A stretch of 64,000 nt of DNA from a bacterium (GCA_030431455.1 JAUIJE010000007.1:1-64000); one strand, 5' to 3'; shown: positions 1 to 64,000, numbered from the stretch's first letter. Numbers and translations are program-made. Notes: a model not told the origin generated them from the sequence alone.

Positions 1-194
1 CTCGCAGAGACGCCTGACGGCGCTCCGCGAGTGGCTTGGCGGTTTGCTTCGCAAACGCGCATGGCTCCTCGCAGAGACGCCTGACGGCGCTCCGCGAGTG
101 GCTTGGCGGTTTGCTTCGCAAACGCGCATGGCTCCTCGCAGAGACGCCTGACGGCGCTCCGCGAGTGGCTTGGCGGTTTGCTTCGCAAACGCGC
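1..194. repeat. 67-bp tandem direct repeat (R67), nearly three copies
   Basis: Copies begin at 1, 68 and 135 and are essentially identical; the third stops at about 194. No spacers lie between copies, so this is not CRISPR. Each unit carries the short hairpin GTTTGC-TTC-GCAAAC. A diverged copy lies at 19,004-19,068, so the unit is dispersed. 67 is not a multiple of 3, so reading frames through it are not conserved and I regard it as non-coding. The array is cut by the window edge and may extend further left. Confidence 0.9.
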
Positions 195-216
195 GGGTGG
201 GTGCGAAAACCCACCC
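195..216. other. Hairpin at the end of the R67 array
   Basis: Perfect 8-bp stem GGGTGGGT / ACCCACCC with a 6-base loop GCGAAA, directly where the third R67 copy breaks off. There is no T tract, so it is not a clear intrinsic terminator. It may mark the edge of the repeated element. Confidence 0.5.
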
Positions 217-255
217 GACTGAGGGCGGGCCTGCGTGAACTGTCGCAACCTCGCC

Positions 256-307
256 GGACTCCGATTCCGAGGTCCGATTTCGAAGTCCGATTCCGAACTC
301 AGTCAGC
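256..307. repeat. 13-bp tandem repeat, family GARGTCCGATTCC
   Basis: Units at 256-268, 269-281 and 282-294, with a decayed fourth unit running into the TetR stop codon. The same 13-bp family occurs at 61,538-61,602, again beside the 3' end of a minus-strand gene. Confidence 0.7.
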
Positions 308-910
308 GTCCAGCAGCCGCTCGACCGCGGCCCAGGCCACGTCCGGCAACGCCTCCCGCATCCAGTCCGCGTCGATGTCCGCGCCGCCCAGGTAGCGCCG
401 GCAGGTCTCGTGACAGGTCCCGAGCACCACCAGCTCCAGCCGCACCGGGTCCAAGCGCGGCAATGTCCCTGCAGCGGCGAACGGCGCGAGGTGCGCGGCC
501 AGGGGTGCCATCATCCGCGCCTTCTCCGCGGCGAGCTCCGCGCGGGGCACGGGCCCGTGCTCGACGAGCATCGCCTGGTACATGAACGCGGCCTCGTCGG
601 GGCAATCGAACACCCACGCGAGGTGGCTGCGCACGATCGCACGGACCGCGTCCTCCGCGCTCGAGGTCGTTTGCACCGCGCCCACCATCCCCGCGAACAG
701 CCGCTCGAAGGTGCGCACCAAAAGCGCGAGGGTGAGCGCCTCCAGGTCCTTGAACTGGTGGTACACGCTGCTCGGGCTCGCCCCCGCCCGCTTGCGCACG
801 TCCTCGATGCCGGTGCGCAGAAGCCCCCGCTCGGCAAAACACGCCAGGGCCGCGTCCAGCAGCTCCTGGCGCCGCCGCTTGCCGTCTTTGCGCACGGGGG
901 AGGGGGACAT
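299..910 (-). CDS. TetR/AcrR-family transcriptional regulator
   Basis: Predicted dimeric DNA-binding repressor of 203 residues, a normal TetR length. Residues about 10-60 form the helix-turn-helix: RRRQELLDAALACFAERGL, then TGIEDVRKRAGASPSSVYHQ and FKDLEAL, the usual three-helix TetR pattern with the conserved Tyr-His in the recognition helix. The C-terminal helices are the ligand/dimer part and do not identify an effector. The start MSPSP at 910 was chosen because upstream in-frame sequence has no family similarity and runs into the divergent gene. It faces a short-chain dehydrogenase across 91 bp holding a small palindrome, the usual layout of a TetR repressor and its target. Confidence 0.88.
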   Translation of the reverse strand: MSPSPVRKDGKRRRQELLDAALACFAERGLLRTGIEDVRKRAGASPSSVYHQFKDLEALTLALLVRTFERLFAGMVGAVQTTSSAEDAVRAIVRSHLAWVFDCPDEAAFMYQAMLVEHGPVPRAELAAEKARMMAPLAAHLAPFAAAGTLPRLDPVRLELVVLGTCHETCRRYLGGADIDADWMREALPDVAWAAVERLLDAD

Positions 911-956
911 GGGCCGACCATAGCCCGGGCGCGCGCCCGGCCTTGGCAAATCGAAA

Positions 957-971
957 TGGAGATATATTCCA
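957..971. promoter_or_regulatory. Candidate TetR operator
   Basis: Dyad TGGA-N7-TCCA with an AT-rich centre, in the otherwise GC-rich 91-bp gap between the divergent TetR and dehydrogenase genes. Short and imperfect in the middle, so only a candidate. Confidence 0.35.
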
Positions 972-1001
972 ATTATGGCCCCGCCGTGCCACCACCCGGC
1001 C

Positions 1002-1823
1002 ATGGAACGATTCATCCTCACCGGCGCCTCGCGCGGCATCGGCGCGGCGCTGGCCGGGGCCCTGGCCCGGCCAGGCCGAGAGCTGTGGCTCAGCGCGCGC
1101 GAGAGCCCCGCGCTCACCGAGGCCGCCGACCGGGCGGTCGCCGTCGGCGCGGCGGTGCAGGTCCGGCCCGCGGACCAGGCCCGGCTCGACGAGGTCGAGC
1201 GGCTCGCGCGCGACCTCCTCGAGGTCCCGGGCCCGGTCACGCTCATCCTCGGCGCGGGCCTGTGGCCCCACCGGTGCGAACACGTCGAGGGCGGGCTCGA
1301 ACGTGCCTTTGTGGTGAACCACCTCGCCCCGGTTCTGCTCGCCGCCCGCCTGCTCGCCGCCGGGCAGGTCACGCGGGTGTTCTTCATCGGGGCCGGCCTG
1401 ATGATCAAGGGCCGCTTTGACGAGGACCGCACGCCCGCGGGCCGAGATTTTTCCAGCTGGCGCACCTATTGCGACACCAAACTGTGCCAAGCGCTCGCGG
1501 CCCAGCACCTGGCCGGCCTCTATCCCGACGTGGACTTTGGCGTGACCCACCCGGGGGTGGTGCGCACCGACCTCGGCGCGCGGCCCGGCGTCCTCGGGGG
1601 CGTGCTGCGTCTTGTCAAACGGAAATGGGAAACGCCGGAGGCGTGTGCCGCGCGGCTCGCGTCCGTGGTCGAGACCCCGCGGTGGGGGGACCTGGGGGCG
1701 GCGGGCTGGTGGTTCGAAAAAGAGCGCCAAGCCTGGCCCGCGCCCGCGGACGATGCGGCGCTGCGCGACCGGGTGTGGACGATCACCGCCCGTCTGCTCG
1801 ACGAGCGGGGTCACGGCTTGTGA
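1002..1823 (+). CDS. Short-chain dehydrogenase/reductase (SDR)
   Basis: NAD(P)-dependent oxidoreductase of 273 residues with a Rossmann fold. The N terminus MERFILTGASRGIGAAL carries the TGxxxGIG cofactor loop; NHLAPVLLAARLL follows the usual Asn position, and YCDTK is the YxxxK catalytic pair. The segment VTHPGVVRTDLG is typical of the retinol-dehydrogenase-like branch of SDRs. The ATG at 1002 was preferred to an in-frame ATG at 975 because it sits right before the Rossmann strand. It is probably controlled by the divergent TetR gene. The substrate cannot be read from the sequence. Confidence 0.85.
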   Translation: MERFILTGASRGIGAALAGALARPGRELWLSARESPALTEAADRAVAVGAAVQVRPADQARLDEVERLARDLLEVPGPVTLILGAGLWPHRCEHVEGGLERAFVVNHLAPVLLAARLLAAGQVTRVFFIGAGLMIKGRFDEDRTPAGRDFSSWRTYCDTKLCQALAAQHLAGLYPDVDFGVTHPGVVRTDLGARPGVLGGVLRLVKRKWETPEACAARLASVVETPRWGDLGAAGWWFEKERQAWPAPADDAALRDRVWTITARLLDERGHGL

Positions 1824-1836
1824 GGGCGTGGCGCGG

Positions 1837-2607
1837 TCAGGGTCGCTGACCATTGTTGGCAAAGGATGCCGCTGCACCGCTTGCCACAAATGCGTACAAC
1901 CCGAAGCCGATGCCGGTTCCCACCGCGAGCACGATGCTGCCCGCGAGTCCGCCGACGACGGCCGCCACCAATCGGTCTCGGCGGATCTCGTCGGTGAATC
2001 CTTCGGAAAAGCCAGACCTGAACACCACCGACCCGGTGGTGGGCTCCGCGGGCTCGGCTTCGATCAACCAGCCCAGAAGAATGACGGCTCCGATCCCGAC
2101 GGGGCCAAGGATGCTCGCGGCGGCGGCGTAGTAGCCGAAGGGCAGCGAGGCGTCGCTGTGCGCAGCGTCGGCTGCGGCCTTTCCGGCCTCCTTGCCCGCG
2201 AGGAACGCACCATCAGGAGCGGCGTCGACTGTGTCGCGCGTCGCATGTCGTTTCGCTCGCTTCTTTTTGCGCTTGAGTTTGCGGATGGACGCCACGTCCC
2301 GCTTGTCGATGACGCGCGGCTCGCCCATTGGCGTCAGCACGGTGATGCGCTGCTCGGTTTCGAGCTCGAGCTTGCCCATCACGCTCTCTCCGTCGACCAA
2401 CCCAATCTGCACCGGATGGTGCAACAGAACTTGATAGCCCTCGCGGGGCAACGCAAGCGGCGGGGCGGTGGGCGGGACCGGCTCCACATCCGTCGGGGCC
2501 GTCGAATCCTCGGCCTCCGCGGGGGGCCGGCGGTCGACCACGGGCTGGTCCGCGAATGCAGCCGCAGACCACAGGCACGCCAGGACGGCCACGCCGAGGC
2601 CGCGCAT
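1837..2607 (-). CDS. Signal-peptide protein with two C-terminal membrane helices, unknown function
   Basis: 256 residues. An N-terminal signal peptide (LGVAVLACLWSAAAFA, cleavage after AFA) leads into a Pro-rich stretch, then a beta-rich segment (GYQVLLHHPVQIGLVDGESV) with GELETEQ-like strands, a very basic patch KLKRKKKRAKRH, and two hydrophobic helices near residues 145-170 and 215-245. I do not recognise the family. It starts 3 bases after the acs stop and is probably co-transcribed with metG-SDR-acs, although no functional link is visible. Confidence 0.6.
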   Translation of the reverse strand: MRGLGVAVLACLWSAAAFADQPVVDRRPPAEAEDSTAPTDVEPVPPTAPPLALPREGYQVLLHHPVQIGLVDGESVMGKLELETEQRITVLTPMGEPRVIDKRDVASIRKLKRKKKRAKRHATRDTVDAAPDGAFLAGKEAGKAAADAAHSDASLPFGYYAAAASILGPVGIGAVILLGWLIEAEPAEPTTGSVVFRSGFSEGFTDEIRRDRLVAAVVGGLAGSIVLAVGTGIGFGLYAFVASGAAASFANNGQRP

Positions 2608-2610
2608 CGC

Positions 2611-4569
<1,959 letters not shown>

Positions 4570-4593
4570 GGGGGCCTCGCAGGAAAAAGACGG

Positions 4594-5466
4594 TCAGAGG
4601 GCGAACTGGGAGAGGTTCTGTTGCAGCGATTCCGGCGTCCACAGCTCGCCGGACGGCGGGGCGTCGAGCCCCGCGGATTGGTTCATGGCGTACTCGAACA
4701 CCCGCTTGCCATGGACGCCGAAGATGCGGCCGTTGACGTCGGCGGACAGGGACGAGCACAGCCAGGCGACCACCGGGGCGACGTGCTCGGGCCCCATCTC
4801 GTCGATGCCCATGCTCTGCAGCACGGCCACGTCCTCGGTCATGCGGGTGAGCGCGATGGGGGCAATGGCATTGACCCGGCACGACATCCGGGAAAACTCC
4901 ATCGAGGCGGTGCGGGTCAGCCCGTACAGGCCCGCCTTGGCGGCCGAGTAATTGGCTTGGCCAAAGTTGCCGAGCAGCCCGGCCAGCGACGTGGTGTTGA
5001 CGATCGCGGCTTGGGTCTCGACCCCGTGCTTGACCTGCATCTTGAGCGCGCGGGCGAACGCGCGGGTCATCAAGAACGACCCCCGCAGGTGCACGGCGAT
5101 GACCGCATCCCACTCGGCCGCGGTCATGTTGGTCAAGGACCGGTCGCGCAGGATGCCCGCGTTGTTCACGAGGATGTCGACCCGGCCCCATTTGTTGAGC
5201 GCGGTCCACACCGTCTGTTCGGCCCCGTCGAGATCGGCCACGGAATAGGGCGCGGCGATGGCCTCGTAGCCTTTGTCGGACAGCTCGCTGGCCACAGATT
5301 CGGCCACGGACATGTCCACCTTGGACCCGTCGCGCGGCCCCCCGGCGTCGTTGATCACGACTTTGGCCCCGCGCGCGGCGAGGTAGATGGCTTCTTCCCG
5401 GCCGATGCCGCCGCCGGCCCCGGTCACGATGGCCACTTGGCCGGCAAACAGTTTGTCGTCGCTCAT
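4594..5466 (-). CDS. SDR oxidoreductase, 3-hydroxyacyl-CoA dehydrogenase-like
   Basis: 290 residues. VAIVTGAGGGIGREEA is the NAD(P) loop, VINDAGGPRDGSK the adenine-pocket strand, NNAGILRDRSL the Asn-Ala-Gly motif, and YSAAKAGLYGLT the YxxxK site. The INDAGG and ILRDRSL stretches match the dehydrogenase unit of peroxisomal-type multifunctional enzyme 2 and related (3R)-hydroxyacyl-CoA dehydrogenases, so a role in acyl-CoA metabolism is likely. Sitting between metG and acs supports acyl-CoA chemistry only loosely. Confidence 0.82.
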   Translation of the reverse strand: MSDDKLFAGQVAIVTGAGGGIGREEAIYLAARGAKVVINDAGGPRDGSKVDMSVAESVASELSDKGYEAIAAPYSVADLDGAEQTVWTALNKWGRVDILVNNAGILRDRSLTNMTAAEWDAVIAVHLRGSFLMTRAFARALKMQVKHGVETQAAIVNTTSLAGLLGNFGQANYSAAKAGLYGLTRTASMEFSRMSCRVNAIAPIALTRMTEDVAVLQSMGIDEMGPEHVAPVVAWLCSSLSADVNGRIFGVHGKRVFEYAMNQSAGLDAPPSGELWTPESLQQNLSQFAL

Positions 5467-5477
5467 GCGAACTCCGT

Positions 5478-7553
5478 TCAGGTGATGCGGTCGCCCGGCT
5501 TGGCCCCGGGCACGAACACGGGCTTGGGCTCTTTGTCGCCCGCGGCGAGGATCATGCCCTCGGACAGGCCGAACTTCATTTTGCGCGGCTTGAGGTTGGC
5601 GACGAGCGCGACCATCTGGCCCTCGAGCTCGGCGGGTTGCACGTGGGGCTTGAGCCCGGTGAACACGTGGCGTTCGCCCAGCGGCCCCACGTCGAGCGTG
5701 ACCGAGATGAGCTTGTCCGCGCCCTCGACGTCGGTGGCCTTTTTGACCTGGGCCGCGCGCAGCTCAACTTTAAAAAAGTCGTCCACTTTGATTTCCGCGG
5801 GCGGGCCCTCGTCCTTCTTTGCCGCTTCCTTCTTCGCTTTGCCCTGTTTGTCCGCGGCCTTTTGGCCGGTCTTGGCCTTGGCGGCTTTTTTGCCGTCGGC
5901 CGCCCCGGTCTCCGACGGGACCACGAGGCTGTGCACGGCCTTTTTGTCCAGCCGTTCGAACAGGCGGTCGTAGGGCAAGAGCTGCAACCCTTCCGCGAGC
6001 GGGGCGAGGGCGGACGCGAAGGTAAAGCCCCCTTCCGCGCCGACCATGGCCGCGGCTTTCTGCGACGCGTCGGGGATGATCGGCCCGAGCAGACCCATAC
6101 ACAGCTTGCCCACGTACAGCGCAGTGGACAATTGCATTTGGGCTTTGGCCACGTTGGTCTTGGCCACGTCCCAGGGCTTTTCGTCCTGGAGATACTTGTT
6201 CGCCCCGTCGGCGATGGCCACCACTTCGCGCACGACCTGGGCGTACTCGAGGTCGCGGTAGAGATGTTCGACCTTGGCCGCGCGGGCCCGGGCCTCGTCG
6301 AGCAAACCTTGGGCGGCGGGATCGGTGGGGCCGACCTTGCCGTCGCAGTAGCGGTGCAACATGGGCACGGTCCGCGACATGAGGTTGACGATCTTGTTGA
6401 CCAGGTCGGTGTTCACCCGCTGGATAAAGTCGTCGAGGCTGAGGTCGATGTCGTCGATGCCCGACGTGAGTTTACACGCGTAGTAGTAGCGCAGCGCCTG
6501 CACCCCGATGGGGCCGAGGGCGTCGGCGAGCGCGTCGGCCATGATGAAGGTGCCGCGGCTCTTGGACATCTTCACCCCGTCGACGGTGAGCATGCCGTGG
6601 ATGCCGTACTTCAAGGGCAGGGTGTGGCCGGCGGCGGAGAGCATCGCGGGCCAGAACAACGTGTGGAAGTACACAATGTCTTTGCCGATGAAGTGCACGA
6701 TGCGTGTGTCGGGGTCGTTCCAGTATTCCTCGAAGGTGCGGCCCTTTTCCTGGGCGGCCTTTTCGCTCAACGAGATGTAGCCGATGGGGGCGTCGAGCCA
6801 GACGTAGAAGTACTTGTCGTCGGCGCCGGGGATGGGAAAGCCAAAGTAGGGCCCGTCGCGGCTGATGTCCCAGTCCTGCAGCCCGTCGGCGAACCAGCGG
6901 TCGAGGTAGTTCTTGATGCCCGCGGGCACCCGGCCATCCGACGACGTGAAGTCCTGCAGCAACTTTGTGAACTTGCCGAGGCTCACGAAGTAGTGCTCGG
7001 ACGACTTCATCACCGGGGTGGCCCCGCTGATCACGCTCTTGGGGTCTTTGAGGTCGGTGGGGCTGTAGGTGCTGTTGCAGCTCTCGCAGCTGTCGCCGTA
7101 CTGGTCGGGGGTGCCGCACTTGGGGCAGGTGCCGCGCACCATGCGGTCAGGCAAAAAACGTCCCGCCTCGGGATCGAACAGCTGCTCGACGTCGCGGCGG
7201 GTCACGTACCCCGCCTGCTCGAGGGCGCCGTAGATGCGCTCGGCGTGTTTTTTGTTGAGCGGGGTGTGGGTCGAGCCGTACCCCCCGTCGAACTCGATGA
7301 AGAACTTGTCGAAGGTCGCGGCGTGGCTCTTCTGCCAGTCGGCGGCGTATTGCTCGGGCTCTTTGCCCGCCTTCATCGCGTTCAGTTCGATGGGGGTGCC
7401 GTGGCTGTCCGCGCCGCACACGCACAGCACGTCTTCACCCGCCATGCGCAGCGCGCGCACATAGATGCTCACCTGCACGTGCTCGACGAGGTGACCGAGG
7501 TGGATGGGGCCGTTGGCATACGGCAGCGCAGGGGTGACGAGGTACTTCGCCAT
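5478..7553 (-). CDS. metG: Methionyl-tRNA synthetase with C-terminal tRNA-binding domain
   Basis: Charges tRNA-Met; 691 residues. The class I signature PIHLGH is at residues 16-21 and KMSKSRG near 335. A zinc knuckle CPKC-N9-CESC lies near residue 145. After the anticodon-binding helices a Lys/Ala-rich linker (about 545-585) joins an EMAP-II/OB-fold tRNA-binding domain (VDDFFKVELRAAQVKKATDV) that dimerises the enzyme in E. coli-type MetRS. It is the first gene of the minus-strand run and diverges from an ArsR-type gene across about 138 bp that hold no feature I could identify beyond likely promoters. Confidence 0.97.
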   Translation of the reverse strand: MAKYLVTPALPYANGPIHLGHLVEHVQVSIYVRALRMAGEDVLCVCGADSHGTPIELNAMKAGKEPEQYAADWQKSHAATFDKFFIEFDGGYGSTHTPLNKKHAERIYGALEQAGYVTRRDVEQLFDPEAGRFLPDRMVRGTCPKCGTPDQYGDSCESCNSTYSPTDLKDPKSVISGATPVMKSSEHYFVSLGKFTKLLQDFTSSDGRVPAGIKNYLDRWFADGLQDWDISRDGPYFGFPIPGADDKYFYVWLDAPIGYISLSEKAAQEKGRTFEEYWNDPDTRIVHFIGKDIVYFHTLFWPAMLSAAGHTLPLKYGIHGMLTVDGVKMSKSRGTFIMADALADALGPIGVQALRYYYACKLTSGIDDIDLSLDDFIQRVNTDLVNKIVNLMSRTVPMLHRYCDGKVGPTDPAAQGLLDEARARAAKVEHLYRDLEYAQVVREVVAIADGANKYLQDEKPWDVAKTNVAKAQMQLSTALYVGKLCMGLLGPIIPDASQKAAAMVGAEGGFTFASALAPLAEGLQLLPYDRLFERLDKKAVHSLVVPSETGAADGKKAAKAKTGQKAADKQGKAKKEAAKKDEGPPAEIKVDDFFKVELRAAQVKKATDVEGADKLISVTLDVGPLGERHVFTGLKPHVQPAELEGQMVALVANLKPRKMKFGLSEGMILAAGDKEPKPVFVPGAKPGDRIT

Positions 7554-7691
7554 GGTGGGGGCCTCCGGCCCTCGCGATGCACCGGACGCGGCGGTTCGTA
7601 AAGGGGGGCGACGTCGACGGGCACCCCGCCGGGAGCCCGGGGCCAGAAGGGGGTTGTGTCTGGTTCTAAAAATGTGGAAGTGTGCTGCACC

Positions 7692-8126
7692 ATGGCCACG
7701 AAAAAGAAGTCACGCTCGTCGGGGGCGAAGAAAAGCCGCCCCAAGGTGAAAAAGAAAAAGGGCGGCGCCAAGCCGGCGTCGCGCCCCGCGGAGATTTCGG
7801 TGTTCGACCCCGACCGGGTCACCGAAGTGTTCGACGTGATGCCCGACGAGGACATGCTCGCTGAGGCCGCCGACCGGCTGAGCGGGTTGGCGCACCCGAG
7901 CCGGCTCAAGGCCATCGTCGCGTTGTCGGTGCACGAGCTGTGCGTGGGCGACATCGCGGCGATTTTGGGGTTGTCGTTGTCGGCGACCTCGACGCTGCTC
8001 AAGCAGCTGCGCGCGCTGGGGTACGTGTCGGCGCGCGGCGCGGGCAAGCAGACCTACTACCGGATGGCGAGCACGTTGCCCGAGACCCTGCTGTCGAGCG
8101 TGTTCGCGTCGCTGCCGCCCGCCTAG
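7692..8126 (+). CDS. ArsR/SmtB-family winged-helix regulator
   Basis: 144 residues. The N-terminal ~35 residues are a Lys/Ser-rich basic tail, unusual for the family and able to add non-specific DNA contacts. The core has LAHPSRLKAIVALSVHELCV, then DIAAILGLSLSATSTLLKQL (recognition helix) and the wing YVSARGAGKQTYYRM. The metal-sensing ELCxCD motif is degenerate here: ELCVGD has only one Cys, so classic alpha-3N metal sensing is doubtful. The ATG at 7692 was chosen over an in-frame upstream start at 7656. The target is unknown; metG is divergent. Confidence 0.82.
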   Translation: MATKKKSRSSGAKKSRPKVKKKKGGAKPASRPAEISVFDPDRVTEVFDVMPDEDMLAEAADRLSGLAHPSRLKAIVALSVHELCVGDIAAILGLSLSATSTLLKQLRALGYVSARGAGKQTYYRMASTLPETLLSSVFASLPPA

Positions 8127-8270
8127 GGCCCGGTCGCGGATCGATCCAGGGGAACAGACCGCGCGGCAAAGTCGTTGTCCGTACACGGCTTTTTGGCCGC
8201 CAGGCGCGCTTGCACTTTTGGGGCGACGCCGAGACAATCGGGGCCGAAGCGCGCTGCCAGGGGAGGGCAC

Positions 8271-9422
8271 ATGAGCACGCGAGAAGCAGCGGTGGAACGC
8301 TCGGGGTTGCGATCGGCGATGGCCGTGTTCGCGGCCCTGTTGGCGTTGGCCGGGTTCTTTTTTTTCCAGGGGAAAGCCAAAGACGCGGTGCTGGAGGTGC
8401 AGGTCACCCCCGCGGGCGCCACCGTCGAGCTCAAGGAGCCGCTCTCCCCGGGTGACGGCCCCCGGGTGCTGCGGGCCAACGCGGGTCTTGTCACCTTCGA
8501 CCACCTGCCGCGGGGGGCGCTGGCCAAAGTTGTGGCCTCAGCGCCCGGACACCGCCAAGCGGTGGCGACCCAAGCCTTGCACGAGGACGGCAGCCCGGTG
8601 CGGCTGGTGCTCAACCTCGAGGCGGAGCACGCTTTGGTGTCGGTGGCGACCGACCCGGAAGAAGCATTGGTCTACCTCGACAACACCGCGGTGGGGGTCA
8701 GCCCGGTGGTGCTCACCACCGTGGTCGCGGGCAATCACGTGATCAGCGCGCGCAAGCCGGGTTTTCAGCCCGCGACCCAGACCATCCAGGTCAAAGCCTC
8801 CGAGAACCGCCAAGTGCTGCTCACGCTCGAGCCCACCGGCGACGACCCCACCGGGGACAAAGCCGACGGGGAGCCCGACGACAAACCGCCGCCCGGGTAC
8901 GGCCGCATTCACCTGAAGAGCAGCCACCGGTCGACGTTCTACGCGGACAACTTCAAAATCGCGGTGGGCCAGGACGTGTGGCGCACCATCATCGCGGGCC
9001 CGCACAACATCTACGTGCGCTGTGACGGCCGCGGCGCCAAGTACAAGAACGTCGAGATCATCGAGGGCGAGACCACCGAGGCGTTCTTCGAGTTCAACGA
9101 GGACCCCACCGCCAAGGCCCGGGAGGCGCTCGACGACACCAAGCCGCTGTACTGGGTGGCCCGCGGCGGTCCCACCCGCAACTCGGGCAAGTACGGCGAC
9201 GCGGTCAAGATGTTCCAAAAAGCGCTCGAGCTCGACCCCGACTACGCCCAGGCCCACCGCCAACTCGCGACCACGCTGCCCGCGCTCAAGGAGTGGGACG
9301 CGGCCATCTACCACATGGAGCGGTACCTCGAGCTCGACCCCGCGGTGCCCAACGCGGAGTTTTACCGGGGCATGATCAAGCGCTACCAGGAAGAAAAAGA
9401 GAAAGAGGAAGCGGGCCACTGA
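8271..9422 (+). CDS. Membrane-anchored PEGA-domain protein with C-terminal TPRs
   Basis: 383 residues. A short cytoplasmic N terminus is followed by one helix (AVFAALLALAGFFFF), giving a likely periplasmic body. PEGA-type repeats follow: VQVTPAGATVELKEP and ALVSVATDPEEALVYLDNTA with VVAGNHVISARKPGFQP. Two tetratricopeptide units occupy the C terminus (YGDAVKMFQKALELDPDYAQ; WDAAIYHMERYLELDP). PEGA proteins are common in Myxococcota and are thought to bind surface polymers or partner proteins. Start at 8271 has an AGGGAGG ribosome site 7 bases upstream. The next gene begins 20 bases after its stop. Confidence 0.8.
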   Translation: MSTREAAVERSGLRSAMAVFAALLALAGFFFFQGKAKDAVLEVQVTPAGATVELKEPLSPGDGPRVLRANAGLVTFDHLPRGALAKVVASAPGHRQAVATQALHEDGSPVRLVLNLEAEHALVSVATDPEEALVYLDNTAVGVSPVVLTTVVAGNHVISARKPGFQPATQTIQVKASENRQVLLTLEPTGDDPTGDKADGEPDDKPPPGYGRIHLKSSHRSTFYADNFKIAVGQDVWRTIIAGPHNIYVRCDGRGAKYKNVEIIEGETTEAFFEFNEDPTAKAREALDDTKPLYWVARGGPTRNSGKYGDAVKMFQKALELDPDYAQAHRQLATTLPALKEWDAAIYHMERYLELDPAVPNAEFYRGMIKRYQEEKEKEEAGH

Positions 9423-9442
9423 CCGCGCCCTCGACCGCCCCC

Positions 9443-10198
9443 GTGACCCTGCCCACCGCCCCTTGCACCCGCTGCCGGGCCACCGTCGTGTACGGCGAGC
9501 CGCAATGCCGCAAATGTGGACAGCCGTTCCAATACGGAGCTGGCAATGTTCCTGTACCGAGCCCGCACCAAATCCAAGAGGCGTTGATCGCGGCCGCGGC
9601 CGACGCCATCTCCGGCCCCAACCAAGCGGCCCCGGGGCCGGGCGCGCCCCCGTCCCCGGCCCCCCTCACCGACGGTCCCGCGCCGTCCCCGGTGCCGCTC
9701 ACCGACGGGCCGCGGCCCTCGCCGGTGGGGGCCCCGGCCGAGCCCGCGCCCAGCTGGCTCGACCAAGGGCGGTTCGACGACGTCGGCCAGGTGGGCACCG
9801 AAGCCATCCCCGGCTTCATCGACTCGACGCTGTTCGGGGCCTTTTCCGCCGGCGACGCCGCCACCGCGACCATGCCCGGCCTCGAGACCCACCACGCCCC
9901 GGACATCGACGTGCACAGCGAAGACCTCTCCGGGGTGCTCGACCAAGGGCGGTTTGACGACGTGGGGCAGGTCCGCACCGAGGACATCCCGGGGTTCATC
10001 GACTCGAGCTTGTTCGCGGCCTACACCCCGGACACGGTGGCCACCGTGGCGGTCCCCGGGCTCGAGTCCACCGCCAACGCGGGCACGCGCAAGGGGGTGG
10101 CGTCCGACGAGGGCGCGCACCTCGCGCCCTGTACCCAATGCGGTACCATGCACGATCGCGCGCGGTGCCCGAGCTGTGGCGCGGCCGTCCTGGATTGA
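9443..10198 (+). CDS. Double zinc-ribbon protein with a 60-residue internal repeat
   Basis: 251 residues from a GTG start (a CTG at 9419 is possible). Four Cys near the N terminus (CTRC...CRKC) and four at the C terminus (CTQC...CPSC) look like two zinc ribbons. Between them is a Pro-rich linker and two copies of a module beginning LDQGRFDDVGQV and containing IPGFIDS and PGLE, with period exactly 60 residues. I do not recognise the family. It lies 20 bases after the PEGA/TPR gene and 31 bases before lipA. Likely cytoplasmic, since there is no signal peptide. Confidence 0.6.
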   Translation: MTLPTAPCTRCRATVVYGEPQCRKCGQPFQYGAGNVPVPSPHQIQEALIAAAADAISGPNQAAPGPGAPPSPAPLTDGPAPSPVPLTDGPRPSPVGAPAEPAPSWLDQGRFDDVGQVGTEAIPGFIDSTLFGAFSAGDAATATMPGLETHHAPDIDVHSEDLSGVLDQGRFDDVGQVRTEDIPGFIDSSLFAAYTPDTVATVAVPGLESTANAGTRKGVASDEGAHLAPCTQCGTMHDRARCPSCGAAVLD

Positions 10199-10229
10199 CG
10201 ACCGGGGCCAAACGCTCCACATCCCGCGT

Positions 10230-11159
10230 ATGCCCCGCACCGCCCACGCCCCGCTGAGGCTCCCGCCCGCGTTTCAAAAACGCATCGGCAGCCACCGGGA
10301 AAAAGGCGCGGTCAAACGGCGGCTGCGCCAGGGCGCGCTCGAGACCGTGTGCGAACAAGCCCGCTGCCCCAACATCGGCGAGTGCTTCTCGAACGGCACC
10401 GCCACGTTCATGATCCTGGGCAAGCGCTGCACCCGCCGGTGCCACTTCTGCGCGGTGGAGACCGGCCGGCCGGCCCCCCCGTCCCCCGACGAGCCCGAGA
10501 CGTTGGCCGCGGCCGCCGCGGACATGGGCCTGTCTCACGTCGTGATCACGTCGGTGGACCGAGATGACCTCGACGACAAAGGGGCGGGGCACTTCGCGGC
10601 CTGCATCCGGGCGGTGAAGGCGCGCTTGCCCGACGCCACGGTCGAGATTCTGACCCCGGACTTCAAAGGCGAGCCGCGCCTGCTCGACGTGGTGCTCGCG
10701 GCCGGGCCCGATGTGTTCAACCACAACATCGAGACGGTGGCGCGCCTGTACAAAGAGGTGCGCCCCCAATCCGACTGGACCACCACCCGGGGGGTGTTGC
10801 GGTACGTCGCCCAGGCTGGGCACCCGGCGGTGAAGAGCGGCTTGATGGTGGGGCTTGGCGAGACCGACGCCGAGGTCAAGACCACCCTCGAAGAGCTGCG
10901 CGACCTCGGGGTGCACATCGTGACCATCGGCCAGTACCTGCGCCCGCGCCTCGACCTCTGGGCGGTGGACCGCTACGTCGCGGACAAGGCCTATCGCACC
11001 TACGAGCGGTACGGGGCGCAGTTGGGTTTTTCCCATGTGTTCGCCGGGCCCTTCGTGCGCTCGTCGTACCGGGCGGATGAGGCCCACCAGGCGCACCACG
11101 AGGCGCAACAAGAAGGCCGCGGGGACGGTCCCCGTTCGCTCCCGGTGTTCGCACAATGA
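10230..11159 (+). CDS. lipA: Lipoyl synthase
   Basis: Radical-SAM enzyme that inserts two sulfurs into protein-bound octanoyl groups to make lipoate; 309 residues. It has both family clusters: the auxiliary site CEQARCPNIGEC and the radical-SAM site CTRRCHFC. Further markers are GLSHVVITSVDRDDLDDKGA, FNHNIETV and the C-terminal GPFVRSSYRA, whose RSSY includes the Ser ligand of the auxiliary cluster. ATG at 10230 gives the family length. The stop overlaps the next start as ATGA. lipB, the other gene of endogenous lipoate synthesis, is 5.4 kb downstream on the same strand. Confidence 0.96.
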   Translation: MPRTAHAPLRLPPAFQKRIGSHREKGAVKRRLRQGALETVCEQARCPNIGECFSNGTATFMILGKRCTRRCHFCAVETGRPAPPSPDEPETLAAAAADMGLSHVVITSVDRDDLDDKGAGHFAACIRAVKARLPDATVEILTPDFKGEPRLLDVVLAAGPDVFNHNIETVARLYKEVRPQSDWTTTRGVLRYVAQAGHPAVKSGLMVGLGETDAEVKTTLEELRDLGVHIVTIGQYLRPRLDLWAVDRYVADKAYRTYERYGAQLGFSHVFAGPFVRSSYRADEAHQAHHEAQQEGRGDGPRSLPVFAQ

Positions 11160-12667
11160 AGCTGCATACCCAGGTGCTCCTGGCCATGGGCCTCGGCGCG
11201 GTCATCGGCGTGGGGCTGCAGGTGCTGGTGCCCGCGGACAGCTACACCGGCGTCCGGGTGGTCGAGCGGGGCGGCCAAGTGGTGGTCGACGGCCTGGCCG
11301 GTCCGGCCCAGAAGTCGAAGCTTCGCATCGGGGACGTGCTCGTGGCGGTGAGCACCGACCGCACCGACCCCGCGGCGTCCACGCCCGTCGGGGACGCGGC
11401 CGCGTTCAACCAGGCGGTGCAGCGCGCTGACAATGGCACTGTGTTGTGGTTGCGCACCGGGCGCGACACCGACGCGGCGGTCAACGTCGAGCTGCACCCC
11501 ACGTCGCTGCGGGCGCGCATCATCGATCCGTTCGATTTTGTCGGCGACCTGTTCTTGGCCTTGCTCAAGATGCTGATCGTGCCGTTGGTGCTCACGTCGA
11601 TCATCGTCGGGGTCGCCGGCTTGCGGTCGGGGGACGAGCTGCGCCGGCTGAGCCTCAAGACCTTCGCGTACTACACCGCGTCGAGCTTGGTCGCGATCGT
11701 GGTCGGTCAGCTCCTGGTCAACCTCATCTCGCCCGGCGACGGGGCCACCCTCGGCTTGCCCCCGCTGCAAGCGGACGAGGTCGCCCCCGACGCGAGCTTC
11801 ATCGGCGTCATCAAGCGTATGATCCCGACCAACATCTTCTCGTCGCTGGGCGACAACGGCGCGATGCTCCAGATCATCTTCTTCGCGCTGCTGTTCGGGT
11901 TTTTCATCACCAAGACCAAAGCGCCGCACGGCCCCCGCATGGCGGACTTCTTCGAGAGCGCCCTCGAGGTCATGATGAACCTCGCGCAGTGGGTGCTCAC
12001 CCTCATCCCCTACGGGGTGTTCTGTTTGCTGGTCAAGGTGGTGGGCACCACCGGGGTGGGGATCTTTCTGCCCCTCGCGCTGTTCATGCTCACGGTGGTG
12101 CTCGCGCTCGTCGTGCACGCCGCCATCGCGTTGCCCGCGGCCCTGTTTGTGTTCACCAAGACCTCGCCGTTGGCCTGGGCCAAGGCCATGGGCCCCGCGC
12201 TGCTCACCGCGTTCTCCACGTCGAGCTCGAGCATGACCCTGCCCGTCACCCTCGAGACCGTGCAGGAGCGCGGGGGGGTGAGCAAGAAGGTCTCGTCCTT
12301 CACGTTGCCGCTCGGGGCCACCATCAACATGGACGGCACCGCGCTGTACGAGTGCATCGGGGTGATCTTCCTCGCCCAGTACTACGCGAGTGCAGGGGCA
12401 TTTGACTTTTCGTTCGACAAGCAAGTGCTCGTCGTGGGCATGGCCCTGCTCGCCTCGGTGGGCGCGGCCGGCATCCCCTCCGCGGGCCTGGTCATGATGC
12501 TCACGATCCTGTCCGCCCTGAAGCTGCCCCTCGAGGGCGCGGCGCTGTTGCTGGCGGTGGACCGGCCCCTCGACATGCTGCGCACCACCGTCAACGTGTG
12601 GTCCGACAGCTGCGCGGCCGCGGTCATCGCCCACAGCGAGGGCGAGACCTTGACCCCCGCGGGCTGA
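11156..12667 (+). CDS. Dicarboxylate/amino-acid:cation symporter with PDZ-like insert
   Basis: Inner-membrane sodium- or proton-coupled transporter of the DAACS (GltP/DctA) family, 503 residues, about 80 longer than usual. Core motifs are intact: the serine-rich loop SSSSMTLPVTLE and GATINMDGTALYE. Helix 1 (residues about 5-26) is followed by roughly residues 30-115 that are not membrane: GVRVVERGGQVVVDGLAGPA, LRIGDVLVAVS and AAFNQAVQRADNGTVLWLRT read like a PDZ fold. Helix 2 begins around residue 125 (DLFLALLKMLIVPLVLTSI). The insert would lie in the periplasm. Overlaps the lipA stop by ATGA. Confidence 0.88.
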   Translation: MKLHTQVLLAMGLGAVIGVGLQVLVPADSYTGVRVVERGGQVVVDGLAGPAQKSKLRIGDVLVAVSTDRTDPAASTPVGDAAAFNQAVQRADNGTVLWLRTGRDTDAAVNVELHPTSLRARIIDPFDFVGDLFLALLKMLIVPLVLTSIIVGVAGLRSGDELRRLSLKTFAYYTASSLVAIVVGQLLVNLISPGDGATLGLPPLQADEVAPDASFIGVIKRMIPTNIFSSLGDNGAMLQIIFFALLFGFFITKTKAPHGPRMADFFESALEVMMNLAQWVLTLIPYGVFCLLVKVVGTTGVGIFLPLALFMLTVVLALVVHAAIALPAALFVFTKTSPLAWAKAMGPALLTAFSTSSSSMTLPVTLETVQERGGVSKKVSSFTLPLGATINMDGTALYECIGVIFLAQYYASAGAFDFSFDKQVLVVGMALLASVGAAGIPSAGLVMMLTILSALKLPLEGAALLLAVDRPLDMLRTTVNVWSDSCAAAVIAHSEGETLTPAG

Positions 12668-12673
12668 CCCCGC

Positions 12674-13750
12674 TCAGGGCGCGGCCAGCCCGCCGCGCTC
12701 GAGCGCAATTTGGCGCCACAGGTACAAGACCTCGTCGAGGGCGGGACCCAGCTCGGGCGAGATCGCCGGGACCTGTTCGAGCCGCAGGGCCATCCGGTCC
12801 GGATCGATGAACAGCTCGAGATCGTGCCGGCACAGCACCAGCAAACGCGGACCGAGGCGCCGGGTCCAATGCAAGGTCGCGGCCTCGTCGCCGCGCAACA
12901 GCAAGGCGTCGTCGAGGGTGGGGTCGTTCACCTCGTGCTCCCAGAACAGCCAGCGGTTCCACGTGGTCTGGCGCTGGATGTGCGCCCGGCCGCCGTCGGT
13001 GTCGGGCAGGGCGGCCTCGAGGCTGAGGTCGACGTGGGTGACCGCGGCGTCGGGCCAGGCCAACCGCAAGGTACCGGCGAGGTCGAGGCCCCCTTCGTGC
13101 AACCGCAGCCGGGCCTCGAGGTGGTCTTGGCGTCGGGCGACCTCGGCGGTCAACCAATGTGCCTGGGCCGCCACCAGCTGGGTCATCCGGTCGAGGCGCT
13201 CGGGGACCGGCTCGTCGGGGTTGACCGCATCGAACGCCAACCGGGCGTCGGGGAACGTCGTGCCGTCTTGCACCACCTCGTCGAGGGCGCGCACCCAGCG
13301 TCGGCCCAAGTCACAACACGCCAACGCCAGCGCGTCCGCCCGGCGGGTGGGCCCGGCCACGAGGTGCGTCTGCACCGTGCCCCCCGACGGGTCCGCGTCG
13401 AGGCGGAGGTCGAGGCCGGCCCCGCCGAGGTTGTCGACGACGTGCAGCAGCCCTTGTTTGTGCAGCACCGCCGACCAGAAGCCGTGGCCCGTGGAGCGCG
13501 GCACCAACGCCATCGGCAGTTCGCGCGGCGCGGCGCGATCCGGCGGGCCGTACTGGGGCAGGGGCTGCAGGGCCGCGGTGGCCGCGCCGCACAACCGCGC
13601 GCTCGGCAGCGGCCCGGGCCCGGACAGCTGCGCCCGGTAGCCGAACAGCCCGCCCGGCTGCGGCGTCAGGTGGTGCACACCCCGGGTCTTGCCGGCCACG
13701 ACGAACGCCTCAGGACGCCCGTACGGGCTGAGCAGCAGCGGGTCACTCAT
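12674..13750 (-). CDS. Conserved hypothetical protein, unknown function
   Basis: 358 residues, no signal peptide or membrane helix, Trp/Arg/Asp-rich with alternating beta strands. Notable stretches are SPYGRPEAFVVAGKTRGVHH at the N terminus, GHGFWSAVLHKQGLLHVVDN in the first third, and WNRWLFWEHEVNDPTLDD in the second half. The overall look (beta-rich, scattered Trp, paired halves) could suit a lipocalin-like or DUF2804-type fold, but I cannot assign it. It is convergent with the symporter (7 bases apart) and divergent from the lamin-tail gene. Confidence 0.55.
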   Translation of the reverse strand: MSDPLLLSPYGRPEAFVVAGKTRGVHHLTPQPGGLFGYRAQLSGPGPLPSARLCGAATAALQPLPQYGPPDRAAPRELPMALVPRSTGHGFWSAVLHKQGLLHVVDNLGGAGLDLRLDADPSGGTVQTHLVAGPTRRADALALACCDLGRRWVRALDEVVQDGTTFPDARLAFDAVNPDEPVPERLDRMTQLVAAQAHWLTAEVARRQDHLEARLRLHEGGLDLAGTLRLAWPDAAVTHVDLSLEAALPDTDGGRAHIQRQTTWNRWLFWEHEVNDPTLDDALLLRGDEAATLHWTRRLGPRLLVLCRHDLELFIDPDRMALRLEQVPAISPELGPALDEVLYLWRQIALERGGLAAP

Positions 13751-13806
13751 CGCCCCGGCTTAGCACGCCCCCGCCCCAGAGCGGGACGCGGTTGTCCCGC
13801 CTGGTA

Positions 13807-13831
13807 CTCTTTTGGTCAGTGGCCTAAAGAG
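13807..13831 (+). promoter_or_regulatory. Inverted repeat over a possible ribosome-binding site
   Basis: CTCTTT and AAAGAG, 13 bases apart, end 7 bases before the ATG at 13839. The right arm is the only purine-rich sequence in ribosome-site position, so the stem could hide it. Six base pairs only; weak evidence. Confidence 0.25.
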
Positions 13832-13838
13832 ACCCCCC

Positions 13839-15863
13839 ATGCGCGCTCCACGCTTGTTTGTGCTGGTTTTGACTGTGCTGGCCGCGGCTTCGGCCGAGGC
13901 CCTGCCGATCGTCACCGAGGTGTGTTGGATGGGGTCGGAGGCGTCCGCGTCCGATGAGTGGATCGAGCTGTACAACCCCGGCCCCGGCGACGAGGCGGAC
14001 CTGTCGGCCTACGTGTTGTTCGAGGGCGGCAACGAGTACCCGCTCCCGGCGCAGGCCCTCCCCGCGGGCGGCGTGTTTGTGATCGAAAAGCGCGCCGAAG
14101 CGATCAGCGATCAAGACAACACCGTCATCAGCTTCACCCTCAACAACGGGGGCGAAGAGCTGCGGGTCTGTCCGGTCGGCCAAACCGCGAACCTCGCCGC
14201 GTGCGACGTGCCCAATCCCGCGGGCGGCGCCTGGTTCGCGGGGGTGGCGAGCCCCCGCGCGTGTATGGTGCGCGTGTCCGCCGAGGCCCCCGCCGACCAG
14301 GCCACCAGTTGGGTCGACTACGACGGCACGCCGCCCCCCGGCGCCCTCGATTCGAGCGGGGTCACCGCGGTGCCGGGCACCCCGGGGGTGGTCGCGTTCC
14401 CGCCGCCGCCCCCCGACGCGGGCCTGCCCGACGTGGTGCCGCCCCCCGACGGTGGTGAGCCCCTCGACGCGGGGTTGCCCGACGTCCCGCTGGTGGTCGA
14501 TGCCGGCCCCCCGTCGCCGACCCCGACGATCACCGAGGTGTGCTGGATGGGCTCGTCCAGCTCGGCCAACGACGAGTACGTGGAGCTGTACAACCACACC
14601 ACCGAGCCCATCGCCCTCGACCAGTTCGTGCTCATCGAGGGCAGCACCCAGCATCCGTTGCCCCCGGTGGTGCTCGCGCCCGATGCCTTTTTGGTCCTCG
14701 AGCGCTCCGACACCGCGACGTCGCTGGCCTCGCCCGAGGCCGAAGTGCTCGCGTTCTCGTCGGGGTTGCGCAACGACGGCGAGATTTTGTCCGTGTGCCG
14801 GGCCACCGATCTCGCGGACTGCGACCACGCCAACGCCGCCGGTGACGCGTGGCCCGCGGGGGACAACGGGGACAAGCTGACGATGGTGCGCATCCACCCC
14901 GACCTCCCCGGCGAGTTTGTCACCAGCTGGCGTGACTTCAGCGGTCAGCCCTCGGCGGTGACCGACAGCGGCGGGGTCGGCTTTTTGGGGTCACCGGGCG
15001 AGGGCAACTTCGAGATTCCGCAGCTGCCCGACGCGGGGGTGTTCGACGCCTTCATGTTCGTCGACGCCGGGCCCAACGACGCGCCCACCATCGCGCTGTC
15101 CGCGCCCGCTGGCACCCAGTCCGGGGCCCCGGTCGAGATCGCGTACGTCGCCGCCGACCCCAACCCCAGCGACTTCCTCGAGGTCAGCCTGTTCTACGAC
15201 CTCGACGGGGAGGGCAACGACGGGGTGTTGATCGCGCGCGGTCTGCCCCCCGGCGACAAGAGCTACAGCTGGGATCTGGACGGGGTGCCCCCGGGCCGGT
15301 TCCACGTGTTCGGCAAGGTCACCGACCACCGCGGCGGGGTCGCGTTCGGGTATGCCCCGGGCACCGTCGACGTCGGCGACACCGGCGATGTCGCCACCAT
15401 CTTGTTGATCGAGCCCGACGGGGTCAACGACGACGTGACCGGCCTCGACTTCTTCACCATCCGGTGGGAGGCGGCGTTGCCTCCGCTGACCTCCGGGGTG
15501 GTCAGCCTGTACTACGACGTCGACGACGACGGCGCGGACGGGGTCGCCATCGCCACGGGGTTGCCCGCCACCGCCGACGATGACGCCGCCTACTCGTGGG
15601 ACCTGCGCAGCGTGGATCCAGGCACCTACAACGTGTACGCGGTGCTCGATTGGACGCGCGGCCAGGAGGTCGCGGTCAGCCCCGGGGTCATTCAGATCCC
15701 CGACGAGAACTGCGGCTGCCAAGCCGTGCCGCAGAAAAATGGAACAGCCCCGGCCAGTCTCTTGCTGTTTTGGGCCACGGTTGCGATGGTCCTGGGTGTG
15801 CTTTTTGCGCGGAGGCGCTCTTTGCACCGCCGGCCTGCGGGTCGATGGTGGGCTGCACGGTGA
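13839..15863 (+). CDS. Secreted surface protein: two lamin-tail domains and a MYXO-CTERM-like anchor
   Basis: 674 residues. Signal peptide LFVLVLTVLAAASAEA. Two lamin-tail domains (about 20-140 and 227-375) start with near-identical ITEVCWMGS and continue DEWIELYNP / DEYVELYNH. A Pro- and Asp-rich linker with repeated DAG units separates them. Two Ig-like repeats follow (each with SYSWDL or AYSWDLR and a V-x-L-x-YDLD strand). The end is NCGCQA, a hydrophobic helix (SLLLFWATVAMVLGVLFA) and RRR, which resembles the MYXO-CTERM/GlyGly-type sorting tail. ATG at 13839 was chosen over the in-frame TTG at 13812. Its stop overlaps the next GTG start. Confidence 0.82.
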   Translation: MRAPRLFVLVLTVLAAASAEALPIVTEVCWMGSEASASDEWIELYNPGPGDEADLSAYVLFEGGNEYPLPAQALPAGGVFVIEKRAEAISDQDNTVISFTLNNGGEELRVCPVGQTANLAACDVPNPAGGAWFAGVASPRACMVRVSAEAPADQATSWVDYDGTPPPGALDSSGVTAVPGTPGVVAFPPPPPDAGLPDVVPPPDGGEPLDAGLPDVPLVVDAGPPSPTPTITEVCWMGSSSSANDEYVELYNHTTEPIALDQFVLIEGSTQHPLPPVVLAPDAFLVLERSDTATSLASPEAEVLAFSSGLRNDGEILSVCRATDLADCDHANAAGDAWPAGDNGDKLTMVRIHPDLPGEFVTSWRDFSGQPSAVTDSGGVGFLGSPGEGNFEIPQLPDAGVFDAFMFVDAGPNDAPTIALSAPAGTQSGAPVEIAYVAADPNPSDFLEVSLFYDLDGEGNDGVLIARGLPPGDKSYSWDLDGVPPGRFHVFGKVTDHRGGVAFGYAPGTVDVGDTGDVATILLIEPDGVNDDVTGLDFFTIRWEAALPPLTSGVVSLYYDVDDDGADGVAIATGLPATADDDAAYSWDLRSVDPGTYNVYAVLDWTRGQEVAVSPGVIQIPDENCGCQAVPQKNGTAPASLLLFWATVAMVLGVLFARRRSLHRRPAGRWWAAR

Positions 15864-16591
15864 AATACGGAATCATCTCTGACATCCACGGCAACATCGA
15901 GGCCCTCGAAGCGAGCCTGAGCTCGCTCGAGAAAGAGGGCGTCGACGAGATCGTGTGCTTGGGCGACATCGTCGGCTACGGCGCCAACCCCGAGGAGTGC
16001 GTCAACCGCGTGCGGGGTGTCGCCAAGGCCAGCATCCTGGGCAACCACGACGCGGCGGTGGCCGGTCGGATGGACTACAGCTTCTATTACGACGCGGCAC
16101 GTCACGCCCTCGATTGGTGCCGCGAGCGGGTCAGTGAAGACACATTGGCTTGGCTCAAGGAGCGTCCCTACCGGGTGCGCGAGGGCGATGTCGACTTCTG
16201 CCACGGCAGCCCGATCGTGCCCGAGGAGTTTGAGTACATCTTCACCCGCGAGAAGGCCAAGGAGCTGCTCCCCCACGAGGACGAGCTCGCCCCGGTGACC
16301 TTCATCGGCCACTCGCACCTCACGCGCAGCTTCGCGATCGGCAAGGGCGAGGCCTACAATGTGCGCGGCCCGGAGTTCACCCTGCGGGCGGACTTCAAAT
16401 ACATCATCACCGCGGGCTCCGTCGGGCAGCCCCGCGACTACGATCCGCGCAGCTGCGCGTGTGTGTTCGACACCGACAGCCGCGTGTTCAAGTATGTGCG
16501 CACCGAGTACGACATCGAAAAGCAGATGAACAAGATCATCGCCGCCGGTCTCGCCTACAACTTCGGCGCGCGTTTGCTCGTCGGCATCTGA
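15860..16591 (+). CDS. Calcineurin-like metallophosphoesterase (YfcE/MJ0936 type)
   Basis: 243 residues from the GTG at 15860, whose GTGA overlaps the previous stop; ATG at 15845 is an alternative. The metal-binding signature is complete and in order: SDIHGN, GDIVGYGANP, GNHD, a mid-protein CHGSP, and GHSH near residue 155. This places it with bacterial phosphodiesterases/phosphatases that act on small substrates or phosphoproteins; the actual substrate is unknown. It is translationally coupled to the surface-protein gene and 2 bases from lipB, so it is probably in one transcript with lipB and the FHA-GGDEF gene. Confidence 0.85.
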   Translation: MKYGIISDIHGNIEALEASLSSLEKEGVDEIVCLGDIVGYGANPEECVNRVRGVAKASILGNHDAAVAGRMDYSFYYDAARHALDWCRERVSEDTLAWLKERPYRVREGDVDFCHGSPIVPEEFEYIFTREKAKELLPHEDELAPVTFIGHSHLTRSFAIGKGEAYNVRGPEFTLRADFKYIITAGSVGQPRDYDPRSCACVFDTDSRVFKYVRTEYDIEKQMNKIIAAGLAYNFGARLLVGI

Positions 16592-16593
16592 CC

Positions 16594-17322
16594 ATGACCA
16601 CGCCCCCCGCACCCCCGCGCGGGGTGCTGCACACGCGCCGCCGTTGGCGGTACCGCGACGCGCTTTCCTGGATGGCCGCCCGCCACGACGAGGTGGTGCG
16701 CGGGGGGCCGATGCATGTGGCCGTCGCCGAGCACGCGCCCTGGGTGGTCACCCTCGGCCGCCACGCCGCCCTCGACGAGGATGTGCCCGGCCACGCGGCG
16801 CTGGCCGATCGCGGGGTCGAGGTGGTGCCCACCGAACGCGGCGGCGGGGCCACCGCGCACGGTCCGGGGCAAATCGTGGTCTACCCCGTGATCGACATGA
16901 AGCGGTTGGGGCTGACGGTGCGCACGTTGACCGCGTTGCTCGAGGACGTGGCCATCGACGTGTGCGCCGCGTCGGGGATCCAAGCCGGCCGGGAGCCGGG
17001 CGCGCCCGGGGTCTATGTGCGGGGCCGCAAGGTCGCGTCGGTGGGCTTCCGGTCGCGCCGCGGGGTGGTCACGCACGGCTTGTCGATCAACGTCGACAAT
17101 GACGTGTGGCCTTTTGAGTACATCAAAGTGTGTCGAGACCCGGGGAGGCGGGTCACGACCATGAAGACAAGTCTTGAATTGGTGGAACAGGACGACGACG
17201 AACGCGCGCGACGCTTTTTTGATGACCAGATCGACTGTACCAAGAAGTTCTTCATGGACCGCGTCATGCTAGACTGGTCGACGGCCCAAGAACCCCCGGA
17301 CGCAAGGACAGAGGCAGCGTGA
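16594..17322 (+). CDS. lipB: Lipoyl(octanoyl) transferase
   Basis: Transfers octanoate from acyl carrier protein to lipoyl domains, the step before LipA; 242 residues. Visible family features: VTLGRHA early, TERGGGATAHGPGQIVVYP in the core, the catalytic Lys in VRGRKVASVG, THGLSINV, and the acyl-accepting Cys in IKVCRDPGRRVT. A C-terminal tail of about 30 residues is divergent. It starts 2 bases after the phosphoesterase stop and ends inside the GTG start of the FHA-GGDEF gene (GTGA), an odd pairing of a metabolic gene with signalling genes. Confidence 0.93.
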   Translation: MTTPPAPPRGVLHTRRRWRYRDALSWMAARHDEVVRGGPMHVAVAEHAPWVVTLGRHAALDEDVPGHAALADRGVEVVPTERGGGATAHGPGQIVVYPVIDMKRLGLTVRTLTALLEDVAIDVCAASGIQAGREPGAPGVYVRGRKVASVGFRSRRGVVTHGLSINVDNDVWPFEYIKVCRDPGRRVTTMKTSLELVEQDDDERARRFFDDQIDCTKKFFMDRVMLDWSTAQEPPDARTEAA

Positions 17323-18281
17323 CGCTTCGGCGCAAGACGGTGGTCACCGTCATCAGCAAGATCGGCGATCGCCGTCCCCGCGCGGACGCGTGTCTGGTGG
17401 TGATTTACGGCCAGTCGCTGGGCAAGAAGTTCGTGATCAAACCAGGGGAGCTTCTGATCGGGCGGTCGAGCCAGGCCCACCTGCAGATTGACCACGAGTC
17501 CGTGTCGCGCCGGCACGCCAAGGTCACCACCCAGGACGACAAGGTCGAGATCGCGGACATGGGGTCGACCAACGGCACCTACGTCAACGACGAGCCGGTG
17601 GAGAACCGCCTGCTGCACGACGGTGACCTCATCAAGGTCGGCCGGACGATTCTCAAGTACCTTTCGTCCAATAACATTGAGAACGCCTACCACCAGGAGA
17701 TTTACCGCCTCACGTCCGTCGACGGGCTCACCCGTTGTTTCAACAAGCGGTATTTCAAAGAGCAGCTCATTCGCGAGGTCTCGCGCGCGTCCCGCTATTC
17801 ACGGCCGCTGTCGCTGCTGTCCTTCGACGTCAACGACTTCCAAGCCCTCAACGAAGAGTACGGTCACCTCGCGGGCGACGCGGTGTTGGCCCAGATCGGC
17901 AAACGAATCGGTCGACGAATTCGGCGCGAGGATGTGTTCGCCCGGGTGGGGGGCGGCGAGTTTGCGATCATCGCCCCCGAGAGCGGGTCGCACGTGGCCG
18001 GCGCGCTGGGCAAACGCATCGAGGAAATCATCGAAGGGGCCACGTTTGGCTTCGACGACGTGACCATCCCCGTCAACATCAGCGTCGGGGTGTGCAGCCT
18101 CAGCGAAATCGACGAGGAAGAGGCCGCCGCGGTGTTCGGCGATGAGATGGGCGAGGACACCGCGACCCACGACCCCTTCGGCAACGACACCAGCGACATC
18201 CAGAGCGCGCGCGAGACCGACCGCTTCGCGGCCATCGCGGAGGCCTTGCACGGGACCGCCCGCGGCCGCATGAGGTCCTGA
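17319..18281 (+). CDS. FHA - degenerate GGDEF signalling protein
   Basis: 320 residues, GTG start coupled to lipB. FHA domain (about 45-115): LLIGRSS, SRRHAKV and STNGTYVN, the phosphothreonine-binding residues. GGDEF domain (about 140-275): LTSVDGLTRCFNKRYF, LLSFDVNDF with the metal Asp, YGHLAGDAVL, then ARVGGGEF in place of RxGGDEF. The third residue of the signature is Gly, not Asp/Glu, so cyclase activity is doubtful. The inhibitory-site RxxD is present as RRED at the right spacing, so c-di-GMP binding remains possible. An acidic tail of ~45 residues follows. Best read as a c-di-GMP receptor linked to Ser/Thr phosphorylation. Confidence 0.88.
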   Translation: MTLRRKTVVTVISKIGDRRPRADACLVVIYGQSLGKKFVIKPGELLIGRSSQAHLQIDHESVSRRHAKVTTQDDKVEIADMGSTNGTYVNDEPVENRLLHDGDLIKVGRTILKYLSSNNIENAYHQEIYRLTSVDGLTRCFNKRYFKEQLIREVSRASRYSRPLSLLSFDVNDFQALNEEYGHLAGDAVLAQIGKRIGRRIRREDVFARVGGGEFAIIAPESGSHVAGALGKRIEEIIEGATFGFDDVTIPVNISVGVCSLSEIDEEEAAAVFGDEMGEDTATHDPFGNDTSDIQSARETDRFAAIAEALHGTARGRMRS

Positions 18282-18312
18282 ACAGAACAGCGTCCGCTCC
18301 AGGCTCGGCTGC

Positions 18313-18479
18313 GCCTCGCGTCGCTCCCGCCCATCTAGAACGAGTCTCGGGCCTGCGCTTCCGCTTGCGAAGCGGGGGCTCGATACGATCGCCGTCGTCG
18401 CGCAGGGCGTGAAAGGTCCCGGGTCGTGCTCCGCCCGCTTCGTTTTGCCTCGCGTCGCGCCCGCCCCATTCTGCACGAG
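18313..18479. repeat. Imperfect ~32-bp direct repeat downstream of the four-helix-bundle gene
   Basis: Related stretches at 18,313-18,344 and 18,447-18,479 both read GCCTCGCGTCGC, a cytosine-rich centre, then ACGAG. The intervening DNA holds a CCGCTT-GCG-AAGCGG hairpin. The whole 18,282-18,535 gap has no open frame I would support. Confidence 0.5.
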
Positions 18480-18535
18480 CCGTGAGGCTGCCCTCGACGA
18501 GGAGCGCCCGGTGGCGGACGCCCCTCGTCGTGGGG

Positions 18536-18853
18536 CTAGAGGCAAAGTCGGACCAAGGTCCCGATGACGTGGTCGAACTGCGCGCGCAGGTTGTCGTCCA
18601 CGTGATCGGCGTAACCCATCGCGACGGCAACCTCGAGGCAAGCGAGTGCCTCGCGCGCGGACCCCATCGCCGTGTGGTACCGCAGCGGGCGGTTCTTCCC
18701 CCGTGCGTACATGCCCTCGGCGATGTTGAGCGGAATGCTCGTCAGAGCTCTTCGCATTTGGCGCGCGAGGTCGGGATCGTGACGCGCGATGGCACGACAG
18801 TGCGGGACCGCAGCGCGACACAGCGAGAGTGAAACCGGATAGATGCGCAACAT
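18536..18853 (-). CDS. Four-helix-bundle protein (23S rRNA intervening-sequence/Avd-like family)
   Basis: 105 residues from the ATG at 18853, which has an AGGAGG site 5 bases upstream. The body matches the small four-helix-bundle family: IYPVSLSLCRAAVPHC, LARQMRRALTSIPLNIAEGM (the conserved SIPxNIAEG) and ARGKNRPLRYHTAMGSAREA. Relatives occur inside 23S rRNA insertions and as accessory proteins of diversity-generating retroelements; neither context is here. It is a solitary gene between repeat-rich non-coding stretches, suggesting a mobile or laterally acquired unit. Molecular role unknown, probably nucleic-acid binding. Confidence 0.85.
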   Translation of the reverse strand: MLRIYPVSLSLCRAAVPHCRAIARHDPDLARQMRRALTSIPLNIAEGMYARGKNRPLRYHTAMGSAREALACLEVAVAMGYADHVDDNLRAQFDHVIGTLVRLCL

Positions 18854-19003
18854 GTGAACCTCCTGAAAGAAGAAGCCCTCACCACGCGTCGCGCGCAGAC
18901 GTGGTCCAGGGCGCGAAGCGCCGAGCGCAGCGAGGGCACCCTTGACCGCGTCGAGCACGACGCCACCCTCCCGCCTCTTCGACGGAGTCCGACACCCGCA
19001 CGC

Positions 19004-19068
19004 TGGCTCTTCGGCGAGACGCGTTCGGCGCTCACCGAATTGCTTGGCGGTTTGCTTCGCAAACGCGC
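19004..19068. repeat. Diverged dispersed copy of the R67 repeat
   Basis: Aligns along its full length with the 67-bp unit at 1-194: begins TGGCTCT-TCG, continues GAGACGC and CGGCGCT, and ends with a 25-base block containing GGTTTGCTTCGCAAACGCGC identical to that unit. It sits directly before the hexanucleotide array. Confidence 0.75.
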
Positions 19069-19077
19069 GCCCCCGCC

Positions 19078-19236
19078 CCCCACCCGCACCCGCACCCGCA
19101 CCCGCTCCCGCTCCCGCTCCCGCTCCCGCTCCCGCTCCCGCTCCCGCTCCCGCTCCCGCTCCCGCTCTCGCTCTCGCTCCCGCTCTCGCTCCCGCTCTCG
19201 CTCCCGCTCTCGCTCTCGCTCTCGCTCCCGCTCCCG
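19078..19236. repeat. Hexanucleotide simple repeat, CCCGCA then CCCGCT units
   Basis: About 26 near-perfect 6-bp units; the first few are CCCGCA, the rest CCCGCT with TCTCGCT variants. All reading frames are low-complexity (Arg-Ser or Arg-Glu runs) and I treat them as non-coding. The gap 18,854-19,340 holds only this array, the R67 copy, and the upstream region of the desaturase. Confidence 0.9.
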
Positions 19237-19340
19237 TGACTTTTCACACCCCCATGACCCCCCGGTGACACCCCCTGACACCGAGATGACCACCCACCTC
19301 TACGGTCCTCCTGTTCCTTGCCCGAAACAGGAGTCCCCCC

Positions 19341-20231
19341 GTGTCCCACCGCGACGACGAACGCATCGATCTCAAAGGCGCGATCCCCTTCGCCCTCATG
19401 CACCTGGCGTGTCTGGGCGCCTTCTTTGTCGACGTGAACCCGGTCGACTGGCTGGTCTGCCTCGCGCTCTACTACGCGCGCATGGTGGGCATCACCGCGG
19501 GCTATCACCGGTACTTCTCGCACCGCACCTACAAGGTCGGGCGCGGCACGCAGCTGTTCCTCGCCGCCCTCGGCGGCGCGGCCGCACAAAAGGGGGCCCT
19601 GTGGTGGGCGGCCCATCACCGGGTGCACCACAAGTTCTCCGACACCGCGCACGACGTCCACAGCCCGAAGCGTGGCTTTTGGTGGTCACACCTCGGGTGG
19701 ATTCTGTGCAAACGCTACGTGTCCACCGACTGGGACAAGGTCAAAGAGTTCACCCGCTATCCAGAGTTGATGTGGCTCGAGCGCCACTACCTCGTGGTTC
19801 CCACCCTGCTCGCCATCGGGTGTTTCCTCGTCGGGGGCTGGTCGATGTTGTTCGTGGGCTTTTTCCTGAGCACCGTGCTCTGCTACCACGGCACCTTCAC
19901 CATCAACTCGTTGGCCCACGTCTGGGGCCGGCGCCGGTACGAGACCACCGACACCAGCCGCAACAATTTCATTCTCGCCCTCGTCACCTGCGGCGAGGGT
20001 TGGCACAACAACCACCATCACTACCCGTCGGCGGCCAACCAGGGTTTTTTCTGGTGGGAGCTCGACATCTCCTACGCGGTGATCCGGGCGCTCGGCGTCC
20101 TGGGCCTGGCCTGGGACATCCGCACCCCCACGCCGCGGGCGCTCCGGCATCGGCTCATCCAAAAGCCCGCGCGGCGGCGCGTCCGCGCTTCCCGGCTCCC
20201 CGTGCCGGCGGTGGGCCGCGACGCGGTCTGA
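19341..20231 (+). CDS. Acyl-CoA / fatty-acid desaturase
   Basis: Di-iron membrane desaturase of the delta-9 stearoyl-CoA type, 296 residues. All three histidine boxes are present: HRYFSH, HRVHHKF and GWHNNHHHYP. Four hydrophobic stretches (near residues 15-35, 36-50, 145-165 and 166-185) fit the usual four-helix topology with the boxes on the cytosolic side. It introduces a cis double bond in acyl chains and so adjusts membrane fluidity. GTG start at 19341 with an AGGAG site 8 bases upstream. Preceded by a repeat-rich region and followed by sucC after 86 bp. Confidence 0.92.
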   Translation: MSHRDDERIDLKGAIPFALMHLACLGAFFVDVNPVDWLVCLALYYARMVGITAGYHRYFSHRTYKVGRGTQLFLAALGGAAAQKGALWWAAHHRVHHKFSDTAHDVHSPKRGFWWSHLGWILCKRYVSTDWDKVKEFTRYPELMWLERHYLVVPTLLAIGCFLVGGWSMLFVGFFLSTVLCYHGTFTINSLAHVWGRRRYETTDTSRNNFILALVTCGEGWHNNHHHYPSAANQGFFWWELDISYAVIRALGVLGLAWDIRTPTPRALRHRLIQKPARRRVRASRLPVPAVGRDAV

Positions 20232-20276
20232 GGTTGTGGGCCGGCCTGCCGGGTGCTAGAAGCGCCACGACACCGA

Positions 20277-20295
20277 TGTCATACCTTTGATGACA
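20277..20295. promoter_or_regulatory. Inverted repeat upstream of sucC
   Basis: TGTCAT-N7-ATGACA, perfect 6-bp arms, 22 bases before the sucC ATG. Could be an operator for the sucCD run or a small leader hairpin. Confidence 0.35.
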
Positions 20296-20317
20296 GTCGG
20301 GCAACCGTGAGGCCGGC

Positions 20318-21481
20318 ATGAAGATCCACGAGTACCAAGGCAAAGACATCCTCCGGAAATATGGCGTGCCCACGCTGAAGGGCACCCTGGCGCACACCGC
20401 CGACGAGGCGGTGGCGGCGGCCGAGGACCTTGGGTACCCGTGCGTCATCAAGGCCCAAATCCACGCCGGCGGGCGCGGCAAGGGCGGCGGGGTCAAGCTC
20501 GCGAAGAACAAGGCCGAGGCCAAAGAGCACGCCGACGCGATCTTGGGCATGACCCTGAAGACCCACCAGACCGGTCCCGAAGGCCAGCTGGTGAAGAAGG
20601 TGCTCGTCGAGTCCGGCTGCGCGATCGCGCGTGAGCTGTACGTGGGCGTGGTGCTCGACCGCGAGACCAGCCGGGTGTGCGTGATGGCGTCCACCGAGGG
20701 CGGGGTGGAGATCGAGAAGGTCGCCGAAGAGACCCCCGACAAGATCCTCAAGGAATGGGTCGACCCCACGACGGGGCTGATGCCGTTTCAGGCCCGCAAC
20801 CTCGCGTTCGGGCTTGGGCTGAAGGGGTCGGAGATCAAACACGCGGTGAAGTTCTTCACCGCCCTGTACGCCGCCTACATCGGCACCGATGCGTCGCTGG
20901 CCGAGATCAACCCGCTGGTGGTGACCGAGGGGGGCGAGGTCATCGCCCTCGACGCGAAGTTCAACTTCGACGACAACTCGCTGTACCGGCAAAAGGACGT
21001 GGCCGAGATGCGGGACCCCGACGAGGAGGACCCCCGCGAGACCAAGGCCAAGGCGTTCGACCTGAGCTACGTGGCCCTCGACGGCAACATCGGCTGCATG
21101 GTCAACGGCGCGGGCCTGGCCATGGCCACCATGGACATCATCAAACACGTGGGCGGCGAGCCGGCCAACTTCCTCGACGTGGGGGGCGGGGCGGACGAAG
21201 CCAAAGTCACCGCCGCGTTCAAGATCATCCTTGAGGACCCGGCGGTCAAAGCTGTCTTCGTGAACATCTTCGGGGGCATCGCCAAATGTGACGTCATCGC
21301 CGACGGCGTGGTCGCGGCCGCGCGCGAACTCGGCCTCGAGGTCCCGCTCATCGTGCGGCTCGAGGGCACCAACGTCGACCAGGGCAAGCAGATCCTCAAA
21401 GACAGCGGCCTCAAGATCACCCCCGCCGACGACATGCTCGACGGGGCCAAGAAGGCCGTGGCCGCGGCGGGGGCTGCATGA
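20318..21481 (+). CDS. sucC: Succinate-CoA ligase, beta subunit
   Basis: Nucleotide- and succinate-binding subunit of succinyl-CoA synthetase (TCA cycle), 387 residues, normal length. N terminus [18 protein letters not shown] is typical. The ATP-grasp fold shows [27 protein letters not shown] with the Mg ligands, and [11 protein letters not shown]. The CoA-ligase domain has [18 protein letters not shown] and [12 protein letters not shown]. Its TGA overlaps the ATG of a 65-codon ORF, after which sucD follows on the same strand. Confidence 0.97.
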
Positions 21482-21675
21482 GGAAAGCCACCCCCGCGCG
21501 CGGGATCGAGACCCGCACCCTCAAAGTGCTCGCCGAGCTCTCCGAGAACCTCAAAGGCCGCCAAGACAAGCGCCCCGAGCGCCAAGGCGTGCAAAAAGGC
21601 GATCCCGCGCTCCCCTGGGAGCCCTCCCAACCTTCCGTGCCTCCCGTGGCCCACAGCGAAAGAGTCAACCGATGA
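21478..21675 (+). CDS. Small ORF fitted between sucC and sucD
   Basis: 65 residues, [20 protein letters not shown] at the start, Arg/Lys/Glu-rich then Pro-rich, no membrane segment. It overlaps sucC by ATGA at one end and sucD by ATGA at the other, the same coupling used by proven gene pairs here. Third codon positions are GC-rich, though less than in neighbours. I know no family. The alternative is a non-coding insertion between two genes that normally abut. A reverse-strand reading resembles degenerate intergenic repeats, so caution is needed. Confidence 0.4.
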
Positions 21676-22547
21676 GCATCTTCATCGACAAGAACACCAA
21701 GGTCATCGTCCAGGGCATCACCGGATCGGCCGGTGGTTTTCACGCGCGCCAGATGATCGAGTACGGCACCCAAATCGTCGGGGGCGTCACGCCGGGCAAG
21801 GGCGGACAGAAGTTCGACGACAAAGTCCCGGTGTTCAACACCGTGTCGGAGGCCAAGGCCGCCACCAATGCCAATGCGTCGATCATCTACGTGCCGCCTC
21901 CGTTCGCGGCCGACGCGATCCTCGAGGCGGTGTCCGCGGGCATCGAGTTCATCATCACCATCACCGAGGGCATCCCCGTCCTCGACATGGTGAAGGTCAA
22001 AGAAGTGCTCAAGGACAGCGGCTCGCGGTTGGTCGGGCCCAACTGCCCCGGCGTCATCACCCCCGGCCAGTGCAAGATGGGCATCATGCCCGGGCACATC
22101 CACAAAGAGGGCCACGTCGGGGTGGTGAGCAAATCGGGGACCCTGACCTACGAAGCGGTGGGCCAGCTGTCCGCCCTCGGCATCGGCCAATCCACCTGCG
22201 TGGGCATCGGGGGCGACCCCGTCAACGGCACCGGCTTCATCGACGTGCTCAGCGCCTTCAACGACGACAAAGACACCCACGCGGTGGTGATGATCGGCGA
22301 GATCGGCGGCACCGCCGAAGAAGAGGCCGCCGACTGGGTGAAGGCGAACATGAAAAAGCCCGTGGTCGGGTTCATCGCCGGGGTCACCGCGCCGCCGGGC
22401 CGCCGGATGGGCCACGCGGGCGCGATCATCGCCGGGGGCAAGGGCACCGCGAAAGACAAAATCGCCGCGTTCGAGGCCGCCGGCATCGCCGTGGCCCCGA
22501 CCCCGGCCGAAATCGGGGCCACGCTGAAAAGTGTGTACAAGGGGTAA
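21672..22547 (+). CDS. sucD: Succinate-CoA ligase, alpha subunit
   Basis: CoA-binding subunit carrying the phospho-histidine, 291 residues. N terminus [20 protein letters not shown] is the Rossmann-like CoA site; [10 protein letters not shown] and [20 protein letters not shown] follow. The catalytic His lies in [14 protein letters not shown] near residue 245. With SucC it makes succinate and NTP from succinyl-CoA. The ATG at 21672 gives the canonical N terminus. The 190 bp between sucC and sucD is unusual for this pair; its 3' end overlaps the following membrane-protein ORF by 17 bases. Confidence 0.97.
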
Positions 22548-23400
22548 CGCCCTTCTGGCCGCGTTGGCGGTCCTCGGGGTGGTCTGTTGGGCCGACCCCG
22601 CGGCCGCATTGACGGTTCTGCCGGCGCAGGCCGCCCACCTCGAGGTCGACATCGAGGCGCACCCGTCTTCGGTGTACGTGCTGAGCGTGACCGGCCTGCC
22701 CGAGCTTTTGCCCGACGAGACCGCGCCGACGTTGGCGCGCCGCCGGCCGGCGGGCGGGACGCGCAAAGAGGCGCGCCGCCGGGCCCGGGCGCGCAACCAC
22801 GAATCGTCGAGCACCTGGCGCGAGTCGGGTGGGGTCTTGGCCGGTGGGGCCGCGGGCACATTTGCGCGGCTGGTGTCGCTGTTCGCCATGGCGATCGGGG
22901 CGTCGGGGTTGTTTTTGTCGAGCACGTTGCTCTCCCCGTTGCTCGGGCCGGCCGCGTTGCTGGCCATCGGCGCGGCGCTGTTGGTGGGGCAGGGGCTGAT
23001 CAGCAGCTTGGCGTTCGCGGCCGCGAGCACGGTGGTGTTTGGGCTCTTTTCCGACGCCTACCAAGGCCGGTTCTGGTCGATGTGGGGGGCGGCGTTCGGG
23101 GCCGAACTGCTCGCGAGCACCAGCGCGGTGGTCGCGGTGGCGGCCTTTTACGGTTTGGTGTTCACCATCGACGGCTCGACGGTGCTGGGCGCGGTGCAGC
23201 TCGGGCTGGCCACGGTGGTGAGCGGCGGCTTGTCGGTGGTGCCGGTGCTGTTGCTCATGCTCGTGGTGCCGCCGGCGTTGTCGACCGCGGCGCTCGCGTT
23301 GACCGCCGAGCCACGTCCCCCGGCCAACGCCCGGCGCGCGGCCTTGTCCGAGGTGCTTCCTCGACGGGTGCAGACCCTGCGCGTGGGCCTGTCGTTCTGA
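22531..23400 (+). CDS. Signal-peptide multi-pass membrane protein, unknown function
   Basis: 289 residues from a GTG overlapping sucD. The signal segment [15 protein letters not shown] ends at DPAAA. A soluble region with a very basic patch ([11 protein letters not shown]) precedes four or five hydrophobic helices (about 110-265) rich in Ala, Leu and Val. I do not recognise the family. The next gene has the same plan (signal peptide, charged soluble part, block of helices), so the two look like a pair. Placement downstream of sucCD appears incidental. Confidence 0.6.
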
Positions 23401-23445
23401 GCCCGGCGCCGTGCACGGGCCCTCGAATCAGTCTAAGCTGCCCTC

Positions 23446-24399
23446 GTGTTCACCCGCATTGTTCTCCTCGCGTGTGTGCTCGGCGGTGCCCCGGCCGCGG
23501 GGGCGTGGGCCCTGGACGACCAGGACGCGCCGACGGCCGAGGACCGCGTGTACCTCGAGGTCGAGCCCGCCGACACCGCGCACCCTGAGGTGCGGCTGTT
23601 GCCCCGGGGGACACTGTTGCGGCTTGCCCAGGCGGAGCGCGCCGACCCGGAGGGGCCGGCCCTCGACAGCAGCGCGGTCGACGACGACGGGGAGGGCGAC
23701 ACCGCGCTGACCGACCCCGCGGGGGTCGACATCTCCCAGCTCCCGCGCGCCCGGGGGCTGTCCCGCGAAGCCCGGACGTTCTGGTACACCATGGGGGCCG
23801 GGCTCCTATCCAGCATCATTGTGCGGTCGGTGGCGATGGTGCCGCTGTCCATGGCCGCCCTCGCGGCCACCGCGTTGGCCGGGCTCATCGGCCCGGCGGC
23901 CACGCTGGTGCTGTTTGTGGGCATGGGCGTCGGGGTCATCACCATCGATGCCGCGGTGGCCGCGTTGGCTTCGACGCTGACCTTTGACGTGATGAGCGAG
24001 TTCTACCGCTCGCGCTACCTCACGTCGTTCTCGGGCCATTTCTTGGGCAACGCCTTGGCCGCGGCCGTGGCCGGCCTGGTGTTCGCGATGCCGATGATGC
24101 TCATCGCCGGCATCACCGTGTTCACCGACTTCGCCGTGGCCGAGCTCATCACCGGCTTCACGGTGTTCACCACCATCGGGCTCATCCCCGCGTTCCCCGC
24201 GGTGTTCATCGCGTCGCTCGGCCTGCCCGCGATCCTCGGCGCGTGGTCGACGTCGGTGTCCGCGTCGACCAAGGAAGGGTTCGTCATCGACCCCGGCTGG
24301 TTCCCGCTGTCCGCGGGCCGGTCGGCACCGCGGCCGGCGCCGCCCACCGAGCGATCGGCCCAGCTGTTCGGGCCCCGTCTGCTCCTGCCTGGCACGTGA
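23446..24399 (+). CDS. Signal-peptide multi-pass membrane protein, companion of the upstream gene
   Basis: 317 residues, GTG start. Signal peptide MFTRIVLLACVLGGAPAAGA, then an acidic region rich in Asp/Glu (about 22-100), then five hydrophobic helices (about 108-265) and a Pro/Arg-rich tail. Helices contain repeated small-residue stretches such as AALAATALAGLIGPAATLVL. No recognised family. It overlaps the next gene as TGATG, so it is probably expressed with the aminopeptidase-like lipoprotein, which suggests an envelope role for the group. Confidence 0.6.
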   Translation: MFTRIVLLACVLGGAPAAGAWALDDQDAPTAEDRVYLEVEPADTAHPEVRLLPRGTLLRLAQAERADPEGPALDSSAVDDDGEGDTALTDPAGVDISQLPRARGLSREARTFWYTMGAGLLSSIIVRSVAMVPLSMAALAATALAGLIGPAATLVLFVGMGVGVITIDAAVAALASTLTFDVMSEFYRSRYLTSFSGHFLGNALAAAVAGLVFAMPMMLIAGITVFTDFAVAELITGFTVFTTIGLIPAFPAVFIASLGLPAILGAWSTSVSASTKEGFVIDPGWFPLSAGRSAPRPAPPTERSAQLFGPRLLLPGT

Positions 24400-25490
24400 T
24401 GTCCCGCGGCCTGGTCGCGGCCGTGCTCGGGGGGTGCGTCATCGTCTCGGGGTGCGCCCTGGTGCGCGACCTGCCGTGGCTGGCCGAACAGGGCGTGGGC
24501 CAAGCGGAAATCCTGTTCGGCTCCCGCTCGGTGCAAGGGGTGATCGACGACCCCGAGACCGATCCGTTGGTGAAGCGCCGCCTGTCGTTGGTCACCGCCG
24601 CCCGCCGGTTTGCCAAGGACACCCTGGGCCTGACCGTGACCGGCCAATACCGGCGGGTGGTGTTCTTGGATTCGCCCGCGGTGGTGTTTGTGGTCAGCGC
24701 CGCGCCCCGCACGTCGCTGTCGCCGTACACCTGGGACTATCCGGTGCTGGGCAGCTTGCCCTACCGTGGCTTTTTCGCCCTCGAAAAAGCCGAGGCCCTG
24801 CGCACCACCCTCGACGAGCAAGGGCTCGACGCGTCGGTGCGGCCGGTGCGCACCTATTCCTTGCTCGGCATCCTCCCCGACCCGGTGGTCAGCCCCATGC
24901 TGTTCGTGTCCGACGACGCCTACCTCGTCGAGACGGTGATTCACGAGCTCGCCCACGCCACGGTGTTCAAAAACGGGGCGGGGCAGTTCAACGAAGGCCT
25001 CGCCACCTTCATCGGCCACGAGGGCCGACGCCAGTTCATCGAACACGCCTACGGGAAAGACTCCGCCATCTACCGCCGCATGCTCGAAAAAGACAAAGAT
25101 CGCGCGAGCTACGCGGCCGCGGTCTCGGCCTTGGCCTTCGACCTGCGCGTGCTCTACGCGCTGCAAGAGGACCTCTCCGAACAGCAGATCCTCGTCGAGA
25201 AGGACGCGATTTTCCACCGCCACCAGCACCACTACGAAACCGAGGTGCGCAACACATTGCGGACCTGGACCTACCGCGGGCTGCGCCTGCCGGACAACAA
25301 CGCCGAGCTCACCGCCTACGGGCTCTACTCCCTGCAGCAGGCGGTGTACGTCCGGGCGTTCGACGGCTGCCAACAGTCGATGCACTGCTTTTTGCGTCTG
25401 CTCGACGAGGTCGCGCGCGAAGACGACCCCGAGACCGCGCTCGCCGCCCGCGGGGGCAATGACATTGGGCGCGAGGTGTTGCTCCCGTGA
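24399..25490 (+). CDS. Predicted aminopeptidase lipoprotein (COG4324 type)
   Basis: Zinc metallopeptidase-like protein of 363 residues. Lipobox VSGC at residues 17-20 predicts a lipid-anchored envelope protein. The zinc site is VIHELAHATVF near residue 185 (HExxH), with a downstream FNEGLATFIGHEG glutamate, the arrangement of the Gluzincin-like predicted aminopeptidase family. TYSLLGILPDPV and YRGFFALEKAEA are further conserved-looking blocks. The ATG at 24399 overlaps the upstream stop, and the stop overlaps the GTG of the pseudouridine synthase (GTGA). Substrate unknown. Confidence 0.83.
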   Translation: MSRGLVAAVLGGCVIVSGCALVRDLPWLAEQGVGQAEILFGSRSVQGVIDDPETDPLVKRRLSLVTAARRFAKDTLGLTVTGQYRRVVFLDSPAVVFVVSAAPRTSLSPYTWDYPVLGSLPYRGFFALEKAEALRTTLDEQGLDASVRPVRTYSLLGILPDPVVSPMLFVSDDAYLVETVIHELAHATVFKNGAGQFNEGLATFIGHEGRRQFIEHAYGKDSAIYRRMLEKDKDRASYAAAVSALAFDLRVLYALQEDLSEQQILVEKDAIFHRHQHHYETEVRNTLRTWTYRGLRLPDNNAELTAYGLYSLQQAVYVRAFDGCQQSMHCFLRLLDEVAREDDPETALAARGGNDIGREVLLP

Positions 25491-26380
25491 CCGCCCGCGT
25501 CGTCATCGCTCCCGAACAGGCGGGCCAGCGCCTCGACCAGGTCGCGGCCCAGGCCTTTTCGCTCTCGGTGCGCGCGGCCAAACACGCCCTCGCCCAAGGC
25601 CACATCCGGCTCGACGACCGGCCGGCCAAAAAGGGCGACCTGGCCAAGCCCGGCCAGACCCTGACGTATGTGGCCCCGGCCTGGTTTGTGCCCGAAGGCC
25701 CGGTCCCGACCATCCTCGTCGAGACCGCGGACCTGCTCGTGGTCAACAAGCCCGCGGGCTGCCCTTGTCACCCCGCGCAACCGGGCGAGGGGGGCACGGT
25801 GCTCGACCGGCTCGGCGCGGCCTTCCCCGAGGTCTTGGCCGACCTGGGCGGACAGCCGTACGAAGGCGGCCTCTGTCACCGGCTCGACGTGGCCACGTCG
25901 GGGGCGCTGCTCGTGGCCCGCCAGGCCGCGGCCTGGGCGGCGGCGCGCGCGGCGTTTTCCGCCCACGCCGTGCACAAGAGCTACCTCGCCCTGTGCCAAG
26001 GCGCGCCCGACCGCGCGGTCATCGAGGCCCCGCTCGCCCAGCGCGGCGACCACGTGGTGGTCGACGAGACCGGGCTGTTCGCGCGCACCGTGGTCGACGA
26101 CGTGCGGGCCCTGGACCAGGGGCGCACCCTGGTGTGGGTCTCGACCACCACCGGGCGGCGGCACCAAGTCCGCGCGCACCTCGCCGTCTCGGGCGCGCCC
26201 TTGGTCGGCGACGGCCTGTACGGCGGTCCCGCCGACGCCCCGCGATTTATGTTGCACGCGGTGGGCTTGGGCGTGCCCGGGCTGCCACCGGTGCACGCCC
26301 CCCTCGAGGACGACCAACGTTCGCTCCTGGCCGACCTGGGCATCGAGCCTCCGGCCCTCGACTTGTCCCGAGGCGGTTGA
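25487..26380 (+). CDS. RluA-family pseudouridine synthase
   Basis: RNA-modifying enzyme, 297 residues, GTG start. An N-terminal S4-like RNA-binding domain (RLDQVAAQAF, VRAAKHALAQGHIRLDD) precedes the catalytic domain. The catalytic Asp is in GGLCHRLDVATSGALLVAR, the RluA signature HRLDxxTSG. VVNKPAG and TGRRHQVRAHL are the other motifs. It would convert uridine to pseudouridine in 23S rRNA or tRNA; the target position cannot be told. Located between an envelope lipoprotein and gltX, coupled to the former by GTGA. Confidence 0.92.
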   Translation: MTARVVIAPEQAGQRLDQVAAQAFSLSVRAAKHALAQGHIRLDDRPAKKGDLAKPGQTLTYVAPAWFVPEGPVPTILVETADLLVVNKPAGCPCHPAQPGEGGTVLDRLGAAFPEVLADLGGQPYEGGLCHRLDVATSGALLVARQAAAWAAARAAFSAHAVHKSYLALCQGAPDRAVIEAPLAQRGDHVVVDETGLFARTVVDDVRALDQGRTLVWVSTTTGRRHQVRAHLAVSGAPLVGDGLYGGPADAPRFMLHAVGLGVPGLPPVHAPLEDDQRSLLADLGIEPPALDLSRGG

Positions 26381-26411
26381 CGAATCAGGCCGCATTGCCG
26401 ACAGCTGGGGC

Positions 26412-27869
26412 ATGGACCGGCCCATTCGCACCCGCATCGCGCCTTCGCCCACCGGCGACCCCCACGTGGGGACCGGCTACATCGCGCTGTTCAACTACGC
26501 CTTCGCCAAACAACACGGCGGGCAGTTCTTGCTGCGCATCGAGGACACCGACCAGGCGCGCTCCACCAAAGAGAGCGAGGTCGCGATCTTCGACGCCCTG
26601 CGTTGGCTCGGCCTGTCCTGGGACGAGGGCCCCGACGTGGGCGGGGACAAAGGGCCGTACCGGCAATCGGAGCGCACCAGCATCTACCGCGAGCACGCCC
26701 AGATGTTGATCGACAAAGGCGCGGCCTACAAATGTACCTGCACGTCCGAGCGGCTGACCGCGGTGCGACAGAAGCAGGAAGAAGAAAAGAGCGCCTTCCG
26801 CGGGTACGATGGGCACTGCCGCGACAAGGACGCGGCCGCGGTGGAGGCCGAAATCAAAGGCGGGGCCGCGTTTGTGGTCCGGCTGAAGACGCCCGCCGAC
26901 GGCGACACCGTCTTCCACGATGCGCTCCGGGGTGAGATCTCCATCGCCAACAAGGACACCGACGACCAGGTGTTGCTCAAGAGCGATGGGTTCCCCACGT
27001 ACCATTTGGCCAACGTGGTCGACGACCACCTGATGGGCATCACCCACGTCATCCGCGGGGAAGAGTGGATCAAGTCCACGCCCAAACACGTGATGCTCTA
27101 CGACGCGTTCGGGTGGAACAAGCCGTCGTTCGCCCACCTGCCGCTGTTGCGCAACCGTGACAAGTCGAAGGTGTCCAAACGCAAAAACCCGGTGAGCATC
27201 AGCTACTACCGGGAGTCGGGCTACCTCCCCGACGCGTTCGTGAACTTTTTGGGCCATATGGCGTTCACCTTCGAGGACGAGCGCGACGTGTTCAGCCTCG
27301 AGGACTTCGTGAGCGCGTTCAAGCTCGAGAAGGTCTCGCTCGGCGCGCCCATCTTTGACCTCGACAAGTTGCTGTGGCTCAACGGGGTGTACCTGCGCGA
27401 ACACCGCACCGAGGAGCAGGTGGTCGAGTACCTCAAGACCCAGCTCTTCTCGGATGCGTACCTGCGGAAGATCGTGCCCCTGGTGCAAAAACGCGTCGAG
27501 AAGGCCGAGGACTTTGTGCCCTACGCGGACTTTTTCTTCGCCGGTGAGGTCGGTCCGGTGGACCCCGCGGTCTATGTGATTCGCGACTGGGCCAAGAAGA
27601 AGACGGTGAAGTTCTACGAGGCGATGGTCGAGAAGCTGGATACGCAGTACGATTGGAACGAAGAGTCCATCGGCGCGCTGCTCAAAGACTTCGTCAAAGA
27701 AAACGAACTCAAGCCCAAGGACGTGTTCATGCCCCTGCGCATGATGGTCACGGGCAAAAAGTCCTCCCCCGATTTGTTCTCGACGATGGCGGTGCTCGGC
27801 CGGGAGCGTTGCCGCACCCGGATTCGCAAAGCCATCGCCGATTTCAAGCAGTTCAACCCCCCACAATAA
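26412..27869 (+). CDS. gltX: Glutamyl-tRNA synthetase
   Basis: Class I synthetase charging tRNA-Glu, 485 residues. [20 protein letters not shown] contains the HIGH-equivalent [16 protein letters not shown] is the Glu/ATP site; [10 protein letters not shown] is the KMSKS equivalent. A possible zinc-binding CTC...GHC segment lies near residues 112-136. The ATG at 26412 was chosen because it precedes the signature by 9 residues. Whether it is discriminating or also charges tRNA-Gln cannot be read without GatCAB/GlnRS context. The ndk gene follows after 11 bases. Confidence 0.96.
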
Positions 27870-27880
27870 CGAGGTTTCAC

Positions 27881-28309
27881 ATGGCCACCGAACGCACCCT
27901 GTCCATCATCAAGCCCGACGGCGTCAAAAAGAACGTCATCGGCCCCATCATCACCAAGTTCGAAGAGAACGGCCTCCACGTCGTCGCCGCGCGCATGGAA
28001 AAGCTCAGCCGCCACCAAGCGGAAGGCTTCTACGCGGTGCACAAAGAGCGCCCCTTCTTCGGCGAGCTCGTCGACTTCATGACCAGCGCTCCGGTGCTGC
28101 TCATGGTCCTCGAGGGCCCGGACGCGATCAAAAAGAACCGTGAGCTCATGGGCGCCACCGACCCGGCCGAGGCCGCCGACGGCACCATCCGCAAGCTCTA
28201 CGCGTCGTCCAAAGGCGAGAACACCGTGCACGGCTCCGACGCCCCCGAGACCGCGGCGTTCGAGATCGGCTGGTTCTTCCCCCAAGCCGACGTGACCAGC
28301 CGCGGCTGA
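27881..28309 (+). CDS. ndk: Nucleoside diphosphate kinase
   Basis: Transfers the gamma phosphate between NTPs and NDPs through a phospho-His; 142 residues, normal length. N terminus [15 protein letters not shown] is the conserved Kpn-like start; [20 protein letters not shown] is the nucleotide site; the catalytic His lies in [16 protein letters not shown] ribosome site precedes the ATG. Eleven bases from gltX, so probably one transcript. A large nested hairpin begins 44 bases after its stop. Confidence 0.97.
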
Positions 28310-28352
28310 GCCAGGCCTGCGCGCCGCCGAGAGGCGGGCCGCGCCGGTTGCC

Positions 28353-28415
28353 GCCGCGATCCTGTGCGACCCCGTCGCACATGCACGCATGTGCACGGGT
28401 GGGCAGGATCGCGGC
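28353..28415. ncRNA. Nested hairpin/cruciform element, possible structured RNA
   Basis: Perfect outer arms GCCGCGATCCTG (28,353-28,364) and CAGGATCGCGGC (28,404-28,415) enclose two more perfect stems: TGCGAC-CCC-GTCGCA (28,365-28,379) and GCACATGC-AC-GCATGTGC (28,377-28,394), which overlap by three bases so they may alternate. It lies in the 214-bp gap between ndk and the DHH gene. No T tract follows, so it is not a plain intrinsic terminator. Possibilities: structured ncRNA, REP-like element, or an mRNA-end stabiliser. Confidence 0.5.
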
Positions 28416-28523
28416 GTTTCCAATTCCGTGTAGACTCGACTGAGTAATTGGCGGCTTGGGGGAGCCCCTGGGTCGTCCCCTTTGACATCGGGCAACGCAG
28501 ATCGCGGCCCGAGCAGGCAGGCG

Positions 28524-29615
28524 ATGCACGGAACCGGCAAGCCCCTCGGGCGCCACACCAAAGACGTCCCCAAATCCGCTCTCGTCGCCGCCAAGGCGGT
28601 GGCCGTTGCCCTCGACGACGCGCAGACGGTGTTGGTGCTCGGTCACACCCACGCCGACGGCGACGTGGCCGGCTCCAGCTTGGCGTTGGCCGCGGCGCTG
28701 CGGGAAGCGGGCAAACAGGTCACGGTCTACAACGAGTACCCCTATCCCCAAGGGTTCGACTGGTTGCCCGGCGCCCAGGCAATTGTGCATAGCCTGGCGG
28801 ACGACGCGCGCTTCGACGCCACCGTGGTCGTCGACGCGGCGGACCCGATGCGGTGTGGGGCGCATTTCCCCGACGCGGACCGGCGCGGCACGTTCATCTG
28901 GATGGACCACCACCACATCGAGACCCCTCCCGGCGACATCAACTACATCGATCTCACCGCCGCGGCGGTGGGCGAGCAGGTGGCCGAGGTCATGGACGCG
29001 ATGGGCATCCCGCTGTCCACAGATTCGGCCCAGTGCATCTACGCCTCGCTCGTGGCCGACACCGGGGGCTTCCGCTACGGCAACACCTCGGCCCGGGCCT
29101 TCGCCTTGGCCGCCCGTTTGGTCGCGGCCGGGGTCAACGCCTGGACCATGACCGAGCGCATCTACGAGTCCCAAGACGAGGGCCGCACCCGCTTGCTGGG
29201 GCAGACCCTGACCAGCTTCGACCGATCCAAAGGCGGCAAGTTCGCGGTGGCCACCCTCACCCAGCAGGACCTCGACCAAGCCGGGGCGGAGCCGCCGCAC
29301 ATCAAGGGCCTGGTCAATCACCTGCGCGCGATCCGGGGCATCGAGGTCGCGGCCCTGGTGCACGAGGTGCAAGGCGGGACCAAGGTCATCTTGCGCAGCA
29401 AGGGCAACGTGTCCTGCGCGGACGTGGCCCAGGCCTTCGGCGAAAAGGGCCACACCAACGCGGCCGGGTTCACCGTGCCCGAAGAGCCCAAGCGGGTGGC
29501 GAGCCGGGTGCGCTCGGTGTTCGACACCCTGGAGGCCGGCCGCTCGAGCCCCAAGGTCGTCAAAAAGACGTCCAAAAAGAAGCGGCGCAGCACCCGGCGG
29601 GCCCGCGCCTCCTGA
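28524..29615 (+). CDS. DHH/DHHA1-family phosphoesterase (NrnA-like)
   Basis: 363 residues. N-terminal DHH domain: VLGHTHADGDVAGSSLA, VVDAADPMRCG and WMDHHHIE, the Asp/His set that binds two Mn ions; C-terminal DHHA1 domain with GEKGHTNAAGF, the substrate-holding motif. Such enzymes degrade nano-RNA, pAp or cyclic-dinucleotide products; NrnA is the closest well-known relative, and c-di-AMP-type phosphodiesterase is an alternative. The tail is Lys/Arg-rich (KKTSKKKRRSTRRARA), which could aid RNA binding. The ATG at 28524 was preferred to a TTG at 28482. In many genomes this gene neighbours truB, as here. Confidence 0.9.
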   Translation: MHGTGKPLGRHTKDVPKSALVAAKAVAVALDDAQTVLVLGHTHADGDVAGSSLALAAALREAGKQVTVYNEYPYPQGFDWLPGAQAIVHSLADDARFDATVVVDAADPMRCGAHFPDADRRGTFIWMDHHHIETPPGDINYIDLTAAAVGEQVAEVMDAMGIPLSTDSAQCIYASLVADTGGFRYGNTSARAFALAARLVAAGVNAWTMTERIYESQDEGRTRLLGQTLTSFDRSKGGKFAVATLTQQDLDQAGAEPPHIKGLVNHLRAIRGIEVAALVHEVQGGTKVILRSKGNVSCADVAQAFGEKGHTNAAGFTVPEEPKRVASRVRSVFDTLEAGRSSPKVVKKTSKKKRRSTRRARAS

Positions 29616-29681
29616 GGGCGCGGCGGCCTACAGCGCCGAAAACGCACGTAGACAGGTCAGGCCCGCGGGCTACGGTGCCGC

Positions 29682-30539
29682 ATGGCCGATGTGCACGGCG
29701 TGTTGCCGCTCGACAAACCCACCGGGATGAGCTCGTTCGACGTCATCCGCAAGCTGCGCCCGGTGCTCGGCACGCGCAAGGTGGGCCACACAGGCACATT
29801 GGATCCGTTCGCGTCGGGGCTGATGGTGCTCTTGTTCGGGCACTACACGCGGCTCGCCGACCTCATGGTCGCCCAGGACAAGCGGTACCTGGCCACGGTG
29901 GACTTTTCGGGGCGCACCACCACCGACGATGTCGAGGGCGACATCGTCGAGCCGGGGCCGGGCCGGGTGCCGGACCGGGCCGCGATCGAGGCGGTGCTGC
30001 CCCGGTTTGTGGGCGACATCGAACAGGTTCCGCCGGTGTACAGCGCGATCAAAAAAGGCGGCGAGGCCTTGTACAAAAAAGCCCGCCGGGGCGAGACCGT
30101 CGAGGTGCCCGCGCGCACGGTGCACGTGGCCGGCATCGACATTGTCGAGCACAGTCCAGAGACATTGGTGTTGGACGTACGCTGCGGAAAAGGCACGTAC
30201 ATCCGCGCCCTGGCCCGTGACATCGGGGCCGCGCTGTCCGCGCCCTGTCACCTGTCCGCCCTGCGCCGCACCGAAGTGGGGCCTTACGAGGTGGACAGCG
30301 CGGCCCGGCTCGACGAGGTCCGGGGCCCAGACCGGCTCCAGACCGGGCGCGCCGCGGTGCGCGGGGTGCGCCTCACGGACGTGGACGCGTCCTCGGCCGA
30401 GCGGCTCTGGCAAGGCAAGACGGTGTCCACGGCCGAGCCCGACGGGGACGTGCTCTGTTTTCTCGGCGACGACCCCGTGGCCTGGGTCCGCATCGAGCGC
30501 GGGCAGATGCGGGTGAAGCGCGGATTCCCGCCCGCCTAG
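29682..30539 (+). CDS. truB: tRNA pseudouridine-55 synthase
   Basis: Makes pseudouridine 55 in the T-loop of tRNAs; 285 residues. N terminus GVLPLDKPTGMSSFDVIRKL, catalytic Asp in GHTGTLDPFASG, PPVYSAIKKGG and KGTYIRALARDIG all match the family in order. The C-terminal part is a short PUA-like region. It follows the DHH phosphoesterase gene by 66 bp, the usual neighbourhood (rbfA-nrnA-truB). A strong hairpin begins 7 bases after its stop. Confidence 0.96.
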   Translation: MADVHGVLPLDKPTGMSSFDVIRKLRPVLGTRKVGHTGTLDPFASGLMVLLFGHYTRLADLMVAQDKRYLATVDFSGRTTTDDVEGDIVEPGPGRVPDRAAIEAVLPRFVGDIEQVPPVYSAIKKGGEALYKKARRGETVEVPARTVHVAGIDIVEHSPETLVLDVRCGKGTYIRALARDIGAALSAPCHLSALRRTEVGPYEVDSAARLDEVRGPDRLQTGRAAVRGVRLTDVDASSAERLWQGKTVSTAEPDGDVLCFLGDDPVAWVRIERGQMRVKRGFPPA

Positions 30540-30546
30540 TGTCCAG

Positions 30547-30575
30547 CGACGAGACGCCCGATCGGGCGCTCGTCG
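30547..30575. terminator. Strong hairpin after truB
   Basis: CGACGAG + CGCCCGA pair with TCGGGCG + CTCGTCG, 14 base pairs with one bulged A and almost no loop. It lies directly after the truB stop and before the arginine operon. There is no T run, so termination is likely but not certain. Confidence 0.5.
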
Positions 30576-30668
30576 TGGTCCTGGCGAGCGCACGGCATCT
30601 TTGGTTTTGAGCTGCAGGCGCAAAACGGCTCTCGCCACGCCGCGTCAAACGCGACATACGGTCGCGCC

Positions 30669-31772
30669 ATGTCCACGTCCGATGCACTTCTGGCGCGCAC
30701 CCTCGAGCACCTCGCCGCGCTCGTGGCCTGTGACACCCAAAACCCGCCGCGGGCGGTGCTCGAATCGGGTCTGTACGACTACGTCGCGCGCGCTTTGTCC
30801 GGCTTTGTCGTCGACGTGCAGGACTTCGGCGACGGGGCCGTGACCCTGTACGCGCGCCGGGGCGCACCCGAGGTGCTCATCAACGTCCACGTCGACACGG
30901 TGCCGAGAAGCGACGCCTGGACCCGCGACCCCTTTGACCTGCTCGTGACCGGGGAGCGCGCGGTGGGGCTCGGGGCCTGCGACATCAAGGGGGCGCTGGC
31001 CGCGTTTTTGGCCTGTGTCGAATCGTTGCCCGACGACGCCCCCGCCGCGCTTCTTCTTTGCAGCGACGAGGAGGGCGGGGGCAGCCGCAGCGCGCGCGGG
31101 TGGCTCGCGGGGCGCACGCACGACTACGCCGCGGTGCTCGTGGCTGAGCCCACCCGCGGCCACGCGGTGGCCGCCCACCGGGGCTATTGCGCCATCGAAG
31201 CGACCTTTCGCGCCGACCCCGGGCACTCGTCGGCCCCGCGCACGCTGCGAGACAACGCCTTGCACCAGGCCGCGCGGTGGACGCAGGAGTGCCTTTTTGT
31301 CGCCGAGCAGGCCGAGGCCGAGGCGGTGGGCGATCTGCGCGGCATCTGCTTCAACCTCGGCACGGTCCGGGGCGGCACCGCTGACAATGTGATTGCACCC
31401 GAGGCGGTGCTGCGCGCGAGCTTCCGGCCGCTGCCCGGCCAGTCCGCGCAGGACGTCATCGATCGGCTGTTGGCCGGATCCGCGGCGAAGACCATGCACA
31501 GTTTCCGCGTCATCGACGACGAGCCTTCGCTCCCGGCCGCGGGGGGGCCGGCCTCCGACGAGGTCGCGACCCAGTTGGGCTTGCCCCCGGGCGCGCCGGT
31601 GGCGTTCTGGACCGAGGCCGCGCTATTTTCCGCCGCGGGGCTGCCCGCGGTGGTGTTTGGCCCGGGCGACATCGAACAGGCCCACACCGCCGACGAATGG
31701 GTCGCGCTCGACGAGCTTCGCGCGGTGGCCGACGTGTACGACCGCGTCTTGCGACAAAAGGGGGGCGCATGA
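30669..31772 (+). CDS. N-acetyl-L-citrulline deacetylase (ArgE-prime, M20 family)
   Basis: Zinc-dependent M20 deacetylase, 367 residues. DTQNPPRA, INVHVDTVP (metal His/Asp), LGACDIKGALAA (bridging Asp), CSDEEGGGS (catalytic Glu) and the terminal AHTADEWV are present. DTxNPPR, LNVHxDTVP and GLGxCDIKG are what I recall from the Xanthomonas enzyme that removes acetate from acetylcitrulline, and the next two genes are the same partners as in that operon. Ordinary ArgE (acetylornithine) or DapE is a less likely alternative. Its stop overlaps the fused kinase/synthase gene by ATGA. Confidence 0.85.
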   Translation: MSTSDALLARTLEHLAALVACDTQNPPRAVLESGLYDYVARALSGFVVDVQDFGDGAVTLYARRGAPEVLINVHVDTVPRSDAWTRDPFDLLVTGERAVGLGACDIKGALAAFLACVESLPDDAPAALLLCSDEEGGGSRSARGWLAGRTHDYAAVLVAEPTRGHAVAAHRGYCAIEATFRADPGHSSAPRTLRDNALHQAARWTQECLFVAEQAEAEAVGDLRGICFNLGTVRGGTADNVIAPEAVLRASFRPLPGQSAQDVIDRLLAGSAAKTMHSFRVIDDEPSLPAAGGPASDEVATQLGLPPGAPVAFWTEAALFSAAGLPAVVFGPGDIEQAHTADEWVALDELRAVADVYDRVLRQKGGA

Positions 31773-33097
31773 GTCCCGAACAGACCGCCCAGACCCGGGC
31801 CACGATTCTGCAGCTGCTCAGCAACATGGCGAGCGCCAAAGAGATTCGGCAGTACCTGCAGAGGTTTTCCGACCTCAAGAAGAGCCGCTTCGCGCTCATC
31901 AAGGTCGGCGGCGCGATCCTGCGCGACGAGCTCGACGCGCTCTCGTCGTCGCTGGCCTTTTTGCAGCGGGTGGGCCTGACCCCCATCGTGGTGCACGGGG
32001 CCGGCCCCCAGCTCAACGACGCGCTCGCCGCCGAGGGCATCGAGACCAACACCAAAAACGGCCTGCGGGTCACCAGCCCCGACGTGCTGCGCGTGGCCCG
32101 GCGGGTGTTCGCCGAGCAGAACCTCGCCCTGGTCGAGAGCCTGCACGCGTTGTCGGTGCGCGCCCAGGGGCTGACCGGGGGGGTGCTCGAAGCCCGCCTC
32201 GTCGACGAGGCCGGGCTTGGCCTGGTCGGGGAGGTCACCGCGGTGCACGAGGACGCGGTGCTCTCGAGCGTGCGCGCGGGGGTCATCCCGGTCCTGGCCA
32301 GCCTGGGTGAGACCGCCACCGGCCAGATCGTGAACATCAACGCCGACCAGGCCGCCCAGCACCTGGTGCGTCATTTCGAGCCTTACAAAATCGTCTTTCT
32401 GACCGGCACGGGGGGCATCCTCGACGAGCACGGCGCGCTCATCTCGTCCATCAACCTCGCCACCGACGAGGAACGGCTCATGAACGCGCCTTGGTTGCAC
32501 TCGGGCATGCGGCTCAAGCTGCAGGAGATCGCGGCCCTGTTGCGGGACCTGCCCACCACGAGCTCGGTCTCGATCACCAAACCCGAGCAGCTCCCCAAAG
32601 AGCTGTTTACCCACCAAGGGGCCGGCACCTTGGTGCGCAAGGGCGAAGCGGTGCTCGCGCTGCGGTCCTGGGACGACGTGGACAAGCCACGCCTGCGCGC
32701 CCTGGTCGAGGAGAGCTTCGGGGGGGCGCTCGACGACGCGTACTTCGCCAACACCCCCTTGGCGACCCTCTACGTGGCCGAGAGCTACCGGGCCGCGGCC
32801 ATCGTCACCGTCGTCGACGGCTTGGCCAACCTCGACAAGTTCGTGGCCGCCGACGCCGCGCGGGGCGAGGGCTTGGCCCGCGCGTGCTGGGACAAGATGC
32901 GCGAAGAACACCCGCGGCTGTTCTGGCGGGCCCGCGCCCAAAACCCGATCAACGCGTTCTACGTCGAGCAGGCCGACGGCTTTGTGCGCGGCGAGACCTG
33001 GAATGTCTATTGGTGTGGCCTGACCGACATGGCCGACATCGCCCGCTGCGTCGAGGCCGGGCGCAGCCGGCCCGCCACCGTGCAGAGGGGCGCATGA
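31769..33097 (+). CDS. argB: Bifunctional N-acetylglutamate kinase/synthase (Xanthomonas type)
   Basis: 442 residues carrying two steps of arginine synthesis. The amino-acid kinase domain (about 1-285) begins with KEIRQYLQRFSDLKKSRFAL and has IKVGGAIL, VVHGAGPQLN, NINADQAAQH and FLTGTGGILDEHG. The C-terminal ~150 residues form the GNAT-like DUF619 domain: ELFTHQGAGTLVRKGE, YVAESYRAAAIV, GEGLARACWDKM and NPINAFYVEQADG. This fusion is found in xanthomonads and some alphaproteobacteria and resembles animal NAGS. Overlapped on both sides by ATGA with the deacetylase and argC. Confidence 0.93.
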   Translation: MSPEQTAQTRATILQLLSNMASAKEIRQYLQRFSDLKKSRFALIKVGGAILRDELDALSSSLAFLQRVGLTPIVVHGAGPQLNDALAAEGIETNTKNGLRVTSPDVLRVARRVFAEQNLALVESLHALSVRAQGLTGGVLEARLVDEAGLGLVGEVTAVHEDAVLSSVRAGVIPVLASLGETATGQIVNINADQAAQHLVRHFEPYKIVFLTGTGGILDEHGALISSINLATDEERLMNAPWLHSGMRLKLQEIAALLRDLPTTSSVSITKPEQLPKELFTHQGAGTLVRKGEAVLALRSWDDVDKPRLRALVEESFGGALDDAYFANTPLATLYVAESYRAAAIVTVVDGLANLDKFVAADAARGEGLARACWDKMREEHPRLFWRARAQNPINAFYVEQADGFVRGETWNVYWCGLTDMADIARCVEAGRSRPATVQRGA

Positions 33098-34068
33098 CCG
33101 CCCGGGTCGGCCTCGTCGGGGCGCGCGGGCACGTCGGCACCGAGCTGCTCCAGCTGCTCGCGGGCCACGACGGGCTCACGGTGGCGTTCGCCAGTTCGCG
33201 CCAAAAACAGGGCCAAGCCCTGCGGGACGTCGACGCCCGGTTGCCCGACATCGCGTATTCCCTCGTCGAGCCCGGCGACATCGCGGCCCATCCCTGCGAC
33301 GCCTATGTCTTGGCATTGCCCAATGGGCTGGCCGCGCCCTTTGTCCGCGCCATCGATGCCGCGCAGCCCGGCGCGGTGGTGCTCGACCTGTCCGCCGACC
33401 ACCGCTTCGACGACGGCTGGGCCTACGGCCTGCCCGAACACCACCGCGACGCCCTGCGCGGGGCCACCCGCATCGCCAACCCGGGCTGCTACGCCACCGC
33501 GCTCCAGCTCGCGCTTTCGCCCCTGGTCCCCCACCTCGACGGGCCCGCCCACGGCTTTGGCGTATCCGGCTACTCGGGCGCGGGCACGACCAAAAGCGAC
33601 AAGAACGACCCTGAGCGGCTGCGGGACAATTTCATTGCCTACACCCTGACCGGCCACGTGCACGAGCGCGAGGTGAGCCGGCACCTGACACACCCCGTGC
33701 GCTTCTTGCCGTCGGTGGCCGGCTACTTCCGCGGCATCCACATGGTGTGTGCGGCCCGGCTGGCCGCGCCCACCGACACCGACACCGTAACCGGCTGGCT
33801 GCGCGCCGCGTACGACGCCGAGCCCTTCGTCGACGTCACCGGCGCGCCCCCCGAGGTCAAGGACGTGCGCGACACCCCGCGGGCCGCGGTCGGCGGCGTG
33901 TCCGTGGGCCAGGACGGGCGCGACGTGGCGGTGGTGAGCTGTCTCGACAACCTGCTCAAGGGGGCCGCGTCCCAGGCGGTTCAGAACCTCAATCTCGCCC
34001 TCGGCCTCGACGAGACCCGCGGGCTTCAGATGGCTTTGCCTGGCGAGCGCCTCGTCGCGGGACACTAG
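33094..34068 (+). CDS. argC: N-acetyl-gamma-glutamyl-phosphate reductase
   Basis: NADPH-dependent reductase of the third arginine step; 324 residues. ARVGLVGARGHVGTELLQLL is the Rossmann loop, VFALPNG-like LALPNGLA follows, and the nucleophile Cys is in ANPGCYATA. SGYSGAGTT, HVHEREV and the C-terminal SCLDNLLKGAASQAVQNLN complete the signature. It closes the coupled trio deacetylase-kinase/synthase-argC. Its TAG shares four bases with the stop of the convergent WYL regulator. Confidence 0.95.
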   Translation: MTARVGLVGARGHVGTELLQLLAGHDGLTVAFASSRQKQGQALRDVDARLPDIAYSLVEPGDIAAHPCDAYVLALPNGLAAPFVRAIDAAQPGAVVLDLSADHRFDDGWAYGLPEHHRDALRGATRIANPGCYATALQLALSPLVPHLDGPAHGFGVSGYSGAGTTKSDKNDPERLRDNFIAYTLTGHVHEREVSRHLTHPVRFLPSVAGYFRGIHMVCAARLAAPTDTDTVTGWLRAAYDAEPFVDVTGAPPEVKDVRDTPRAAVGGVSVGQDGRDVAVVSCLDNLLKGAASQAVQNLNLALGLDETRGLQMALPGERLVAGH

Positions 34069-34766
34069 CGCAAGCGGACGGGGCGCGCGTCGTCGGGCGC
34101 GGGGCCAAACACCTCCGCGAGGTCGCGGGGCACAAACGGGGTCTTGGTCAACCGCGCGCGGTGCACCCGGTCGAGGCGAAACCAGCGGCCGGCTTGGCGG
34201 CTGTGGCAATAGGCGAGGGCGTTCCAATGTTGTTTGGTCCGGGCGAAGGCCATCGGCTCGATGGCGCGGGCGCGGGTGCGCACGCCCTTGCCATCGGTGT
34301 AGTCGATGACCGTGACCCGGCACAGGCGCAGCCCGTCGTCGAGCACGCGGGCGGCCTTGCTGCGGCGGGCGTGGTCTTTGGTGCGCATCCACACCCGGCC
34401 GGCCACGTCGGCGGTCTCGCGGCGTTGCTCTTTGGTCATGGCCGAGAGCAATTTGTGCAAAGCGGCCTCGCCGTCGGCGGAGAAGGGCAGCTCGGGGTCC
34501 GCGGCGAGGGCGATGGCCACCGCGCTCGCCTCGGCCACGGAAAAGTGCAGCGGCGCGAGCTGGGCATCGGTGCGCAGCTGGTAGCCACCCCCGCGGCCGT
34601 CCTGGGCGGTGAGGGGGATGCCCGACGCGGACAGCGCGGCCATGTCGCGTTTGATCGTGCGCACCGAGACCTCGAAGCGCTCGGCCAACGACGCGGCGGT
34701 GCGGCCGGTGGGCCCGGCGGTGTGCAGGGCTTGGGCGATGGCAAAGAGGCGATCGGTGCGGTTCAT
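34065..34766 (-). CDS. WYL-domain (YafY-type) transcriptional regulator
   Basis: 233 residues. Winged helix-turn-helix of DeoR type at the N terminus (MNRTDRLFAIAQAL, TAASLAERFEVSVRTIKRDM, GIPLTAQDGRGGGYQL). The rest matches YafY-type WYL proteins, which sense ligands or oligonucleotides: LRLCRVTVIDYTDGKGVRTR and AIEPMAFARTKQHWNALAYC. Start MNRTDRL at 34766 has an upstream ATG-less extension as alternative to 34811. It is divergent from a dienelactone hydrolase, a common partnership, with four evenly spaced ACGG motifs between them. Confidence 0.87.
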   Translation of the reverse strand: MNRTDRLFAIAQALHTAGPTGRTAASLAERFEVSVRTIKRDMAALSASGIPLTAQDGRGGGYQLRTDAQLAPLHFSVAEASAVAIALAADPELPFSADGEAALHKLLSAMTKEQRRETADVAGRVWMRTKDHARRSKAARVLDDGLRLCRVTVIDYTDGKGVRTRARAIEPMAFARTKQHWNALAYCHSRQAGRWFRLDRVHRARLTKTPFVPRDLAEVFGPAPDDARPVRLR

Positions 34767-34799
34767 GCGCGCTCCACCGCCGGGGAATGCGATCTGACG

Positions 34800-34838
34800 A
34801 CGGTAATACAAACGGTGACATAACGGTGCCAGAACGGC
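34800..34838. promoter_or_regulatory. Phased ACGGT direct repeats, candidate WYL operator
   Basis: ACGGT at 34,800, 34,812 and 34,823, and ACGG at 34,834: spacings 12, 11 and 11, close to one helical turn. Located in the 107-bp gap between the divergent regulator and hydrolase genes. Confidence 0.5.
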
Positions 34839-34873
34839 CAGCTACCTTGTCTTCATTCACAAGGAGGTCAGAG

Positions 34874-35440
34874 ATGACGCAGGTTGTTTTGTTTCATTCG
34901 GCATTGGGATTGCGGCCGCAGGTGCGGCGTTGGGCGGAGCGGCTGGAGGCGGAGGGGCACACGGTGGTCACGCCCGACCTGTTCGACGGCGAGGTGTTCG
35001 ACAACCTCGAGGACGGGGTGAAAAAGCGGGACGCGGTGGGCATCGAGGAGCTGTCGCGCCGGGCGCAGGAGGCGGTGGCCGACCTTCCGCTCGACGTGGT
35101 GTACGCGGGTTTTTCGATGGGCGCGGCCTCGGCGCAAGCGCTCGCGCTGTTCCGACCGGGGGCGCGGGGGGCGTTTTTGATGCACGCGGCCTTGCCGCCG
35201 GCGGCGTTTGGCGCGCCGGGTTGGCCCGCGGCGGTGCCGGCGGAGGTCCACGCGGCCCAGGCCGACCCTTGGGTGGATTGGTCGGTGGTCGAGGGGCTGA
35301 AGGGCAGCGGGGTCGCGGTCACGTCGTACGAAGGCGGCGCGCACTTGTTCGCCGACGACGACAGCGCGGAGTTCGATCACGTCGCGGCCGAGAACATGTA
35401 CGCCGCGCTCAGCCGTTTTGTCGCGGCGCGCGCGGCCTAG
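34874..35440 (+). CDS. Dienelactone hydrolase-family protein
   Basis: Alpha/beta hydrolase, 188 residues. VVLFHSALGLRPQVRRWAER at the N terminus, GFSMGAASA is the nucleophile elbow but with Ser (G-x-S) where dienelactone hydrolase has Cys, consistent with the DLH-like hydrolase/transferase branch. A catalytic Asp is likely in QADPWVDW and His in YEGGAHLF near the end. AAGGAGG ribosome site 6 bases upstream of the ATG. The substrate is unknown. Divergent from, and probably controlled by, the WYL gene. Confidence 0.87.
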   Translation: MTQVVLFHSALGLRPQVRRWAERLEAEGHTVVTPDLFDGEVFDNLEDGVKKRDAVGIEELSRRAQEAVADLPLDVVYAGFSMGAASAQALALFRPGARGAFLMHAALPPAAFGAPGWPAAVPAEVHAAQADPWVDWSVVEGLKGSGVAVTSYEGGAHLFADDDSAEFDHVAAENMYAALSRFVAARAA

Positions 35441-35442
35441 CG

Positions 35443-36084
35443 TCAGTCAAACAGGGCGTCGGCCCAGTTCGCGTTGGACGTGAGGCTGGGCGCGCTCCCC
35501 TCGGTCTCGTCCTCGTCGAAGGACAGGGCGGGACCGACCCACTCCGAGGCGTGGTCGGTCACCCAATAGTGCACTGTCTGGGCCGCGTCGTGGCCCGCGG
35601 TGTGCACCACCGCGCGGTAACATTGGGCGCCCTCGGGCGCGCCCTCGAGGGGGGCGACGGGCGCGTACTCGGCCTTCCAGAACATCCGCGACCAGGGCAC
35701 GTCGCCCTCCGCGTCCCCGTCGGCAAACGCGACCAGGGAGCGATGAAAAAACCCCGCGGTGAGCTCCACGCCCGAGGCCGGGCGGTACCCCTCGGCGAGG
35801 TGGCGCAGGATGTTCTGCACGTCCCGGCGGGAGAACGTCTCGGCCCCCATCTCGACGCTGCCCATGGGCTCGTCAAAGATGCGGCCTTCGAGCCCGGTGA
35901 GGCCGGCCACGTCCCACCACGGGCCCTCGACGGTGGTGTTGACGAACACGAGGTCCTGCTCGCGCGATTGATCGATCTGCGTGCCATCGGGGCGCACGTA
36001 TTTGGCGCGGCCGCGACCATCGGTCTCGGTCTCGAGCGCCTCGCCATCGAGGGTGGGGATCAGGTGGTCGCGCAGCCGGGACAT
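35443..36084 (-). CDS. Hypothetical protein, unknown function
   Basis: 213 residues, soluble, acidic, no signal peptide. Trp- and Gly-rich segments such as VEGPWWDVAGLTGLEGRIFD and WKAEYAPVAPLEGAPEG suggest a compact beta-rich fold, and a C-terminal acidic tail (FDEDETEGSAP). I do not recognise it. It is convergent with the hydrolase (2 bases) and 76 bases downstream of a Lys-rich gene on the same strand. Confidence 0.55.
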   Translation of the reverse strand: MSRLRDHLIPTLDGEALETETDGRGRAKYVRPDGTQIDQSREQDLVFVNTTVEGPWWDVAGLTGLEGRIFDEPMGSVEMGAETFSRRDVQNILRHLAEGYRPASGVELTAGFFHRSLVAFADGDAEGDVPWSRMFWKAEYAPVAPLEGAPEGAQCYRAVVHTAGHDAAQTVHYWVTDHASEWVGPALSFDEDETEGSAPSLTSNANWADALFD

Positions 36085-36160
36085 CCAAACAAGCGTCGCG
36101 CAAAACGCGTTCGCGGGGCAAGCGTGTCCGCGCCACAGCGACGGCCACCCCCCGGCGAAC

Positions 36161-37006
36161 TCAGGCCGCGGCTTCCTCCATCGGGGCCGCCTCGCTGCGG
36201 GGCATGTGGTGGGCGATGGCGTCCCGGAGCGCCTCGGCTTGGAGCAGCAGCTCGTCGTTGCCGTCCCAGTCGCGCAGGGCGTCGATGGTCTTGACCGAGT
36301 AGCTCAGCGCCTTGCGCAGATCCCGCACCGGGTCCCGCGGCGGGGTGCGCAGCTCTTCGGGGATCGCCTCTTTGAGCTCTTTGCGCAGCTGCGACGCGGT
36401 GAGGTCCCCCTCGAGCGCGGCCTGCTTGAGCATCAAATACGCGTCTTCGGGCACGCGCTCGGCCTGCAGCTCCTTTTTGGCGTCGGCCATCACCGCGATG
36501 GTGCCGTAGTCGGGCACCGGCCGCTCGGGCAGCACGCGGCCGCCCTCGATGCGGGGGATGAGATTGGGCGCCTCTTCGCCGAGCCACTGGTAGCTGCGCA
36601 CCAGCTTGCGCGCGGTGCCCGACGTGACCTGGAGCTCGTCGGTGCAGTACTTGGCGAAGGTGGAAAAGCCCCAGTCTTTGAAGGCCCGTTGCCCGTACAC
36701 CTCGGTGAGGTGCTCGCCGAGGATGACCCAGCTGGCCTTGAACGCGAGCGCGGCCTCGAGCACTTGGTAGCGGGGGTCGTCGGGGGAGAGCGCGGCCATG
36801 CGTTCCATGATCGCGGCCTCGGCCCGGGTGAGCCCGTTGGTCGACATGGGCCGCCGGCGGGCGGGCGCGCGCTTTGTCACCGTGGTCACGGCCTTCTGCG
36901 CGCTCTTCTTCTTCGACGCGCGGGCCTTTTTCGGTCCGCTCGACGACGACACGGACCGCGCCGAGGTCTTGCCTTTGGCTTTTGTCTTCTTCTTTTTCGG
37001 GGCCAC
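36161..37006 (-). CDS. Hypothetical protein with histone-like Lys/Ser/Ala-rich N-terminal tail
   Basis: 281 residues. The first ~55 are a basic disordered tail (PKKKKTKAKGKTS, KKARASKKKSAQK, KRAPARRR), like bacterial histone-H1-type tails. The rest is helical: AFKASWVILGEHLTEVYG, YCTDELQVTSGTARKLVRSY and a region with YLMLKQAALEGDLTASQLRK. The middle resembles a helix-turn-helix, so DNA binding is plausible. I do not recognise the family. It lies 20 bases after the DEAD-box helicase stop on the same strand, so the two are probably co-expressed. Confidence 0.6.
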   Translation of the reverse strand: MAPKKKKTKAKGKTSARSVSSSSGPKKARASKKKSAQKAVTTVTKRAPARRRPMSTNGLTRAEAAIMERMAALSPDDPRYQVLEAALAFKASWVILGEHLTEVYGQRAFKDWGFSTFAKYCTDELQVTSGTARKLVRSYQWLGEEAPNLIPRIEGGRVLPERPVPDYGTIAVMADAKKELQAERVPEDAYLMLKQAALEGDLTASQLRKELKEAIPEELRTPPRDPVRDLRKALSYSVKTIDALRDWDGNDELLLQAEALRDAIAHHMPRSEAAPMEEAAA

Positions 37007-37026
37007 GGCCTCTCCTGTGGCTCGGC

Positions 37027-38922
37027 TCAGCGACGACCGCGGCGGGGGCCACCCCGGCCGCCACCGCTCGGGCGGCGCCGACGACGACCGCGCGGGCGCG
37101 CGGGCTCGCAGGTGATCTCCGGCGAACGTTTGCGGGGCCGGTCCTCGCCGTCCTCGCCCTCGTCGGACGCGTCTTCGTCTTCTTCGGCGGCGGCCTCGGC
37201 CCCGGGGCGCAGCTTGCCGTGCACGCCTTCGATGACCTTCTCGTGGACTTCACGATCGACTTCGACATGAGAGCTCAGGTCGCGCACGTCGCCTTTGCCG
37301 GTGAAGTGGCCGGCGTCGACCCCCGACATGTCACTGAGCACTTCGATGAGCCGGGTGAGGTCGTCGATGTCGTCCTGCTGACCCAATGTCACATACAAGT
37401 TGACCTGGGCGCTGGGCTCGCCGTCTTCGGCCTCGTCTCCGTCGTCGTCCTCGCGGTCCCGGCCGCGGCTCCGGCGGTCGTCGTCGCGGTCCCGGCCGCG
37501 CCCCCGGCCTTTGCGGTCATCCCGGTCGCGGCGCCCGCCGCGGTCGCCGTCCCGGTCGCTGCGCTCCGGGGCCGGGGCCCGGGGCGGCTTTTTGAAGTGG
37601 CTGCGCAACAGGAACGCGAGGAGGTCCTTGGCGTCTTCGCGCTCGAGCATGAGCTCGGCCGCGCCTTGGTACTGGGCGATCTCGACGCCTTCGGCTTCTT
37701 CTTTGATCTTCTCGGCGATGCGCTCGGATTGCATGTGGAGAATCTCCTGTTCGCTCGGGAGCGTGACCTCGATGAAGGGCACGCCGAAGTCTCGCTTCAG
37801 CGAGGTGAGGTGGGTGAGGTAGCGGCCGCGCACCAGGCTGACCGCGACCCCTTTTTTGCCGATGCGGCCGGTGCGGCCGACCCGGTGCACGTAGACCTCG
37901 TCGAACTCGGGGAGGTCATAGTTGAACACGTGGCCCAGGTCAGAGATGTCGATGCCGCGGGCGGCCACGTCGGTGGCGACCATCATGTCCAGCTCGCCGG
38001 CTTTGACCCGGGCCAGCACCCGCTCGCGGGCGCGCTGGGGCATGTCCCCGTTGAGGGCCTCGGCCCGGTAGCCAAACCGCGCGAGGTAACGGCACACCAG
38101 CTCGGTCTCGTCGCGGCGGTTGCAGAACACAATGGCATTTTGCGGCCGGTGGGCCTCGATCACGTAGAGGAAGTTCCGCGGGCGAGCGAGTTTATCGTCG
38201 GCGACGACGTACTTGTGCTCGATGGTGGAGACGTTGATCGAGTCGCGCGACAGATCGATGCGCTCGGGCTCTTTGAGGTACTGCGACGCGGCGCGCTCGA
38301 TCTCGGGGGGCAGCGTCGCGGAGAACAGCAAGTTCTGCCGGGCCTTGGGCAGTTGGTCGAGGATGCCGGTGACCTCTTCCCAAAAGCCCATGGACAACAT
38401 CTCGTCCGCCTCGTCGAGGATGGCGAACTTGATGGTCTTGGCCCGCAGGTGGCCGCGGCGGATCATGTCCATCACCCGGCCAGGGGTGCCCACGACGAAC
38501 TGCGCGCCGTCCTCGAGTTCCTGAATCTGTTTTTGCATCGAGGCGCCGCCGTAGATGGCCGCGACCTTGACCCGCGAAGGCTTGCCCAGCGCGGTGGCCT
38601 CTTCGGCGACCTGGTTGGCGAGCTCGCGCGTGGGGCACAAGGCGATGGCTTGGACGTTGTCCTCTTCGGCGTTGATGCTCGCGATCACCGGGAGGCAAAA
38701 CGCGGTGGTCTTGCCGCTGCCGGTGCGGCTCTGCACGATGACATCGCGCCCTTCCCGCACCGGGGCGTACACCTCGGCCTGGACGGTGGTGGGTTTTTTG
38801 TACCCAAGCTCGTCGAGGCCCTCGAGCACCAGGGTCGGCAAGTCGAGGTCCTCGAACGTCCCACTGAATTGGGCGTTCCCCCCGGTGCCCGTGTCCTGTT
38901 CGGCTGGCTGTTGGTCGGTCAT
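37027..38922 (-). CDS. DEAD-box RNA helicase with two basic disordered regions (DeaD/CsdA-like)
   Basis: 631 residues. Helicase core in order: Q motif, RTGSGKTTA (motif I), PTRELA, GTPGR, LDEADEML (DEAD), SATLP, then VFCNRRDETELV, VATDVAARGID and HRVGRTGR. An Arg/Asp-rich stretch (about 445-495) with SDRDGDRGGRRDRDDR-type repeats, then a DbpA/CsdA-type RNA-binding domain (VNLYVTLGQQDDIDDLTRLI) and an Arg/Gly tail. Acts on RNA structures, likely ribosome assembly or cold adaptation. The in-frame extension upstream of the ATG at 38922 is not family sequence. Two IDRs of this kind favour condensate formation. Confidence 0.94.
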   Translation of the reverse strand: MTDQQPAEQDTGTGGNAQFSGTFEDLDLPTLVLEGLDELGYKKPTTVQAEVYAPVREGRDVIVQSRTGSGKTTAFCLPVIASINAEEDNVQAIALCPTRELANQVAEEATALGKPSRVKVAAIYGGASMQKQIQELEDGAQFVVGTPGRVMDMIRRGHLRAKTIKFAILDEADEMLSMGFWEEVTGILDQLPKARQNLLFSATLPPEIERAASQYLKEPERIDLSRDSINVSTIEHKYVVADDKLARPRNFLYVIEAHRPQNAIVFCNRRDETELVCRYLARFGYRAEALNGDMPQRARERVLARVKAGELDMMVATDVAARGIDISDLGHVFNYDLPEFDEVYVHRVGRTGRIGKKGVAVSLVRGRYLTHLTSLKRDFGVPFIEVTLPSEQEILHMQSERIAEKIKEEAEGVEIAQYQGAAELMLEREDAKDLLAFLLRSHFKKPPRAPAPERSDRDGDRGGRRDRDDRKGRGRGRDRDDDRRSRGRDREDDDGDEAEDGEPSAQVNLYVTLGQQDDIDDLTRLIEVLSDMSGVDAGHFTGKGDVRDLSSHVEVDREVHEKVIEGVHGKLRPGAEAAAEEDEDASDEGEDGEDRPRKRSPEITCEPARPRGRRRRRPSGGGRGGPRRGRR

Positions 38923-38973
38923 CGCCGGGGGTTTAGCCAAGATGGGCGTGTTTGTCGCTGCCTTTCTGGGGTT

Positions 38974-38997
38974 GGGGTGGCGCTTTTCAGCCACCCC
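38974..38997. other. Hairpin between divergent helicase and VWA lipoprotein genes
   Basis: Perfect arms GGGGTGGC / GCCACCCC with an 8-base loop that includes a T run. In the 147-bp divergent gap; may be a leader element of either gene. Confidence 0.4.
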
Positions 38998-39069
38998 GTC
39001 GGGCCGTAAGCTCCCGATCGGCTTGCGAATTAGAGGCCGAGCGGGCAAGACAGGGGAGGGAGGTTCAGC

Positions 39070-40446
39070 ATGGTGAAGCGGCTTTTGCTCGCGGCGCTCC
39101 TCGGGGCGGTCGCGGTCGGCGGGTGTCAGTGCCCGGACGAAGACCTCAACCGGTTCGACCCCACGATTCAAAAAGACGCGTTCGAGCAGGACGGCGAGGC
39201 CCGGGTCGACATCCTCTGGGTCATCGACAACTCCGAGTCGATGCTCCAAGAGCAGAACAAGGTGTCCAACGGCTTCGCCGACTTCTTCGGCACCCTCATC
39301 ACCAGCAACGTCGACTACCACATCGGGGTCATCACCACCGACCCGCTCGACGGGGGGGCCTTGCGCACCTACGACGGCCCCACGGTCAACGGGTGCGGCC
39401 CTGATTGCCGCTACCTCACCAACGCCGTCACCTGCGACAACCCCGACATCGACGTGTCCGAGGCCACCAACGACGCCGCCGAGCAGCTCCTCCTCGACAA
39501 CTGCCAAGCCCAGCTGGTGTTCCGCAACCTCATCTCCGCCGGCATCGACGGCTCGCCCTTCGAAGAGGGCTTCCGCCAGACCGCCAACGCCCTCGGGGTC
39601 GCCACCCTCGACGAGGACACCGGCCTGCCCGACGGTGTCATCCCCGACGGCAACAGCGGCTTTCTCCGCGACGACGCCGCGCTCTACATCATCTATGTGT
39701 CCGACGAGGACGAGGGGGCCAAGGAGGACGGGGAGCCGGTCCACTACTACGAGCGGTTGTTCGAAGGGCTGAAGGGCCGGGGGGACGAGCGCCGGGTCTC
39801 GGTGTCCGCGATCGTGGGCTGGCCCAAAGACCCCGGCATCCCGGGGCTCGACGAGGTGTGCCCGATCCTCGAGACCACCTTTGACGGCCGCCAGGACACC
39901 AACGACCCCGAGGCCCAGGTCGTGCTCGAGGCCATGGCCGGCGAGACCGGGTGCGAGGACCAGCCCGACCCGGGCGAAGACCCCGTGACCCGGGCCGAGA
40001 CCGGCGGCCGCTACGTCGAGCTCGCCTGCCGCACCGGCGGGGTCGTGACCAACATGTGCGACACCGATTACACCACCGCGCTCGACTCGCTCGGGGCCAA
40101 CGCCGCGGGGCTGAAGCGCAAGTTTATTTTGTCCCGCGTCGACGAGCTCGACATCGGCGACGACTGTGTCTACTTCAACGCCGACGACGAGAAGCTCGAC
40201 TGCAACCAGGACGGCGACCTCGACGACGAGGGCATCGACCTGGCGGTGTGTGTGCTCGGCGTGCCCCTCGGGGGCGATGGCCAAAAGTTGCTCGTGCCGC
40301 GCTCCGAGCGCAACGGCTGGACCCTCGAGCCCGCCACCGGCGCGCTCAACTTCCGCGGCAAGTTCGTGCCCGCGCCGGGCACCACCCTCGAGGTGGAGTA
40401 CAAGCTGCGCGTCGAGACCGACCCGACCGACTGTTCGGAGCAATGA
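39070..40446 (+). CDS. VWA-domain lipoprotein
   Basis: 458 residues. Lipobox VGGC at residues 16-19. A von Willebrand A-like domain follows: VDILWVIDNSESMLQEQ carries the MIDAS DxSxS, and YHIGVITTDPLDGG is typical of the family as found in myxobacteria. A middle part binds metal-like Asp/Cys stretches, and a long C-terminal region holds Cys pairs (CDNPD, CRTGGVVTNMC, CVYFNADDEKLDC) that could form disulfides. Surface adhesion or binding is the likely role. GGGGAGGG ribosome site. Its TGA overlaps the next start (ATGATG). Confidence 0.85.
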   Translation: MVKRLLLAALLGAVAVGGCQCPDEDLNRFDPTIQKDAFEQDGEARVDILWVIDNSESMLQEQNKVSNGFADFFGTLITSNVDYHIGVITTDPLDGGALRTYDGPTVNGCGPDCRYLTNAVTCDNPDIDVSEATNDAAEQLLLDNCQAQLVFRNLISAGIDGSPFEEGFRQTANALGVATLDEDTGLPDGVIPDGNSGFLRDDAALYIIYVSDEDEGAKEDGEPVHYYERLFEGLKGRGDERRVSVSAIVGWPKDPGIPGLDEVCPILETTFDGRQDTNDPEAQVVLEAMAGETGCEDQPDPGEDPVTRAETGGRYVELACRTGGVVTNMCDTDYTTALDSLGANAAGLKRKFILSRVDELDIGDDCVYFNADDEKLDCNQDGDLDDEGIDLAVCVLGVPLGGDGQKLLVPRSERNGWTLEPATGALNFRGKFVPAPGTTLEVEYKLRVETDPTDCSEQ

Positions 40447-41768
40447 TGACGAGATGGTTCGCCTCTTTGTTTGTGTTCGGCCTGGCCGCCTTCGGCGCGG
40501 GGTGTCCGTCGGGCAGCGCCGCCGATGGGTGCACCTCAGACTTCGACTGCGGCAGCGAGTTTCGCACCTGCGACACCGCGTCGGGCACGTGCCTGTGCAA
40601 CGACGCGCGGGGCTGTGACGACAACGAGGTGTGCAATGAGTTTGGCTTTTGCCAAGCCAACTCCGGGTGTTTGACCAACGCCGACTGCAAGACCGACGGG
40701 CAGGGCTGCGAGGTCGAGTTCTGCAACGTCAAGACCAACCAATGTGAGAGCACATGTGCCTGCGACCCGGCCGCGGGCGAGATCTGCTGCGCGGTCGATG
40801 CCCAGTGCCCGTTTGATCATATTTGCGCCGACCTCGACGGGGTCTGTGTGCCCGGCTGCCGCGAGGACGGCGACTGCCGCCTCGGGTCCGGCTGCGTCAA
40901 GGACTCGATCACCGCGCTGCTCGGGGTGTGCGAGGCCGGGACCTGCACCGCCAACAACCAGTGCGGCACCGGCGACATCTGTGACCTCAACACCGGGCTC
41001 TGCCAGTTCGATGACCGCGGGCCCTACTGCTACTCGTGCACGGGGGGCGTGGCGTCCGACGACTGCGGCGAGCCGGGCAACTACTGTCTCACCGACTCGT
41101 CCGACCCGACCGGGCAAAGCTCGTTCTGCGGGGTGGACTGCTCGCAACAGCAAGCGTGCCCCTTCGGCTACAGCTGCAACGACGTGATCATCATTCCACA
41201 GACATTGCCGTTCTGTAACGTGGAGCTGTGCGACATCCCCGACGGCGAGACGGTGGGCACGTGCACGGCCACGACCCCCACGGTGACCTGCTCCGCCGAC
41301 GAGGATTGCCCCCTCGGGCCCCCCGGGGGCACCTGTCCCCGCTACAACCAAGCCTGCGAACCGGGCGGCACGTGCCCAAGCGGCACCGAATGCCCCACCA
41401 GCGGCGTGTGTCCACCGTACGGACACTGCTTGGTGGGACAAGCGCCGTGTGAGCTCGACGCGGACTGTTGCGAGGACGAGGGCGAGTGCCCCGAAGGGTC
41501 GTGCGTGCTCCAACGCTGTGTGGGCGGTGAGGGCGACGCCTTTGGCCACTGCACGTGCACCATCGACTCGGACTGTCCGCGCGACGAGTGCAACGACGAG
41601 GATCTGTCCGACCCGGAGAACCCGATTCTGGGCAACTGCGGTCTGTCCGGCCACGCTTGCTACACCGACGACGACTGCGACACCATCGCGTGCGTCGACG
41701 GCGGGTGCCGCATCGGCGCGAACTGCGCGCCGTCGAACGATCGGAACTGTCGCGATCTCGCCGATTGA
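40443..41768 (+). CDS. Cysteine-rich EGF-like repeat lipoprotein
   Basis: 441 residues with lipobox GAGC at about residue 20 and roughly 70 Cys. The body is a chain of short disulfide-type modules, typically C-x(4-6)-C-x(3-5)-C patterns (CTSDFDCGSEFRTC, CLTNADCKTDGQGC, CDPAAGEICC, CSADEDCP, CELDADCC, CTIDSDCP), like the Myxococcota Dickkopf/EGF-like lipoproteins. Asp-Cys repeats suggest calcium binding. Partner of the VWA lipoprotein by overlap; together they look like a two-component surface adhesin. The second-half modules repeat 'DxDCxx' more closely, implying recent duplication. Confidence 0.8.
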   Translation: MMTRWFASLFVFGLAAFGAGCPSGSAADGCTSDFDCGSEFRTCDTASGTCLCNDARGCDDNEVCNEFGFCQANSGCLTNADCKTDGQGCEVEFCNVKTNQCESTCACDPAAGEICCAVDAQCPFDHICADLDGVCVPGCREDGDCRLGSGCVKDSITALLGVCEAGTCTANNQCGTGDICDLNTGLCQFDDRGPYCYSCTGGVASDDCGEPGNYCLTDSSDPTGQSSFCGVDCSQQQACPFGYSCNDVIIIPQTLPFCNVELCDIPDGETVGTCTATTPTVTCSADEDCPLGPPGGTCPRYNQACEPGGTCPSGTECPTSGVCPPYGHCLVGQAPCELDADCCEDEGECPEGSCVLQRCVGGEGDAFGHCTCTIDSDCPRDECNDEDLSDPENPILGNCGLSGHACYTDDDCDTIACVDGGCRIGANCAPSNDRNCRDLAD

Positions 41769-42110
41769 GGGTGCGTGGCTTTTTTGGGTTTGTCGTCGAG
41801 CGGCGGGCCTTTTCACCCGAGGACGCGGCCTTTTGACGTCGTCGGTGGTTTCGTTTCTGTCGCTATTCTCGACTGAAAAGGCCCGCCACTCGCCTTTGTG
41901 GTTCATGTGGCGCCACGCGTTGGGGGCGAACAAGCCGATTGGGGGGTGCGTGGCTTTTTTGGGTTTGTCATCGAGCGGCGGGCCTTTTCACCCGAGGACG
42001 CGGCTTTGATGTCGTCGGGTGAGTGGGTGTTCGTCGCTATTCGCGACTGAAAAGAGGCCCCAGGCGCGTGCGCCGTGGGGGGGGCGCGGGCCACGCGTTG
42101 GGGGCGAACA
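41764..42110. repeat. Tandem ~174-bp duplicated element with internal inverted repeat
   Basis: Copies at 41,764-41,932 and 41,938-42,110 share two blocks: about 70 bases from GGGTGCGTGGC onward, and a block ending CACGCGTTGGGGGCGAACA. Copy 1 has GGCGGGCCTTTTCA (41,802-41,815) and its exact complement TGAAAAGGCCCGCC (41,874-41,887). Copy 2 keeps the left arm but its right arm has an inserted A. First copy begins inside the stop of the Cys-rich gene. No open frame seen in 41,769-42,246. Confidence 0.8.
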
Positions 42111-42246
42111 GATCGGATCTGGGCCTTGCGCATCGCGGTGGGCGGACCTTTCTTAGGGCCAGTCGAGAGGATGTCGCACCGGCCACCGCCCTTACGCCGA
42201 CGGCGACCCGCCTCTGGGCCTCGAACAACCGATTTGTGGAGGAAGA

Positions 42247-43479
42247 ATGTCGAACCGTTCGATCATCGGCACCGGTGCGTGCCTTGTCGTCTCGGGACTG
42301 GTGTGGGCCGCGTCGCCTGCCCACGCCCAAACCGTCTGTGCCGCCAGCGGCAGCAACACCAACTACGAGTGGATTGATCGCGTGGACCTCGCGGGGGTCA
42401 CGTCGTTCACGGGGAAAAACAATGGCTATGCAGCGCCGGTCGCGCCGGTGTTCGCCCTGCCGGCGGGGGTGCACAACCTGACGTTGACCCCTGGCTACCA
42501 GTGGGGGAGCTACACCGAACACTGGGGGTTGTGGATTGACCTCGACCAGGACGGGAACTTTGGCCCCGGCGAACAATTGTTTGCCGGCAGCGGCCACGGG
42601 GCGCGCGGCGGCCAGATCGAGGTGCCGGCGGGCACGCCCTTGGGCGAGACCACCATGCGGGTGGTGATGCGCTATGGGTCGGCGCCGTCGGCGTGTGGGG
42701 CGTTCTACTATGGGGAGGTCGAAGACTACGTCGTGGACATCGTGGACCCGGGCCCACCGACCACGGTCAGCACCACCACCACCATCGGATTTGATCACGC
42801 CACCGACGTGGACCTCGCCATCGTCGGCCACTACCTGCGCGACGGCCAAGCCTGGAACGCCTCGCACTTCTTCACCGTGGGCAGCCCGATCAGCCGGACG
42901 GTGACCTATGAGGTCGACATCGGCACCGACATCGTCTGGAGCGGGGTGGTTCACCTCGCCGACATCGACTTGCCCCCCAGCGCGTGCGCGGTCGTCGACG
43001 GCGACGACTGCATCACCACCGCGGGGAGCGTGGGTGAGCTTGTCGAGTTCGCGGCCCCCGACCCGTCCGAGCCCGAACCGCCGCCCACCGGGGACCAGGT
43101 CCTCACCTTCGAGGACATCTTTGGCGGGACCACCTACCAGGCTGGCCCCACCGCCGTCGTGGACGGCATCACCGTGACCACCACCGGATCGTACCTCTAC
43201 AACAACACCGCGGCGCCCTTCGACTCTGACTACTTTGGGTTCATCAACGCGGCGTTTACGTTCCCCGCCCCGGTGAGTCAGCTGTCGTTCGAGGCCACCG
43301 GCACGTGTACCAACTGCACCGTCACCGTCGCGGTCTCCGCCGACGGCGTGGTGGTCGACAGCTTTGACCTCGACTACGGCGTGTTGAGCGACGTCGTGCT
43401 CACGCTCCCGCCCGGCACCACCGAAGTGGCGTTCGATCGCGGCCTGCGGATGGACAACCTCGTCGTCGACTACCAGTAG
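42247..43479 (+). CDS. Secreted GEVED-domain protein
   Basis: 410 residues. Signal peptide ending PAHAQ. Residues about 25-170 form a GEVED-type domain: WGSYTEHWGLWIDLDQDGNF, GPGEQLFAGS and the terminal GEVEDYVVDI with the family's GEVEDY. The second half is Ser/Thr-rich beta sandwich: a proprotein-like FDHATDVDLAIVGHYLRDG region and a C-terminal domain (TFPAPVSQLSFEATGTCTNC) with Cys pairs. No anchor, so likely released or bound through partners. GGAGG ribosome site 4 bases from the ATG. Ends 21 bases before a clear terminator. Confidence 0.85.
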   Translation: MSNRSIIGTGACLVVSGLVWAASPAHAQTVCAASGSNTNYEWIDRVDLAGVTSFTGKNNGYAAPVAPVFALPAGVHNLTLTPGYQWGSYTEHWGLWIDLDQDGNFGPGEQLFAGSGHGARGGQIEVPAGTPLGETTMRVVMRYGSAPSACGAFYYGEVEDYVVDIVDPGPPTTVSTTTTIGFDHATDVDLAIVGHYLRDGQAWNASHFFTVGSPISRTVTYEVDIGTDIVWSGVVHLADIDLPPSACAVVDGDDCITTAGSVGELVEFAAPDPSEPEPPPTGDQVLTFEDIFGGTTYQAGPTAVVDGITVTTTGSYLYNNTAAPFDSDYFGFINAAFTFPAPVSQLSFEATGTCTNCTVTVAVSADGVVVDSFDLDYGVLSDVVLTLPPGTTEVAFDRGLRMDNLVVDYQ

Positions 43480-43500
43480 CGACCATTGCCCCAGGCGCCG

Positions 43501-43532
43501 AAGCCCAGCCCCGTTTCCGGGCTGGGCTTTTG
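43501..43532 (+). terminator. Rho-independent terminator of the GEVED gene
   Basis: 11-bp perfect stem AAGCCCAGCCC / GGGCTGGGCTT with a 7-base loop followed by TTTT. Can also serve the convergent gene whose stop is at 43,536. Confidence 0.88.
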
Positions 43533-43535
43533 GCG

Positions 43536-43958
43536 TCATGGGTCACCGTCCGCGCGAGCGGGGGCCCGCAGCGCGGGGTGGTCTTCTTCCCACCAGGGCC
43601 CCGGGACAAACACGCCCGCAGATTTGGCGTCGGGCGCTTCGACGGTGACGAATGGGTTGAGGTCCATTGCCCAACGCCGCGTGAGGTAGCCGCACCCAAA
43701 TCCCAGCGGGGAGGTGATGACGGGCAGGAGCAGTAGACCCGCAGGTTTGCCGTCGAGCAGCACCCCGAGCACGATCGCCGCGGCGAACAGCATCCAGAAG
43801 CCGACCACGGTGAGCGCGACCGTCGCGGCCAACGCGCGGCAGCCTTTGCGGACGCCATGGGTCCGGGATGGGGGCGGCGGCGGCGGCGCCTGGGCCATGG
43901 CGGCGACCGGGGCCGCGGGGCCGGCGCAGCGCACGCGCGGGGGCAGGGGAGCGGGCAT
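43536..43958 (-). CDS. Small membrane protein, unknown function
   Basis: 140 residues from the ATG at 43958; longer in-frame starts exist upstream. A Pro-rich N terminus (APPPPPPS) leads to two hydrophobic helices (ALAATVALTVVGFWMLFAAA and LGVLLDGKPAGLLLLPVIT region) and a charged tail PWWEEDHPALRAPARADG. No recognised family. It faces away from the Gly-Asp lipoprotein; the 200-bp divergent gap (43,959-44,158) shows no motif I can name. Confidence 0.55.
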   Translation of the reverse strand: MPAPLPPRVRCAGPAAPVAAMAQAPPPPPPSRTHGVRKGCRALAATVALTVVGFWMLFAAAIVLGVLLDGKPAGLLLLPVITSPLGFGCGYLTRRWAMDLNPFVTVEAPDAKSAGVFVPGPWWEEDHPALRAPARADGDP

Positions 43959-44158
43959 GCGACCCCAACCAGTGATGCACGAGCGGGATTCCGGCGGCGC
44001 GCGCTGCGTGCGTACCGCCGCGTACTCGGCTTGGGCTTGGCTATGCATCAATTGCCTACACGGGGGCCGGTGTGTGTGTCGAGCACCTTGCATGCAGATA
44101 CGTTGCGCGGGGCAGGCGTGGGGTATGGTGCGGGACCACAACTTGATCTGGGGGTCCC

Positions 44159-45928
44159 GTGCTGCGTGCGTCGTCATTGGTTCGTGTTGGTTTGGTCTTG
44201 CTGTTGTGTGGGTCGAGCGGGTTGTTGACCGCCTGCCCCCCCGGGGACGCAGGGGACGGCGATGGGGATGGCGACGGTGACGGTGATGGCGACGGGGATG
44301 GAGACGGCGACGGCGACGGGGATGGCGACGGTGACGGGGATGGTGACGGCGACGGTGACGGGGATGGGGACGGCGACGGTGACGGGGATGGCGACGGTGA
44401 CGGCGATGGCGACGGAGATGGGGACGGCGACGGTGACGGGGATGGCGACGGTGACGGCGATGGCGACGGTGATGGAGACGGCGATGGGGATGGTGATGGT
44501 GACGGGGATGGTGACGGGGATGGTGACGGCGACGTGTACGCGCCGCCGGGTGCGTGGGAGACCGCGATCACCCTGAGCCCGGCCGACCAGCCGTTCCCGG
44601 CCACGGCGGTGACCGAGTTCACCCTCGATGTGCGCGCGGGGGGGGACGCGGTGGTGGCCTGGAGCCAGAACGAAGATTTGATGCTCGCGGAGCGAACCGG
44701 GGGCACCTGGACCATGCCGGCGGATGCGAGCAGTGGCATTGGGTTTTACCGGCGGCCCGACGCGAACATCAGCGTGGCCATGGCGGACTCCGGGGTGGCC
44801 ACGATTTTCTTTGGGGTCGTCAGCGACGGGGCCCTGTTCCAGAGTGTGCGGGCTGAGAATGGGACGTGGGCCCACCCCGCGGTGGAGACCGATGAATTCA
44901 CCCTCGCGGCCGAAGGAGGGCGCGATCCGTTGGTCGCGATGCAGCCCGATGGGGCGGGGGTGGCCGCGTACTGGATGTTCAACGCGGGCGTGTTGGTGAG
45001 CACGGGACAAGGGGACGCGTGGAGCCATGTGACCAACACGCCGGCGGACGTGATCAGCGACGGGGGCGATTGGCCCTCCAATGCTGGTGCAGACCCGCAG
45101 GTGGCGATCGGCGGGGGCCACGCGGTGGTGGTGTGGCGCCAGCAGGACGCGGGGTCGGTGGGCGTTTACATGTCAGAGAGCTTCAACGGCGGGGCGTTCT
45201 CGACCGGGGCGTTGATCAGCCCGCTCGGCGTGTACCAGGGCACCGGCCACATCCAGCCCAACGGCATCTACCTCGACGTCAACAACAACGGGGACGCGGT
45301 CGTCATGTGGGGTCAGAACAGCGCGTCGGGGGGTGGTTTCTGTGCGTCCGATTGCCCGTCCGTGTTCGTCTCCGAGTACACCGGCGGCACCTGGACCCAC
45401 CCCGCCGACATCGACGACGTGTTCAGCAGCAACGAGGCCGAGGCCAATCAGGTCCAGACCGGACAGAACGGGTTCGTCGGCATCGCCGACGACGGCAGCG
45501 CGGTGCTCGTCTACAACCACGAGACCACCCTCGGCCAGAGCGCCCTTGTCATCGCCACCCGCACCCCCGACGGGACCTGGACCGTGCCGCCGGTGACCGA
45601 GGCGGTGACCCTGCTGCCCGGCACCAACAGCACCGGGTACGACTTCTTCGCCGCCGACCTCAACGCCGCCGGGGACTTCATGCTCGCGGTCAGCGCCCCC
45701 CGTGAAGAGACCTCGCCCATCGGCCAGTCGGACCTGTACATCGTGCACCGCATCGGCGGGACCTGGCACATCCCGACGTCGGAGGACGACATGCACGTGG
45801 CCGCCAACGGCCTGAACAACATGGTGCTCAAGCTCACCGACACCGGCGACGCGATCTTGTTGCACAACTCGCTCGACCCCGCGGTGAGCGAGCAACGGCT
45901 CTGGGCCGAACAGTGGACGCGGGACTGA
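44159..45928 (+). CDS. Lipoprotein: long Gly-Asp spacer and beta-propeller-like repeats
   Basis: 589 residues, GTG start. Lipobox LTAC at about residue 26. Immediately after it, about 47 consecutive Gly-Asp pairs (44,250-44,535), a hydrophilic, strongly acidic arm that would hold the rest away from the membrane and could bind calcium. The body has about six repeats each containing GGTW or close (GGTWTMP, NGTWAHP, GGTWTHP, DGTWTVP, GGTWHIP), spacing 55-85 residues, like a beta-propeller. I know the lipoprotein-spacer-propeller plan from myxobacteria but not this family. Function unknown, probably ligand binding. Confidence 0.78.
   Translation: MLRASSLVRVGLVLLLCGSSGLLTACPPGDAGDGDGDGDGDGDGDGDGDGDGDGDGDGDGDGDGDGDGDGDGDGDGDGDGDGDGDGDGDGDGDGDGDGDGDGDGDGDGDGDGDGDGDGDGDGDGDVYAPPGAWETAITLSPADQPFPATAVTEFTLDVRAGGDAVVAWSQNEDLMLAERTGGTWTMPADASSGIGFYRRPDANISVAMADSGVATIFFGVVSDGALFQSVRAENGTWAHPAVETDEFTLAAEGGRDPLVAMQPDGAGVAAYWMFNAGVLVSTGQGDAWSHVTNTPADVISDGGDWPSNAGADPQVAIGGGHAVVVWRQQDAGSVGVYMSESFNGGAFSTGALISPLGVYQGTGHIQPNGIYLDVNNNGDAVVMWGQNSASGGGFCASDCPSVFVSEYTGGTWTHPADIDDVFSSNEAEANQVQTGQNGFVGIADDGSAVLVYNHETTLGQSALVIATRTPDGTWTVPPVTEAVTLLPGTNSTGYDFFAADLNAAGDFMLAVSAPREETSPIGQSDLYIVHRIGGTWHIPTSEDDMHVAANGLNNMVLKLTDTGDAILLHNSLDPAVSEQRLWAEQWTRD
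44250..44535 (+). repeat. Hexanucleotide coding repeat (GGN GAY)n
   Basis: About 47 Gly-Asp codon pairs with changing third bases, so selection is on the protein while the DNA drifts. Because units are 6 bp, slippage would add or remove whole Gly-Asp pairs without frameshift. Confidence 0.9.
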
Positions 45929-45940
45929 CCGCCGTGCCAC

Positions 45941-45966
45941 GCTCCTCCTCGTCGACGAGGAGGAGC
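45941..45966. promoter_or_regulatory. 26-bp perfect palindrome overlapping the cupin ribosome site
   Basis: Arms GCTCCTCCTCGTC and GACGAGGAGGAGC, no loop. The right arm contains the AGGAGG ribosome-binding site of the gene starting at 45,968. As RNA the stem would cover that site; as DNA it is an operator. It also lies right after the stop of the preceding lipoprotein. Confidence 0.6.
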
Positions 45967-45967
45967 C

Positions 45968-46411
45968 ATGGGCGCGACGAAGGTGGGACCCCATCACTTG
46001 AGCAAGACCGCGGCGGTGTTGGACGCGGGCCAGAACCTGCACCCCAAGGCCATGGGCGGGCCCGAGTTCTACGCGAAGCTCGACGCCGACCACGACGGGT
46101 TCAAGGGGTGCGCGCTCATCATGCAGTACTCGTTCGAGGAGGCGTGGCCGACCTGGGAGATGCACCCCGCGGGCGACGAGTTTGTGTACCTGCTCCTCGG
46201 CGACGTGGACTTTACGTTGCGGCAAGACGGTGAGGACAAGACCGTGCGGCTGTTCACCCCGGGCGATTACGTCGTCGTGCCCAAGGGCACCTGGCACACG
46301 GCCCGGCCGCGGGAGCCGACCACGATGCTGTTCGTGACCCCCGGGGAAGGCACCGCCAACGAAGCCGCGCCCCCCGACGACGCGCGGCGCTCCGCCACGG
46401 GTCTGGATTGA
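45968..46411 (+). CDS. Cupin-domain protein
   Basis: 147 residues, a single small beta barrel. Core: EMHPAGDEFVYLLLGDVDFT and PGDYVVVPKGTWHTARP, the two cupin motifs with His/Glu/His metal ligands. Such proteins are metal-dependent dioxygenases, isomerases or sensors; no substrate can be given. Possibly part of the LysR-controlled cluster downstream, but it has its own palindrome over the ribosome site. The region 46,412-46,501 holds the promoter box of the next gene. Confidence 0.85.
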   Translation: MGATKVGPHHLSKTAAVLDAGQNLHPKAMGGPEFYAKLDADHDGFKGCALIMQYSFEEAWPTWEMHPAGDEFVYLLLGDVDFTLRQDGEDKTVRLFTPGDYVVVPKGTWHTARPREPTTMLFVTPGEGTANEAAPPDDARRSATGLD

Positions 46412-46457
46412 GTAGCGCTACTTCACAGCCCATCCAGTAGGTGTGCTCTAGCGAACC
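46411..46457 (+). promoter_or_regulatory. Conserved promoter box of the CMD operon (LysR-type site)
   Basis: Palindrome AGTAGCGCTACT leads into CTTCACAGC at 46,421, then TCTAGCGAAC at 46,447. The same two blocks, 26 bases apart start to start, occur upstream of the aldo/keto reductase (48,394 and 48,420). Likely site for the LysR regulator between these genes. Confidence 0.65.
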
Positions 46458-46501
46458 AATCGCCCGGCGCGCATGCTGTCTTCATTCCACCGGAGGCAAC
46501 C

Positions 46502-46852
46502 ATGCGCACCACCCAAGACCTGCACACCGCCCAAAAGGCCCTCGCCGAGATGGGGCCCAAGCTCGCCCAGCTCACCGGCGACGTCTTGTTTGGCGACATC
46601 TGGGAACGACCCGAACTGTCCCCCCGCGACCGCAGCCTCATCACCTGCACCGCGTTGATCGCCGCGGGCAAGACCGAGCAGATGGACTTTCACTTTCCCA
46701 AGGCGATCGAAAACGGCGTGACCGAACAGGAACTCGTCGAGGTCATCACCCACCTCGCGTTTTACGTTGGCTGGCCAAACGCCATGTCGGCGCTCACCAA
46801 GGCCTACGTCCTGTTGCGCGCGGAGGGGGCGTCGGGCGGGGGCCAGCGATGA
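46502..46852 (+). CDS. Carboxymuconolactone decarboxylase-family protein
   Basis: 116 residues of the AhpD/CMD fold. LSPRDRSLITCTALIAAGKT and QMDFHFPKAIENGVTEQELV are conserved CMD segments; the AhpD CxxC pair is absent (only one Cys, in LITCT), so peroxidase activity is not supported. Family members act as decarboxylases or lactone-handling enzymes in redox clusters. It is coupled to the following cupin lipoprotein by ATGA. GGAGG ribosome site; a LysR-type box lies upstream. Confidence 0.88.
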   Translation: MRTTQDLHTAQKALAEMGPKLAQLTGDVLFGDIWERPELSPRDRSLITCTALIAAGKTEQMDFHFPKAIENGVTEQELVEVITHLAFYVGWPNAMSALTKAYVLLRAEGASGGGQR

Positions 46853-47400
46853 CGAAGACCGCACCATCGACCTTCGCCCCCCGCGCCGCCTGGCTCGCCC
46901 TGTGCGTGCTGCCTGCGCTCGCGGCGTGTGCCCACAATGAGACTGGACCCGCCGCCCCCGGTGTCGCCGCGGCCCGGCTGCACATCTCCCACCCCGCGGA
47001 GCGTCCGGCCACGGTGGGCGGGCCCGACTGGTTCACCGGCCAGACCGAGGTCGCGATGCTGTTCGGCCCCGACGGCGCGCGCGACTTCAGCGGCGCGTAC
47101 GTGACCTTTCAGCCGGGGGCGCGCACCGCTTGGCACAGTCACCCCGCGGGGCAGACCCTCGTCGTCACCGAAGGCACGGGGTGGGTCCAGATCGAAGGCC
47201 AGCCCCGCCAGGACATCGCGGTGGGCGACGTGGTCTGGACCCCGCCGGGGGTGCGCCACTGGCACGGGGCGACGACGGACGCGGCCATGACCCACCTGGC
47301 GTTGCAGAACCAAGTCGAAGGCCGGGTGGTCGACTGGTTCGAGCATGTCGCCGACGAGGTGTACGATCCCGCCCCGTCGTCCGACCCGGCTCGACGGTGA
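46849..47400 (+). CDS. Cupin-domain lipoprotein
   Basis: 183 residues. Signal and lipobox LAAC at about residue 27 place it in the envelope. The cupin core is AWHSHPAGQTLVVTEGTGWV and GDVVWTPPGVRHWHGATTD, with the metal-binding His pairs of the quercetinase-like (R)-x-His-x-His pattern. Overlaps the CMD gene by ATGA. The combination CMD, cupin, aldo/keto reductase, LysR and cyclophilin-like protein is a common redox-associated cluster in Proteobacteria. Confidence 0.87.
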   Translation: MTKTAPSTFAPRAAWLALCVLPALAACAHNETGPAAPGVAAARLHISHPAERPATVGGPDWFTGQTEVAMLFGPDGARDFSGAYVTFQPGARTAWHSHPAGQTLVVTEGTGWVQIEGQPRQDIAVGDVVWTPPGVRHWHGATTDAAMTHLALQNQVEGRVVDWFEHVADEVYDPAPSSDPARR

Positions 47401-47413
47401 CGCGACCGCAGAT

Positions 47414-48352
47414 TCATCCGCGCTTGGCGCGTTTGGCCTGGGCCCGCCGCCTCTCCGCGGCGAGCTCTTTCGCGGTCTCGACGAACAGCCCCAGGGGTTC
47501 GGACCGCTGGGCCCGGCTCGGGTAGTACAAAAAGAAACCATCCTCGGACACCGCGTAGGGCTCGAGCACCGCGCGCAAGGTGCCGTCCTCGAGGTCTCGC
47601 GCGACGTGGGGCTCCATCACGTAGGCCAGCCCCAGCCCGCGTTTGGCCAGGGGGATGCCGGTCAGGCCGTCGTTGGTGACCACCCCGCCGCGCACCGGGA
47701 CGCGCCAGGTGCGCTTGCCCCGCCCGAGCTCCCACGCGTAGAGCGCGCCGTGGGTGGCCGAGCGAAACGTAAAACACTCGTGGTCGAGGAGGTCCTCGGG
47801 CTTTTTGGGGATGCCGTGCGCTTCAAAATACGCCGGCGCGCCCACGACGAGAAACCGGATCGTGTCGGTCAGGCGCAGGGCGACCATGTCGCGCTCGAGG
47901 TACTCGCCGAGGCGAACGCCCGCGTCGAACCCTTCGCCCACGATGTCGACCATGCGATCCTCGAACACGAGCTCCACCTCGATGTGCGGGTGGCGCGCGC
48001 GGAACACGGGCAGCAGCGGCTCGACCACAAACGGGAACGCGGCCCGCGGCACGGTGAGGCGCAGCCGGCCCGTGACCGCGCCGGGCTCGGCGGTGAGCGC
48101 GGCGAGGGCGGTCTGTGTCTGGGCCACCGCCGGGCCCACGGTCTCGACCAGCCGGCGCCCGAGCTCGGTGAGCGAGACGCTGCGGGTGGTGCGCACGAGC
48201 AGGGCCCCCGCGATCTCCTCTTCGAGCTGGCGCACCTTTTGGCTCACCGCCGAGCGGGACATGCCGAGCTCGCGCGCGGCGGCGCTGAAGCTCTGGGTGC
48301 GCGCGACGACGAGGAACGCCTCGAGCTGATGAAACGGGACCGGGTGGTTCAT
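47414..48352 (-). CDS. LysR-family transcriptional regulator
   Basis: 312 residues. N-terminal winged helix-turn-helix: HQLEAFLVVARTQSFSAAAR, ELGMSRSAVSQKVRQLEEEI. The rest is the two-lobed effector-binding fold (RLTVPRAAFPFVVEPLLPVF, FDAGVRLGEYLERDMVA, GLAYVMEPHVARDLEDGTL). An upstream TTG at 48358 is an alternative start. Divergent from an aldo/keto reductase and flanked by the CMD-cupin pair on its other side; the same box in both target promoters makes it their likely regulator. The signal is unknown. Confidence 0.92.
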   Translation of the reverse strand: MNHPVPFHQLEAFLVVARTQSFSAAARELGMSRSAVSQKVRQLEEEIAGALLVRTTRSVSLTELGRRLVETVGPAVAQTQTALAALTAEPGAVTGRLRLTVPRAAFPFVVEPLLPVFRARHPHIEVELVFEDRMVDIVGEGFDAGVRLGEYLERDMVALRLTDTIRFLVVGAPAYFEAHGIPKKPEDLLDHECFTFRSATHGALYAWELGRGKRTWRVPVRGGVVTNDGLTGIPLAKRGLGLAYVMEPHVARDLEDGTLRAVLEPYAVSEDGFFLYYPSRAQRSEPLGLFVETAKELAAERRRAQAKRAKRG

Positions 48353-48393
48353 GACCAAAGGCTCGCCACCGACCGCGGGATTGTCAACTCTGG

Positions 48394-48429
48394 CTTCACA
48401 GCTCGTGAAGATATGTGCGTCTAGTGAAC
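48394..48429 (+). promoter_or_regulatory. LysR box of the aldo/keto reductase promoter
   Basis: CTTCAC-N5-GTGAAG (perfect 6-bp arms, 48,394-48,410), followed by TCTAGTGAAC at 48,420. The CTTCACAGC and TCTAG-x-GAAC blocks match the CMD promoter at the same 26-base offset. Confidence 0.7.
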
Positions 48430-48514
48430 GAGTCCGCCCGGGTCCATGATGTGTTCACAAACCGACCGGGACGCTGCCGACCGCGCGCGCCCGGCGTCCA
48501 CGCAAGGAGACCGC

Positions 48515-49399
48515 ATGACCGTCCTCAACGAAACGTACACCCTGGAAAACGGCGTCCAGATTCCCAAGCTGGGGCTCGGCACCTGGATGATCAAAAACGA
48601 CGACGTGGCCAACGCGGTCAAGGCCGCGGTCGAGCTCGGCTACCGCCACATCGACACCGCCCAGGCCTACGAGAACGAAGCCGGGGTGGGCGAGGGCCTC
48701 CGGGCCGCGGGCCTGCCGCGCGACCAACTGTTCGTCACCACCAAGCTCGCCGCCGAGGTGAAATCCTACGACGAGGCGGTCGCATCCATCGACGGCTCCC
48801 TGCAGCGCATGGGCCTCGACGTCGTCGACCTGATGATCATCCACTCGCCCAAACCGTGGATGGCCTTTCACGGCGAGGACCGCTACCTCGAGGGCAACCG
48901 CGAGGCCTGGCGCGCCCTGGAGGACGCGCACAAGGCGGGCAAGCTGCGCGCCATCGGGGTGAGCAACTTCGAGCGCGAAGACCTCGAGAACATCCTTGGG
49001 GCGTGTGCGGTCAAGCCGATGGTGAACCAGATTCTGGCCCACATCAGCAACACCCCCACCGACCTCATCGCGTACTGCCAAGGGCGGGGCGTGCTCGTCG
49101 AGGCCTACTCGCCCATCGCGCACGGCGAGCTGATGAAAAACCAGGAGGTCGCGCAGATGGCCAACCGCTACGGTGTGACAATTCCGCAACTGTCCATTCG
49201 ATACGTGCTTCAGCTCGGGTTGTTGCCGTTGCCCAAGACCGCCAACCCCGCGCACATGAAGAGCAACGCCAGCGTGGACTTCGAGATCTCGCAAGCGGAC
49301 ATGGACCGCTTGGTGCACATCGACCGCATCCAAGACTACGGGGACGCGAGCATGATGCCGGTGTTCGGCGGCGACCTGCGCCGCGCGGTACAATCCTGA
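48515..49399 (+). CDS. Aldo/keto reductase
   Basis: NADPH-dependent reductase with a TIM barrel, 294 residues. IPKLGLGTWMIKNDD, YRHIDTAQAYENE (catalytic Asp and Tyr), LFVTTKLA (catalytic Lys), MIIHSPKPW (catalytic His) and the C-terminal QLSIRYVLQLGLLPLPKT are all in place. Matches the bacterial 2,5-diketo-gluconate reductase-like branch; the physiological aldehyde is unknown. The start at 48515 has CAAGGAGA upstream. Divergent from the LysR gene and followed within 25 bp by a cyclophilin-like gene. Confidence 0.93.
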   Translation: MTVLNETYTLENGVQIPKLGLGTWMIKNDDVANAVKAAVELGYRHIDTAQAYENEAGVGEGLRAAGLPRDQLFVTTKLAAEVKSYDEAVASIDGSLQRMGLDVVDLMIIHSPKPWMAFHGEDRYLEGNREAWRALEDAHKAGKLRAIGVSNFEREDLENILGACAVKPMVNQILAHISNTPTDLIAYCQGRGVLVEAYSPIAHGELMKNQEVAQMANRYGVTIPQLSIRYVLQLGLLPLPKTANPAHMKSNASVDFEISQADMDRLVHIDRIQDYGDASMMPVFGGDLRRAVQS

Positions 49400-49424
49400 G
49401 GTCCTCCACACCGGGAGCCGGCCC

Positions 49425-49907
49425 ATGACCCCTCTTCGCTGGTTGTTGATCGGTCTGTGCGCGGGGCTGTTCGCCGGGGCGGCGGAAGGCCCGCGGGCGG
49501 ACGTCGCCCCGCGCGCGGCCGCGGCCCCACAGACAGAAAACAAAAAAACCATGCACATCCGGCTCATCATCGGTGACGACGCATTGCCCGCGACCTTGAA
49601 GGACGGGCCCGCGGCGCGGGACTTCGCCAAGCTGCTGCCCCTCACCCTCACCCTCAAAGACTACGCCGGCACCGAGAAGGTCAGCGACTTGCCCCGGCGG
49701 CTCTCCACCAAAGGGGAGCCGCCCGGGTTTGACCCCGATGTCGGGCACATCACCTACTACGCACCCTGGGGCAACCTCGCGATCTTCTACAAAGACTTTC
49801 GCTACGCCGACGGCCTCGTCGAGCTGGGCCGCATCGGCGGCGATCTGAAGGCGCTCACCCGCCCCCCAGGCCCCGTCGAGGTGCGCATCGAACCCGCGCC
49901 CCGGTGA
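49425..49907 (+). CDS. Secreted cyclophilin-like fold protein
   Basis: 160 residues. Signal peptide LLIGLCAGLFAGAAEGP. The remainder fits the cyclophilin-like (Cyclophil_like2) family: IRLIIGDDALPATLKDGPAA, DFAKLLPLTLTLKDYAGTEK, GHITYYAPWGNLAIFYKDF and YADGLVELGRI. Such proteins lack proline isomerase residues, and occur next to LysR/aldo-keto reductase genes, as here. Role in the cluster unknown. Confidence 0.85.
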   Translation: MTPLRWLLIGLCAGLFAGAAEGPRADVAPRAAAAPQTENKKTMHIRLIIGDDALPATLKDGPAARDFAKLLPLTLTLKDYAGTEKVSDLPRRLSTKGEPPGFDPDVGHITYYAPWGNLAIFYKDFRYADGLVELGRIGGDLKALTRPPGPVEVRIEPAPR

Positions 49908-50040
49908 CCGCTGTCCACCCGGCCGGCGTGTGCTAGCCTGGCATCTGATGTCCGTTCTTGTTTGACGTTCCTGCTTGTGGCCCTGGCCACGCTCGCGCTC
50001 TCCCCGAGGGCGCTCACGTCAATTCTTCAACGAGAACACA

Positions 50041-51099
50041 ATGACACTGCAACAAAGGTGGCCATCGCTGCTGCCCTGGGGCTACGGCCCCGATTTTGAA
50101 CCAAGCCTGACCGACCTCGAGAACACCGCGGGCCCGGGCCTTTGCCCCGGACGTGTGGTCCGCCTCGACCGGGGGCGCGCTCTGGTGCACGACGGCGAGG
50201 CCGTGCACGGGTTGCCACTCACCGGCCGCATCGCCCAAGACCCCCTCGCGGTGGGCGACTTTGTCGCCCTCAGCGAAGGCCGGGACCGCATCGTGGGCGT
50301 GCTTTTGCGCCGGCAGTTGCTGGCCCGCCGGCGCGCGGGGAGCAAGCACGGGGTGCAACCTCTGGCCGCCAACCTCGACGAGGTGTGGCTGTGCGCGCCC
50401 GCGGACCGGTTAAACCCGGCGTGGGTCGAGCGCGGCCTCGCCCTCGTCTGGGACTGTGGGGCCCAGCCCCGGGTGGTGCTCACCAAGGCCGATCTGTTGG
50501 CCGACGTGAGCGATACCCTGGACGAGCTCGCGGACCGCGCGCTCGGGGCGGCGGTGTGCGCGGTGAGCGTGCACCAGCCGGAGACGGTGCAGGCCCTGGA
50601 GGCCGCGCTCGCCCCGGGGCAGACCGCGGCGTTGCTCGGCGCGTCGGGGGCGGGCAAGTCCTCGCTGCTCAACGCGTTGCTGGGCCACGAGGTCGCGGCC
50701 ACCTCCGCGGTCCGGGACGGGGACAAAAAGGGGCGGCACACCACCGTGCACCGGGAGCTGTTCATGCTCCCGGGCGGGGGCCTGCTCGTGGACACCCCCG
50801 GCACCCGCGAGCTCGGGCTCTGGCTCGGCGAGGGGGGCGCGGGCTCGGGCTTTGTCGACATCGACGCGCTGGCCGCGGACTGTCGCTTTCGCGATTGTGC
50901 GCACCAGGACGAGCCCGGGTGCGCGGTGCGCGCGGCGGTGGACGACGGGGACCTCGACCCGGACCGCTACGAGAGCTTTTTGCGCCAAGGCCGTGAGCGC
51001 CGTTGGCTCGAGGAGACCGACCACGAGCGGCGCACCCGGGAGCGCGGCTTTGGCCGCATGGTCAAAGACGCCCAGGCCCGCAAGAACCGCGACGGTTAG
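50041..51099 (+). CDS. rsgA: Ribosome small-subunit GTPase RsgA (circularly permuted)
   Basis: 352 residues. OB-fold N-terminal part, then GTPase motifs in permuted order: TKADLL (G4), P-loop GASGAGKSSLLNAL (G1), GRHTT (G2) and VDTPGTRELGL (G3). A zinc knuckle C-x5-C-x-H-x5-C follows (CRFRDCAHQDEPGC). RsgA releases RbfA/late factors from maturing 30S subunits. The 133-bp upstream region shows no identified motif. Its TAG overlaps the stop of a minus-strand gene by three bases. Confidence 0.95.
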   Translation: MTLQQRWPSLLPWGYGPDFEPSLTDLENTAGPGLCPGRVVRLDRGRALVHDGEAVHGLPLTGRIAQDPLAVGDFVALSEGRDRIVGVLLRRQLLARRRAGSKHGVQPLAANLDEVWLCAPADRLNPAWVERGLALVWDCGAQPRVVLTKADLLADVSDTLDELADRALGAAVCAVSVHQPETVQALEAALAPGQTAALLGASGAGKSSLLNALLGHEVAATSAVRDGDKKGRHTTVHRELFMLPGGGLLVDTPGTRELGLWLGEGGAGSGFVDIDALAADCRFRDCAHQDEPGCAVRAAVDDGDLDPDRYESFLRQGRERRWLEETDHERRTRERGFGRMVKDAQARKNRDG

Positions 51100-51410
51100 G
51101 CGGCGTCGCGGGCCGGCGCGAGCTGGCTCGCGATCCACTGCGCGAACGCCACCGCCACGGTGGGGCGCTCCTCGGGGGCGACCCCGATGTCGACGCGGAG
51201 CTGCACCCGCCCGGTGCGGGGCACGACCACCACCCGGGTGCGGCTCTTGTCGTGGTGGAACTCGCGCACCACGGGCATGGTCGCCCGGTCGGTGAGCCCC
51301 ATCGCGCCCAGGGCCGTACACAATGTGTCTGTGTCAATCCCGGCCTCGAACACGAGGCGCCAGCGCAGGCCTTGCACGCAGCCGTGATCGGGTTCGACCT
51401 GCACGCTCAC
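51096..51410 (-). CDS. Small protein at the end of the roadblock/V4R operon
   Basis: 104 residues from a GTG whose GTGA overlaps the stop of the V4R-like gene. Begins VSVQVEPDHGCVQGLRWRLV and has alternating strands (RTRVVVVPRTGRVQLRVDIG) and a C-terminal helix, a small alpha/beta fold. No recognised family. Last gene of a six-gene coupled run, so probably a partner of it. Confidence 0.6.
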   Translation of the reverse strand: MSVQVEPDHGCVQGLRWRLVFEAGIDTDTLCTALGAMGLTDRATMPVVREFHHDKSRTRVVVVPRTGRVQLRVDIGVAPEERPTVAVAFAQWIASQLAPARDAA

Positions 51411-52648
51411 CGTTTGGTCACCACCACGCGGGAGTAGGGGTCGTGCAGCGCCGCGCTGTGGGTTTGTTCGATCGACCAGGGCAGCTCGTCGTCGACGAAC
51501 AGCTCTTGGTAGAACGCCTGGGTGAACTGTGGCCCCTCGGTCCACCGCACCCCGTGGGCGAGCTGCATGATCGCGGCCACCGCCCCCTGGAAAAAGTACT
51601 CGGGGGGCCCGTCGGCGGCGTGGTGTCGAATGCGGAAGTAGGGGACCTCGTAGTTGACCGGGGTCTTGACCGCGAGCTGTTGGCCCCGGTCGAACGTTTC
51701 CAGGCTCCAACGGCCAAAGCCGAGGGCCCGGGCGATGGCCAGGCACCACACCACGATCGTCTCCGGGTCGTCGGGGGGCGGGCCCACCAGGCCTTCCCAT
51801 TCCGGGGAGGACAAGATCCCGCCGAAGGTGTTGAACACGCAGACGTGGCCGGATTCGCGCAACAGGTCCTCGAAGGTCTCGGTGAGCTCGGGGCGTTGGC
51901 GTCGAACCTCCTCGAGGGCATCGAAGCTGATGCGGTTGTAGTAGTTGGCCAGGTGCAATGTGACATACACGCCGAATGCCTCGACCAGGCCACGGTCGTC
52001 GGGCTTGACCCCGCCGAGGAAGGTGTTGAGCCCGTCGGTGATGGTGGCGATTTCCTCTTCGCGCAGCCCGCTCACCGGCATGCCGAGGTGGGCCTTGCTG
52101 GTGGTGGGGTCCACCGGGGGCAGCGGGGGCAGCGGATGGACCGCGTCCCGGATCTCGAACCGGCAGCGTTCGTGGCGCTGGGCCATACACTCGACCTCCC
52201 GGACCCCGAGGTCGTCGGGGCTGCGCCCAAATGCCACTGCAGTCGCGGCGGCGCTGAAGCCCCCGCCGAACTCGTCCGCGGGCGCGAGGCGGCGCACCTG
52301 CCGGCCGTACTTCTCCCGCCAGGTCAGGCCGTAGTGCAGGCTGGTCGAGGTGGCTTCGCCCCCGTGTTCGTTGACGCTGAGGTTGAGCCGGCCGTGCCCC
52401 ATGGCGGCGAAGGTCTGTTTGGCCACCTCCAGGCGTTCGACCGGGGTGGCCCGGGGGTCGCCGGTGATCGAGGCGAGCAGCTCGGCGGCGGCTTGGCGGG
52501 CGGCGTTGCGGCGCAAGGTCGCGCCCCCTTCGCCGAGGGCGTCATCGATGGTCTGGTCGAGGAACAGGTTGAAGTGGTGGCAGTGGTAGACCACCGGGGC
52601 TTGGCCCAGGAACTTCAGGTCGTGCTCAGGAAAACGTTGGATCGACAT
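51407..52648 (-). CDS. Tandem V4R-like (4-vinyl reductase/hydrocarbon-binding) protein
   Basis: 413 residues, cytoplasmic. The first half (about 20-170) reads like a V4R domain: FAAMGHGRLNLSVN, HYGLTWREKYG, FGGGFSAAATAVAFG and ending VECMAQRHERCRFEI, where Cys-x-Ala-x-x-x-x-x-Cys is typical. The second half (about 190-390) is a second, weaker copy: DLLRESGHVCVFNTFGG and VVWCLAIARALGFGRWSLE. V4R modules bind small hydrophobic ligands and are often linked to two-component or roadblock systems. Coupled with the roadblock genes upstream by 6-base gap and with the small gene by GTGA. Confidence 0.65.
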   Translation of the reverse strand: MSIQRFPEHDLKFLGQAPVVYHCHHFNLFLDQTIDDALGEGGATLRRNAARQAAAELLASITGDPRATPVERLEVAKQTFAAMGHGRLNLSVNEHGGEATSTSLHYGLTWREKYGRQVRRLAPADEFGGGFSAAATAVAFGRSPDDLGVREVECMAQRHERCRFEIRDAVHPLPPLPPVDPTTSKAHLGMPVSGLREEEIATITDGLNTFLGGVKPDDRGLVEAFGVYVTLHLANYYNRISFDALEEVRRQRPELTETFEDLLRESGHVCVFNTFGGILSSPEWEGLVGPPPDDPETIVVWCLAIARALGFGRWSLETFDRGQQLAVKTPVNYEVPYFRIRHHAADGPPEYFFQGAVAAIMQLAHGVRWTEGPQFTQAFYQELFVDDELPWSIEQTHSAALHDPYSRVVVTKR

Positions 52649-52654
52649 CGGGCC

Positions 52655-53230
52655 TCACAGATTGATGTGCTCGAGGCCGAGCAGGTCGCGGGCCACGGCT
52701 TCGAGGGTGTCGACTTGGGCCGCGGACAGCGCCGCGGGGGCGCGCAGCGTCGACAAAGGAATGCCCGAGCGGAGCGAGGCGCGCTTGAGCACCGCGTGGG
52801 GATCGGGGGAGTACTTGCGCAGGAAGTCGACGAGGCGGACCCCCTTGGGGCGCTCTTGGGCCTCAAAGCGCGGGACGGTGCGGTCGACCTCGGCGAGAAT
52901 GCGGTCCACGAACAGCCGGACCATGCCCAGCGGGCTGCCGACCTCGAAGATGGACGTGACCACGAAGTTGTCGCGCATCTCTCGAATGACCACGAGGAGT
53001 TCGTCGGCCTCGATGGTGACCTGCATCCGCTGGGACAGGGCGTCCAGCGATTTCAGGCCCGCGTGGTTGGCGCGGATCATGTCGCCAAAATAGGCCGCGG
53101 CGCTGTCCGCGCTCAGCTCGACGTCGTCGCGCCGCCAGTGATCGAACAGCAGCGCGTCGGGCATGGCGGTGACCAGCACCGCCTGAAGGCCGGGAAACTC
53201 CTCGGCGAGTCCGCCGATTTGCTCACGCAT
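52655..53230 (-). CDS. Roadblock/LC7-like protein B
   Basis: 191 residues. Central domain: LQAVLVTAMPDALLFDHW, YFGDMIRANHAGLKSLDALS, ELLVVIREMRDNFVVTSIFE and GMVRLFVDRILAEVD, the longin-like fold that sits as a dimer on small GTPases (MglB) or partner ATPases. A C-terminal extension of ~60 residues (LVDFLRKYSPDPHAVLKRAS onward) is new to me. It overlaps protein A by 8 bases, so the pair is likely made in equal amounts and may heterodimerise. Confidence 0.72.
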   Translation of the reverse strand: MREQIGGLAEEFPGLQAVLVTAMPDALLFDHWRRDDVELSADSAAAYFGDMIRANHAGLKSLDALSQRMQVTIEADELLVVIREMRDNFVVTSIFEVGSPLGMVRLFVDRILAEVDRTVPRFEAQERPKGVRLVDFLRKYSPDPHAVLKRASLRSGIPLSTLRAPAALSAAQVDTLEAVARDLLGLEHINL

Positions 53231-53783
53231 GGTTTTGTGTCCTCGACAAAAGGGTTTGCAGGATGCGCTCGGCGGCCGCACGCAGCGCGCCGAGGGGAAT
53301 GTCGTCGTCAACCTGGGCGCCGACCACGTAGCGGGCCGCGCCCTCCGCGGGGGCGAACACCAAGAACGCGCCCCGGCCGGTGCGCAGCAGCAGCCCGTCC
53401 ACCCGGGTGGCGGCGAACCGCGCGGTCTGGGCCAGCGACCGCAATGCGTCTGCAGCGATGGACGCGGCCGCGGCAGGGGCGTCCCCGGCCCCGGCGATGA
53501 GCAGGCCCTCGTCGTCGGCCACGAACAACGAGGTGTGCAGGACCCGGGACAGGTCGCCGAGCAGGGCGGCGAGGGCGGCGCCGAGGGCGCGCTGCCCGGG
53601 TTCGGCCACCGCGCGCACCCGGGCGGTGGGATCTTTTTCAGGCGCGGGCGCCGGCGCGGGCGATGCTGACCCAGGGGTGGGCACGGGGGCCGGCACCGCC
53701 CGCCGGGGCTTGGTCCCGGCCCCGGCCCGGTGGAGGAGCTGCGAGAGCTCGTCGCCGTCAAAGCAAGAGAGGGATGGGGTCAT
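53223..53783 (-). CDS. Roadblock/LC7-like protein A with Pro-rich linker
   Basis: 186 residues. N-terminal ~20 residues, then a Pro/Ala-rich linker (PAPVPTPGSASPAPAPAPEK) and a roadblock-like C-terminal domain: LLGDLSRVLHTSLFVADDEG, GLLIAGAGDAPAAAAS and TRVDGLLLRTGRGAFLVFAP. Its start overlaps the ParA-like gene by 26 bases and its stop overlaps protein B by 8. The linker would allow it to tether two machines. Confidence 0.68.
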   Translation of the reverse strand: MTPSLSCFDGDELSQLLHRAGAGTKPRRAVPAPVPTPGSASPAPAPAPEKDPTARVRAVAEPGQRALGAALAALLGDLSRVLHTSLFVADDEGLLIAGAGDAPAAAASIAADALRSLAQTARFAATRVDGLLLRTGRGAFLVFAPAEGAARYVVGAQVDDDIPLGALRAAAERILQTLLSRTQNHA

Positions 53784-54558
53784 CGTTGCCGTCGTCGGTG
53801 AGGGGGATGTGTTTGGCGAGCTCGGACGCGAGTTCGTCGAAGCGGCGGGCGATGGGGGGCGGCCGTTTGGACAACAGCCCGAGGGGCACGCCGAGCTCCG
53901 AGGCCTTCAAGAACGCTGGGTCCCGGGGGATGTGCGCGTCGAGGACCAACGCGTGGGGCAGCTTTTGCCAGATGGTGTCCACCACGTTGAGGGAGGCGTC
54001 CACCTGTCGTTGCACCATGGTGAGGATGACCCCAGCGAACTGGACCCGCGCGCCCTCCTCCCGGAGGTCGCCGATGACCTCGAGGAGTTGGGGCAGGGAG
54101 TTGGCCGCCAATGGTTCTGCTTGGAGCGGGGTGAACGCGAGGTCGCTGGCCCGGAGGGCCCCCAGGGTCGAGCCGGTGAGGCCCGCGGGGGTGTCGTAGA
54201 CGATCACGTCGTAATCACGGGCGGTCTCGGCCAACAGGGACAAGCGGAGGCCGTCTTCGAGCTGGTGCATAAACGTCGCGCGCTCGAGGCCGCGGAGGGT
54301 GCCGGTGGGCAGGATCGCGAAGCCGGGCACCCGGGTGGACAGCACCGCCCGCTCCAGGGGCTCGCCCGCGAGGTAACCCTTGAGCCCCTGGGCCGCGGAT
54401 TGTTCGCCCATCAGCGACAGCGCGATGCCCCCTTGGGGATCGGTGTCGACCAGCAGCGTGCGGATGGAGAGCTTGGCCAACGAGAGCGACAGATTCAGGG
54501 CCAGCGTGGTCTTGCCCACGCCCCCCTTCTGGCTCACCAACGAGATCGATGTGGTCAC
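53758..54558 (-). CDS. ParA/MinD-family ATPase
   Basis: 266 residues from the GTG at 54558, whose GTGA overlaps the upstream TPR gene; GAGGAG lies 5 bases before it. Walker A is SQKGGVGKTTLALNLS (deviant KGGxGKT), switch I LLVDTDPQGG, Walker B-like YDVIVYDTPAG. These P-loop ATPases dimerise on ATP and move on nucleoid DNA or membranes. No parB or parS-like gene is nearby, and no membrane-targeting helix at the C terminus, so it is not a plasmid or chromosome partition system. Partners are likely the roadblock and TPR proteins. Confidence 0.93.
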   Translation of the reverse strand: MTTSISLVSQKGGVGKTTLALNLSLSLAKLSIRTLLVDTDPQGGIALSLMGEQSAAQGLKGYLAGEPLERAVLSTRVPGFAILPTGTLRGLERATFMHQLEDGLRLSLLAETARDYDVIVYDTPAGLTGSTLGALRASDLAFTPLQAEPLAANSLPQLLEVIGDLREEGARVQFAGVILTMVQRQVDASLNVVDTIWQKLPHALVLDAHIPRDPAFLKASELGVPLGLLSKRPPPIARRFDELASELAKHIPLTDDGNDDPIPLLL

Positions 54559-55490
54559 CCTTGCTCCTCGAGACGCTGGATGTTGTGTTTGACCCGGAGG
54601 TCCTCGGGCCGGAGCCGCGCACATGCCAAAAAGCCCTGCAGGGCTTCGTCGCGCTGGCCTTGCAGGTACGCCTTGGTGGCTTGCCGAAACAGCTCATCGA
54701 AGGTCGGGTCGGCCACCGCCGGCGGGCTCGAGGCCCGCACTTCCTCGACGGGGGCGGGCACCGCGCTGCCTTCGCCCGAGTACAACCGGGTGGCCTCGCG
54801 GCCCCCCTCCGCCCCTTCCACGGGGAGGTGCAACGCGGGTTCGCGAAGGCCGATGACGCCGAGCTTGTTCAGCTGCAGGAGCAGGCCGAGCGATTCGTGC
54901 CGCTCCATGACCGACACCCGCAAGAGATCGCCCACCGAGCTCTCCCCGTCGATGTGCTCGAGGAAGTCGCGGGCGGTGACGTCGAGGTCGAGCCGGTCGA
55001 GGACCTCGGGGGCGACGTGCACGTCCACCACCTGGTCGAGCGAACCGATGGTGCGCAGCTGCTTGAGCACCAGGCGGTTTTTGACCAGCTGGATCGAACG
55101 GCCGATCTCCGCCGCGCGATCGGGACGCGCGCGCTTGGCGTCGTGCAACAGTGCCAATGCATGGTCGTAGCGGCGCTCCGCGATCAGCGCCTTGATCTGC
55201 TGGGCGAGGATCGACGCCTTCTTTTGGTGGGGGCTGAGGTCGATCACCGGGGCGGGGGGCCCCTGCACATCCAAGGTGAACCCCGCCGTCTCCAGGTAGT
55301 CGCGCGCCTGTTGGTGGTCCGGCGCGAGCACGAGCACTTGGCGCCACGCCGCGATGGCGCGGTCCACCTCCCCCTGGCCGTACGCCTTGAGGCCCTGTTG
55401 GAGCAGTTCCTCGAGGGTCCCGGTCGTCTTTGGCTCGTTGTCGCGCATCGCGTCCCGCGCCTTTCTCCCCCCGGAGACGGCATCCACCAT
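54555..55490 (-). CDS. TPR protein with winged-helix-like middle segment, first gene of the roadblock operon
   Basis: 311 residues if the ATG at 55490 is used (297 from 55448). TPR units flank it: TLEELLQQGLKAYGQGEVDR with RQVLVLAPDHQQARDYLETA, and a last unit FDELFRQATKAYLQGQRDEA. The middle (LDLDVTARDFLEHIDGESSV, GDLLRVSVMERHESLGLLLQ) resembles the winged helix of DUF4388/PatA-type proteins that accompany roadblock proteins. Starts the six-gene run and lies 196 bases from the RND gene. Confidence 0.78.
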   Translation of the reverse strand: MVDAVSGGRKARDAMRDNEPKTTGTLEELLQQGLKAYGQGEVDRAIAAWRQVLVLAPDHQQARDYLETAGFTLDVQGPPAPVIDLSPHQKKASILAQQIKALIAERRYDHALALLHDAKRARPDRAAEIGRSIQLVKNRLVLKQLRTIGSLDQVVDVHVAPEVLDRLDLDVTARDFLEHIDGESSVGDLLRVSVMERHESLGLLLQLNKLGVIGLREPALHLPVEGAEGGREATRLYSGEGSAVPAPVEEVRASSPPAVADPTFDELFRQATKAYLQGQRDEALQGFLACARLRPEDLRVKHNIQRLEEQG

Positions 55491-55542
55491 GCCGCAAATC
55501 CGAGCCCGGGGGGGCGCGGGAGACGGATTCTGTCTCGCCCTG

Positions 55543-55580
55543 TGTCAAGAACCGCAAGTGCCTAAATTCGATTACGAATT
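55543..55580 (-). promoter_or_regulatory. Promoter and operator region of the roadblock operon
   Basis: On the minus strand a TTGACA -35-like element (55,543-55,548) is preceded by a perfect AT-rich palindrome AATTCG-ATTA-CGAATT (55,565-55,580). A second dyad GGTGA-N2-TCACC is at 55,613-55,624. A fitting -10 box is not clear. Confidence 0.5.
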
Positions 55581-55687
55581 GGCGCAAATGGCCCGTTTTG
55601 TGAGCCCTGCACGGTGATGTCACCCCGCAGGTTACAGCGGTTTTTTAGCGAAGCCCCGCCACCGAAAAAGAAGAAAACCAGGAATAG

Positions 55688-58336
55688 CTAATCGTCGGCG
55701 GGGCGCTTGCCGTCGGGGGACAACCACGCGAGCACCGCGGGGGTCATGAGCAGGTCGTAGAGCAGGGCCAAGAACAGGCAGAACGCCATGAACACGCCAA
55801 AGATGGCGAGGGTGACCATAATCGACGGGGCGAGCACGATGAAGCCACACATCAGGCCGACGGTGGTGACCACCAGCGCCCGGCCCACCGAGGTCATCAC
55901 CTTCCGTGCAGCTTCATTGGAGTCGTCGCCTTGGGCCCGGGCGCGGCGGTACCTTGTGCCAATGTGAATGGTGCCGTCGACCGCGACCCCGATGGCGGCC
56001 ACCGCGATCACCGCGGTCATGAAGTCCACGCTCACCCCCAGCCAGCCCATCAGGCCGTAGGTCGAGAAGATGGGCAGCACGTTGGGGATCATGATCGCCA
56101 TGCCCAACCGCGGGGAGCGGAGCATGAACATCATGATGAACCCGATGATCACCGCCGCGAGCAGGAACGACTTGAGCTGGCTGTCGATGACGTAGTCGTT
56201 GAGCTTGGCGAACAGCGGGGTGGAGCCCGCGATCTCGATGGTGGGCAGGGGGCCTTCGCCGTTGGCCGCCGGGGGGGCGGGGGCGCCGGCGTCGGGCGCG
56301 GTCTCGGCGGGGGTGGGGTCGTGCCGCGGGGTCTTCTCCGCGGTGGGGCTTGGTTCTTCGTCGTCGATGATGATGATGTCGCCGTCGGCGGTGTCCTCGG
56401 GGGTGGGATCGTTGGGCCCGTCCCCGGTGGGCTCGTCGTCGTCGATGATGATGATGTCGCCGTCGTCGTCGGAGGCCGGGGTGGGGGCGGGGGTGTCCGG
56501 CGGGGGCGGGGGCGGGGCATCGCCTTTGTTGAGGTCGAGCTTGATGCGGTAATCGCCGAACAGCTCCTCGGCCTTGGTGCGGAGATCGTGCTCAAGCTGC
56601 TCGGAGCGTTGGGACGAAATCGATCGGGTGCGCGCGCTCATGCGCACCCGGCGCTTTTCGTGGTCGAGCATGTTGCGGGTGATGCCGCCCCCGACCTCAT
56701 ACAAGAACATCAGCTCCGCGGCCTGGGCGTCGGTCTTGGGCAGCACCCGCTCGCCGGTGACGGCGAGGTTGATCTCGCGCATCAGGTCCGCGATGGAGAG
56801 CGTGACCCACACGACGTCGCTCTCGTTGGTCTCCACCCAGCGCTGCAGCTTGTTGAGCCGGGCCAAAAACTCCGCGTCGTACACGCCGTTTTTTACCCCG
56901 GTGTCGATGACAAGCTCCATCGAGGAGCTGCCCCCCATTTTCTCGTCGACGTACTCCACCGTCTGGCGGAAGGGATGGTCGCTGCGCAGGGCGTGCAAGA
57001 AGTTGGTGTCGAACTCGATGTGAATCAGGCCGGCGGAAAACGCGACCGCGAGGAGGGCAAAAAAGAGCGCGACCCCGCGTTTGTTCTGGACCACCCGGTC
57101 GGCGAGGTTGGTGAAGAACTGGTCCGACGTCTTGCGGAACCCTTCGTCGGGGGCGGGGGCTTCCCCCGGCTTTGTCCCCAGCGCGAGCACCGCGGGCACG
57201 AACATCAGCGCGAGCACAAACGAAAGCTGGACCCCGAGGGCGATGAACAGCCCGAGGGTGCGCATGGGGTGCACCGGCGCCGCGAGCATGGCCAAAAAAC
57301 CGATGCCGGTGGTGAGCGCGGTGAGGAAACAGGGGCCGCCCATCGCGCACACCGCCTCGGCGATCGCCTCCTGCCGCCCGAGGTGGGCGTGCAGCAACCG
57401 GTACTCGTTGACGACGTGGATGGCGCTGCCCAACCCGGTGACGATGATCGCGGGGGGCAAGATCGCGTGGATGAGCGACATCTCGGTGCCGGTGGCGGCC
57501 ATGATCCCGAGGGTCCAGATCGTCGAGAACACCACCGTGCCGATGGCCGCGCCCACCTGGCGGAAGCGGCGGAACATGAAGAACAGCACGAAGATGCACA
57601 TCAGCACCGACGCGGTGCCGTAGATGACGGACTCGCGGATGGTCACGACGTTCATCTCGGCGGAGAACACCGGCGGACCCACGAGGCGGGCGTTGAGCTT
57701 GTCGAGGCCGGGCAGCTCGTCGTGCAGGCGCATGACCTCGGTGGCGATGTATGTGGTGTAGGCCCAGTCTTCGAGGATGGGCTGCATGGTGGCGATGATC
57801 GCGCCGACGTTGCCGTCCTTGTTGACGATGGACCGCGAATACACCGGGTGGGTGGTGACCAGGGCTTTGGCCCGCGCGATGTCCTCGGGGGTGGGATTTT
57901 CTTCCTCGAGGATCGGCCCGATCGCGATTTGCCCGGTGCCCGGTTTGAGCGCGGGCGCGTGGAAGGGGTCGAGGATGCCGGAGAACGCCGGCTTGCCCTT
58001 GTACTCCATGCCGTGCAGGGCTTTGAGCAGCCGGTCGACGATCTCGTAGCCCTCGGGGGTGAAGAGGTCGTCGCTCTCCAGAAAAAACATCACCACCTGT
58101 TCGGTGCCGAACACGGCCTCGAACTTGTCCTGGGCCACGAGCATGGGGTCGTCTTCGAGGAAGAACACCCGCCCGTCGTTGTTCAGCCGGAGGCTGGGAA
58201 CAAACGCCCCGAGTCCCACCGTGATCGCCAAAATGGTGACAAGCACCAGGACCGGGCGGGCCACAATGAACTTGCCCAGCTTGTCAAAGCCGGCGCTCAG
58301 GAATTCGTCGACCGCCCCGCGGGTGGGTTCGCTCAT
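55688..58336 (-). CDS. RND-superfamily transporter (MMPL/SSD type) with acidic periplasmic insert
   Basis: 882 residues. Twelve-helix RND plan in two halves: helix 1 ILVARPVLVLVTILAITVGL-like start, five grouped helices (about 220-380), a second periplasmic domain (about 420-700) and last five helices (about 715-870). Motifs include the sterol-sensing-type GxxxD (VTGLGSAIHVVNEYR; VAVDGTIHIGTRYRR). Residues about 605-690 are a disordered acidic insert with twice-repeated GDIIIIDD. Start at 58336 has GAGG 8 bases upstream; 58342 is an alternative. Probably exports lipids or hopanoid-like molecules; substrate unknown. Confidence 0.85.
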   Translation of the reverse strand: MSEPTRGAVDEFLSAGFDKLGKFIVARPVLVLVTILAITVGLGAFVPSLRLNNDGRVFFLEDDPMLVAQDKFEAVFGTEQVVMFFLESDDLFTPEGYEIVDRLLKALHGMEYKGKPAFSGILDPFHAPALKPGTGQIAIGPILEEENPTPEDIARAKALVTTHPVYSRSIVNKDGNVGAIIATMQPILEDWAYTTYIATEVMRLHDELPGLDKLNARLVGPPVFSAEMNVVTIRESVIYGTASVLMCIFVLFFMFRRFRQVGAAIGTVVFSTIWTLGIMAATGTEMSLIHAILPPAIIVTGLGSAIHVVNEYRLLHAHLGRQEAIAEAVCAMGGPCFLTALTTGIGFLAMLAAPVHPMRTLGLFIALGVQLSFVLALMFVPAVLALGTKPGEAPAPDEGFRKTSDQFFTNLADRVVQNKRGVALFFALLAVAFSAGLIHIEFDTNFLHALRSDHPFRQTVEYVDEKMGGSSSMELVIDTGVKNGVYDAEFLARLNKLQRWVETNESDVVWVTLSIADLMREINLAVTGERVLPKTDAQAAELMFLYEVGGGITRNMLDHEKRRVRMSARTRSISSQRSEQLEHDLRTKAEELFGDYRIKLDLNKGDAPPPPPPDTPAPTPASDDDGDIIIIDDDEPTGDGPNDPTPEDTADGDIIIIDDEEPSPTAEKTPRHDPTPAETAPDAGAPAPPAANGEGPLPTIEIAGSTPLFAKLNDYVIDSQLKSFLLAAVIIGFIMMFMLRSPRLGMAIMIPNVLPIFSTYGLMGWLGVSVDFMTAVIAVAAIGVAVDGTIHIGTRYRRARAQGDDSNEAARKVMTSVGRALVVTTVGLMCGFIVLAPSIMVTLAIFGVFMAFCLFLALLYDLLMTPAVLAWLSPDGKRPADD

Positions 58337-58653
58337 GGCCATCGCCTCAATGTCTCAGTGCCGGCCGACCATACCCCATCCGCCCACGATCGGTCCCCCA
58401 CGTCGAGCGACAACTTTCGCTACACGCGATTGCGGCCCCCAAGCCACACCGTCCCCACACGCTGCACCCGGCGGTAGGCATGCCTGGGGACGCGTCACGA
58501 CGCACATGGGCGACGTTCCGGGTCGGCCAAAACGACGCAGTACGCCGCTGTGGGTGAGGCGGCCTGGACGCCGAGCGAGCAGACTCGCATCGGAGTCATG
58601 CTCTGCGAAGAACGCCCGGCTCGAAAGCGGCGAAGCCGATTTTGAGACGAGAA
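58337..58653. other. Non-coding gap before the carbamoyltransferase
   Basis: 317 bp between the RND gene and the carbamoyltransferase (both minus strand). I see no convincing ORF, palindrome or repeat, apart from promoter-like AT-poor sequence next to the RND start. Confidence 0.4.
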
Positions 58654-60531
58654 CTAGTCGTGATTCTCGATTTTTCCGTCGACCACGCGGCCCGCTTCCC
58701 ACTTGTCGGCCTCTTGCTTTTTCTTCAGCTCGGCCTTCACCGCGTCGGTCTTGGTCACAATGTAATTGTCAACCACCACCGCGTCGATGCCGGTGCCCAG
58801 GGCGCAGCGGACCGCGTCGCCGGGGGTGTTCACGATGGGCTCGCCTTTGATGTTGAAGCTGGTGTTCAGCACCAAGGGCACGCCGGTCTTCTCGTAGAAC
58901 GCGCTGATGAGCCCGTGGTAGCGCGGGTTGTCCTTCGCATCCACGGTCTGGACCCGGGCGCTGCCGTCGACGTGGGTCACGGCGGGGATCTTGGTCCGCT
59001 TGTCTTCCTTGACCGGCATGATGAAGAGCATGAACGGGCTCTCTTTCAGCCCGGTGAGGTCGAACCATTCGCCCGCGTGCTCCTTGAGCGCCGACGGGGC
59101 GAAGGGACGGAAGCCTTCGCGCAGCTTCACCACGTGGTTGACGATGTCCTTCATGTCGTCGCGGCGGGGGTCGGCGAGGATCGAGCGGTTGCCCAGCGCG
59201 CGCGGGCCCCACTCCATCCGCCCTTGGTACCAGCCGATGACCTGGCCGTCGGCGATCATGCCCGCGACCTTCTCGAACAGCTCTCTGTCCTCGAGGCGCT
59301 CGACGTTGATCTTGTCTTCGTATTCGCGCAGGTCTTCTTTGACCTTGTCCTCGCCCCAGCTCGGCCCGAGGTACGGCATCTTGCGGCTGGACTTGTGGCG
59401 GTCGTTGCCGAGCAGGTTGTGCCAACCGTAGAGCGCGCCGCCCACCGACGTGCCCGCGTCGTGCGCGGCGGGGTGGATCCAGATTTCGTCGAACAGACCG
59501 CTGCGGGCGATCTTGCCGTTCATGGTGCAGTTGAGGGCGACGCCGCCGGCGAGGCAGAGGCGGCGCTGGCCGGTCTTCTTCTGGATGCGCTCGAGGCTGG
59601 TGAGCACGGTGTGCTCGAGGGCCTCTTGCAGCGAAGCGGCGATGTCCATGTGTTTCTGTTCGATGGGTTCGCCCTTTTTGCGCGCCGGGCCGAGGGCCTT
59701 TTTGAGCATGGGGGGGAACACCTTGACCCCGGTCTTGGTGGTCGAGCCGAGCAGCTTGTAAATGAGATTGGGCTCGATCTCGTAGTTGCCGTCGTCGTCG
59801 ATGTCGATGATCGAGCGGAAAAACTCCCGGTGGGGGGCGGGGTCGCCGTAGGGGGCGAGGCCCATGACCTTGTACTCATCGTTGTTGGGCTGAAAGCCGA
59901 GGAAGTCGGTCATCCACAGGTACAAAAGGCCCAAGCTGTTGGGGGACAGGACCTCGTCGAGGACCTCGAGCTCGGTGCCCTTGGCGTTGACCACCATTGA
60001 GCTGCTGCGCTCGCCGGACCCGTCGAGGGTCACCACCAGCGACTCGTCGAAGGGGCTCTCGTAAAAGGTGCTCGCCACGTGGCACAGGTGGTGCGGCACG
60101 GACTTGAACTTCTCGAGCGGGAGGTTGGCCCCGGTCTCTTTGTTGAACTTCTTGAGCGTCTTTTCATCGCCAAAACCGGCCATGTTGTTGAACGCTTTCA
60201 TCGCCGTGGCCACGCCCCAGGCGCCCACTTTGTCGACGAGGCCGAGCTTGTCCTTGCGCTTTTCGAGCCCCGCCTTGTCGAACATCATGGGGAACACCCA
60301 GTAGTACGTGACCAGGTCGAGCTCTTCGAAGCTCTTGAGGCCGGCCTGCTCGAGACAGAACTGCATCGCCTGGATCGGGAACTTGCCCGAGTGTTTTTCG
60401 CGGTTGAAGCGCTCTTCTTCGCAGGCGGCGACGACTTCGCCGTCCACCACGATGGCTGCGCTGGAGTCGTGGCCGACGCCGAACTGTTCGTAGATGCCGC
60501 CAACGCCGCCGTTGTAGCCCAGGACCTTCAT
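58654..60531 (-). CDS. NodU/TobZ-family O-carbamoyltransferase
   Basis: Transfers a carbamoyl group from carbamoyl phosphate to hydroxyls of sugars, antibiotics or lipids; 625 residues. Kae1-like fold motifs: VGHDSSAAIVVDGEVVAACE, EERFNREKHSGKFP, VPHHLCHVASTFY (metal/ATP His), LDGSGERSS, AGGVALNCTMNGK, and the C-terminal YrdC-like MEWGPRALGNRSILADPR. Both domains are complete. Divergent from a nitrilase by 130 bp. No glycosyltransferase or polyketide gene is next to it, so the acceptor cannot be inferred. Confidence 0.93.
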   Translation of the reverse strand: MKVLGYNGGVGGIYEQFGVGHDSSAAIVVDGEVVAACEEERFNREKHSGKFPIQAMQFCLEQAGLKSFEELDLVTYYWVFPMMFDKAGLEKRKDKLGLVDKVGAWGVATAMKAFNNMAGFGDEKTLKKFNKETGANLPLEKFKSVPHHLCHVASTFYESPFDESLVVTLDGSGERSSSMVVNAKGTELEVLDEVLSPNSLGLLYLWMTDFLGFQPNNDEYKVMGLAPYGDPAPHREFFRSIIDIDDDGNYEIEPNLIYKLLGSTTKTGVKVFPPMLKKALGPARKKGEPIEQKHMDIAASLQEALEHTVLTSLERIQKKTGQRRLCLAGGVALNCTMNGKIARSGLFDEIWIHPAAHDAGTSVGGALYGWHNLLGNDRHKSSRKMPYLGPSWGEDKVKEDLREYEDKINVERLEDRELFEKVAGMIADGQVIGWYQGRMEWGPRALGNRSILADPRRDDMKDIVNHVVKLREGFRPFAPSALKEHAGEWFDLTGLKESPFMLFIMPVKEDKRTKIPAVTHVDGSARVQTVDAKDNPRYHGLISAFYEKTGVPLVLNTSFNIKGEPIVNTPGDAVRCALGTGIDAVVVDNYIVTKTDAVKAELKKKQEADKWEAGRVVDGKIENHD

Positions 60532-60661
60532 GATGCTCTGTCTCCTGCTGGGCCCCGCCGCGGGGACCAGAAGCGGAGCAGTTATCCAGGCGGGATGGCC
60601 TTTTCAAGCCCTCCCGATGCGGGCAAGGACACACACACAGACGGCACACCAAGGGGGGGGC

Positions 60662-61522
60662 ATGACCGAGCAGGTGAAGGTGGCGGTGGCGCAGCTGGGG
60701 GTGTCGGCGGACGTGGCCGAAAACGGTCGAAAAATCCGCGCTCTCGTCGAGCAAGCGGCCAGGCAGGGCGCAGACATTGTGCAATTCCCCGAGGCCGCGC
60801 TGAGTGGCTACGGCGGGGCGGACGTGTCCTCGTACCGGGAAGGCTACGACTGGGCCGCCCTCTGGGCCGAGACCGAGCAGGTTCAGGCCGCGGCGGCCGC
60901 CCACGGCGTCCGGGTCTTGCTCGGCTCGACCCATTTTGTGTCCGAAGACGTGGCCCCCACCAACTGTGTGTACCTGCTGGGACCGGACGGCGCGATCGTC
61001 GACCGGTACGACAAGCGCATGCTGACCTTCTCCGACCAGCTCTACTACACCGCGGGTGATCACGACGTGGTGTTCACCGAGAAGGGCACGACCTTCGGGG
61101 TCCAGATTTGTTACGACATTTGTTACCCGGCTTTGTACAGCCACCTCGTGGCCCAGGGCGTGCAAGTGGTGCTGCATAGCTTCTACAACGCCGGCTTCGA
61201 TGGGCCCAACATTCTCGACGACGTGGGCCCGGCCTGGAACATCGCCCGGGCCGCGGACAACCGCGTGTTCGTGTGCGCGGCCAACGCCAGCCGCGCCCAC
61301 CAGAACTGGCCGTCGATGGTCACGCGCCCGGACGGTTCGATCGCGCAACAGGCCGAGCGCAACCAGGACGGAATGATTCTGCATACGTTCCCCGACGAGG
61401 ACCGCAAGGGCTGGGAGCACAACTTTCGCCCGTTCTTGGTCCACCCCGAGGAGCCGCGCTCGATGGGCAACACCAGCGATCACCCCCGCGTGCAAAACCG
61501 CCAAGCCAAACCCCGCCCCTAG
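60662..61522 (+). CDS. Carbon-nitrogen hydrolase (nitrilase superfamily)
   Basis: 286 residues. Catalytic triad Glu-Lys-Cys: FPEAALSGYGG (Glu), YDKRMLTFSD (Lys) and GVQICYDICYP (Cys). QYFSPE-like AWNIARAADNRVFVCAANAS and a long loop GPNILDDVGPAW follow. The family includes nitrilases, amidases and N-carbamoyl-amino-acid amidohydrolases; a carbamoyl-cleaving role would be an attractive match with the divergent carbamoyltransferase but is inference only. Start at 60662, 7 bases after GGGGGGG. Ends before a 13-bp tandem repeat. Confidence 0.88.
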   Translation: MTEQVKVAVAQLGVSADVAENGRKIRALVEQAARQGADIVQFPEAALSGYGGADVSSYREGYDWAALWAETEQVQAAAAAHGVRVLLGSTHFVSEDVAPTNCVYLLGPDGAIVDRYDKRMLTFSDQLYYTAGDHDVVFTEKGTTFGVQICYDICYPALYSHLVAQGVQVVLHSFYNAGFDGPNILDDVGPAWNIARAADNRVFVCAANASRAHQNWPSMVTRPDGSIAQQAERNQDGMILHTFPDEDRKGWEHNFRPFLVHPEEPRSMGNTSDHPRVQNRQAKPRP

Positions 61523-61537
61523 GCTTCGCGCGGACGC

Positions 61538-61602
61538 AGACTCTGATTCTGAAGTCAGAGTCCGAAGTCAGAGTCCGAAGTCAGAGTCCGAGGTCCGATT
61601 CC
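61538..61602. repeat. 13-bp tandem repeat, five units
   Basis: Units begin at 61,538, 61,551, 61,564, 61,577 and 61,590; the middle three are identical GAAGTCAGAGTCC, the last is GAGGTCCGATTCC, the same as units near position 270. It lies in the 92-bp gap between the convergent nitrilase and transporter genes. Confidence 0.85.
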
Positions 61603-61614
61603 GACGACGGTGCG

Positions 61615-63117
61615 TCAGCGGTTCGTTCCGTGGTGCAAGGGGTCGGCGGGTTCGGGGGCGCCGGCGGGGGCGAGGTTGTCGGCGAGATTCTCGTCGGGCT
61701 GGCCCTCGGGTTCGCGGAAGCGCCAGTAGGCAAACGCGGAGATGAGCAGGACCACGCCGGCCACGGGGCCGGTGAGGCGGATGCCGAGGGGGTTTTCCAC
61801 GCTGCGGCCGAGGGTGAGCAGGCCGGCGATCAGCGCGGTGGTGACCCCGAGGTTGACCTTGAGGAAAAACGCCTGGGCCGCGAACACCATCGCTTCGCGG
61901 CTCTTGCCCGATTCGCGCGCGTCCTGCTCGGCGAGGTCGGCGAGCAGGGAGTTGGGCACACACATGACAAAACACGTGGGCACCCCGGCGCAGGCCATGA
62001 GCACGGTGCCGACGACGGGGTCTTGGATGAACGCGACCAAACAGAGCAGCAAGGCCTGGGCCAGGGCCCCGACGATCATCACCCGGCGGCGGGTGAAGCG
62101 GCGGGACAGGGGCGCGACGACGGGGAAGGTGACCCCGATGACGACGAACACCCCGGCGAGCACCAGCGCAGCGTAGCCCTCGTCTTTGCCCATGAGCACG
62201 ATGACGTAATAGTTCACGCACTGGGCCACGGTGTTGAAGCCGAACCAGTAGCTCACCGTCCCGAGCAAGAACCACCGCAGTTGGCTCGACTTCAACGTCG
62301 AGAACAGGTCAGCGAAGGGTGAACTCTTGGAGGGGTTGGGCGGCCGGGTGAACCGCCGCTCGTTGACCGCCACCGGCATCAGCATCCACAACGCGGCGAA
62401 CCCGGCGAACAGCGCCGCGAGGGCGGCGTACCCGTCGGCCCCGGCCACAAGGGTGCCGTCGGGCTGCTCTTGGGAATAGAGGCCGAGCACGGCGTTGCCC
62501 CCGATCATCACGCAGGCCGCGCCCGCGATCTGGAACACCGCCTGGTAGATGGAGAGCGACAGCCGCGCCTCGCTGGTCTGGCCAAGGTCGGCCAAGAACG
62601 CGGTGTAAGGCACATTGTAGATGGTGTAGGCCACGTACCAAGACGTGAGCACCACGCCGACATAAACGGCATTGGCGGTGGTGGGTCCGTCGTCGGGGGG
62701 CATAAAAAGCGCGGCGGTTAAGCCGCACAGTGGCACAATGCCAATGAGCATCCAGAACCGCCGTCGCCCGATGGACGCGGTGCTGCGGTCGGTCAGCGCC
62801 GCCATCAAGGGGTCGGTGATGCTGTCGACGACGCGGCCCCCGAGGGAGATCGCCCCCCACAGGGTGAGGCCCAAAAACAGCGCCGCGTCGGGCAGGCGCG
62901 CGGTGTTGTCGCCCGGGGGCAGGAAAAACACCGTGGCGTAGGTGAGCAAAAGCCGGTCGACCATGACCCAGCCGCCGCCCCCGATGGCGTAGGCGAGGCT
63001 GCGCCACAGACCGAGAGGCGGGATGGATTCGCCGTGGACGTTGCGGTGGACGGGGGGCGCGTCCTGCGCCACCGGCTGCGGGACATGGACAGACGAGGTG
63101 GGCTCGGTCGCGGTCAC
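61615..63117 (-). CDS. Major facilitator transporter, GPH (sugar:cation) type
   Basis: 500 residues from a GTG at 63117 (TTG at 63153 is an alternative). Twelve helices. The GPH signature is LGGRVVDSITDPLMAALTDRS in helix 2-3 region, with GRRRFWM, typical of melibiose/glucuronide permeases. Other helices include WFGFNTVAQCVNYYVIVLMG and FVVIGVTFPVVAPLSRR. It likely imports oligosaccharides or glycosides with Na+ or H+. The C-terminal tail is disordered and Pro/Ala-rich. It is divergent from a lipoprotein gene. Confidence 0.85.
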   Translation of the reverse strand: MTATEPTSSVHVPQPVAQDAPPVHRNVHGESIPPLGLWRSLAYAIGGGGWVMVDRLLLTYATVFFLPPGDNTARLPDAALFLGLTLWGAISLGGRVVDSITDPLMAALTDRSTASIGRRRFWMLIGIVPLCGLTAALFMPPDDGPTTANAVYVGVVLTSWYVAYTIYNVPYTAFLADLGQTSEARLSLSIYQAVFQIAGAACVMIGGNAVLGLYSQEQPDGTLVAGADGYAALAALFAGFAALWMLMPVAVNERRFTRPPNPSKSSPFADLFSTLKSSQLRWFLLGTVSYWFGFNTVAQCVNYYVIVLMGKDEGYAALVLAGVFVVIGVTFPVVAPLSRRFTRRRVMIVGALAQALLLCLVAFIQDPVVGTVLMACAGVPTCFVMCVPNSLLADLAEQDARESGKSREAMVFAAQAFFLKVNLGVTTALIAGLLTLGRSVENPLGIRLTGPVAGVVLLISAFAYWRFREPEGQPDENLADNLAPAGAPEPADPLHHGTNR

Positions 63118-63139
63118 GGGCGGAGCATGCTGCAAAGCG

Positions 63140-63170
63140 CCTGCGCAGGACAACCAACAAGCTGCGCAGG
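63140..63170. promoter_or_regulatory. Two CTGCGCAGG palindromic sites upstream of the transporter
   Basis: CCTGCGCAGG (63,140-63,149) and CTGCGCAGG (63,162-63,170), start to start 21 bases apart, about two helical turns. If the TTG at 63,153 is the real start they fall inside the coding region. Confidence 0.35.
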
Positions 63171-63267
63171 TTGGGCACGGGGCGGCCCATTGGCGCCCAA
63201 AACATGAATGTTTTTAGGGTGTTGATTGTGGTCCAGGCCTTGCGAGAGAGCCGGCGGGAGGGAACCT

Positions 63268-63900
63268 ATGCACAAGATGTGGGCGGCCGCGGCCGCATTG
63301 TCATGCACCCTGAGCGCCTGTGTGGCGCAGGAGTGCGCGTACTACAACGACTGCCCCGCCGGGCAGTACTGCGCACCGGACGCGGTGTGCGTCGACTACG
63401 GACCGCTGGGCGACCAACCAGACCTCGGGCCGGGCTGTGTGGCCGGGGGATGCGGCGACGAGGACGAGGGACCGGTCTTGTGGGCGGGGCTGTCCGCGTG
63501 GCTGAACGGCGCGTTCGGGCCCGCGGGCACCTTCGCCGACGACGTGCCCGGCGTGTACTTCGAACAGGACGGCTTCGGCACGGCCCAGGTCGCGGTCACG
63601 CACACGTTGGCGGACGGGGCGACCGTGTTCGCGGCGTTTTCGCTGCCGGAGCCGATGTGGCGGGAGGGGGCGCAGGTCGCCGCCGACCAGGTCCCGCTGA
63701 TGGGCTGCGTCGGCAACGTGGCGTTGCCCGATGCGATCGACGTGCCCGCCGACGCGGGCACGGTCCGGGTGCGGCCCGAGGAGGACGGCGTGGTCCGGGT
63801 GGGGTTTGACGGGGAGTTCACCTTGCCGAGCGGGGAGCCGGGGGTGATGGCGGGGGAGTTTTTGGTCGCGCCGCCGGCGGCGGCGGGGGGGCAGCCATGA
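63268..63900 (+). CDS. Cys-containing lipoprotein, unknown function
   Basis: 210 residues. Signal with lipobox LSAC at about residue 17. A short disulfide-like N-terminal module (CAYYNDCPAGQYCAPDAVC) resembles the Cys-rich modules of the 40.4-41.8 kb lipoprotein, followed by an acidic linker and a beta-rich domain (GVYFEQDGFGTAQVAVTHTL). No recognised family. GGGAGGG ribosome site. Overlaps the next gene by ATGA, so the two lipoproteins are made together. Confidence 0.75.
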   Translation: MHKMWAAAAALSCTLSACVAQECAYYNDCPAGQYCAPDAVCVDYGPLGDQPDLGPGCVAGGCGDEDEGPVLWAGLSAWLNGAFGPAGTFADDVPGVYFEQDGFGTAQVAVTHTLADGATVFAAFSLPEPMWREGAQVAADQVPLMGCVGNVALPDAIDVPADAGTVRVRPEEDGVVRVGFDGEFTLPSGEPGVMAGEFLVAPPAAAGGQP

Positions 63901-64000
63901 ACGCCGGGGCGGGGATGGCCCGCGCCACAATGTGGTTGTTTGGCGTGTGGGGGCTGGCGTTGGTGGGGGCCTGCGGGGTGGGGCAGGGGCCGGACTGTCT
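63897..64000 (+). CDS. Lipoprotein gene, cut by the window end
   Basis: 34 codons visible. Signal peptide TMWLFGVWGLALVGAC with lipobox VGAC, then GVGQGPDC. The rest lies outside the window. Start overlaps the stop of the upstream lipoprotein. Confidence 0.75.
   Translation, partial: MNAGAGMARATMWLFGVWGLALVGACGVGQGPDC

Follow-up and report, generated by a model that had tools for sequence, protein, structure and literature searches.

What does a ParA-type ATPase do in one operon with roadblock-type and V4R proteins? The question is raised by positions 51096-55490, on the minus strand, of the window (the whole 64,000-nucleotide stretch of DNA that was analysed), where the six ORFs described by the initial annotation are all present and its four junctions all fall where it had placed them: GTGA overlaps at 54,558-54,555 (genes 1/2) and 51,410-51,407 (genes 5/6), a 26-nt overlap at 53,783-53,758 (ParA/RbA) and an 8-nt overlap at 53,230-53,223 (RbA/RbB). 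All six ORFs were also called as genes by codon statistics, with the RbA start called inside the RbA linker, and a promoter scan of the operon gave no match. The operon comprises:

54555-55490, minus strand: gene 1, N-terminal TPR, winged-helix-like stretch and C-terminal TPR tail, 311 aa; putative variable input/adaptor (TPR_2 above the Pfam cut-off)
54558-54710, minus strand: constant C-terminal TPR tail of gene 1, common to adaptors with differing N-termini
53758-54558, minus strand: gene 2, ParA-type deviant-Walker ATPase, 266 aa, GTG start, KGGVGKTT (AAA_31 and PDB profiles)
53758-53783, minus strand: 26-nt ParA/RbA coding overlap, encoding the ParA C-terminal tail and the RbA N-terminal motif
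53223-53783, minus strand: gene 3, RbA, conserved N-terminal peptide, Ala/Pro-rich linker and, as judged from alignment, a roadblock-like domain, 186 aa
53718-53783, minus strand: RbA N-terminal 22 residues, a candidate ParA ATPase-activating peptide (conserved; the function is our inference)
52655-53230, minus strand: gene 4, RbB, roadblock/LC7 domain (~residues 1-120) and C-terminal helical domain (~129-184)
51407-52648, minus strand: gene 5, tandem V4R protein, 413 aa (model, Foldseek, hhalign)
52163-52198, minus strand: E-x2-C-x7-C (E151, C154, C162), a zinc-site-like motif in V4R half 1
51096-51410, minus strand: gene 6, P6, small conserved alpha/beta protein, 104 aa, GTG start (homologue after V4R in 20 of 23 loci)

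The host contig is 463 kb long and belongs to a 7.7-Mb genome that is 97% complete. The operon is flanked on one side by an MMPL-type transporter gene (55,688-58,342, minus strand) and on the other by a convergent rsgA-like gene (50,155-51,099, plus strand), both named by sequence reading. The ends of P6 and the rsgA-like gene overlap by 4 bp (51096-51099), and in the adjoining transporter, of MMPL/RND type, the two halves are separated by a low-complexity insert in which GDIIIIDD(D/E)EP motifs recur.

When genomes were scanned with the V4R protein, 23 loci outside the window were recovered (40-56% identity, far beyond chance), spread over Kofleriaceae, Polyangiaceae, Sorangiineae, Sandaracinaceae, other Myxococcota, Acidobacteriota/Thermoanaerobaculia and MAGs; not all 23 are independent, as L030 and L036 come from one MAG and L034 and L039 likewise from one. 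HMM searches of these loci, with profile models partly built from the same loci, detected RbB in 22, P6 in 20, RbA in 18, the TPR-tailed gene in 16 and ParA in 15, and several of the absences are accounted for by L019, L021, L028 and L033 ending at contig ends. The core order ParA-RbA-RbB-V4R-P6 and its strand are kept across the loci, with the exception of L030, where P6 lies ~2.6 kb further downstream. No MglA-family GTPase was found in any operon locus searched, and the gene order does recur in related genomes without a local mglA. At the same time, the operon system is rare and patchy in its distribution. Of 195 genomes from the host's phylum, 7 give RbB-profile matches at E <= 1e-15 (weaker matches there include the host's own MglB); at E <= 1e-12, such matches come from 3 of 297 genomes for the L032 phylum and 4 of 284 for the L023 phylum, the starting genome being counted in each case.

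Where one of ParA and RbA is missing the other tends to be missing too, a pattern that identifies RbA as the partner of ParA. Within the 23-locus set, ParA is present in all 15 of the RbA loci with enough upstream sequence; L026 and L031 have neither ParA nor RbA, yet retain RbB-V4R-P6; the exception is L043, which has RbA without ParA in the stretch examined. In L027, a copy whose contig carries the title Methyloprofundus sp., the TPR-tailed gene lies directly before RbB, without RbA, and the presence of the copy on that contig may reflect mis-binning or transfer.

Judged by its motifs and profile matches, gene 2 is a true ParA/Soj-type ATPase, as had been proposed: it carries a deviant Walker A motif (QKGGVGKTT) and DTDPQ, and it matches AAA_31 at 1e-24 (Pfam) and ParA/Soj at 4e-41 (PDB). 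The DNA-binding arginines of B. subtilis Soj are only partly kept in the operon ParA, the first being shifted by one residue in the window copy. In a tree in which many inner forks are poorly supported, the operon ParAs stand apart from the host's own ParA paralogues, the nearest of which belongs to a separate canonical parA-parB locus beside a bactofilin-like gene. A Pfam search found no ParB among the six operon proteins.

The assignment of RbB as a genuine roadblock protein agrees with its profile matches and predicted structure. In a PDB profile search only MglB sequences were matched at E < 0.001, and the AlphaFold2 model (pLDDT 89), with the order alpha-beta-beta-alpha-beta-beta-beta-alpha, has mostly roadblock, MglB and Ragulator structures among its top 50 Foldseek matches. 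Comparison by hhalign with the roadblock family gave P 1.9e-5, from a cleaned roadblock set that still holds a few wrong rows, and the Pfam roadblock model matches just one RbB family member (E 0.004). The C-terminal helical domain has invariant D143, H145 and R150. In two homologues (L039:4333-5346 and L043:13606-14355) a long proline-rich insertion lies between the roadblock and C-terminal domains, which shows the two to be separable.

The model of gene 5 (pLDDT 95) is that of a tandem V4R protein, with Foldseek matches to PoxR, MopR, DmpR, MJ1460 and Bet3/TRAPPC3, and its two halves are homologous (hhalign P 1.2e-7). Pfam V4R is matched by 18 of 27 family members; the earlier V4R-like assignment is upheld by the predicted fold, though the window copy itself scores below the Pfam gathering score (21.9 vs 31). 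An E-x2-C-x7-C motif is found in half 1 of 26 of the 27 family members, and its residues correspond to the zinc ligands of MopR; in half 2 the motif is kept in ~10 of 27 (segments read by eye) and is lost in the window copy. Hydrophobic ligands are the suggested binding partners of V4R domains, which share homology with Bet3 (PMC2253512). Two more distant family members (L041 and L042, 26-31% identity) have no ParA, roadblock or P6 match nearby, and in G033 two adjacent V4R segments (L044:6036-7026, minus strand) match the two halves of the tandem V4R in separate frames, outside the main operon.

The status of RbA is less settled. Its C-terminal domain shows an LC7-like pattern, FVAD.EGL...AAxAxL...G...lGlV, and hhalign gave P 0.0088 against the same roadblock set, with its few wrong rows, and 0.0054 against RbB, compared with 0.07-0.29 for decoys. 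LAMTOR5 was its commonest Pfam match, a weak one; Pfam gave no confirmation and a PDB profile search with RbA no roadblock match. The initial annotation's naming of RbA as a roadblock protein therefore stands as far as the sequence pattern and layout are roadblock-like, but found no confirmation in Pfam or PDB, and we consider it plausible but unproven.

How RbA is joined to ParA is striking. In 15 of 15 loci and in the window (16/16), the two genes overlap by 23-32 nt, always in one relative frame (the length is exactly 26 nt in 11 of the 16, L020 being counted from an upstream ATG at 7650), which implies coupled translation of ParA and RbA. One DNA stretch, read in two frames, encodes both the acidic ...PIxLxx tail of ParA and the M..SL.WID motif of RbA. 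Conservation of the two is not independent evidence, since the DNA is shared, and we rejected their treatment as two independent conserved motifs. RbA conservation nevertheless continues past the overlap (the N-terminal pattern is M..SL.WID...L..L...AG, with L..L...AG lying beyond it), suggesting a functional peptide; all 16 sequences have at least one Lys/Arg among their first 22 residues, and the charge enrichment there is modest. A variable linker of 28-145 residues, mostly P/A/S/T/G-rich, separates this N-terminus from the roadblock-like domain. By sequence, this succession of N-terminus, linker and domain is the layout of a ParA-activating protein. For PomX, its N-terminal 22 residues are enough on their own for PomZ activation, and the N-domain is Ala/Pro-rich (PMC7993993); the known ParA/MinD activators are modular, with a short N-terminal peptide containing essential basic residues on an interaction domain (PMC7993993, PMC13170346). 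Taken together, the layout of RbA, its overlap with ParA and the way it tracks the presence of ParA lead us to favour RbA as the ParA activator.

Gene 1, whose TPR assignment was confirmed by a TPR_2 match above the Pfam cut-off and whose winged helix we identify tentatively by sequence reading, has a homologue adjoining the core in 16 of the 23 loci. These homologues share a C-terminal TPR tail of ~53 residues while their N-termini differ: TPR/winged-helix-like in the window and several Myxococcota, receiver-like or receiver plus DUF4388-like in the Acidobacteriota loci and L038, a Ser/Thr kinase in L030, and DUF4388-like by eye in L026 and L037 (the only genes in which DUF4388 passes the Pfam cut-off are neighbours in L022, L034 and L026; in L038 it is sub-threshold). 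A TPR-tail profile run against the host genome matched only the tail of gene 1 and its first TPR. Gene 1 has the look of an input that can be exchanged on a constant docking part. Directly 3' of P6, L022 and L034 encode DUF4388 proteins (L022:10567-11673 and L034:10538-11629; receiver plus DUF4388 in L034), the C-terminal third of which reads like another roadblock domain. P6 itself has invariant C11, R68, R72, R82 and A86; a weak galectin match (E 0.034) is probably due to chance, and we rejected it. The ParA/RbA overlap kept in one frame across loci, the activator-like layout of RbA and the apparent swapping of gene 1 on a constant TPR tail are new with respect to the initial annotation.

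With these parts in hand, we tentatively propose, at somewhat less than even confidence, that the operon products make up a spatial or switch module, driven by ParA and centred on a ligand-sensing roadblock-V4R complex. The sensor/scaffold core would consist of RbB, the tandem V4R protein and P6, and RbA would be the dedicated partner of ParA, its N-terminal peptide contacting the ATP-bound ParA dimer from an Ala/Pro-rich tether and stimulating ATP hydrolysis, while its C-terminal roadblock-like domain would dock on RbB. Through cycles of binding and release, the complex would then be positioned, spaced or segregated along the nucleoid, as the cargoes of ParB, PomX, McdB and TlpT are; a small hydrophobic ligand bound by V4R would tune the complex, and the TPR-tailed protein would link it to other signalling through its exchangeable N-terminus. 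We favour RbB-V4R-P6, perhaps with the TPR protein, as the cargo or sensor. ParA activation by RbA, RbA-RbB pairing, nucleoid binding, ligand sensing and a positioning output are steps that we infer. Weighing against the module are the incomplete retention of the Soj arginines, the modest charge enrichment of the RbA N-terminus, the unproven roadblock fold of RbA, L043 with its RbA but no ParA in the stretch examined, and the MglA genes of the hosts. The proposed module has its closest counterparts in PomXYZ, McdAB, PpfA-TlpT and ParC-ParP, with which it shares an orphan ParA-type ATPase, in a host with a separate parAB, and a partner made of a conserved N-terminus containing basic residues, an Ala/Pro-rich linker and an interaction domain; unlike in those systems, the partner has a roadblock-like domain and is accompanied by RbB, a tandem V4R protein, P6 and a signalling adaptor.

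The main rival, which we consider rather unlikely, is that RbB, V4R and P6 form an accessory regulator of the chromosomal MglA GTPase, TRAPP- or MglC-like, with ParA and RbA only helping to localise it. MglA is encoded elsewhere in 20 of the 21 host genomes searched, and the window's host has an intact mglBA at C8, so RbB could still serve a GTPase; moreover, RbB-V4R-P6 can be retained without ParA. TRAPP pairs Bet3/V4R folds with longin subunits; V4R and roadblock folds both occur among the operon's models, and a TRAPP-like complex acting as exchange factor on a GTPase would be conjectural here. The V4R model also matches Bet3, in line with the homology between V4R and Bet3 (PMC2253512). Co-occurrence with MglA is weak evidence, however, as these lineages commonly encode MglA and roadblock proteins in any case (48 of 58 relatives have roadblock). 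The cluster contains no GTPase gene, and a canonical MglB is also present.

The initial annotation had instead seen an ATPase counterpart of MglA/MglB, with RbA and RbB directly regulating the nucleotide cycle of ParA and V4R as ligand input to a polarity or signalling switch. The NTPase of the operon is indeed of the ParA type, but the premise of an ATPase rather than a GTPase switch is weakened by the presence of MglA in those 20 hosts. RbB has MglB as its best PDB relatives and shares its fold, the two roadblock-type genes resemble the MglB/MglC pair, the operon loci have no MglA homologue, and roadblock proteins were predicted to be NTPase regulators (Koonin and Aravind 2000, cited in PMC4316618). 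The operon differs from MglA/MglB/MglC in having an ATPase for the GTPase, no MglA, a V4R protein and an extra C-terminal helical domain on RbB. Direct control of ParA by RbA and RbB is unlikely in our judgement: the partners known for roadblock proteins are Ras-like GTPases, the activators known for ParA use N-terminal peptides and not roadblock faces (PMC7993993, PMC13170346), and RbB and V4R remain without ParA in L026 and L031. A bacterial polarity or signalling switch built as a TRAPP/MglB-like assembly on a partition ATPase, with roadblock proteins regulating the ParA-type ATPase in place of a Ras-like GTPase and gating by the Bet3-like tandem V4R, seems to us distinctly doubtful. A DNA partition or mobile-element maintenance locus with passenger genes is highly improbable, for although the ParA is genuinely Soj-type and the operon patchily distributed, the signalling partners are conserved, the 463-kb contig carries ordinary genes on either side of the operon, and a plasmid/partition origin was rejected because we found no plasmid match and no ParB among the six proteins (unlike in ParABS, the operon ParA has no neighbouring ParB, the host parAB lying elsewhere). 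Anti-phage defence was likewise rejected, the sole match being a marginal one of ParA to a PADLOC candidate.

Returning to the favoured ParA-driven module, its parts are known but the combination of five to six genes appears to be undescribed. Actinobacterial conservons (Cvn) also combine a roadblock protein, an NTPase and a signal-transduction input in one operon, but the six genes here include no histidine kinase, DUF742 or Ras-like GTPase. Gene 5 has the fold of PoxR, MopR, DmpR and TRAPP Bet3, with E-x2-C-x7-C in half 1, but differs from them in being tandem and stand-alone, with no sigma54 or DNA-binding domain and with the half 2 motif lost in the window copy. Some adaptor homologues and neighbours have receiver and DUF4388 domains, as DUF4388/PATAN proteins do; the operon adaptors, on the other hand, end in a constant TPR tail tied to the operon. 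Within the open PMC library, the scope of our search, we found no paper joining V4R, roadblock and ParA.

The probable role of the operon is to allow a signalling complex to be positioned or switched by the cell upon a chemical cue. If so, ParA-based positioning systems would gain a ligand-responsive member and ParA a partner built on a roadblock scaffold. The operon would also join, in one operon, roadblock and V4R/Bet3, fold families whose relatives build the eukaryotic Ragulator and TRAPP, and the module is compact, with proposed steps amenable to tests with purified proteins.
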